34,997 nt of DNA from positions 1 through 34,997 of IMG/VR virus record IMGVR_UViG_3300032116_000705; one strand, 5' to 3'. This document shows, piece by piece, positions 1-34,997 of this stretch. The position numbers and the translations under genes are program-made. The stretch is from a virus. Numbering within the stretch: the first letter of the stretch is position 1; each line of letters begins with the position of its first letter. The notes under the pieces are model-generated. The model did not search any database and was not told the origin of the DNA. It worked only from the letters and a program-made list of their open reading frames with translations.

Positions 1-62
1 AACACGCTGATCACGGAACCGGTGAAGCCAGCGATGAGAAGCATCAGTTCGGAACGGTCCAT
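1..62 (-). CDS. Start of a small membrane protein (cut by window edge)
   Basis: Only the first 20 or so codons are inside the window. The start ATG (60-62) has an AGGAG six bases upstream, a strong ribosome binding site. The visible residues begin MDRSELMLLIAGFTG and turn hydrophobic at once, as in a signal-anchor or holin-like protein. It follows the glycosyltransferase pair with about 41 bp between. The function cannot be assigned from so short a piece; holin is one possibility. Confidence 0.55.
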   Translation of the reverse strand, partial: MDRSELMLLIAGFTGSVISV

Positions 63-103
63 CGGCTACTCCTGCAAAGGGTCTGCATAAATATACACAG
101 CGG

Positions 104-1219
104 TCAAGAGTTCCAGCCCATCGTCGGGAACGCCCCCGCCTTTGTCCGCTCCTCAATGACGCGGAACGCCGCATCGTAGGCCCGCCCCACCGACCGCAAT
201 CCGTACAGCCGTCTGGCTCTGGCGCGAACGTCCTTGCGGTTCAAGCTCGCTACCGCGTCGATCGCGTCGAGGTACTGCCGTGTGGTTTGGCACCGGAACC
301 CTGTGCGATCCTGCGCGACCGTCTCGGTGAACGCCCCGAAGCTCGAGGTGATTGCCGGGGTGCCACAGAGGGCCGCTTCCACGACCGTCCCGCAGAACGG
401 TTCGATATAGTGCGATGGGGCAATGATTGCCCGAGCGTTCCCCAAGTACGCCGCCCGCTCCTCGTTGAGCGGCCCGACATACTCCACGTTGGGCGGGATG
501 TCCCCGAACTGGGTAAGGTCGCCTTGCCCAGCCAAGATGAACGGCACGTCAGGCCGAAGCCGCGCCAGTTCCAGAATCAGCGGTAGTCCCTTGCCTTCGG
601 TGAGCCTTCCCAAGAACACGACCGCCTCTCCGCCCGGACCCTCGGGCCACTCGTCTACGTCATACGAGTTCGGCACCACGAACTCCAGACGCGCCGAGGA
701 GCTATGCACCCCAGCCCGCCCCTCCTTCGCCATGCACCCATGCCTGACGGCCTCGGACTCGTAGATCCGCCACGGCAACAGCGTGTCGAAATAGCCGATG
801 CCCGACTCGACCGCCGACGCCCCTGCCTTGAGGTTGGGCAGATCGCGGATGGCTGGCGCGTGGGCATGACCAAAGGGGAGCAGGATGCAGTCGCCCGGCT
901 CAACCCGCGCCTTCAGTTCGTCCCGCGCATAGAGGTTCCATTGGCGGTAGACCTCCGAGTCGGCTTGTGCGTCATTGCCGTAGAAGGCGGTCTTGTCGTG
1001 GTTGTAGGGGTGACCGAGGAGGCGCTGGTGTTCCTCCTGCCCCATCACTACCACGTCCTCGGAGGCCCCAGAGTCCGACCCCTCAACGCCGTAGTGAATC
1101 ACCTCATAGCCCAGCGGCACCATCATGCGCGAGAACTTGTAGACCTTCTGCGTGAACGCGCAATGCGCGAAGTCCTTCGTGGTGACCGTGTGCGGGATGC
1201 CAAGCAAGTGCAGGCGCAT
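104..1219 (-). CDS. GT-B glycosyltransferase (family 4-like), copy A
   Basis: This 371-residue protein has the C-terminal half of a GT-B retaining glycosyltransferase: FLGRLTEGKG at the start of the nucleotide-sugar domain, FILAGQGD, then an E-x7-E pattern in EPFCGTVVEA, followed by CGTPAI. Such enzymes move a sugar from a nucleotide donor to a glycan, lipid or protein. The frame opens nine codons earlier, but the ATG at 1219 is preferred: it shares its A with the TGA of the upstream gene (TGATG) and gives the same MRLHLLG start as that paralogue. The acceptor is unknown. Its position downstream of the collagen-like tail protein suggests a virion target, which is inference. Confidence 0.88.
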   Translation of the reverse strand: MRLHLLGIPHTVTTKDFAHCAFTQKVYKFSRMMVPLGYEVIHYGVEGSDSGASEDVVVMGQEEHQRLLGHPYNHDKTAFYGNDAQADSEVYRQWNLYARDELKARVEPGDCILLPFGHAHAPAIRDLPNLKAGASAVESGIGYFDTLLPWRIYESEAVRHGCMAKEGRAGVHSSSARLEFVVPNSYDVDEWPEGPGGEAVVFLGRLTEGKGLPLILELARLRPDVPFILAGQGDLTQFGDIPPNVEYVGPLNEERAAYLGNARAIIAPSHYIEPFCGTVVEAALCGTPAITSSFGAFTETVAQDRTGFRCQTTRQYLDAIDAVASLNRKDVRARARRLYGLRSVGRAYDAAFRVIEERTKAGAFPTMGWNS

Positions 1220-2309
1220 CAGATTCTCGCGGGATAAGTGTACCAATCGCGGCCCATCGCCAAGCCGTGCAACATTTCCATCGCGTCCGCATACAGCGGC
1301 GCCACGGCGGGCAGACTAAACCGTCGCCGCGCCTCGATGCCGATTGCCGTGCGGTTCATCAACGGCGCACGACGGATAGCCTCAACCCAGTCATTCAGCA
1401 CTCGGCAATGCCAGCCCGTCACGCCGTGCGTGACCGTTTCAAGGAAGCACCCATAGCTCGGCGTGATCACCGGAGTCCCGCAGAGAATCGCCTCGAGCGC
1501 GGACGCCCCACCCGGCTCGGCATACTGGCTCGGGTAGAGACAGGCCACCGCGTTGCCAAGATAGGCGGCTCGCTCCGCGCCGTGAATCGGTTCCTTGTAT
1601 TCGATGTTTGGCGCTACCAAGAACGGCGTCGGGTCACCCTGCCCGCACAAGACGAAGCGCATCTCGGGCATCCGCTTGGCAATCTCGACGATGAGGTGAC
1701 AGCCCTTCGTCTCGGAGATACGTCCGAGAAACGCGCAGTAGGCCGGCGTGCTAGGCTTTGTGGTGATGGGCCACTCGTCGGCCTCAAAGTAGGGCGGGAT
1801 TACCCACTCGTAGGCCGTCACGCCACGTCCGAACTTGGCCTGATGGTAATGCATCCACATCGCCGTCTCAAAGATACGGAACGGCAGATAGCTCTGCGGA
1901 TAGCCAATGCCTAACTCGCAGTCCACACCGTCATGACTGCCAATCGACCCCTGATGGCCTGTGCCAAGCGAGTGTAGCACGACATCGCCCTTGCAAACGT
2001 GCTTGGCAAGTTGTTCCCGCAGTCGCGCATTGAACGTGCGATATAGCACCGAATCCGTGCGGGCATCCGCCACGTGCATCCGCTGTTTGTCCTCTAGCCG
2101 ATGCCCTAGCAAATCGTAGAACTCGTCCTCGGTCATAAGCGTGACATCTTCCGTCGCGCCACTCTGCGAACCTTCCACGCCGTAATGCACGACCTCGTAG
2201 CCGAGGCCACGCATCATCGGCCCGAAGTACCGGACCTTGTTCGTGAAAGCGTCATGCGAGAAGCGCGGGTGCGTGATGGTGTGAGGGACACCAAGCAGGT
2301 GCAGGCGCA

Positions 2310-2310
<1 letters not shown>
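1219..2310 (-). CDS. GT-B glycosyltransferase (family 4-like), copy B
   Basis: A 363-residue paralogue of the gene downstream. By eye about 45 of the first 70 residues are identical, including HYGVEGSxSGA and the LLGH that follows. It shows FLGRISETKG, FVLCGQGDP, AAYLGNAVACLYPSQYAEPG and an E-x7-E pattern (EPGGASALEA) before CGTPVITPSYG, all typical of the GT4-type donor-binding domain. The start ATG overlaps the TAA of the upstream tail gene (TAATG), so the two genes are translationally coupled. A tandem duplication followed by divergence is the simplest origin. The two copies may add successive sugars of one glycan, but neither donor nor acceptor can be read from sequence. Confidence 0.88.
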
Positions 2311-7644
<5,334 letters not shown>

Positions 7645-7645
<1 letters not shown>

Positions 7646-9135
7646 CAGCCCACCCTCCCACGGCTATTCGCCTTCGTCATCAGTTCCTGTATGGCTCGCT
7701 GGGCCGAGGGATCGTTCGGGCCAATCACCGTCACGTTCATCGACTGCCGAGGCGTCATGCCAGCCGCCGTGGTTGCCGAGGTCTGCCCAAAGATGAGTTG
7801 GGTGGTCGGCATCGCCCCGCCCATGCCACCGCCAAACCCGCCACCGCCGCCACCGAACGAGCCGATGCTGACTGCCGCGCCACCGCCCTGCCCGCCGAAC
7901 ATCCCACGCGCCACACCCTTCAAGGCCGACCCGAAGGCGATCATCGCGATGGATGCCGCCAACGCACCACCCGGCATCAGATTGGACAATGACTCCATAA
8001 TGGTCGCCATAAACTGCGCGAACGCCGCTGTGGTCGTACCGAAGCGGATCATCGCATCGCCAAGCCCAGCCAACAGCATCGAGCCAAGCGCCCGAAAGCC
8101 CTCACCGATACTGCCAGAGGCCACGGCCTGCTCAATGCCCATTGAGATGCCAGCGACGAGCGCCCCGCCAACATTCTGCTGGAAGGTCTGCTGAATGCCA
8201 TTGGCAAGATCAACTGCGGCCTTCTGTGCATCGGTCAGGATGATGCCAGTCGCCTGCGGGATAGCGGCCTGAATCGCTCCCAAGTCGAATGGCGCCCGAC
8301 CAGCTCCGGTGACTCCTGCACCGGCACCCGGAAGCGCACCCAATTGGCGCCCCCGAGCTACTGCACCAGCCCCCGCACCAGCACCACCAGCTTCCGTGCC
8401 GAAGCGACCCGCCAACTCACGCGCTCGCAACAGCGACCGCTCGGTCGCCTCAAGCGAGCGGATCTGCCGCTCCAACTCCCGCAGGTCCGCGATGCGTTGC
8501 TTGTTCGCCGCCATCTCCTGCGCGGTCAGCCGTCGCCCTTCCTGTGCCGCCGTCGTGTTTGCAATGGACTGGCGAAGCTGGTCGTACTGCTTCCGCAAAT
8601 CGTCGAGGCCACCAGTAAACTCACCAGAAGTCAGGTCGAGCAAGCCGTCTTGCACATCCCGCAACCGCTTGGTGATCTGCGCCACATCGCCAGCCAGCAC
8701 CATCTCGCGGAGCGCCTTCTGCGTGTCCTCCGCCATCTTCTTCGCTTCGTTGCCAGCCCTGACAAATGACGTAATCGCGGCACTCGCGAATCCAAGCAAG
8801 GCCGCAACTGCCAGACCGGATGGGCCGAACATCATCGAAATCTGTGATCCGGCCTCAACAATGCGCGTCCCCATATCTGCCGTGATGGAGCCGGTGCGGG
8901 CCAAGCTGTTGCCGACCGCCGCGAAGCCAATCGCCGCCTTTGCCGCTCGGTCCCCTGCGATTTGCGTCTTTGCCGCCGCGCCTTGCATCGCGTTGCCGGT
9001 ATTCGTCACGGCCTGCGCGGTCACCTTCATGTCATTGGCAACCGCCTGCGTCTCTTTCTTCAGGCGAGCAAGAGCCGCCTGTACCGTCGCGGCTCCTTCT
9101 TCTTTGACCAGCATCTCAACGGAAAAGACCCGCAT
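7645..9135 (-). CDS. Tape measure protein (short)
   Basis: A 496-residue Ala-rich, largely helical protein with coiled-coil stretches at both the N-terminal part (KKETQAVANDMKVTAQAV) and about residues 130-230. Hydrophobic helices lie near 101-125 (GPSGLAVAALLGFASAA), about 322-340 and 387-411, as is usual for tape measures that enter the host membrane. The C-terminus is Gly-rich. It follows the G/GT pair, the canonical position. The start has a near-perfect AAAGGAG six bases upstream, overlapping the stop of the frameshift extension. At the usual 1.5 angstrom per residue the tail would be about 75 nm. Confidence 0.85.
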
Positions 9136-9138
9136 TGC

Positions 9139-9513
9139 TTACTCCTTTACGACGGCTTGCGCCATCCGTTGAGACAGGGCCGTCAGCCGCTCCCGCGTCT
9201 GGTCAAACATCTGCGACAACTGCCCCGCCGCCTTCAGGTACCGCATCTCCATCTTCTGCAAGTCTTGCGGCTGATGGAACGCGATGGCAACCTGCCCTGC
9301 CAAGTCCGTCCGCTCCCCCATCCGCTCGACCGTCGCTTCTTTCGCCATCGCTCGCAACTCCGCCCACATCCAAAGCGTTATCGCAAACGATTCCCCCGCT
9401 ACCACGCGGACGGGTTGCCCCGTGTCCCGCGACACCTCCACCACCACCCGCCGCACAAACTGCTCGGCGTCCCACGGCACGGCGACGGTTGACTGCCCCG
9501 CCGCCTCGGTCAG
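9139..9513 (-). CDS. Tail assembly chaperone frameshift extension (T part of G-T)
   Basis: This frame is entered by a -1 ribosomal frameshift at the end of the upstream G gene. From the C at 9513 it runs CTG ACC GAG and onward without a stop to the TAA at 9139-9141, adding 124 residues (fusion about 226). An internal GTG at 9478-9480 could be read as a start (MPWDAEQF), but it has no convincing ribosome binding site. The frame fits directly after the slippery site, and in siphoviruses the T domain is made only as a fusion. The fusion binds the tape measure and helps load tail tube subunits. Helical, charged composition fits the family. Confidence 0.8.
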   Translation of the reverse strand: MTEAAGQSTVAVPWDAEQFVRRVVVEVSRDTGQPVRVVAGESFAITLWMWAELRAMAKEATVERMGERTDLAGQVAIAFHQPQDLQKMEMRYLKAAGQLSQMFDQTRERLTALSQRMAQAVVKE

Positions 9514-9818
9514 TTTTTTTCCGACCGCTCCGCGAGCATCGCCTCGACCTCGGACACCTGATTGCGGCTCAACTGAATGAGCGCGGCAATCTGATCCACG
9601 GTCAAGGCGTCCACCTCATCGGCGGTCAGGTCAGGACAACTCGACCGCACGACTTCTAGCAACGCCCCCAGCATCACATCGCCAGCGCCGTCCTGCGTGG
9701 ACAGCGCGGCGATCTTGTGAGCCGACGCCCCAGTCAAGGGGCGCACGACAATCTCTCGTCCGAACAGCGTCACACGCGGTAGGCGTGCCGGGTTCACCAA
9801 CTCGTCGAGGTTAATCAT
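9510..9818 (-). CDS. Tail assembly chaperone (G-like)
   Basis: A 102-residue protein between the tail tube gene and the tape measure, the position of lambda gpG and its analogues. It is helical, with SAHKIAALSTQ and LTADEVDALTVDQIAALIQL, and lacks membrane segments. An AAGGA lies three bases before the ATG. The last codons, GAA AAA AAC followed by TGA, form a textbook A AAA AAC slippery heptamer, so most ribosomes stop here and a fraction continues into the T frame. Confidence 0.85.
   Translation of the reverse strand: MINLDELVNPARLPRVTLFGREIVVRPLTGASAHKIAALSTQDGAGDVMLGALLEVVRSSCPDLTADEVDALTVDQIAALIQLSRNQVSEVEAMLAERSEKN
9513..9519 (-). promoter_or_regulatory. -1 programmed frameshift site (A AAA AAC)
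   Basis: On the minus strand the heptamer reads AAAAAAC, correctly phased with the zero frame as A-AAA-AAC, and the zero-frame TGA follows immediately. After slipping one base back both tRNAs can re-pair and translation continues as CTG ACC GAG. A GC-rich stretch downstream could supply a stimulatory structure, but I did not identify a definite pseudoknot. Confidence 0.85.
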
Positions 9819-9827
9819 CAGTCCTTA

Positions 9828-10409
9828 TCAGACAGAGGTGAGGTATTCAATGCGGAACGGCGCAGAGCCAATCGCCGTGAAGCCCGAGAGGGTAGGGTCA
9901 AGCCGCGCCTCAATCTCTATAGCGATGGCAATCTCCGCCCCGTCCTGTCCGGTGATGTCGTACTTGGTGCAGAGCGCCGACGGGAAGCGAACCTGCACAT
10001 AGCTCCCAGCCGAAGCCGTGGCCCCGCCGCGTTGCCAGATGGCACGGACATCGGAGAGGTAGTCGCCCGAGGCGAGCAACTGGCCCGCCGACTTGGGAGC
10101 GTAGGAGGTCGAGGCCGTCCACGCGCCCGTCACGGCAGTAGCCGCACCCGGCTCGACCTGCCCGACGTTAGTGGTCGAAAGCTGAATCACGGTGCCAGAG
10201 ATTTTCGGCATCCGCATCGTCACGCGGTCGAGGCCCTTGACAGGCGACCGCTTGCCGTCAAAGTCAGCGGCTCGGTACGTCACGCCGGGGTCAAACTTGA
10301 TGCCGCCAGCGAAGGCGCCAAACACGGTCGAACTGACGTACAAGACGCCAGAGTCAAGGAGGATGTCGCTCGGGAGAGCAGAGGTGTAGCCAGTCAGCGG
10401 AGCAGTCAT
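9828..10409 (-). CDS. Major tail tube protein
   Basis: A 193-residue protein, beta-rich (ITGQDGAEIAIAIEIEARL), directly upstream of the tail chaperones and downstream of the tail terminator and completion genes. This is the standard place and size of a siphovirus tail tube subunit, which polymerises round the tape measure. AGGA lies about seven bases before the ATG. It is followed after nine bases by the G-like gene. No sequence motif proves the call, which rests on order, size and composition. Confidence 0.75.
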   Translation of the reverse strand: MTAPLTGYTSALPSDILLDSGVLYVSSTVFGAFAGGIKFDPGVTYRAADFDGKRSPVKGLDRVTMRMPKISGTVIQLSTTNVGQVEPGAATAVTGAWTASTSYAPKSAGQLLASGDYLSDVRAIWQRGGATASAGSYVQVRFPSALCTKYDITGQDGAEIAIAIEIEARLDPTLSGFTAIGSAPFRIEYLTSV

Positions 10410-10441
10410 AGGTCTATCCTACGGAGGGTGGTGGTGGGAAT

Positions 10442-10936
10442 CTAATCAGCCCGCTCGGTCAACACACGGGGCCAGAGAAACATTTCGTAATTGGCGATGA
10501 CCGCCACGACCGAGGAGTCTGCCGGGTCGGTGAGCATCGGGACCGTCTGCCGCGTCCGCGATCGCCCAACCATCAGCCCAGACCGCGCATCGTTGAACCC
10601 CGTCAAGAACTGATCCACGATGTCAATAGCGGACTCAACCATAGCCAACTGCGACTCGGGCTTGCCAATCCCCTGTACTTCGAGGATGGCGGTCTCGCGG
10701 TAGCCGTTGTAGGCCGGAAGGCTGGTGCGGTCCAAGCGGAGGGTCAGGTACGGGAACAGCGGCGAGGCGGGAGCCGCCCGAACGTAAGCGCGGGTGCCGA
10801 TGATGTCCTCAAGCCGACTCCCGCTTGGGCTGACGTACTCGAGCAAGGACTGGCGCAGGGTCGCGTAGATCTGGACCGTGGAGGCCGTGGACGGCAGGGG
10901 CAGACTGCCCGGTACAACGTAGGTCGGTAGACTCAT
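10442..10936 (-). CDS. Putative tail terminator protein
   Basis: A 164-residue protein with TAILEVQGIG and AVIANYEMFLWPR near the C-terminus, an alternating pattern like the gpU-type tail terminators that cap the tube before head joining. It sits just upstream of the tail tube gene and overlaps the preceding HK97 gp10-like gene by four bases. Assignment is by order and length. Confidence 0.65.
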   Translation of the reverse strand: MSLPTYVVPGSLPLPSTASTVQIYATLRQSLLEYVSPSGSRLEDIIGTRAYVRAAPASPLFPYLTLRLDRTSLPAYNGYRETAILEVQGIGKPESQLAMVESAIDIVDQFLTGFNDARSGLMVGRSRTRQTVPMLTDPADSSVVAVIANYEMFLWPRVLTERAD

Positions 10937-11397
10937 CGGACGGCTCTCCCGCGCTCCATGTAGCGGTTCAGGACGCGGTTGTAGGTGTCAATCATCGCCT
11001 TCGCGGAGTCAATCGCCACCGGCTTGAAGATTGGCACCCGCTCCCAACGTCGCGTGAAGATGTTGTGATGCCCAATCTCCCATGCCAGCGCAATCTTGCC
11101 GACCGTCGTGGGCTTCTTGGGCGGCTTGGCTTTCTTGCCGCGTGGCTTGGCAAGCTCGCCGTCGGGGATACCGACGATGCTAAACCAGCCCCCGCCACGA
11201 AACACGGGCGCCTCTCGGCTGATATGCTGGGCCACCTGCGCGGTGGATCGGAAGGCTTGGCTGGTGTAGTAGCCCTGAAAGAACCGCTTCTTCACGTTCC
11301 CCTCGTACAATGCCGCCGCCGCATCGAGCGCCATCCGCGAGGCGTCCCGATACTGCTTCAAGAACTGCGGCGAAAGGTCCGTGACTTTGACGCTCAT
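10933..11397 (-). CDS. HK97 gp10-like neck / tail completion protein
   Basis: A 154-residue basic protein. It has an N-terminal helical part (LSPQFLKQYRDASRMAL), a central Gly/Lys/Pro-rich segment (KPRGKKAKPPKKPT), then a conserved-looking WEIGHHNIFTRRWERVP before a helical end. Proteins of the HK97 gp10 type show an aromatic/His-rich segment near the end followed by a last helix and act at the neck between head and tail. It overlaps neighbours by four bases on each side, so it is part of the connector operon. Confidence 0.65.
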   Translation of the reverse strand: MSVKVTDLSPQFLKQYRDASRMALDAAAALYEGNVKKRFFQGYYTSQAFRSTAQVAQHISREAPVFRGGGWFSIVGIPDGELAKPRGKKAKPPKKPTTVGKIALAWEIGHHNIFTRRWERVPIFKPVAIDSAKAMIDTYNRVLNRYMERGRAVR

Positions 11398-11624
11398 GCC
11401 ATCTCCGCTTGTAGCTTCCGCAACGCTTCACGCGCCGTGATGCCGGTCGCCGTCTTGCACGGCCCTTCGAGCGAAGTCCAGCGAAGCATGACCGCCGCAT
11501 CCCCAACCGGAGCCGCTTCGAGCGTCCCGCCGTGCCGCTGGATGAACGCCTCAATCCGCGCCTCGTCGGTAGGCCAGATGCCCGACCGCCGCACGTCCTG
11601 TCCGCAGATCAGGCGAGCGTCCAT
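11394..11624 (-). CDS. Small connector-operon protein of unknown function
   Basis: A 76-residue protein beginning MDARLICGQDVRRSGIWPTD and ending in a helix (AREALRKLQAEMA). It overlaps the gp10-like gene by four bases (ATGA) and the upstream structural gene by one base. Such tight coupling makes it a real gene. No family is recognised. It may be a minor neck component or an assembly factor. Confidence 0.6.
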   Translation of the reverse strand: MDARLICGQDVRRSGIWPTDEARIEAFIQRHGGTLEAAPVGDAAVMLRWTSLEGPCKTATGITAREALRKLQAEMA

Positions 11625-12169
11625 CAGCGGATGAACCCAACCGCAGAGAGCGCCAACGCCACCGCCGTGACCGCCGTCGTGTCGGTCTCGTTGCGGATGT
11701 AGACCGAGATGGTGTCGTTCAGCACCGTCGGGATCAGTCCCGTGACGGAAAACCCATAGCCCTCGTTAGAGTCGGCAAGAATCGCAGACACGTGAACATT
11801 GGCAAGGGGCGTGCCGTTCTTGGCAATCGTGATGCCGAAGGTCTTGTTGTTTGACGCGCACACTAGCTCAACGTTTGCCGTAACAAGCAAGACCTGATTG
11901 ACCGCTTTTGTCGCTCGCATTTCGTTGTTAGAAACTTGCGAGAAGCCGTCTTGCCCAAGCGAGGTGTCAAGCGCCGTTGTGCCAGCGAGCTTGACGTAGG
12001 TGTCGGTCGTGGCAAACGTGGTCTGGGCTGTTGCCGTCAAGTCGATTTGCCCACGGCTCGGGAACAGACTGACCACCGCATCACGGATGTCCTCTGGCGA
12101 GATGAGGCCCGTCGTGTTGTCGGGCAGTTGCGCGAGAAGCGCAGAGAGTACCTTCGGAGTTTCCGCCAT
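11624..12169 (-). CDS. Virion surface protein with fibre-type N-terminus
   Basis: A 181-residue protein. Its N-terminal ALLAQLPDNTTGLISPEDIR resembles a short motif often seen at the start of phage fibre and head-decoration proteins. The rest is a Thr/Val-rich beta region (LVTANVELVCASNNKTFGI, VLNDTISVYIRNETDTT) compatible with a C1q/TNF-like jelly roll. It lies inside the head-tail connector block with one-base overlaps on both sides. A head fibre or neck whisker is possible, which is inference. Confidence 0.65.
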   Translation of the reverse strand: MAETPKVLSALLAQLPDNTTGLISPEDIRDAVVSLFPSRGQIDLTATAQTTFATTDTYVKLAGTTALDTSLGQDGFSQVSNNEMRATKAVNQVLLVTANVELVCASNNKTFGITIAKNGTPLANVHVSAILADSNEGYGFSVTGLIPTVLNDTISVYIRNETDTTAVTAVALALSAVGFIR

Positions 12170-12615
12170 TAGCTGTAGCCCTCGTCAAAGCCTGAAGAAA
12201 ACGCATCCGCCGCTGGGTTGATGAGATGCACCCCGTCTGCCACGCTATCCGGGTCCGACCCTGTGAACAGGCCGTAGGTCGTGGGGTCCACCTCCTCCAA
12301 CGTCAACTGCTTGCACATCAACTGCCGCAACTCAATCACGCCCCGCACAAAGTAGATCGGCGTCTCATCCTCGTCCTTGACAATACCGAACGGATTCACA
12401 TCGACGTAATCGGCAACCGTCGCCACTAGCGAGGTGCGGCTGTCAATATGCCCCTGCGGTGAACCGGCAGGTGTGAACTGGTCCGACATCGCGTCAATCC
12501 GGCCCCAGTACGTCCCGACCCGCGTGTAGACCGGGCGGGCAAAGCCGTCGGCCCCGTCCTCCGCTCGCGTGAAGAACTGAAGCCGACGATCCAGAAGGCC
12601 GGGTGCGATATACAT
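12169..12615 (-). CDS. Head-tail adaptor (head closure, SPP1 gp16-like)
   Basis: A 148-residue protein with LDRRLQFFTRAEDGADGF and VYTRVGTYWGRIDA near the N-terminus. This matches the pattern of head-tail joining proteins, where a basic LxxRIxxx start precedes a Trp-rich strand. Gene order (connector, adaptor, gp10-like, terminator, tube) agrees. It overlaps its neighbours by one base each side. Confidence 0.7.
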   Translation of the reverse strand: MYIAPGLLDRRLQFFTRAEDGADGFARPVYTRVGTYWGRIDAMSDQFTPAGSPQGHIDSRTSLVATVADYVDVNPFGIVKDEDETPIYFVRGVIELRQLMCKQLTLEEVDPTTYGLFTGSDPDSVADGVHLINPAADAFSSGFDEGYS

Positions 12616-13181
12616 CAGCCAGCCACCGCGAGCTTGAACGTCCGCAACACCTTGAGGACGCGAGCCGCCGTGTCTCTTGACACGTCCCAGCTAATCGAGG
12701 TACCAGCCGCCGTCTCGGTCGAGGCGTTCGGGGTCCGCTTTTGATAGAGGTCAGCCGCCAAGTCGATGATGCATTGCGACAGAACCGGCTCTATTTGCGC
12801 GTAATCGCCCCGCAGAGACAATCCGCAGGAGGTGGTAATGGTGTAGGGGCCATACGGGAACGAGTACCCCGCGTTGGCGTAAATAACGCCCGAGGACTGG
12901 TTGATCGTGTAGTCGGTTGCTGGGACGGTCGTACCTTCCGAATCCACGATGGTCGCTGTGGTGCCAATGGGACGCTTCGGGAAGATGAGCGACAGGCAGG
13001 GCTGGGGGTCAATCGTGTCGGCTCGGTCAACCGCCGTGGTATTGACAGCGGTAACCGGCACATCGGTCCAGACTTCCATCTGCGCCTTTGCCCGAGCGAG
13101 GAGCGCCGTCAAGAGCGTGTCCTCGGCGGTGGTCTCGATGCGAAGGTAGGACTTCAGATCACTTACGGTAGGGAGGGCCAT
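12615..13181 (-). CDS. Head-tail connector (gp6-like)
   Basis: A 188-residue protein starting VSDLKSYLRIETTAEDTLLTALLARAKA (residues 6-33). This is the characteristic opening of gp6/gp15-type connectors that bind under the portal (LKxyLrid...eDxlL..li..A). A middle YTINQSSGVIYA and a helical C-terminus follow. It starts inside the end of the upstream glycosyltransferase gene, with a 23-base overlap. Confidence 0.8.
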   Translation of the reverse strand: MALPTVSDLKSYLRIETTAEDTLLTALLARAKAQMEVWTDVPVTAVNTTAVDRADTIDPQPCLSLIFPKRPIGTTATIVDSEGTTVPATDYTINQSSGVIYANAGYSFPYGPYTITTSCGLSLRGDYAQIEPVLSQCIIDLAADLYQKRTPNASTETAAGTSISWDVSRDTAARVLKVLRTFKLAVAG

Positions 13182-14340
13182 TGCGCTTTGCCTCGGTCAA
13201 GATGTCTGCGTACTTCTGCCCCACTACCGGGTAGTCGTGGTAGGTCCGAACGTACTGATGCACTCGCTCAACTTCTGCCGCATAGAAGCTACGGTCTCGG
13301 ACCAGTTTCGCCAAGACCTCCCGCAACTGCGGTCCATCGTTCGCCACCGTCCACGGCACCGGAATGCCGAGCTTCACCAGATCGTTCTGCGCCTCGGGGT
13401 CGCCCGCGATGACCGCCTTGCCCATCGCCGCGCCCTCCAAGCCTGACCCCTGCATCCCGAGCCAGAAGCTGTCGAACACCGCATCGCAGGACGCCTTGAG
13501 CCGCAGGGCCGCGCCGTGTTCCATGTTTTCAATCAGCACCGGCTCGATGTCGATGCCCTGATGCATCTTGAGATAGTCGCACGCATTCAGGAACTCCTGC
13601 GTTCCCTTAATCCGCCGCATCGTTGGGCTGTGCGCCACGCGGAAGGTCTTGGACTTAACCGTCTCCTCTTTCGCAATCTGCTGATAGTCCGAGACCGGCA
13701 TCGGGATCGGGAGCCAATGCTTGATGCCGAGGCGGTGATGATAGGGCCGCGCCCCAAAGCAGATGGCGTCCATCCGGTCATCGTTACCGCCGTCATTCAC
13801 GCGCACCGACCCCGCCATGTTGCCGGGGTCCACCGACCCGTGGTAGGTCAGCGCCTGCATCAAGCCGTCGCGGGTTCCCTTGCGTAGCTCGTTCCGCAAG
13901 ACCCAGTAGTCCATGTGGCTATGCACCACATCCGCTGTCTCATACAGCAACTGGATGGTCTGCGCGTCAATCTCCGTATCCCATTGGCGGAGGTCGCAAT
14001 GCTTGTTCGTATGCCCAAAGCGGACCAGCGCCGACACCACACCCGGTACCACGTTCGCCGCCGAGTGGTAGCGGTAGACCGAGGAGCCGGGATCGTAGGC
14101 TGTCAGCTGTAATACCTTGAGCGCGGACGGGTCGTAGGGCGTTGCCGTGTAGTGCGAGGCAATGAGACCCGGAGATAACACCCGGCCCACACTCGCCCAC
14201 ACGCGGTCAATCTGCTCCCGAGACGCCACCACCCCTCCGCTAAATAGCTCCTCGGCTTGTGCCGTAGGGAGCGTCACTTGTTGCCCTTTCTGCCACACCT
14301 GTCCGTTGATCAGGGCCTTTACACGGACAGTCACCAGCAT
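13159..14340 (-). CDS. Glycosyltransferase fused to a capsid-adjacent small domain
   Basis: A 393-residue protein. Residues 1-45 (VRVKALINGQVWQKGQQVTL, then AEELFSGGVV) look like the stand-alone small proteins often encoded just after a phage major capsid gene. The rest is a GT-B-like glycosyltransferase: VLQLTAYDPGSS, TADVVHSHMDY, FRVAHSPTMRRIKGTQEFL and SGLEGAAMGKAVIAGD, equivalent to the donor-binding E region. The longest frame starts 51 codons earlier inside the capsid gene; the ATG at 14340 is preferred because the extra part is Arg-rich shadow sequence. A strong hairpin lies between it and the capsid stop. The acceptor is unknown. Confidence 0.78.
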   Translation of the reverse strand: MLVTVRVKALINGQVWQKGQQVTLPTAQAEELFSGGVVASREQIDRVWASVGRVLSPGLIASHYTATPYDPSALKVLQLTAYDPGSSVYRYHSAANVVPGVVSALVRFGHTNKHCDLRQWDTEIDAQTIQLLYETADVVHSHMDYWVLRNELRKGTRDGLMQALTYHGSVDPGNMAGSVRVNDGGNDDRMDAICFGARPYHHRLGIKHWLPIPMPVSDYQQIAKEETVKSKTFRVAHSPTMRRIKGTQEFLNACDYLKMHQGIDIEPVLIENMEHGAALRLKASCDAVFDSFWLGMQGSGLEGAAMGKAVIAGDPEAQNDLVKLGIPVPWTVANDGPQLREVLAKLVRDRSFYAAEVERVHQYVRTYHDYPVVGQKYADILTEAKRNGPPYRK

Positions 14341-14359
14341 CTCTGACGGAAGCGCCGAA

Positions 14360-14385
14360 GCGGAGGGGGTGATGGCCCCCTCCGC
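14360..14385 (-). other. Strong intergenic hairpin after the capsid gene
   Basis: A perfect 10-bp inverted repeat (GCGGAGGGGG / CCCCCTCCGC) with a 6-base loop lies between the capsid stop (14411) and the next start (14340). No T-run follows on the minus strand, so it is not a classical terminator. It may stabilise the 3' end of capsid mRNA, attenuate read-through, or bind a processing enzyme. Confidence 0.7.
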
Positions 14386-14410
14386 ACCGACTGTCCGCTT
14401 GGCTCTCGGC

Positions 14411-15769
14411 TTACGCAGAGGCCGTGTTGTCCAGCACGACGAACGGGCTATGCTCGTCAACCTTGTTGCCCGACGAGTCAATCGCGTAGGCATAGGTCGA
14501 GGTCGGGAGCGGGATGCCCCCGGCGCGAGCGACGAACCGGTACGTGGTGATGTCGTTCACGAACTTGTAGTGGATCGAGGACTCGACCGTGAGGGCCTGA
14601 CGAAGCCCCATCGCGTAGAAGTCGCCGTTCACCAGCGCCACATCGCCCTCGGTCCCGAGCGTCGGGAGAAGGTCCGTGACAATCACAGGCAACCCGAGGA
14701 GGGTCATCTGCGGCTTGTCGCGGAGATTCGGGATCCACGTGACCATCGTGTTGTTCGTGGTCTGCATCGCGAACAACTGCGCGAGGACACGGCGGGAGAT
14801 CATCCACACCGAGTTCGGCCCGTGCGTGTGACGCTCGTACATCTGGAACGCATCACGCGCCTTGAACTCGTTCGCGGTCTGACGCACGACCTTGAGAAGC
14901 GCCGTGTTCGAGGTGTTGAACGCGCCGAGCGGCTGGCTCGAGCCGGTGCCGTCGATGGTGATGTCTTCGTTGATCTTGTTGATGACCTGCCCGCCGACGG
15001 CGGCAGTCACCTCGGCGGGAAGCTCGCCGGTGAAGTCATCGCCGAGGAGTTCGTCGCCGAACTCCGTCACAGCGGCGTACTTGTACATCGTGAGGAGACG
15101 CTGACCGAAGTTCGGGTCACGCTCCGGCTTGGTCGCGCCTTCGCCAACGATGGTGACGTTTGCAATCTTACCCGCCATCGGGCGGTTAAGGGTGGACGTA
15201 CCCTCGTCCTGCAGAAGATACGGAATTCTCAAACTCCGTCCGGGGACATTGTACCTCCGGGCGTACTGGAACAGACCCGGCTGGGCGTTGCTCACCGAGA
15301 AAATCTCGGGAACCTGCGAGAGCGGGAGGAGGAACTCACCACCGTTGGTCGAGCCGGTGATGGTGCGGGTCATCATATCGACCGTGCGAAGCGCCTCGGC
15401 CTCCTTCGCGTTGGCAGGCCCCTTCGCCACGGCGCGGACATACGAGCCGATCGAGGGGAACGCCTTGACGAGAACCGAGCGGACCTGCTCGGTCGCGTCC
15501 TTCATGCCAGCGAACTCGGTGCGGTCAGCACCGCTCACGTCCATCCGGGTCAGCCCCTCGTCGCCACCCTGACGCGCAATCTCGGCGTCAGCGGTGAACT
15601 CGGCGGCAGACTGCGCCCGCATCTCAAGGGCGCGGATGTCGGCAGTACGCTTCTCAACTTCGTCCGCCGTGAAGCTGGCGGTCGGGTCCATCAACTCCGA
15701 ACGGAGCTTGTGAGCCTGCTCGCGAAACTCGTTCGCGGCACGGTTCTTGGAAACAAGTGGGGCCTTCAT
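14411..15769 (-). CDS. Major capsid protein (HK97 fold)
   Basis: A 452-residue protein. Residues 1 to about 75 are a charged coiled-coil delta (scaffold) region. The mature part shows GSTNGGEFLLPL, MAGKIANVTIVGEGATKP, a VTEFGDELLGDD helix and a C-terminal LRQALTVESSIHYKF region ending in an acidic tail, in the usual HK97-family order. The prohead protease encoded immediately upstream would remove the delta domain, probably near residue 100. About 415 copies would form a T=7 capsid if it follows HK97; that number is family knowledge, not read here. Confidence 0.9.
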   Translation of the reverse strand: MKAPLVSKNRAANEFREQAHKLRSELMDPTASFTADEVEKRTADIRALEMRAQSAAEFTADAEIARQGGDEGLTRMDVSGADRTEFAGMKDATEQVRSVLVKAFPSIGSYVRAVAKGPANAKEAEALRTVDMMTRTITGSTNGGEFLLPLSQVPEIFSVSNAQPGLFQYARRYNVPGRSLRIPYLLQDEGTSTLNRPMAGKIANVTIVGEGATKPERDPNFGQRLLTMYKYAAVTEFGDELLGDDFTGELPAEVTAAVGGQVINKINEDITIDGTGSSQPLGAFNTSNTALLKVVRQTANEFKARDAFQMYERHTHGPNSVWMISRRVLAQLFAMQTTNNTMVTWIPNLRDKPQMTLLGLPVIVTDLLPTLGTEGDVALVNGDFYAMGLRQALTVESSIHYKFVNDITTYRFVARAGGIPLPTSTYAYAIDSSGNKVDEHSPFVVLDNTASA

Positions 15770-15784
15770 GGTAGTCAGTCTCTC

Positions 15785-16588
15785 TTACTTGGGTAGGACG
15801 AACGATGACCGCACCGCCTTGATACGGTCCTCCATCTTGGCGTACCGTGCCGTGCTGTCCGTCGAGGTGGGCGTATCCAACACCACAGGGGCGTCAGACG
15901 AAGCCGTCTCGGTCATGGTAGGCGTGGGCTTGTACGTGTCCAGCAATGCCTCTCGCGCCTTGTCGGATAGCGCATCCAACGCGGCACGGGCGGCAAGTAG
16001 CAGGAGTTCATCGTCCGTGCGCTCGGGCGACTCCTCCTCCTCCAACTGGTCAATCGGGTTGACCGTCTCCATTTCATCAGCGCGAGCCGCCGCGATTTCA
16101 GCGCCCGGCACGGCGGGCATCGGGGTGATGCTGACCTCGCGCAGTTCGATCTCGGTGAAGCGTTCGACGGGCTTGCCGTTGACGGTCACCATCTCCGAGG
16201 CACGCGGGATGAACCCGATGCTGAACCCCGTGGAGGCTCCGCTTGCCAAGACCGCCTTGACGTATTCCAACGCGGCCCGTCCGTCAGCCGTGTCAAAGAT
16301 GTCGGCGGTCATGACCAGCGCGTCCCCCATATCCTGCATCTCGGTGACCACGCCAACGTGCGCCTTTGAGGTGCGTTCGTGATCCATCAGGAGCGGAACC
16401 TTGCGGGCCGCGACCTTGTTGTTGATGGTCCGCTTCGCAGACTCGCGGGCGAACATCGTCTGGTAGCTGTCCACCACCTCGTAGGTCAACGCCACGCCCG
16501 ACACGCGCCCTGCGATACCGGGCGGGAGGTCAGACTCGGCACGGATCTGCGGGGCGGCTTCGGTTAGGTGGTAGCGCGTGGACTTCAT
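15785..16588 (-). CDS. Prohead protease (HK97 U35 type)
   Basis: A 267-residue protein that cleaves the capsid delta domain and itself during head maturation. GRVSGVALTYEVVDSY starts the protease fold. His70 in LLMDHERT and Ser123 in GASTGFSIGF are the likely catalytic residues, and REVSITPMPAVPGAEI is the family's closing strand. A long acidic Glu/Asp tail follows, typical of a removable C-terminus. The longest frame starts 38 codons earlier, but the ATG at 16588 has GGAG seven bases upstream and the usual length. Confidence 0.88.
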   Translation of the reverse strand: MKSTRYHLTEAAPQIRAESDLPPGIAGRVSGVALTYEVVDSYQTMFARESAKRTINNKVAARKVPLLMDHERTSKAHVGVVTEMQDMGDALVMTADIFDTADGRAALEYVKAVLASGASTGFSIGFIPRASEMVTVNGKPVERFTEIELREVSITPMPAVPGAEIAAARADEMETVNPIDQLEEEESPERTDDELLLLAARAALDALSDKAREALLDTYKPTPTMTETASSDAPVVLDTPTSTDSTARYAKMEDRIKAVRSSFVLPK

Positions 16589-16592
16589 CGGG

Positions 16593-16748
16593 TTACTCCG
16601 GGTCGGCCTTTGGCAACTGCTCGGTGAGAACCGCTTCGAGGGCCTGTACGCCTTGTGCAACCTCGGCATACGGGCGGGTCCGCATATAGTTGAGAATGCC
16701 AACCGCGAGGGCGGAGGGAATCGTGACGGTCTGCGGGGTCTCGGTCAT
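16593..16748 (-). CDS. Small conserved phage protein, 51 aa
   Basis: A short frame of 51 residues starting at ATG 16746-16748 and ending at TAA 16593-16595, whose stop overlaps the ribosome binding site of the protease gene. It begins MTETPQTVTIPSALAVGILN and continues through RTRPYAEVAQGVQALEAVL. The IPxxLxxxILNYxxxRPYxEV pattern resembles small proteins often found among phage head genes. Function is unknown. Position next to the protease suggests a capsid-assembly role. Confidence 0.7.
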   Translation of the reverse strand: MTETPQTVTIPSALAVGILNYMRTRPYAEVAQGVQALEAVLTEQLPKADPE

Positions 16749-16754
16749 TGGGCC

Positions 16755-17156
16755 TCAAGGAAGGGTAAGGGAACTGCCGTGGAAATATAGAGCAGGGTGC
16801 GCTTCCGTGCCTAATACGTCATGCCGACATTCGTGGGACCAGAGGGCCGTATTCTCGGCATGGGCCTTCAGCACGACGATCACTCGGCTATGCTTCCAGT
16901 ACTTGCCCCAATGCGTACTGCCGTCGGGGAAGCGGTCGCCCTGATAGACCCCGTAGCGGAGGCCGCTCGGGTCCGCATACGCCGCCGCCGTGCCACGGCT
17001 GGTGACGATGGCGTGTTGGGTCCACCACAAGGCGTCAATCGCCGCACGGTCGGTCACCGGGAACACCGTGACGCCCCAGTTGAGGGGGTCGGCTTTCGGC
17101 CCCAGCCCGAAGGCGCGAAGCAGTTGCCGCCCGATGGACGCCAGCCACTTAAGCAT
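16755..17156 (-). CDS. Putative small HExxH metallopeptidase-like protein
   Basis: A 133-residue protein with WSHECRHDVLG (about residues 105-115). The sequence HECRH fits the HExxH zinc-binding and catalytic motif of zincin peptidases, followed by another His (EAHPALYFH) that could be the third ligand. An N-terminal amphipathic helix (LKWLASIGRQLLRAFGLG) precedes it. It overlaps the fibre gene by eight bases and sits six bases before the 51-residue gene. A proteolytic or structural zinc role is inference from one motif. HExxH also occurs by chance. Confidence 0.6.
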   Translation of the reverse strand: MLKWLASIGRQLLRAFGLGPKADPLNWGVTVFPVTDRAAIDALWWTQHAIVTSRGTAAAYADPSGLRYGVYQGDRFPDGSTHWGKYWKHSRVIVVLKAHAENTALWSHECRHDVLGTEAHPALYFHGSSLTLP

Positions 17157-18975
17157 TGGCCTTCAGCGCGGCGACTTCGACCTCAAGCGCCTCGATACGG
17201 GCCATCGCTTCCTGTAGCGCCTTGATTGCCGCGAAGGTGATGTCCTTCGTGTAGACCGTCTTGAGCGGTTCCTCGCCTTCTGGCGTATCCCCGAACCCAT
17301 CGGCGTCCACCCACACAGGCTCGACCGTCTCGACCTGTTGGGCGATGACACCGAGGTTCACATCGTCGTGCGTCTGGTCGATGTACTTGTACGCAACAAT
17401 CTCAAGCGCGGCGACCTTATCCCACATCGACGCGGCTGGCGTGATGTCGGTCTTGGTGCGAATGTCCGAGAGGTCAACGTTGTTAGCCTGATAGTTTGCC
17501 AAGCCACCGTTCGAGCGAATGACGGCTCGCGTTGTTCCGTCCGTGCATTGCAAAAATGGGTTTCCCGTGCCATTAGGCGCACCACCGGAAAACACAACAT
17601 TGACACCAAGCATGCTGCTGGTCGCTTTGTTGTTTGTGTACAGCGCCCAATTACCAGCATTAGTCAAAAACTCGTGATAGGCACCAGCAGAATCGTTGTA
17701 CGCGCCATCATTCGACGCCTTGAAGTAGCCCCCCGACGTGATGCGGGCGCGTTCGGTGCTATCGGTGCCAAAGACCAACGGATACGCTTGCAATACGTTG
17801 ACGTAGCCGACGTTGTTCACCATCCCGCCCACCGTGCTACCCGAGTTGTTAAACCCGAGGACCGTGTTGGCAACGCCTGCCGCCGTTGCAAGCACGCGGC
17901 TATCGCCAGAAGTGCGCGTGGCGTTGATTGTACCCGCGCCAACCGTCAGATTCCCACTCGCATCCAGCGTCATCGCCTGCGTGAACGAGATAGTTCCACC
18001 GGCGGTGCCAGAGGGGGCAACAAACCACTTATGCGCGGCGCTTGGGGATGTAGCCTGCTCATAGTTTGTGGCACCGATGCTCTCTATGTATTTCCAATTG
18101 CCATCATAGAAAGCATTGGTAGTGATAACCGTCGCAGCATTAGGGCTTCCATCAGAATACGAAGCAAACGCACTACGCTGACTCTGAAATACCTTGAACG
18201 TAGTCCACGCACTCGGCGTCACCCCGAGGCCGAGGTTGCCGGAGGCGTCGAGGCGCATCTTCTCGTTGAAGTCGCCCGACCCGGTGTTCGTGCGCGTCCA
18301 GAACGACAGATAGCCGCTCTCGTCTGCCGACTGCGACACGCCATAAATAGCGGCGCGAGATAGGTTGATTTCCCCGCTGGGACGTTCGGCACTAAAGACA
18401 ATCCCCGTGCCAAGCCCTGCCGCCGCCGTGTTCGTGGTAATGGCAGAGATTCGCAACGTATCAACCAGCGTGTTCGTTACGGTAGTGGTGGTTATCACAT
18501 CCAGCGTATTGCTCGGACTCGCCGTCCCCACGCCCACGCGGTTGTTCGCCGCGTCCACATAGAGCGTGTTGGTATCGACGGCGAGGTTGCCGGATGACGT
18601 AAGATACATCGCTGGCGTGGTATACGTCGTGCCGCCAGCCGATGAGGATGGGTTGAACTCTAACGCGCCAGCCACGTTCCAGTTCGTGCGAATAGCCCAG
18701 TTTGTTTGCGTGCTTGACGCCTGAAACTCTAGCGAACTGGCGTCATTGGCACTCGGGGTGGCTTGCCCCAACTGCATAATCTTATTGCCGCTTGCATTGG
18801 CGATTCGTGCCGAACCGCTCACCGTCAACGAGGACAGGGTGCCGACCGAGGTAGCCGCCGCCGCTACGCTAGCGCCGTCTATCCGGAAGTTACTTCCAGA
18901 GCGGGCCACCACGTACTCGTCGGTCGCCTGTGATGCGCCGCCGTCCGTCAGTTGCGAGATCTTGAGGTCTGCCAA
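17149..18975 (-). CDS. Tail fibre / spike with S74 self-cleaving chaperone domain
   Basis: A 608-residue protein starting MADLKISQLTDGG, a common fibre N-terminus. The middle is Ser/Thr/Asn/Gly-rich, with repeated SGNLAVDTN- and ASGNLGLGV-type segments and NNRVGVGTASP, as in fibre shafts. The C-terminal ~110 residues form a peptidase S74 intramolecular chaperone: LSDIRTKTDITPA carries the Ser of the autocleavage site (near 501), then YKYID, LGVIAQQVE and a last coiled coil (ALQEAMARIEALEVEVAAL). The chaperone trimerises the fibre and then cuts itself off. Its place inside the head module, not next to the tail genes, is unusual. Confidence 0.88.
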   Translation of the reverse strand: MADLKISQLTDGGASQATDEYVVARSGSNFRIDGASVAAAATSVGTLSSLTVSGSARIANASGNKIMQLGQATPSANDASSLEFQASSTQTNWAIRTNWNVAGALEFNPSSSAGGTTYTTPAMYLTSSGNLAVDTNTLYVDAANNRVGVGTASPSNTLDVITTTTVTNTLVDTLRISAITTNTAAAGLGTGIVFSAERPSGEINLSRAAIYGVSQSADESGYLSFWTRTNTGSGDFNEKMRLDASGNLGLGVTPSAWTTFKVFQSQRSAFASYSDGSPNAATVITTNAFYDGNWKYIESIGATNYEQATSPSAAHKWFVAPSGTAGGTISFTQAMTLDASGNLTVGAGTINATRTSGDSRVLATAAGVANTVLGFNNSGSTVGGMVNNVGYVNVLQAYPLVFGTDSTERARITSGGYFKASNDGAYNDSAGAYHEFLTNAGNWALYTNNKATSSMLGVNVVFSGGAPNGTGNPFLQCTDGTTRAVIRSNGGLANYQANNVDLSDIRTKTDITPAASMWDKVAALEIVAYKYIDQTHDDVNLGVIAQQVETVEPVWVDADGFGDTPEGEEPLKTVYTKDITFAAIKALQEAMARIEALEVEVAALKANA

Positions 18976-18987
18976 TGGTCTACCCTC

Positions 18988-21669
18988 TTACGCTGGTTCG
19001 TCGCTGTACGCCAACACACAGCGGCAGTTGATCACTTCGGACGCCGACCCCGACGGATCGAGCGGGTACATCAGACCGTTCGTGAACGGCGTGTCAATGC
19101 GGATGCGACCCTGCGCCATGCACGCGGTGTGGGTCTCGCGGGTCTCGGCATCCGAGAACGCCAGCCACTCCTTGCTCTGATACAGGTCGCCCATCTCCTG
19201 CGCCTGATCCCACGACCCCTGCGACAGCGCACCCGCCGACTCCGTGCGGGCAATCGCCGTGGAGCGCGAGGTCACCTTCTCCTCGCCATACACCGCTCGG
19301 CTGACCAATCGGGCCGTCTCGGTAACCGTCAGCCCCCCACGCTCGGACGCCTCGATGACTGCCAAGACTTCCTTCGCGGTGGTGTCGCCAATCAGTTGCG
19401 AGAGCCGCTGGGTGCGCTTGCGGATCGCCTCACGGACGCTCTGTACCGACCGCCCAGCGAGTCCTGCCTCGACCGTATCGGACGCAAGGTCCGCCCCGAC
19501 CCCTGCCACCTCGGTCGCGCCGAAGGCGTAGCTCTTGGAGACGAGCGGGGTGAAGGACTCGCGCCAGTTCTCCTCAAGCGCCCCGCCCGGCGTATAGGCC
19601 GCACGGACACGCGCACGGGCCTCGGCAAAGCTCGGGGCCGTCGAGATGGACTTGGTGACCTTCGGGCGCTCGGCACGGAACAGCGCCTCGGCGGTCGCCT
19701 TGTACGTCTGCTCGGTGCGGTCGAGTTCGGCGTTGGCCCGCTCCCAGATGGCTCGCTTCCGCATCATCGCATCGTCAGGCTCGCTCCGATCCTTGAGCGC
19801 GTCCTTTGCCTCGCGGATGACCTTCCGCATATGGTCTAGCCCTCGGTCACCGACCGCGAGCCACTTGATCTGCGCCACGACCCCGGCAAGCTGGAAGTCC
19901 CCACGGTGCCGAGCGACCCACGCCTCGCGCAGACGTATGGCGTTCTCCTCGGCCTCACCGTCAGGGACGCCGCCGCGCTTGGCAAGCGGGGCTAGCTTGC
20001 GGAACTGCTCGTTGCCCTTGACGTTGCCGCCCTTCGACCAAATCTCGGGGAAGTTCTCCTGCAAGTCCTCCGCCTCACCGACGGGGAACAGGGCGTACTG
20101 CGAGTTGCGGAGCGTGACCTTCTTGTCGTTGCCGTCCTCGGGGAAGTTCGTGACCTCCTCGGCGCGGGACTCGTCCTCCTCCTCGTCCTCGTCGCTTTCT
20201 TCCTCGTCGGCTTCCTCCTCCTCCATCTCCTCCGACTCGCCTTCCTCCTCCTCGTCCTCCTCGACCTCACCCTCGGTCTCGGGCTTGGACGGCGCCTCTT
20301 GGTTCATCGGCTCGTTGTCAGTCGCAGGCGGCTGGTCGAGGATGGTCGAGGGGTCGATCACCGCGACGGCGGCAGGGATGAGGTCGCGCCCCATGACCTT
20401 GAGCAAGCTGTCCGTCGGCTCGGGGAGCGGCGAGAGCTTGATGGCCCGGCGGCTCTCCTCCCACGTCCGAAGCCCCGCGTCGAACTCGGCCCGCACGCGG
20501 GTCGAGGTCTCGGTGTCGTTTTCAACCAGATCGCGCAGGATGTCGTGGTCGTAGGTCACCCAGACATCGCCAAACTCGGGCGCGAGCCAATGGTTGAGTT
20601 CGTCCTCAAAGGCCGAGAACAGCGGCTCAATCGTGTGCTGGACAAGCCGCGCACGGGCTTCCGCATACTGGATGCCAGACAGCCCGCCGTCGCTTGACGC
20701 CGAGCCGATACCAATCATGCGAGGGTCCACGCCGAACGCCGCGCAGATGTCCTCACGCGAGACGCGCCGAAGGTCAGGGAACTCGAGGTCGGACAGCGTG
20801 AAGCCGAGGGGCTTGATGTCCTTGACCGCGCCGAAGAAGGCAGGGACGCCGCGCTTGCCACGGTCCACCACGCGGGCCGTGTAGCGGTCCTGCATCGCCA
20901 CCGCATCCTCGGTCGTGGCCTCGTCCGACATGATGACCGCGAAGGTCGGCGTGCCGTCGTTGGTCACCACCTGCCGCACATACGAGGTCGCCTCGTTGTC
21001 CGCCAAGATTGAGCCGATCGCGGTCGCGCCACGCGGATACCCAAACACGTCGGCCTCGAACGGACGCCCCATCTCCAAGTCGCGGAAGTGGAGCATATCT
21101 TCGGTCAGCACATTGACGATGATGCCCGCCCAGTTCGCGTAGTCGTACCGGCGCGGGTCGCCCTCGGTATCAATCCAGACCTGTTGCATCGACTCGGCAT
21201 TGACCGGTCGAAGCGCAACCGGCGGACGGTTCTCGCTCGGGCGCTCCATCACGAAGAACGCATTGCCGTAGCCCAAGTAGTCCACCGCGAACTTGGCGCG
21301 GAACTGACGGGCTGTGAACCGAGGGCCGGGGTAGTCGAGGAGCTTCTGAAGCGGGTTGTCCTCGGGAACGCGGGACTCGTAGTTGCCCTTCTCCTTCAGC
21401 ACCACCAGCGGCACGGAGGCCACGATGTCAGCCACTACGCGGATGCACGCATGAACGACGGGGTGCGCGTTGAAGCCCTGCACGCGTATCGTGCGCCCGT
21501 CGCGTCGGTATTCGCTCGGGTCCGCTGTACGGACCAACTGCATCTGCTGTATGCCGTTGGGGAAGTTGGGATACGTCACCGGCATGATGGAACGGGTGGA
21601 CTCACCGCTCCCTGACAAGGCGCGTAGCGCATCGCTCACGCGCAACAGTAAGGACTTGCGATCGGACAA
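18988..21669 (-). CDS. Portal protein fused to MuF-like minor head protein
   Basis: An 893-residue protein. Residues 1-420 are an HK97-type portal (HPVVHACIRVVADIVASVPL, FAVDYLGYGNAFF, DLRRVSREDICAAFGVDP). Residues ~463-505 are an almost pure Glu/Asp tract. Then comes a helical module with FPEIWSKGGNVKGNEQFRKL, then a MuF/SPP1 gp7-like region ending in the family signature: ETHTACMAQ, TPFTNG, SEVINCRCVLAY. Portals and MuF proteins are usually separate genes. The start is uncertain: TTG 21669 begins SDRKSLLLRVSDALR, a portal-like opening, while ATG 21585 lacks a close ribosome binding site. The frame is open to 21990, but that part overlaps terminase and reads as shadow. Confidence 0.85.
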   Translation of the reverse strand: MSDRKSLLLRVSDALRALSGSGESTRSIMPVTYPNFPNGIQQMQLVRTADPSEYRRDGRTIRVQGFNAHPVVHACIRVVADIVASVPLVVLKEKGNYESRVPEDNPLQKLLDYPGPRFTARQFRAKFAVDYLGYGNAFFVMERPSENRPPVALRPVNAESMQQVWIDTEGDPRRYDYANWAGIIVNVLTEDMLHFRDLEMGRPFEADVFGYPRGATAIGSILADNEATSYVRQVVTNDGTPTFAVIMSDEATTEDAVAMQDRYTARVVDRGKRGVPAFFGAVKDIKPLGFTLSDLEFPDLRRVSREDICAAFGVDPRMIGIGSASSDGGLSGIQYAEARARLVQHTIEPLFSAFEDELNHWLAPEFGDVWVTYDHDILRDLVENDTETSTRVRAEFDAGLRTWEESRRAIKLSPLPEPTDSLLKVMGRDLIPAAVAVIDPSTILDQPPATDNEPMNQEAPSKPETEGEVEEDEEEEGESEEMEEEEADEEESDEDEEEDESRAEEVTNFPEDGNDKKVTLRNSQYALFPVGEAEDLQENFPEIWSKGGNVKGNEQFRKLAPLAKRGGVPDGEAEENAIRLREAWVARHRGDFQLAGVVAQIKWLAVGDRGLDHMRKVIREAKDALKDRSEPDDAMMRKRAIWERANAELDRTEQTYKATAEALFRAERPKVTKSISTAPSFAEARARVRAAYTPGGALEENWRESFTPLVSKSYAFGATEVAGVGADLASDTVEAGLAGRSVQSVREAIRKRTQRLSQLIGDTTAKEVLAVIEASERGGLTVTETARLVSRAVYGEEKVTSRSTAIARTESAGALSQGSWDQAQEMGDLYQSKEWLAFSDAETRETHTACMAQGRIRIDTPFTNGLMYPLDPSGSASEVINCRCVLAYSDEPA

Positions 21670-21679
21670 ATGATGGCCC

Positions 21680-21714
21680 CGCGTTAGGAGTCTGCCACGC
21701 ACAACACTAACGCG
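21680..21714 (-). other. Inverted repeat in the terminase-portal gap
   Basis: A perfect 8-bp inverted repeat (CGCGTTAG / CTAACGCG) with a 19-base loop lies in the 68-base gap between the terminase stop (21738) and the probable TTG start of the portal (21669). It is 11 bases upstream of that start, so it could control portal translation or mark an RNA-processing site. Confidence 0.55.
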
Positions 21715-21737
21715 AAAGCAAGCAACGGCGCAACCCC

Positions 21738-22937
21738 TTACACGACAAACACCGACGGCCCCTTCTTGATAAGGGGCGCTAACGCATACCGCACGGCGTC
21801 CCAGACGTGATCGTTGCCGCTGACCAGATGCGGCAGAACCTCGTCGGTGCGGGGGTCGGTCTTGTAGCGCCAGAGCCGGGCTTCCTCGATGGCTCGCTTG
21901 CAACGCGGGTGGATCACGATGTCGGTGTAGGAGCGGAGGTGCTGGATGCCGTCTTGCACGGACCCCGACCACTTGGGTGCGCCCTCGCATCGGAACCCGC
22001 GCTTCTTCATCTCGGCTATGGTCTCGGGCCGCGCCGAGTCCGCCCGAATGACAAAGGCCCGCGCATCAGGTACGCTGTCAAAGGCGCGGACAAGGGCGTC
22101 TGTATCCAACTGGATACCGCCCGCTTCGTGGTCGAGGTAGAGCCGGTTGTCGTGCGTGTAGCATTTAATGAGGACGGTCGGGTCGTGCGAGAAGCCCCAG
22201 TCCGCACCGAAGTACGGCCCCTGCCAACCCTTATCTGGCGCGAAGTCCATCACCCGCCACTTGCCTGCCAAGACCTGCGCGTCCGACCTAGCCCACGGCT
22301 TGCCACCCCAGACGTGCGCGAAGGCTTCGGGATCGGCTTTGAGCAGAGCGTCTGCCTCCTGCTTTAGCACGGCAGGGAACCACGGGTTGTCCGTGTAGCT
22401 GACTTTGCGGACGATCGACCGCTCTGGCGTCTTGACGATGTAGCGTTGGTAGGTGCTGTCCGATTCCATCGCCGGGTTGAACGTCACCCAGATCTCGGAG
22501 TTGTCCTTGCGGATGGTCGGGATGAGCGTGCGCCAAGACGTATCGCTTACGGCCTCGGCCTCCTCCACCCAGCAGATATCAATGCCTTCGGTCGATTTGA
22601 TTTGCGCGATGTCTCGCCGCAATCCCTTGAACAGAAACTCCGTGCCATTGGCTCCGAGGATAGCCGACTCTTGCACGGTGTAGAAGTTGTCAAGGCCGAG
22701 CCGCGTCACTTGGTCCGCCAAGACCCGATGCACCGAGTCTCGGATGCTCGCTTGGTACTCACGCGCACAGAGGATGCGGAGGGGCTGGGACAGGCCGTGG
22801 ACGAGCAAGGCACGGGCGAACTGCCACGACTTTGCCGAGCCTCGACCGCCAAAGGCCACGCGGTAGCGGACGCCCCCGAGGGTCGGCGTGTAAAGGAACC
22901 CAAACGCTTTGGGGGTTGGGACGTTGAGTTGCGTCAT
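21738..22937 (-). CDS. terL: Terminase large subunit
   Basis: A 399-residue DNA-packaging motor. Walker A is GGRGSAKS (30-37), Walker B with catalytic Glu is ICWVEEAE (121-128), and WVTFNPAMESD is the motif III region. The RNase H-like nuclease domain has FGADWGFSHD (Asp near 246), FVIRADSARPE and NDHVWDAVRYAL with acidic metal ligands. This architecture is that of the PBSX/SPP1-type terminases. It overlaps the upstream methyltransferase by four bases. Confidence 0.93.
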   Translation of the reverse strand: MTQLNVPTPKAFGFLYTPTLGGVRYRVAFGGRGSAKSWQFARALLVHGLSQPLRILCAREYQASIRDSVHRVLADQVTRLGLDNFYTVQESAILGANGTEFLFKGLRRDIAQIKSTEGIDICWVEEAEAVSDTSWRTLIPTIRKDNSEIWVTFNPAMESDSTYQRYIVKTPERSIVRKVSYTDNPWFPAVLKQEADALLKADPEAFAHVWGGKPWARSDAQVLAGKWRVMDFAPDKGWQGPYFGADWGFSHDPTVLIKCYTHDNRLYLDHEAGGIQLDTDALVRAFDSVPDARAFVIRADSARPETIAEMKKRGFRCEGAPKWSGSVQDGIQHLRSYTDIVIHPRCKRAIEEARLWRYKTDPRTDEVLPHLVSGNDHVWDAVRYALAPLIKKGPSVFVV

Positions 22938-24322
22938 CCGAACAGGTCAGGCTCGGCCCGCTGACCTTGCCAGTACGCGATGCGGCGGCGAGCGATCTCG
23001 ACGTACTCGGCCTCAAGCTCGCACCCCAAGTAGCGGAAGCCCTCAAGGACCGCCGCGCATCCGGTCGAGCCAGAGCCGTTGAACGGGTCGAGGATGAGGC
23101 CGTTCGGCGGCGTGACAAGGCGACAGAGCCAGCGCATCAGGGCGATGGGCTTGACGGTGGGGTGGTGGTTGGTGGTCGTGATCTTCTTGTAGGGATCGCC
23201 TTCCGAGAAGCCACGTCCGCTGTCGTTCTTGATCCCGCCCTCGCGCTCTGGCATCCCGTCCAGCCCCGCTTCCCGTTCTTTGCGCGAGACTTTGGCGGTG
23301 TAGAAGAAGCGCGATGGTTCCCCCAGCATCCCCGCCGCGTCCTCGTCGAGGCAGACGTTGGCGGGCCAGCGACCTGTGTGTACACTCGGCTCTTGACGCG
23401 CTTCATAATCTTGTGGGCGGGTGCCTTGTGCGAATCGCCTCGCATCCATTCCAGTCGTACCAGATGACCGAACTGTATCAGTCCCAATCCGGCACCCATC
23501 CACGTTGATGGCCCCCGTCCCGTACTGCGTGACGTTCGCGGCGACCGTTCCCGTGAGCGGCTTGCGAGCGAGGATGATGGGTTCCCACGCGGGCTTGAGC
23601 GCGGTCCCCCATCCGTGCCAACGCTTCGCGGCGTCCGTGGCGGGGGCGGTGATGTCCCACGATTTATACTCGACGCTACCGCCCATTGTTGGCAAAGCTG
23701 ATGCGCCAGCAGTACTACGCGCTTTTGTGTCCCGCCCCACCACCTCGCGTTCGGCTTCTGCTACGGCTTCTGCAAGATGTGCTACTTCGGGCCATTCAGC
23801 GGCAATTGCGGCGAACGTTTGCGTAGTTGGCGCACGTTGCCCTTTGGGGCGTCCCTCAAACCACGACCAATTCGTTGTGCCACCGCAAAATCGTTTGTCA
23901 CACTCACCAACCGTCAAGCCACGCGATTCGCGAGCCATACGCAATGCCTCACCAATTTGCGCGGCAAGATGCGGATAGCCCCCACGCTTGTCGATCGCCT
24001 TGTCCACCGCCAGCGATTTCGGGAAGCCCGAGCCGTAGAGCCACGACAGGCAGTCGCGTACTTCCCACCCGGCGTCCTCGATCGCGACCGCGAGCCGATG
24101 GTAGGTGCGCGTCCCACCGAACGCGACCAGATGTGCGCCGGGCTTGGCAACACGCAAGGCTTCGGTCCAGAACTCGACGCCGGGAACGCCGTGGTCCCAC
24201 GCTTTACCCATAAACGACAGGCCGTAGGGCGGGTCGCTCACGATCGCGTCCACGCTGTTGTCGGGCAGGGTCCGCATGATGTCGCGGCAGTCGCCCTGCT
24301 CCACCTTCCAGTTGTCAGTCAC
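22934..24322 (-). CDS. DNA adenine/cytosine-N4 methyltransferase, beta class, with HTH-like insert
   Basis: A 462-residue SAM-dependent DNA amino-methyltransferase. Catalytic motif IV DPPY (30-33) comes near the N-terminus, and the SAM-binding DPFNGSGSTG (412-421) near the C-terminus. This circular order defines the beta class (CcrM-like). NHHPTVKPIALMRWL precedes motif I as usual. Residues ~115-180 form an insertion not needed for catalysis: IGEALRMARESRGLTVGECD looks like an Xre-type helix-turn-helix. The start is GTG (24320-24322), four bases after a small upstream gene. It could protect the phage genome from host restriction. No clear cognate restriction gene adjoins it. Confidence 0.9.
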   Translation of the reverse strand: MTDNWKVEQGDCRDIMRTLPDNSVDAIVSDPPYGLSFMGKAWDHGVPGVEFWTEALRVAKPGAHLVAFGGTRTYHRLAVAIEDAGWEVRDCLSWLYGSGFPKSLAVDKAIDKRGGYPHLAAQIGEALRMARESRGLTVGECDKRFCGGTTNWSWFEGRPKGQRAPTTQTFAAIAAEWPEVAHLAEAVAEAEREVVGRDTKARSTAGASALPTMGGSVEYKSWDITAPATDAAKRWHGWGTALKPAWEPIILARKPLTGTVAANVTQYGTGAINVDGCRIGTDTVRSSGTTGMDARRFAQGTRPQDYEARQEPSVHTGRWPANVCLDEDAAGMLGEPSRFFYTAKVSRKEREAGLDGMPEREGGIKNDSGRGFSEGDPYKKITTTNHHPTVKPIALMRWLCRLVTPPNGLILDPFNGSGSTGCAAVLEGFRYLGCELEAEYVEIARRRIAYWQGQRAEPDLFG

Positions 24323-24326
24323 GCAG

Positions 24327-24494
24327 TCAGATGTTGGGGGTGAACTTGCCCTCGCGCTCTTCCGACCACTGCGCTTGGCAGACGGCGTAGCGTTGCGCGT
24401 TGTCCGGGTAGTCCGCGTTCATCGTGGGGTTGGCGAGGCACCGAGCGATGAAGTCGTCCTTGCTCTCGTCAGGATTCGGGGTCGGCATCGGCAT
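24327..24494 (-). CDS. Small Cys-containing phage protein, 55 aa
   Basis: A 55-residue frame starting at ATG 24492-24494, 26 bases inside the end of the TerS-like gene, and stopping four bases before the methyltransferase. It contains DDFIARCLANPTMNADYPDN then QRYAVCQAQW. The RC...YPDxxQRxAVCxxQW pattern also occurs in phage head and small accessory proteins, so it is likely a conserved, possibly metal-binding unit. Function is unknown. Confidence 0.7.
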   Translation of the reverse strand: MPMPTPNPDESKDDFIARCLANPTMNADYPDNAQRYAVCQAQWSEEREGKFTPNI

Positions 24495-24753
24495 TGGCGG
24501 CTACCAGTTCCACGCGGATAGAGGATGGGGCGAGCGGCTTGTCGCCAGAGGTCACGTCGATCGGGATGAGCTTCGTGGCGAGCGGGTAGAACTTCTCGGG
24601 GTTCGACGCGCCCCACTCATGCAACGGGATCTGCTCGTTGACGAGGTTGAACGCCTCGATCCACGCCTCGCGGATGGTCTTGGTCGCCTTGTTGGGCGTC
24701 CCCTTCTTGCGTCCCGCACCGGGCGGTCTGGGCTGTCCTTTCGGGAATGGCAT
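24469..24753 (-). CDS. Putative terminase small subunit / DNA-binding protein
   Basis: A 94-residue basic protein. The first 20 residues include GQPRPPGAGRKKGTPNKATK, a Gly/Lys/Arg-rich pattern (GxGRKKGxxNK) common at the start of small terminase-like and DUF5681-like phage proteins. A helix (TIREAWIEAFNLVNEQI) and FYPLATKLIPIDVT follow. It lies before the methyltransferase and large terminase, where a small subunit is expected. TerS proteins are very diverse, so the call relies mainly on position and basic DNA-binding character. No clear ribosome binding site precedes the ATG. Confidence 0.6.
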   Translation of the reverse strand: MPFPKGQPRPPGAGRKKGTPNKATKTIREAWIEAFNLVNEQIPLHEWGASNPEKFYPLATKLIPIDVTSGDKPLAPSSIRVELVAANADADPES

Positions 24754-24776
24754 ATTATCAAAGTTACTATAACGCG

Positions 24777-25403
24777 TCAGCGCGTCAATCGGAAGCCGGG
24801 ATGCTTCGTGTCAAATGCTCGCCATGCTTCGGTCTTGTCAGAGGTCGTGGTGACGCGGCCTTCGTTGTGCGCGTAGTGGTTCCAGCCGATGATTGGCACG
24901 TATTCCGTCTTGGTACCGGCCTTGAGGCATCGCACCCAGAAGTCGTAGTCGTGGACGTAGGGGATTGGCATATCGTAGCCGCCGATGCGTTGCCAAAGCT
25001 CGCGCCTGACGATGGAGCTAGACCAGATCTTGTTGCCGCCGCGCATCGTGTCAAGCGTGATGACGGATGGTGGGACGTAGACGCCGGTCTTGTAGCCGTG
25101 CGCGTCGATGCCTTGCACGTTCGTGTAGGCGATGTCCGCGCCCGAGGCGTCGAGGGCGGTTATACAAGTTTGTATATACGCGGGTTCCATCGTGTCATCG
25201 TCGCCCAAGATGCAGACGTACTCGCCTTTGGCAATCGAGCAGAGGTCGTTCCAGTTGGTCAGGAATAGCGCAGGGTCGGCGGAGTAGTTGACAAGCAGTT
25301 GGAGTTCGTGCTTTGGCAACGTCTGGGAAAACACCGAGGCAATCGCTCGCGGGAGGAATTGCTGGCGATGGCTGGCGATGAGGACCGAGGCGCGGATCGT
25401 CAT
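24777..25403 (-). CDS. Family 2 glycosyltransferase (GT-A fold)
   Basis: A 208-residue inverting-type glycosyltransferase. ASVLIASHRQQFLPRAIASV is the canonical N-terminal nucleotide-binding strand and helix. YVCILGDDDTMEPAYI carries the Asp-rich metal/donor motif, and YVHDYDFWVRCLKAG supplies the base-containing (E/D)D region. It is short and has no membrane segment, so it is soluble. It overlaps the upstream nuclease-like gene by four bases and ends just before the TerS-like gene. The acceptor is unknown. A palindrome with rare ATA codons sits inside it. Confidence 0.88.
   Translation of the reverse strand: MTIRASVLIASHRQQFLPRAIASVFSQTLPKHELQLLVNYSADPALFLTNWNDLCSIAKGEYVCILGDDDTMEPAYIQTCITALDASGADIAYTNVQGIDAHGYKTGVYVPPSVITLDTMRGGNKIWSSSIVRRELWQRIGGYDMPIPYVHDYDFWVRCLKAGTKTEYVPIIGWNHYAHNEGRVTTTSDKTEAWRAFDTKHPGFRLTR
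25161..25176. repeat. AT-rich perfect palindrome inside the glycosyltransferase gene
   Basis: TATACAA-GT-TTGTATA is a 7-bp perfect inverted repeat around two bases, in an otherwise GC-rich coding region. It encodes Tyr-Ile-Gln-Thr-Cys-Ile using two ATA codons, rare elsewhere in the window. It has the form of a dimeric repressor operator, or may reflect foreign origin. Confidence 0.5.
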
Positions 25404-25966
25404 GTGTCAAAGAGGCGAGTGTAGTGATACATCTGCACGATCAGTTCGGGCCAATTGGTCGCGTCTCGGTACAGCGAGGCGTTGGGGATCTCGTACATAT
25501 CCGCCTTGCAGGAAAAGGTCGTGCCGTCCGAGCGGTGACGCAGTTCGTCCTTGCGGTACAACGTGGCACGGTGCAGAAAGAGTTCCTTCGGTATCCATCC
25601 GCAGACCGTCAAGACTTGCGAGGACTTGTTGAACGACAGGAACAGGTAGGCGTTTGATTCGTAGCCAACTTGCGAGGCCATGACGTTGTTGACGTACTCG
25701 TCGCGGGGGTCCGTGGTGCGGCCCATCGTCTTGACATCGACGCCAAGCCCGAACAGTTCCACGTCCACGCCGCCGTCAAAGCCCGAGTCGCCGCGCATAG
25801 TCGGGCGACCGAGAGCCAGTTGCACCATGTTCTGCCCGATAACGCCGACGAAGGCTTGCTCCATTGTGCCGTCAGATCCGTCACCGCGATGCCCAAGCTG
25901 TACGTCATGCACATAGTCCCGGCTCTGGGAGATGACCCAAGAAGGGACAGGAAGCGAAAAGCTCAC
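25400..25966 (-). CDS. Putative PD-(D/E)xK nuclease-like protein
   Basis: A 188-residue protein with GFDGGVDVELFGLGVDVKTM (about residues 62-81). An Asp followed about twelve residues later by D-V-K fits the PD-(D/E)xK nuclease core, and the preceding EQAFVGVIGQN helix with Glu fits the alpha-beta-beta-beta order. The rest is mixed alpha/beta (AYLFLSFNKSSQVLTVCGWI), as in type II restriction-like folds. It begins at GTG with GAGG seven bases upstream. A restriction, repair or DNA-degrading role is possible. The motif alone is modest evidence. Confidence 0.6.
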   Translation of the reverse strand: MSFSLPVPSWVISQSRDYVHDVQLGHRGDGSDGTMEQAFVGVIGQNMVQLALGRPTMRGDSGFDGGVDVELFGLGVDVKTMGRTTDPRDEYVNNVMASQVGYESNAYLFLSFNKSSQVLTVCGWIPKELFLHRATLYRKDELRHRSDGTTFSCKADMYEIPNASLYRDATNWPELIVQMYHYTRLFDT

Positions 25967-25968
25967 GG

Positions 25969-26133
25969 TTATTCCTCGGGATCGCCAAGCGTTTCTTGCT
26001 TCGGGAACGTCTGCTCCCAGTTCTTCTTGTACGTCTCCGCGTCAATCACAATGGGCCGAGGGCTGTCGCCTTTGCCGTTCTCACTCATATCTGCCTCGTA
26101 GTCGGCTGGGCCGATGTCAAAGTCACCTGCCAT
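25969..26133 (-). CDS. Small acidic phage protein, 54 aa
   Basis: A 54-residue frame from ATG 26131-26133 to TAA 25969-25971. It is acidic (DYEADMSENGKGDSPRPIV) and ends with DAETYKKNWEQTFPKQE. The IDxETYxxNWxxxF pattern is like small proteins often found in phage early regions. It overlaps the membrane-protein gene upstream by 11 bases and supplies the ribosome binding site of the next gene. Function is unknown. Confidence 0.65.
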   Translation of the reverse strand: MAGDFDIGPADYEADMSENGKGDSPRPIVIDAETYKKNWEQTFPKQETLGDPEE

Positions 26134-26248
26134 AGTTTCGTCGCTTCAGATAGTTCGCTGGGATGCGCGTGAGAGCAAGCAAGAGAACGAGCGGGACGGT
26201 GCAGAGCAGGAGGGAGACCGTCGCGGCGATGTCGAGTGACTTACGCAT
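26123..26248 (-). CDS. Tiny membrane protein, 41 aa
   Basis: The frame runs further upstream, but ATG 26246-26248 gives a compact protein: a basic start (MRKSLDIAATV), one transmembrane helix (SLLLCTVPLVLLLALT) and a basic C-terminus (NYLKRRNYGR). This is the charge pattern of a small inner-membrane protein. It overlaps the preceding zinc-type gene by eight bases. Function is unknown; superinfection exclusion or membrane anchoring would be guesses. Confidence 0.6.
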   Translation of the reverse strand: MRKSLDIAATVSLLLCTVPLVLLLALTRIPANYLKRRNYGR

Positions 26249-26360
26249 AGACTGGCGCCGGGTAGGACCGCTCGCCAAACTCGGCACAGAGGATGTTGTG
26301 GGTCTTGATGGCGGCAAGGTCCGTCCGTCCATCGTCGCAGACTGGGCAACGGATTGTCAC
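26241..26360 (-). CDS. Tiny CPVC protein, 39 aa
   Basis: A 39-residue frame from GTG 26358-26360 with AGGAGG four bases upstream, ending at TAA 26241-26243. It starts MTIRCPVCDDGRTDL and has a third Cys in ILCAEFGERSY. One CxxC pair suggests a zinc knuckle, perhaps completed by dimerisation or His22. The GTGA overlap with the membrane gene upstream supports real translation. Confidence 0.6.
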   Translation of the reverse strand: MTIRCPVCDDGRTDLAAIKTHNILCAEFGERSYPAPVYA

Positions 26361-26560
26361 TCGACCTCCTCGCCGTCATCAAGCGTGGTCGTGCCGTGAG
26401 GATTGTGCGAGTGCTTGTTGCCAACGTCATAGCCGTGCGTCCAGCCTTCCTCGTAAGCGTCGGTGGCCTTGTCTTGGGCTTGGCCCGCCAGATAGAGCTT
26501 GGCAATCAGGACGCCAGCCGCCGACCCCACCACGCCAGCAATGATGACCGTCTCAATCAT
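26357..26560 (-). CDS. Small membrane protein, 67 aa
   Basis: A 67-residue protein with an N-terminal transmembrane helix (TVIIAGVVGSAAGVLIAKLYL, residues 4-24), Gly/Ala-rich, then a hydrophilic His/Asp-rich tail (HSHNPHGTTTLDDGEEVE). It looks like a YtxH-type single-pass protein. It overlaps neighbours by four bases on both sides (ATGA, GTGA). Function is unknown. Confidence 0.7.
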   Translation of the reverse strand: MIETVIIAGVVGSAAGVLIAKLYLAGQAQDKATDAYEEGWTHGYDVGNKHSHNPHGTTTLDDGEEVE

Positions 26561-27072
26561 ACCGCCCTCCGTGCTGAATGTGAGTGCTTCTTCTGAAGGT
26601 AATACTGGCGCATCCGCTCAAGATAGGCTTGCCGACGTTTCTCCACGACCGCACGAGGGGTCAAGCGTTCGGGCTGGGCCACTAGGTGCTTCCTGATCCG
26701 CGCGACGTTCGTCGGGCTGTACGTCTGAATCTTGCGACCCTTGTATTGCACGACCTCGTAGGGGATGCCATAGAGTTGCACGATGCGGCGAATCCTTCCG
26801 TCACGTGTGTCAAAGCGTTTCGCCATCTCGTTGACGGTCAGATACCCCGGCTTGATAGTATCGACCGTCTTGTAAAACTTCTCCTCCTTCCGCGCCACGA
26901 CATCCGTGACAATGGTGCGGACCGGCTTCCATCGATGCAGGTCGTGCTTCCACGACAGCGCCGAGATGATGGTGCCGTGCGGCCCGAGGATCTGCTCGGC
27001 CTCGCGCTTGGTTGAGGCCAACGCCGTGCGGACGATGGCCCCGTCGTTGTTAATCAGATACCACTCCGTCAT
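26557..27072 (-). CDS. Helix-turn-helix DNA-binding protein
   Basis: A 171-residue protein. PGYLTVNEMAKRFDTRDGRI (residues ~76-95) is a MerR/excisionase-like helix-turn-helix, followed by YEVVQYKGRKIQTYSP, a wing-like strand, and a long basic helix (VVEKRRQAYLERMRQYYLQK). The N-terminal 60 residues (EWYLINNDGAIVRTALAS) resemble a small beta domain. It may regulate phage transcription or act in DNA metabolism. It overlaps both neighbours by four bases. Confidence 0.65.
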   Translation of the reverse strand: MTEWYLINNDGAIVRTALASTKREAEQILGPHGTIISALSWKHDLHRWKPVRTIVTDVVARKEEKFYKTVDTIKPGYLTVNEMAKRFDTRDGRIRRIVQLYGIPYEVVQYKGRKIQTYSPTNVARIRKHLVAQPERLTPRAVVEKRRQAYLERMRQYYLQKKHSHSARRAV

Positions 27073-27263
27073 TCGGGAACCCGGTCGAGGGCGCGGTTGA
27101 CAGAGTGCCAGAGCGTGGCGCGGGCGATGTCGTGCGCGTCATAGCCGCCCTTGATGGCTGGGAGGACGTACTCGTAGCGGAAGGCCCGTGCGCCGATCTT
27201 GACGCGAGCCAAGCGAAGGCCGTGCTTCTTGAGCATAGCGCGAGCGATGTAGCCGTAGGTCAT
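27069..27263 (-). CDS. Small basic protein, 64 aa
   Basis: The ATG at 27261-27263 is chosen because CGGAG lies seven bases upstream in a leader almost identical to that of the next gene. The longer frame upstream is Arg/Pro-rich shadow. The protein (MTYGYIARAMLKKHGLRLAR) is helical and basic, with IKGGYDAHDIARATLWHSVN at the end. It overlaps the HTH gene start by four bases. Function is unknown. Confidence 0.6.
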   Translation of the reverse strand: MTYGYIARAMLKKHGLRLARVKIGARAFRYEYVLPAIKGGYDAHDIARATLWHSVNRALDRVPE

Positions 27264-27318
27264 TGTCAGTCTCCGTGTCGGGGTGAGAGCCGCGCCGTGC
27301 GGCCCGTTGCGGACTTGC

Positions 27319-27519
27319 TTATCGTGCATACCGGGAAACGTTCTCGGCTTCCAGCTTGGCAACGTACTCCGGGCGCATACGCTCAATGATTTTGCGGCAT
27401 GAAGCGCAGGAAACATCGGAGGGCTTGGCGCTCATACGCTGTCCCTTGCTGGTGGTGAGTCTACCACGATTGGGGTTGCAAGCCACCAAGGTGTCATCGT
27501 AAGCGAGGTGCATCTTCAT
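27319..27519 (-). CDS. Small Cys-containing protein, 66 aa
   Basis: A 66-residue protein with HLAYDDTLVACNP and VSCASCRKIIERMRPEY. The Cys set C14 and C38-x2-C41 fits a small zinc-binding fold found in phage early proteins. A GGAG seven bases before the ATG sits in the shared leader. A promoter candidate lies 35-60 bases upstream, so this may be the first gene of a sub-operon. Confidence 0.65.
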   Translation of the reverse strand: MKMHLAYDDTLVACNPNRGRLTTSKGQRMSAKPSDVSCASCRKIIERMRPEYVAKLEAENVSRYAR

Positions 27520-27554
27520 TGTCAGTCTCCGGTCGGGGTTGAACTACACGATGA

Positions 27555-27582
27555 AAACTAAAGCCCCCGCACCGATTGTCAA
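27555..27582 (-). promoter_or_regulatory. Leftward sigma70-like promoter candidate
   Basis: On the minus strand a consensus TTGACA (27582-27577) is followed after 16 bases by TAGTTT (27560-27555). The predicted start, near 27548, lies about 30 bases upstream of the ATG at 27519. It sits in a 78-base gap, one of the few in the early region. The -10 is a weak match. Confidence 0.5.
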
Positions 27583-27597
27583 TACCCCCCTAAATGC

Positions 27598-27867
27598 CTA
27601 CACCACAGCGGGTTGCATATCCGTTGCATATGCACCGGTGCGACGCTTGGGCTTCCCGAGCAGGACCGACCGCTGGCGGTGCGACCGGGCTAGCTCCTCC
27701 GAGCCGACCAGCTTCTCGACCGCCGCCTTCGACACGTGCCACGCCCCTCGGTTGGCCTGCGTCTGCACCGCCTCGAGCTTTCCCTTCTTGATCCACGCGT
27801 GGACTAGTTGGCGCGACAGGCCGAGGGTCTTGGCGGCTTCCGAGATGGACATCGTTCCTTCGGTCAT
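27598..27867 (-). CDS. MerR/excisionase-type HTH protein
   Basis: An 89-residue protein. MSISEAAKTLGLSRQLVHAW then IKKGKLEAVQT is a clear winged helix-turn-helix of the excisionase/MerR N-terminal type, followed by WHVSKAAVEKLVG and a basic tail (HRQRSVLLGKPKRR). It starts at ATG 27867 with GGAGG four bases upstream, overlapping the stop of the Vsr-like gene (ATGA). A repressor, activator or directionality role is possible. No integrase is seen nearby. Confidence 0.75.
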   Translation of the reverse strand: MTEGTMSISEAAKTLGLSRQLVHAWIKKGKLEAVQTQANRGAWHVSKAAVEKLVGSEELARSHRQRSVLLGKPKRRTGAYATDMQPAVV

Positions 27868-28190
27868 CCTTCCTCCGTGATGCGCCACTTGAGGGCGCGG
27901 GTGAGTGCGTCAATAACGGACGCGGTAAAGAGTTCCTTCGGTTGACAACGCAGGATGCGCCAGCCCAATGCCGCCGCCTCCCGCCCCTTCTCCTGATCCC
28001 GCACGATGCCGGTGCCGCGTCCGTGCGCCCCGCGTACCCAGACGCCGCCGTCAATCTCGAGCGCGACGCGATGCTCGGGCCACGCCCAGTCCATCCGCCA
28101 CTTGCGGGTCGGATGGAACCGGTACTCCGCTACGGGTATCGGGAGACGCTTGGCCTTGCAGAAGGTGTCAAAGCTAACTGGCATATGCAT
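27864..28190 (-). CDS. Vsr-like / DUF559-type endonuclease
   Basis: A 108-residue protein with YRFHPTRKWRMDWAWPEHRV, ALEIDGGVW, then a middle RDQEKGREAAALGWRILRCQP. The order Arg-x-Asp, E-I-D-G-G, then D-x3-K and GWxxLR is that of the Vsr/DUF559 branch of PD-(D/E)xK nucleases, found in mismatch-repair and junction-processing enzymes of phages. The start could be ATG 28190 or ATG 28184; the ribosome binding site is poor for both. Confidence 0.72.
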   Translation of the reverse strand: MHMPVSFDTFCKAKRLPIPVAEYRFHPTRKWRMDWAWPEHRVALEIDGGVWVRGAHGRGTGIVRDQEKGREAAALGWRILRCQPKELFTASVIDALTRALKWRITEEG

Positions 28191-28215
28191 ACCCGTTATG
28201 CAGGGATAAACGGCC

Positions 28216-28232
28216 TAACTGGTAGCCGGTTA
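28216..28232. repeat. Near-perfect inverted repeat in a short gap
   Basis: TAACTGG-TAG-CCGGTTA, a 7-bp inverted repeat with one mismatch, lies in the 46-base gap between the HNH gene stop and the Vsr-like gene start. Its size and place fit an operator, possibly for one of the HTH proteins. It may instead be incidental. Confidence 0.4.
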
Positions 28233-28236
28233 CCCA

Positions 28237-28605
28237 TTAGCAGTCCGTCCGCGTAGCCCAGAGCCATTGCGTGTTGTACGCCATCCCTTCAAGCATATGC
28301 GGGTCCAGCCCTAACGCCTTCCAGCCCTGCTGATGTTGCTTCCGGTGGCAGGAGGGGCAGAGCGGAATGATTTCGCGGTAGTCCGCCTTTCGCCCCATGC
28401 CGCCCGACTTGATGTGCGCGTTCTCGGACGGACGCTTGGCACAGACCATACAGGGCAAGCTGTTGATGAACTCAACTCGGCGCTTGGACCCGTACACCCG
28501 CTGGAACTCAATGCCCGATCGCGGCTTGGCCTTGATGCGCTTTCGTGCCTTTGGCTTGGCCTTGCTGGTCAGGCGCGTCTTGCGCTTGAGCGGAGTCCGC
28601 TTCAC
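28237..28605 (-). CDS. HNH-type nuclease / zinc-finger recombination protein
   Basis: A 122-residue protein. A basic N-terminus (KRTPLKRKTRL, then KPKARKRIKAKPR) precedes LPCMVCAKRP, NAHIKSGGMGRKADY and IPLCPSCHRKQHQQG. Two CxxC pairs and the His residues match the treble-clef/HNH nuclease (NinG-, Ref-like) arrangement. GTG 28605 is chosen as start: GGAGG lies five bases upstream and it forms a GTGA overlap with the previous stop. The frame continues 39 codons further as shadow. Confidence 0.8.
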   Translation of the reverse strand: MKRTPLKRKTRLTSKAKPKARKRIKAKPRSGIEFQRVYGSKRRVEFINSLPCMVCAKRPSENAHIKSGGMGRKADYREIIPLCPSCHRKQHQQGWKALGLDPHMLEGMAYNTQWLWATRTDC

Positions 28606-29177
28606 GCCTTCCTCCGACACGCCCACGCCACCCGCTGAAACTCGTCTTGCATAAACGGCTCTAGCTTGCATCGCGCACAGGCGTCGGCAATCTCGGAGTC
28701 TTGTATCTCCCACCAGTTCCAATGCTTGCCGTGCATCTGATCGTAGAAATAGTCGTGCGTCGGGGCGTAGTCGTGGGCCATGATGACATCGCCTGATCGC
28801 AGGAACTTGGCATAGCGGTTGAACTCGGCGGGCTTGTTGCCCCCATCGCAGAGGACAAGGGCAGGGCCTTCCGCGTACTTGACGTGGTACTCGAGAACCG
28901 TCGAGTTCAGCGCGTCCACGGCGTAATACATGATGCCGGGTTGCATGAGGTGAGGCCGATCGCGCACCGCCGGGTCGCAGGTCCAGATGTCGGTCGCCTT
29001 GAGACCCGCCTCATCGAGCAGGTCGCGAAGTAGGATGGTTAGCCCGCCATCTGCCGTGCCAATCTCTAGCACCTTGACGGGCTTGAACGTGCGGAACAAC
29101 GCCCGAAACACATCTCCGACGTAGCCGTTCTGATGCACCGGGACGCCGCGATACTCAAAGAACATCGGATCAGACAT
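28602..29177 (-). CDS. SAM-dependent methyltransferase (CmcI / cephalosporin hydroxylase-like)
   Basis: A 191-residue protein. VKVLEIGTADGGLTILLRDL is the SAM-binding motif I, IWTCDP is motif II, and ALVLCDGGNKPAEFNRYAK then GDVIMAHDYAP matches the CmcI/Methyltransf_24 catalytic region. Family members methylate sugars or antibiotics and often sit in glycan gene clusters. ATG 29177 is preferred over an earlier ATG: AGGGG lies about seven bases upstream and it overlaps the stop of the upstream 60-residue gene. A glycan-methylating role is inference. Confidence 0.8.
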   Translation of the reverse strand: MSDPMFFEYRGVPVHQNGYVGDVFRALFRTFKPVKVLEIGTADGGLTILLRDLLDEAGLKATDIWTCDPAVRDRPHLMQPGIMYYAVDALNSTVLEYHVKYAEGPALVLCDGGNKPAEFNRYAKFLRSGDVIMAHDYAPTHDYFYDQMHGKHWNWWEIQDSEIADACARCKLEPFMQDEFQRVAWACRRKA

Positions 29178-29352
29178 CGCTCCACCCCTGCCGCGTGCCT
29201 TTGGCAACCAGTACCCGCGCATAGTGGTGCGGGTAGAAGCGATGCTCTACTCGGTTCCCTCGGAACTGGTCGCGCCACTCAACCGTCGGCTCCTCGGCTT
29301 GCCGATCCGCGATGGTCTTTGGTTCCTCGTCCTCTTTGTTGCGCCAGCGCAT
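29170..29352 (-). CDS. Small charged protein, 60 aa
   Basis: A 60-residue protein rich in Glu, Arg and His (KEDEEPKTIADRQAEEPTVE, then HRFYPHHYARVLV). It starts at ATG 29352 with GGAG seven bases upstream, and its end overlaps the SAM enzyme by eight bases. Spacing and ribosome binding site make it credible. No family is recognised. Confidence 0.55.
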   Translation of the reverse strand: MRWRNKEDEEPKTIADRQAEEPTVEWRDQFRGNRVEHRFYPHHYARVLVAKGTRQGWSDV

Positions 29353-29355
29353 CGG

Positions 29356-29502
29356 CTATCTCCGGTGAATGATGATGGTTTCGCACTTCGGGTCGTTAGC
29401 GACGGGTGTATCGACATCGGTCATCTTGACAATGAGAAGTGCGGCACAAACAAAGCCCAGAAAAAAGCCGTACGCTAGGTCGAGCCAATTACGCCACCTC
29501 AT
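29356..29502 (-). CDS. Tiny membrane protein, 48 aa
   Basis: A 48-residue frame from ATG 29500-29502 to TAG 29356-29358. After MRWRNWLDLAYG comes one transmembrane helix (FFLGFVCAALLIV) and a polar tail (NDPKCETIIIHRR). The start overlaps the stop of the upstream winged-helix gene by four bases (ATGA) and the stop is three bases before the next start. Function is unknown. Confidence 0.65.
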   Translation of the reverse strand: MRWRNWLDLAYGFFLGFVCAALLIVKMTDVDTPVANDPKCETIIIHRR

Positions 29503-29909
29503 ATCGCACTCCGGCCCAGTCGGGCGGGTTGGGGGTCTCGGGCCATCAGTTCACATCCCTTCGTCGTGATGCGGCGGACCATCCTCTCGGCCTTTGTGTC
29601 GGGGTCAGGGCGCGTCTCTTGCGTATCGCACAGCAAGCCAGACCGCACCAACTCCGAACAGCGGGTCGCGTACTCCGACCGCAGGTTCAGCCCCGCCCAC
29701 TCCGCCGCTTCGCGATCGGTCAGGCCCTCGGGGTGCGTGTAGTGAGCCTCAAGCAGTCGCGCCTTCGCCGTCCCCGAGCGCGGCAGAATAGCGTCTGCCG
29801 CGTTGTGCGAGGTGGCAGGGTCCGAGGCACGGGCCTTTGGCTGGATGTCAAACAACCCGAAGCTGATGGGCTGACGCCGCCGCTCCATCTCAAGTTCGAC
29901 TTCATCCAT
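29499..29909 (-). CDS. Winged-helix protein
   Basis: A 136-residue protein. The stretch ARASDPATSHNAADAI resembles a motif (DPxTSHxAA) seen in phage regulatory proteins. AKARLLEAHYTHPEGLTDRE, AAEWAGLNL and YATRCSELVRSGLL form a winged-helix fold. ATG 29909 is preferred: GGAGG lies nine bases upstream, while the earlier ATG at 29918 abuts it. It overlaps the preceding small gene by eight bases. A transcription or replication control role is likely; the target is unknown. Confidence 0.65.
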   Translation of the reverse strand: MDEVELEMERRRQPISFGLFDIQPKARASDPATSHNAADAILPRSGTAKARLLEAHYTHPEGLTDREAAEWAGLNLRSEYATRCSELVRSGLLCDTQETRPDPDTKAERMVRRITTKGCELMARDPQPARLGRSAI

Positions 29910-30108
29910 CGACCACATCCTCCGCGTCAAAGTGGTGGGCGCAGACATTCAGGCCGTGCGACATCCACGCATAGGTATCACCCGGCTGTATCGCCCCGCG
30001 CCATTCGCCTTCATGATCTTGCATATCGCAGTCCCGAGTCTCGCGGGAGACCCGTACTCTGGCCCCCCGCAACTCGTACCATTCGTGGTCTGCTCGGATG
30101 CGCTTCAT
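29902..30108 (-). CDS. Small Cys/His phage protein, 68 aa
   Basis: A 68-residue protein. VSRETRDCDMQDHEGEW then AIQPGDTYAW and NVCAHHF resemble small phage proteins with a zinc-binding Cys/His set around an I-x-PGD-x-Y loop. It begins two bases after the stop of the SSB-like gene. It may bind nucleic acid or a host protein; this is inference. Confidence 0.6.
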   Translation of the reverse strand: MKRIRADHEWYELRGARVRVSRETRDCDMQDHEGEWRGAIQPGDTYAWMSHGLNVCAHHFDAEDVVDG

Positions 30109-30110
30109 CG

Positions 30111-30755
30111 TCAGAACGGAAGCGAATCGTCCATGTCGTTATCGTCTGGCGGCGGAATCTTGCTGAAGTCAGGCGGCGGGACGCGCTTGCCACTCGGGGC
30201 TGGCATCTTGACCTCGGGTGCCTTCTCCGCTGGCTTGGCTTCCGCAAGGCCGTCGGGCTGGATGCCCTTGTCCTTCCAGCTAATCCACACGGTTGCGGTC
30301 GCGGCCTGAATCGCCGCCGCGTCGAGGCCGTAGCCGTACTTCTGCGAGGTCTGCGCCAGATGCCCCGCCACCGCATCCCAGAGCATCAGATAGTTCGCCA
30401 GAATCGCATCTCGGCGCGGCTGGACGGCACCGCTAACGGCTGGCTTGGCTGGTTCCACGCGAGCCGTCGGCTTGGGGGCCGCTGGCTGGCTCCCTGCGTA
30501 GCTCACGCCCCAGTACGGCTTGGCCCCCTTCTTTGGGTTCGGGTCGCGGCTGAAGGTCAGGTTCATCCCCACCACGCTCGACTCGTCTAGCCCGAGCCGA
30601 TCCAACTGGCGGTCAGCGGACTGCTTGGGGAGGTACAGCGTGTCGGTGCCGTCCGAGAACAACACCTGCTCGCCGTAGTTCCCCGTGACGGTCTTGCACT
30701 CGGTGACGGTCATCGTGTGGGCGTCACCCTCGTTGATCAGCTTCAGAATTGCCAT
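30111..30755 (-). CDS. Single-stranded DNA-binding protein-like
   Basis: A 214-residue protein. Residues 1-88 are beta-rich (VTECKTVTGNYGEQVLFSDG) and suit an OB fold. A Pro/Ala linker follows, then a helical segment (DAILANYLMLWDAVAGHLAQ). The extreme C-terminus DDNDMDDSLPF matches the acidic SSB tip (DxxLPF/DDDIPF), by which SSBs recruit replication and repair proteins. No classical SSB signature is visible in the core, so it may be a divergent phage SSB. Confidence 0.72.
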   Translation of the reverse strand: MAILKLINEGDAHTMTVTECKTVTGNYGEQVLFSDGTDTLYLPKQSADRQLDRLGLDESSVVGMNLTFSRDPNPKKGAKPYWGVSYAGSQPAAPKPTARVEPAKPAVSGAVQPRRDAILANYLMLWDAVAGHLAQTSQKYGYGLDAAAIQAATATVWISWKDKGIQPDGLAEAKPAEKAPEVKMPAPSGKRVPPPDFSKIPPPDDNDMDDSLPF

Positions 30756-30758
30756 TGT

Positions 30759-31031
30759 CTATCTCTCCGTCTCAACGTCTGCGAGGATGCCGTCCTCGTC
30801 GCGGAGGCGGCGTTGTGCCGCCCGTAAGTATCCTACCGTGTCGGTGATGTCCCACCATGCATTCCAGACCATCGCCAGCGCGTCCATCATCTGCTGATCA
30901 TCGTCGGTGTAGATACCCTTCATGTTGTCGTACTGCGCGACCAGCGGGTCCATCTCCCGCTGTAGGTCGTGGAGCCGTTGGCGGAAGCCCTCGACCTGCG
31001 CCAGCACCACGTTCACGCGGTCAGAGGTCAT
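30759..31031 (-). CDS. Small coiled-coil protein, 90 aa
   Basis: A 90-residue helical protein (VNVVLAQVEGFRQRLHDLQR, then an acidic YTDDDQQMMDALAMVW and a Trp-rich NAWWDITDTVGYL). ATG 31031 is chosen: GAGG lies five bases upstream, and the longer frame is basic shadow. It overlaps the preceding gene by 11 bases and is three bases from the SSB-like gene. Function is unknown. Confidence 0.6.
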   Translation of the reverse strand: MTSDRVNVVLAQVEGFRQRLHDLQREMDPLVAQYDNMKGIYTDDDQQMMDALAMVWNAWWDITDTVGYLRAAQRRLRDEDGILADVETER

Positions 31032-31266
31032 CGTAGCCTCGAGCGTAGCGGTCATCCTCGTAGTGCGCGGCTTTGGCTTCCTCTTTGCGGTCCCAGAGTT
31101 CTTCAAAGAGTTCTTCGTGTTGCTTGTCGGTCAGTTCGTGGTCGCACTCGGCCTCCTCGATATAGACCTCGTAGTCATGCGACAAACCGACCGACGGATC
31201 AGGCGGCGAGTAGTAGACGCTCACCTGCATTGGCAAACCGCACGTGGGGCAACCGACCGTTTCCAT
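31021..31266 (-). CDS. Small CxxC protein, first gene of the early operon
   Basis: An 81-residue protein beginning METVGCPTCGLPMQV, with a CPTC zinc-binding knuckle, then an acidic helical tail (ELTDKQHEELFEELWDRKEE). ATG 31266 is chosen because CACGGAGAC lies just upstream, the same leader as two genes near 27.3-27.5 kb. A promoter starts 29 bases upstream of the ATG. The family is not recognised. Confidence 0.65.
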   Translation of the reverse strand: METVGCPTCGLPMQVSVYYSPPDPSVGLSHDYEVYIEEAECDHELTDKQHEELFEELWDRKEEAKAAHYEDDRYARGYDDL

Positions 31267-31294
31267 AGGGTCTCCGTGTGAGGGGGGTGCCAAT

Positions 31295-31323
31295 AGAGTA
31301 ATGCCAAGACTTGGGGCTGTCAA
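31295..31323 (-). promoter_or_regulatory. Leftward sigma70-like promoter
   Basis: On the minus strand a perfect TTGACA (31323-31318) and TACTCT (31300-31295) are 17 bases apart. Transcription would start near 31288, giving a 22-base leader before the CxxC gene. The TTGACA is inside a GGGGCT/AGCCCC inverted repeat (31313-31330). It lies just downstream of a terminator, so the early genes would be expressed from here. Confidence 0.65.
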
Positions 31324-31330
31324 TAGCCCC

Positions 31331-31366
31331 CAAAAACAAACCCGCCGATCGGTCAGGATCGACGGG
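31331..31366 (-). terminator. Rho-independent terminator, leftward
   Basis: A 10-bp stem with one mismatch (CCCGTCGATC / GATCGGCGGG on the minus strand) around a six-base loop (31351-31356) is followed on the minus strand by TTTGTTTTTG. This is a good intrinsic terminator for transcripts arriving from the right. It sits eight bases before the TTGACA of the promoter. Confidence 0.7.
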
Positions 31367-31444
31367 CTTGGCAAGTCCCGAGGCTTCAGTATCCCCCGAC
31401 ACGGAGAGCGGGGACGTTGCGGCTGAATGATAATCCACCGTGCG

Positions 31445-31503
31445 GCGAATTGCAACGTGCGTTGTCATTTGTCGGTATCGCTAAACCTTTACCGACGATT
31501 CGC
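31445..31503 (-). ncRNA. Candidate small three-way-junction RNA element
   Basis: The 59 bases can close by GCGAAT/ATTCGC (outer stem), with two inner hairpins: GTCGGTA-N12-TACCGAC, and CAAC-GCAC-GTTG. A TATACT (31518-31513) just upstream on the minus strand could be a -10, and the terminator ends about 170 bases downstream. A transcript of roughly 175 bases is therefore possible. There is no known RNA family match by eye. The hammerhead core is absent. Confidence 0.4.
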
Positions 31504-31512
31504 AACACTTAA

Positions 31513-31518
31513 AGTATA
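31513..31518 (-). promoter_or_regulatory. Weak -10-like element
   Basis: TATACT on the minus strand matches five of six bases of the -10 consensus in an AT-rich pocket. No recognisable -35 lies 16-18 bases upstream (ATACTC at the 17-base position), so an activator or another sigma factor would be needed. Kept only because a terminator and structured element lie downstream. Confidence 0.25.
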
Positions 31519-31544
31519 GCGAAATGCTCTCTTTTGAGTATGCC

Positions 31545-31910
31545 GGGGCCATTTCCGGTCGTTACGCGGAATGGGTGGAGAGGTTGGTCGGAAGGCCAGC
31601 GGTGGGGCCGTCTGCGTGTCTACCCCGGCACAGGTAGAACTCCTTCGACGGGTAACCTGTCGGGGCCGTTGTCACCCCGTGTAACTCCCCATCGACTCCC
31701 CGAAACGACCGACCACGTTGTAGGCTGACAGAGCGTGGATTTGTTTTGATCGGGTGCGACAGGCACGGTCAGGATTGGTCGGTAGCCGTCCGTACGGCTA
31801 TCCAGCGGGAGACCGAGAGTAGGCCCGCTGTAAAACAAGAGGCCCCAACGTTCTCTCCTCTCGAAAGTCTGGACCCCCGTAGGGTTCAGAAGGAGATACT
31901 TGTTGGGGCC
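31545..31910. repeat. Spaced GGGGCC direct repeats
   Basis: GGGGCC occurs at 31545, 31604, 31662 and 31905: intervals 59, 58 and 243, the last close to four times 60. Copies three and four share more on the minus strand: GTGACAA then ACGGCCCC, with four bases (GAGA) inserted in copy four. An inverted GGCCCC at 31841 pairs with copy four. Binding sites or iterons are possible. Confidence 0.4.
31623..31665. other. Bulged stem-loop
   Basis: CCCCG + ACAGGT (31623-31627 and 31630-31635) pairs with ACCTGT + CGGGG (31655-31665), with a two-base bulge and a 19-base loop. The minus-strand loop carries AAGGAG. A TACCC/GGGTA pairing can compete with the stem. Confidence 0.5.
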
Positions 31911-31920
31911 GTTCTCTTGT
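31783..31920. other. Three consecutive stem-loops
   Basis: Hairpin 1: TAGCCGT-CCGT-ACGGCTA (31783-31800). Hairpin 2: CAGCGGG-N14-CCCGCTG (31803-31830), perfect. Element 3 (31835-31920): ACAAGAG/CTCTTGT and GCCCCAAC/GTTGGGGC as outer helices with a four-base bulge, then TCTCCT/AGGAGA, then TCTGGACCC/GGGTTCAGA with a G-U pair and a five-base loop. On the minus strand element 3 is followed by TTTT, so it might also end the transcript of the genes to the right. Four stacked helices in one element are unlikely by chance. Confidence 0.6.
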
Positions 31921-31983
31921 CACAACAGGCGCGATGCTTTCGAGGACACCGCACGGCCTAATCTACACCGATTCCTCAATCCG

Positions 31984-32271
31984 TCAAGCCGTGAAGCCGA
32001 TGCGTTTGCGCTTGGCCTCGGGCGGCATCCGCCAGTCCTCCAAGTCCTCCTCCTCCGCCACCTCAAACCCGCCGCCGTGCAACGATCCGCCGTCCACGAT
32101 TAGCTCCTCGTAGCCCGCCTGCACCAGCGTCCGCATCATATCCAGTAGCTCTTTGGCAACCGCCCCAGAATCAGTTGCCTGCACATCCGCAATCTCGATG
32201 GATAGGCCGTTCCGGTGGACGGAGACCGTGGCCTTGCGGTTCGTGAACGGGTTCGACTTGCGCCTAGTCAT
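31984..32271 (-). CDS. Small protein of unknown function, 95 aa
   Basis: ATG 32271 is taken as start; the longer frame is Arg/Cys shadow. The protein begins basic (MTRRKSNPFTNRKATVSVHR), has a helix DSGAVAKELLDMMRTLVQAG and ends with EVAEEEDLEDWRMPPEAKRK. It overlaps the upstream CxxC gene by eight bases and is the last gene before the non-coding region. No family is recognised. Confidence 0.6.
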   Translation of the reverse strand: MTRRKSNPFTNRKATVSVHRNGLSIEIADVQATDSGAVAKELLDMMRTLVQAGYEELIVDGGSLHGGGFEVAEEEDLEDWRMPPEAKRKRIGFTA

Positions 32272-32491
32272 CGGGCCACCCGTAAAGGACGCCGTTCCGC
32301 ACGATTTTCTCCATCGACGGCAGGTACCCATCGCACCACGGACACTTCACCCACGGCTGGGTCACGTCCTTCGACCGCCACCAGATCCAACCGATACCCC
32401 AGAGGTAGCCAATCTCCCCCCGATCCCGAGCGGCCTTGCGTTCAGGGCAGGGGATAGGCGACCAGTCACGGCAGACCGGGCGTTCCGTCAT
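32264..32491 (-). CDS. Small CPWC protein, 75 aa
   Basis: A 75-residue protein with VCRDWSPIPCPERKAARDRG, a Trp-rich middle (YLWGIGWIWWRSKD) and VKCPWCDGYL. Two Cys near the start and a CPWC pair suggest one zinc site. ATG 32491 overlaps the phosphoesterase stop (ATGA). The Trp-rich stretch might be membrane-associated. Function is unknown. Confidence 0.6.
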   Translation of the reverse strand: MTERPVCRDWSPIPCPERKAARDRGEIGYLWGIGWIWWRSKDVTQPWVKCPWCDGYLPSMEKIVRNGVLYGWPDD

Positions 32492-33813
32492 GGCTTCACC
32501 GTGGCGCGGGTCATGCCCACAAGATAGCCGTCGGCGTGGTAGGTGTAGGAGTCCATAGCTCTCGGCGCACCGACGTAGCCCTCGGAGGCGTGCCAACCGT
32601 CGGGCGGGCAAAGGGCTGGGTGCTGACGTATTGTCACCCCGCCGACCGTAGTGACCGCCGCCTCGGAGTGCCGGTGTCCGTGATGCACCTCACGAAGTAG
32701 CGTCTCGCCCCAATGCTGACGCGCCTCTAACGCCATCAACTCGCCCAAGTGCTTTTGTGCCTTGTCGCCGTGCGTTAACCCGATCAGGCACCGACCGTGC
32801 GTGACGTATTTACGGGTGGTATTGGTTGTGTTTATGGTGACGTTCGGGTGGCCTCGGAACTCCGCCGAGAGGATCTGCCGCAACGCCACGGTCATCACCG
32901 CATCGTGGTTGCCGGGTACCAACACGACCTCCGTGGTGGTCCGCTGGGCCATGTCAGATATGACATCACACAACGTCGAGACCGCTTCCTCAAGCATCTT
33001 CTCAACCCGCCCGTCGCGGTCGAGCGGCGTGCCTTTAGTGGTCGTGCCGTGCGGCGTATCGTAGTGCAACAGATCACCCAAGCACCACAGGGCCAGCTTG
33101 CCAGCGGGTTGCTTGGTATCCAGAAGCTCGGCTACCGACTCGCGGATCAGCCGCGTGGCGATCGAGATGTCGTAATCCTCCCAGCCCGTCTCCTTCCCCC
33201 ACGCATACTTGCCGATGTGCGGGTCCGCCAAGACAAGGGCCTGAAGGGTATCGCCTGTGACTTTCGTAACGCCCCGCGTTACTACTGGCTTGCGCTTGGC
33301 GTAGGCTCCTGCGATTAGGGCCTCGACCGCCTCCAACACGTTCGGCCCCGCCTTCGGCTTGAGCTTGACGAACACACGGTGCAGTTCGGTCGTGCTGACT
33401 TTGCCCGTGCTTGGGTCTTTGGTCGCCACCTCGTACTTGGTCGCCTGACTTTCCGCGACCTCAAACTTGGTCAGGTCCGCGCCAATGTGCGCGAGCAAGT
33501 CCTCAACCGTCTTGATCCGCTTGCCGTTGGCTCTGGCCTCGATGCCCGCCTCGCTCGCGGAGTGCTGGACCTCCTGCTCCGTCTCCTTCCCCGGCACATC
33601 AGGCAACGGCGTCTTGGGCTTCGGCCCGACCTTCCAGCCGTTCTTCTGCCGCACCATCTTGATTGACGCTTCGCCGCGCACAACCTTGCCGTCGTGGAAC
33701 TCCGCGTTGAGACGCTTCGCCGCATCCTCCGCGCTATACCCCTGCGCGGTCAACGCGGCACAACGCGCTAGCTCCTGTCTAGACCACCCGATATGGTCGC
33801 GGCGTAATGGCAT
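32488..33813 (-). CDS. Metallophosphoesterase (calcineurin-like)
   Basis: A 441-residue protein. Motifs in order: ADPHIG (196-201), CLGDLLHYD (244-252), PGNHD (300-304), THGDK (347-351), HHGHRH (377-382). These supply the two-metal phosphoesterase centre, as in Mre11/SbcD, lambda phosphatase and phage nuclease-like enzymes. Residues 1-60 (QELARCAALTAQGYSAEDAA, then VRQKNGW) resemble a helix-turn-helix, so it may act on DNA. No AGGA-type site precedes the ATG, and it starts 35 bases inside the end of the upstream gene, so coupling may drive translation. Confidence 0.85.
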   Translation of the reverse strand: MPLRRDHIGWSRQELARCAALTAQGYSAEDAAKRLNAEFHDGKVVRGEASIKMVRQKNGWKVGPKPKTPLPDVPGKETEQEVQHSASEAGIEARANGKRIKTVEDLLAHIGADLTKFEVAESQATKYEVATKDPSTGKVSTTELHRVFVKLKPKAGPNVLEAVEALIAGAYAKRKPVVTRGVTKVTGDTLQALVLADPHIGKYAWGKETGWEDYDISIATRLIRESVAELLDTKQPAGKLALWCLGDLLHYDTPHGTTTKGTPLDRDGRVEKMLEEAVSTLCDVISDMAQRTTTEVVLVPGNHDAVMTVALRQILSAEFRGHPNVTINTTNTTRKYVTHGRCLIGLTHGDKAQKHLGELMALEARQHWGETLLREVHHGHRHSEAAVTTVGGVTIRQHPALCPPDGWHASEGYVGAPRAMDSYTYHADGYLVGMTRATVKP

Positions 33814-34003
33814 CGAAGGGGGAGGTCGGGGGAGTCCAGAGATGAATCATCCTTCCATCCGGATGAAGCAATGGAACGGAGCCGTCATCGTTGCGGTCAA
33901 CATCGACGAACCCCCCATCCAAGCACCACCCACAGGCTGGGAAATGGGCATCAGTTGAGGTGCCACCGCAGTCGGGGCAGATCACGCGAATACAATTTGG
34001 CAT
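33779..34003 (-). CDS. Zinc-ribbon-like small protein, 74 aa
   Basis: CPDCGGT and CGWCLDGGF form two CxxC knuckles, a zinc ribbon. An acidic DVDRNDDGSV and a Pro-rich end follow. ATG 34003 is preferred to ATG 34012: AGGAG lies nine bases before the former but abuts the latter. It follows the spanin-like gene by about 12 bases. Function is unknown. Confidence 0.65.
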   Translation of the reverse strand: MPNCIRVICPDCGGTSTDAHFPACGWCLDGGFVDVDRNDDGSVPLLHPDGRMIHLWTPPTSPFDAITPRPYRVV

Positions 34004-34015
34004 CGTGGGCATCTC

Positions 34016-34564
34016 CTAGAATGCCACCGCGACTGCCAAGAGAAGGGCCGACCCCACGCCTAACAGAAACGCGGTCGTTCGGTTGGGACACGGCACACCC
34101 CAGATGGCACACCGCGCCGACCCCCGCGCCTCTGCCAATGCCGTCAACGTGTCAACCTGCACGCTAACCGCTTGCCGCTCATGCGCGTGAGTTATCAACA
34201 AACTGTCCACAGCGTCTTGATAACGCAAGACCTGCCGTTGATATGCCTCGGCCTCCTCCACCGTTTTGACAAGCGCCACCCGCAGTTCCTTGATGGTCGC
34301 GGAGCTATCCAGCGCCACCGCCATAGCCGAGTCTACCGACAGGCGAAAGTCGGGCGTCTTGATTGCGTTCCGCTTGACCTGCACGGTCTGTGCGGCCTTG
34401 TCGGTAGCGCGTCTGGCCTCGTCGAGCTTGACCTGCAACCCTTCCACGGTGGCCTCCAATTGCGCTATACGGGCGTCTGACGGACTTTCCCCGCCCGAGG
34501 GAAGTAGGAGTAGCCCGACCGCTATGGCGATGAGCGCGAGCGTAAACAAACGGTCATCGGTCAC
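34016..34564 (-). CDS. Spanin-like membrane protein
   Basis: A 182-residue protein with an N-terminal signal-anchor helix (LFTLALIAIAVGLLLL, residues 6-21), a long coiled coil with heptads (about 30-135, for example IAQLEATVEGLQVKLDEARR), a Cys pair (CAIWGVPC) and a C-terminal hydrophobic segment (TAFLLGVGSALLLAVAVAF). The layout and the place right after the amidase fit an Rz-like spanin that disrupts the outer membrane, but the second membrane segment is atypical; it could be a unimolecular form. GTG 34564 overlaps the amidase stop by four bases. Confidence 0.6.
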   Translation of the reverse strand: MTDDRLFTLALIAIAVGLLLLPSGGESPSDARIAQLEATVEGLQVKLDEARRATDKAAQTVQVKRNAIKTPDFRLSVDSAMAVALDSSATIKELRVALVKTVEEAEAYQRQVLRYQDAVDSLLITHAHERQAVSVQVDTLTALAEARGSARCAIWGVPCPNRTTAFLLGVGSALLLAVAVAF

Positions 34565-34997
34565 GCGAAGTCAAACAGGCGGAAGTTCGGCACGTTCTCG
34601 GGATCGGTCTTGCGGCCCTTCGGTGTAGCGACCGCCGCGTGCGTGGTCACCGCCTCAATGGGGTAGTTCTGCCGCCAATACTGGATGACGCCTTTGGCAA
34701 TGGCGATCTGTTGGGGGGTTAACGGCGTCACGCCGTCATTCGGATTGACAAAGGCGAGGCCAAGCGAGATGCCGTTGATGTTCTGGACCCCGCCCCATTC
34801 CGAGACCCCAGCGTGCCACGCGGCTCGCTCGGGGCTGACTACGCTGTAATACGTCCCGTCGGAGGCAATCAGGCCGTGGTAGCTGACCTTGCTTCCCGAT
34901 GTTTTGATCCAGTCGAGGATGCCGCGTAAGGCACCGGGGCCGGTCGCGTGGAGGACAATGACCCGAGGCCGCGCCTCATTCGGGCGGGCGGAGTGGT
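34561..34997 (-). CDS. N-acetylmuramoyl-L-alanine amidase endolysin (N-terminus cut off)
   Basis: The last 144 residues are visible. RVIVLHATGPGAL supplies the first zinc His, VSYHGLIASDGTYYSVVSP and AAWHAGVSEW are Amidase_2 landmarks, VTTHAAVATPKGRKTDPEN gives the second His and the Lys/Asp of the active site. The enzyme cuts the amide bond between muramic acid and the stem peptide to release progeny. The true start lies beyond the window. The stop overlaps the start of the spanin-like gene. Confidence 0.88.
   Translation of the reverse strand, partial: HSARPNEARPRVIVLHATGPGALRGILDWIKTSGSKVSYHGLIASDGTYYSVVSPERAAWHAGVSEWGGVQNINGISLGLAFVNPNDGVTPLTPQQIAIAKGVIQYWRQNYPIEAVTTHAAVATPKGRKTDPENVPNFRLFDFA

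Follow-up and report, generated by a model that had tools for sequence, protein, structure and literature searches.

The window analyzed here, the whole of the IMG/VR viral record IMGVR_UViG_3300032116_000705 (34,997 bases), contains a gap of 717 bp (positions 31267–31983) between two minus-strand genes, one ending at 31984 and the other starting at 31266, both of which are kept in relatives. Close by lie a gene assigned to the PHROG DNA repair exonuclease group (32488–33813) and a second neighbor at 30111–30755. No conserved gene is found inside the gap, and 69 of the 74 insertions and deletions in relatives, counted against the window, are not multiples of three, so the reading frame is not kept between relatives and a protein-coding gene was rejected as an explanation. 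Stretches of the region retain ≈74–80% nucleotide identity where the exonuclease retains only ≈51–57% amino acid identity, and a core of 461 nucleotides folds with z-scores of −3.9 (plus strand) and −4.0 (minus strand) relative to dinucleotide shuffles. Together with the conserved flanks, these values support the proposal of an earlier note on this DNA that the region is selected: the gap is real, non-coding, and under selection.

Relatives were collected with the exonuclease gene and the second neighbor as bait, which yielded sets of 14, 43, and 13 loci, many of them on the same contigs. Within these loci, the gap is conserved as two blocks, which we term module A (about 31540–31830) and module B (about 31833–31957). 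Two degenerate DNA patterns drawn from module A were then used to search viral contigs, and A is present in 35 other IMG/VR contigs, or 36 records with the window. Seven further viral matches to the second pattern (L103, L104, L106, L109, L110, L111, and L113) were discarded as chance matches, as were L096 and L097, the only two matches to the first pattern among 84,980 GTDB genomes. No DNA match to the region was found among INPHARED phages, and a search with the terminase returned no close cultured relative (best identity 51%). So far, every known member of the A family comes from a viral contig, and the phages concerned are related. In the open-access literature, to which our search was confined, we found no description of this RNA.

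On the minus strand, module A (31830–31542), present in the 36 records, is predicted from covariation to form a pseudoknotted RNA of ≈290 nucleotides. Its helices were identified by an all-against-all covariation scan combined with a stem search and were evaluated on 22 distinct sequences in a plain MAFFT alignment, one not fitted to the structure. The resulting model has 14 helices, and five of the interactions are crossing (pseudoknot) interactions. Standard pairs occupy 95.5% of the cells, a percentage inflated because the helices were selected from these very sequences; the main evidence comes from the double changes. Compensatory double changes occur in 43 of the 74 pairs (222 cells, which are not independent because the aligned sequences are related). 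In 500 shuffles, neither the pairing nor the double-change values were ever reached, and sliding the partners by 1–3 columns lowers the pairing to 33–45%.

All five crossing interactions of module A show compensatory changes of their own. Three of the hairpin loops pair with strands far downstream: the P6 loop (31629–31625) with the 3′ end of the module (31546–31542) to form P1 (96.4% paired, double changes in three of five pairs), the P10 loop (31793–31789) with 31592–31588 to form P3 (four of five pairs, one of them divided between 11 CG and 11 GC), and the P5 loop (31671–31666) with 31602–31597 to form P4 (five of six pairs). In P12, the P11 loop pairs with 31770–31766, and CGGUC/GACCG is replaced by CGGUU/AACCG. 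Positions 31770, 31811, and 31822 change together in the same rows (C, G, G to U, A, A); this exchange of a C-G for a U-A pair in concert with 31822 suggests either a base triple or a switch between pairing partners. P8 (31754–31751/31702–31699), which crosses P2, has double changes in all four of its pairs, one of which reads GC in nine sequences, GU in seven, and AU in four on the minus strand.

The remaining helices vary in how strongly they are marked by substitution. The long-range helix P2 (31711–31704/31563–31556) is 98.9% paired and the P9 hairpin (31713–31738, with an invariant 5′ flank, CAAATCC) is 100% paired, each with double changes in three pairs. Double changes are found in seven of eight pairs of the P10 hairpin (31802–31795/31788–31781), in five of seven of the P11 hairpin (31830–31824/31809–31803), and in two of five in both the P5 hairpin (31679–31675/31665–31661) and P7 (31651–31647/31612–31608). 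The P6 hairpin (31639–31635/31622–31618) varies in length among relatives and is only 59.6% paired because the alignment shifts there. P13 (31689–31687/31606–31604) has zero double changes and is unproven. No U-run terminator was found at the end of A.

Module B (31952–31836, minus strand) has six helices, one of them crossing, as judged from covariation in 18 sequences; 91.5% of its cells are paired and 23 of its 37 pairs show double changes, values that none of 500 shuffles matches. Its helices are B1 (31952–31947/31936–31931), the crossing helix B2 (31944–31937/31867–31860), B3 in two segments (31919–31915/31840–31836 and 31910–31902/31849–31841), B4 (31896–31892/31858–31854), and B5 (31890–31887/31871–31868). 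Up to eight pairs join the loop of the first hairpin to a distant strand, CUCGAAAG/CUUUCGAG in the window and GUCAGAAG/CUUCUGAC in the relative L024. A covariance model of B detects weaker copies in L002, L038, L039, L048, L014, L112, and L050, with E values of 0.001 to 0.1 in the last three. No covarying helix linking A and B was found. The earlier note, which had counted at least six stem-loops, is borne out by the 14 helices of A and the six of B, most of which have compensatory changes. It had also proposed a comparison with relatives for covarying pairs; that comparison produced abundant compensatory changes in both modules and no conserved protein, and the reading of a selected structured region survived it. 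The repeated GGGGCC elements it described do exist, as four plus-strand copies at 31545, 31604, 31662, and 31905, but they are not a repeated signal, since every copy belongs to a helix of its own, as one of its two strands, and relatives such as L082 carry changes in two of the three that lie within A.

The strand of the RNA is indicated by two kinds of evidence. On the minus strand, G·U outnumbers A·C by 70 to 21 (30:12 in A and 40:9 in B), in counts that refer to cells rather than to independent events; judged by eye, a single B5 pair fits the plus strand better in four rows. A σ70-type promoter is predicted at 31987–31960 of the minus strand (TTGACG-N16-TAGATT), with its −35 box at 31987–31982, a spacer of 16 bases, its −10 box at 31965–31960, and a start expected near 31953. 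In 17 of 17 loci, the highest-scoring site within the 80 bases upstream ends 4–9 nucleotides before B, and its mean score is 7.5 versus 2.9 for shuffles; in the plus-strand scan upstream of A, the sites average 3.9 versus 3.4, their positions are scattered, and no fixed signal is seen. The wobble bias and the promoter scan thus indicate an RNA read from the minus strand and starting near 31953, and the plus-strand RNA of our first reading was dropped on the same grounds. We regard the presence of an RNA gene here, with this strand, promoter, and fold, as a prediction that is almost certainly correct. B and A together span ≈410 nucleotides.

The same observations bear on whether the gap is instead a DNA element made up of inverted repeats; the earlier note had allowed for a replication origin or a packaging site. 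Although a long non-coding gap rich in inverted repeats adjoins a nuclease gene, the wobble pairs favor one RNA strand, and the promoter lies at a fixed place. Furthermore, GC skew has no turning point at the gap, A is inverted in one relative, and it was not found in the related records L038, L039, and L046. Neither DNA function retains more than a very slight probability.

The arrangement of the two modules in relatives points to different roles for them. The start codons of unrelated open reading frames (ORFs) fall 2–12 nucleotides after B in nine relatives, and an ORF follows B at once in L038, L039, and L046. An ORF lies between B and A in six relatives (L002, L004, L005, L006, L025, and L045), and those found at this joint belong to different families (weakly DUF5843-like, C5 methylase, and N6/N4 methylase), so that the joint looks like a site of gene exchange. 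In the same six relatives, A abuts the stop codons with no room for a promoter before it; A would there be part of the mRNA 3′ end or be processed out. In L042 and L043, A stands alone and inverted relative to the operon, behind a site reading TTGCGG-N16-TATCTT. As B precedes start codons and A is able to stand alone, B is probably a leader at transcription starts, and A probably a separate RNA.

Between B and A, L014 (14239–14311) and L112 (7800–7883) each contain what we read as a tRNA-like fold, in which acceptor, anticodon-like, and T arms are present and a D arm is absent; it is not called by ARAGORN or by the Rfam tRNA model, and the minimum-energy fold shows the tRNA-like form for L112 and not for L014. 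The gene downstream of A also varies among relatives (a methyltransferase, tRNA-Gln, and others). A tRNA-Gln (TTG) follows shortly after A, in the direction of the RNA, at L031:13621–13691 and L037:13457–13529, and lies farther from A in three other loci. In L034, L040, L048, L050, and L051, a C5-methylase-like gene with a strong promoter-like site of its own directly follows A, and a terminator of the RNA would have scant space before it. A separate observation is that L011 and L014 have two small opposite-strand ORFs, ≈480–980 bases past the exonuclease gene, that resemble helix-turn-helix regulators and replace the RNA.

One explanation for the position of B is that B, and perhaps A, acts in cis on its own transcript, either by antitermination in the manner of HK022 putRNA or as a leader affecting translation or stability. 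B always lies within ≈10 nucleotides of the −10 box, unrelated start codons closely follow it in the nine relatives noted above, and the HK022 put RNA provides a precedent in that it acts from nascent phage RNA (PMC9378689). Like putRNA, B is a structured RNA, which the promoter scan places close to where a phage transcript begins, a likeness of position only (PMC9378689); in contrast to putRNA, B contains a pseudoknot formed by a loop, and either an ORF or another large RNA module comes after it. The cis-acting leader, however, accounts for B and not for A, which is found either behind ORFs or on its own. In addition, the window has no following ORF and has a terminator-like hairpin 200 nucleotides downstream, and A in L042 points against its operon. 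We therefore consider it unlikely, if still worth weighing, that cis action explains the element. Because the neighbors of A change and A can stand alone, we lean, by a modest degree, toward A acting in trans as a folded RNA rather than regulating its neighbor.

A different possibility is that A is a ribozyme, cleaving or splicing, for instance to release itself from ORF transcripts that contain it. Its compact multi-pseudoknot core and invariant loops would suit such a function, and processing would be needed in the six relatives in which stop codons abut A. However, A matches no Rfam ribozyme or intron family, and we found no conserved cleavage-like junction outside the fold. A ribozyme is therefore improbable, if less so than a DNA element.

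Among the covariance models of Rfam 15, none matches over its gathering cut-off except for tRNA genes elsewhere in three relatives. Weak matches to mir-2209, ASdes, and a frameshift site lie far below their cut-offs and were rejected. The group II intron domain model RF01998 gives nothing over its cut-off. GOLLD, a closed 14-mer RNA cage, has a length of ≈800 nucleotides or more. Its model (RF02032) matches none of 11 records at E ≤ 10, and that of ROOL (RF03087) matches none of 10 at the same threshold, a test in which control genomes were silent as well; the whole-library scan agrees. Both GOLLD and ROOL are phage RNAs that assemble into RNA cages, have no established role, and often occur near tRNAs; a tRNA may sit in the GOLLD linker, and ROOL has multiple pseudoknots and no known protein partner (PMC12286853). 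The RNA described here resembles GOLLD in being phage-encoded, large, and pseudoknotted, with a conserved 3′ part and a more variable 5′ part, and the tRNA in the GOLLD linker has a counterpart in the tRNA-like fold of L014 and L112. Unlike GOLLD, it is ≈410 nucleotides long, about half the length, and has different helices. With ROOL, it shares multiple pseudoknots, a phage origin, and frequent proximity to tRNAs, whereas B-A is smaller. OLE RNA, whose biochemical function is open, is likewise a large ornate non-coding RNA; it comes mostly from Bacillota (PMC12054373) and not from phages, and our region has no Rfam match. The A-B RNA family is new, in that it has no relative in Rfam 15, although structured phage RNAs as an idea are already known. 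In its way of life, this RNA may have its place among the large ornate RNAs of phages.

Overall, we think it very probable that the locus encodes a minus-strand phage RNA gene composed of a leader, B, and a knotted module, A, which more likely than not acts in trans. Transcription would start near 31953 from the σ70-type promoter and proceed through B and then A, ≈410 nucleotides in all. B would form a compact leader at the transcription start, and A (≈290 nucleotides) would fold separately, its hairpin loops pairing with distant strands, one of which is the 3′ end of the module. A could then bind a protein or a host machine, or could self-assemble as GOLLD and ROOL do. More tentatively, A might form the core of a phage RNA machine of a new class, either a ribozyme or a self-assembling particle that is comparable with GOLLD and ROOL yet unrelated to them, and that carries B as an exchangeable leader and accepts ORFs or a tRNA-like domain at the joint.

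To our knowledge, few known RNA families have so many pseudoknots supported by covariation. Several such multi-pseudoknot families are ribozymes, ribonucleoproteins, or RNA particles. The retention of an RNA of ≈290 nucleotides in ≈36 phage sequences, despite tight space, suggests an important role at the RNA level in infection. At this size, module A is accessible to probing, mutagenesis, and cryo-EM, and compensatory mutants can be taken directly from the alignment; it would be a compact test case for the function of GOLLD- and ROOL-type phage RNAs.

The minus strand downstream of A contains further signals. A promoter-like site, TTGCAA-N17-TATCAT (31455–31427), lies behind A, and a terminator-like hairpin (31366–31357/31350–31341) is followed by TTTGTTTTT, the whole spanning 31366–31332. 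The stretch 31332–31432 is conserved in L002 and L004–L010 and is 85–90% identical in several relatives, and the segment from promoter-like site to terminator-like hairpin (31455–31332) may specify a separate small RNA of ≈85 nucleotides. The terminator and promoter described in the earlier note thus have minus-strand counterparts. Of its several suggested roles, that of a structured RNA proved right, so its interpretation is partly supported: in place of a set of phage small RNAs, there is one two-module RNA and possibly this second one. A further promoter-like site, TTGACA-N17-TACTCT (31323–31295, minus strand), would serve the next gene, which starts at 31266, and an imperfect palindrome, TTCGC...GCGAA (31499–31524), between A and the next promoter is possibly an operator.
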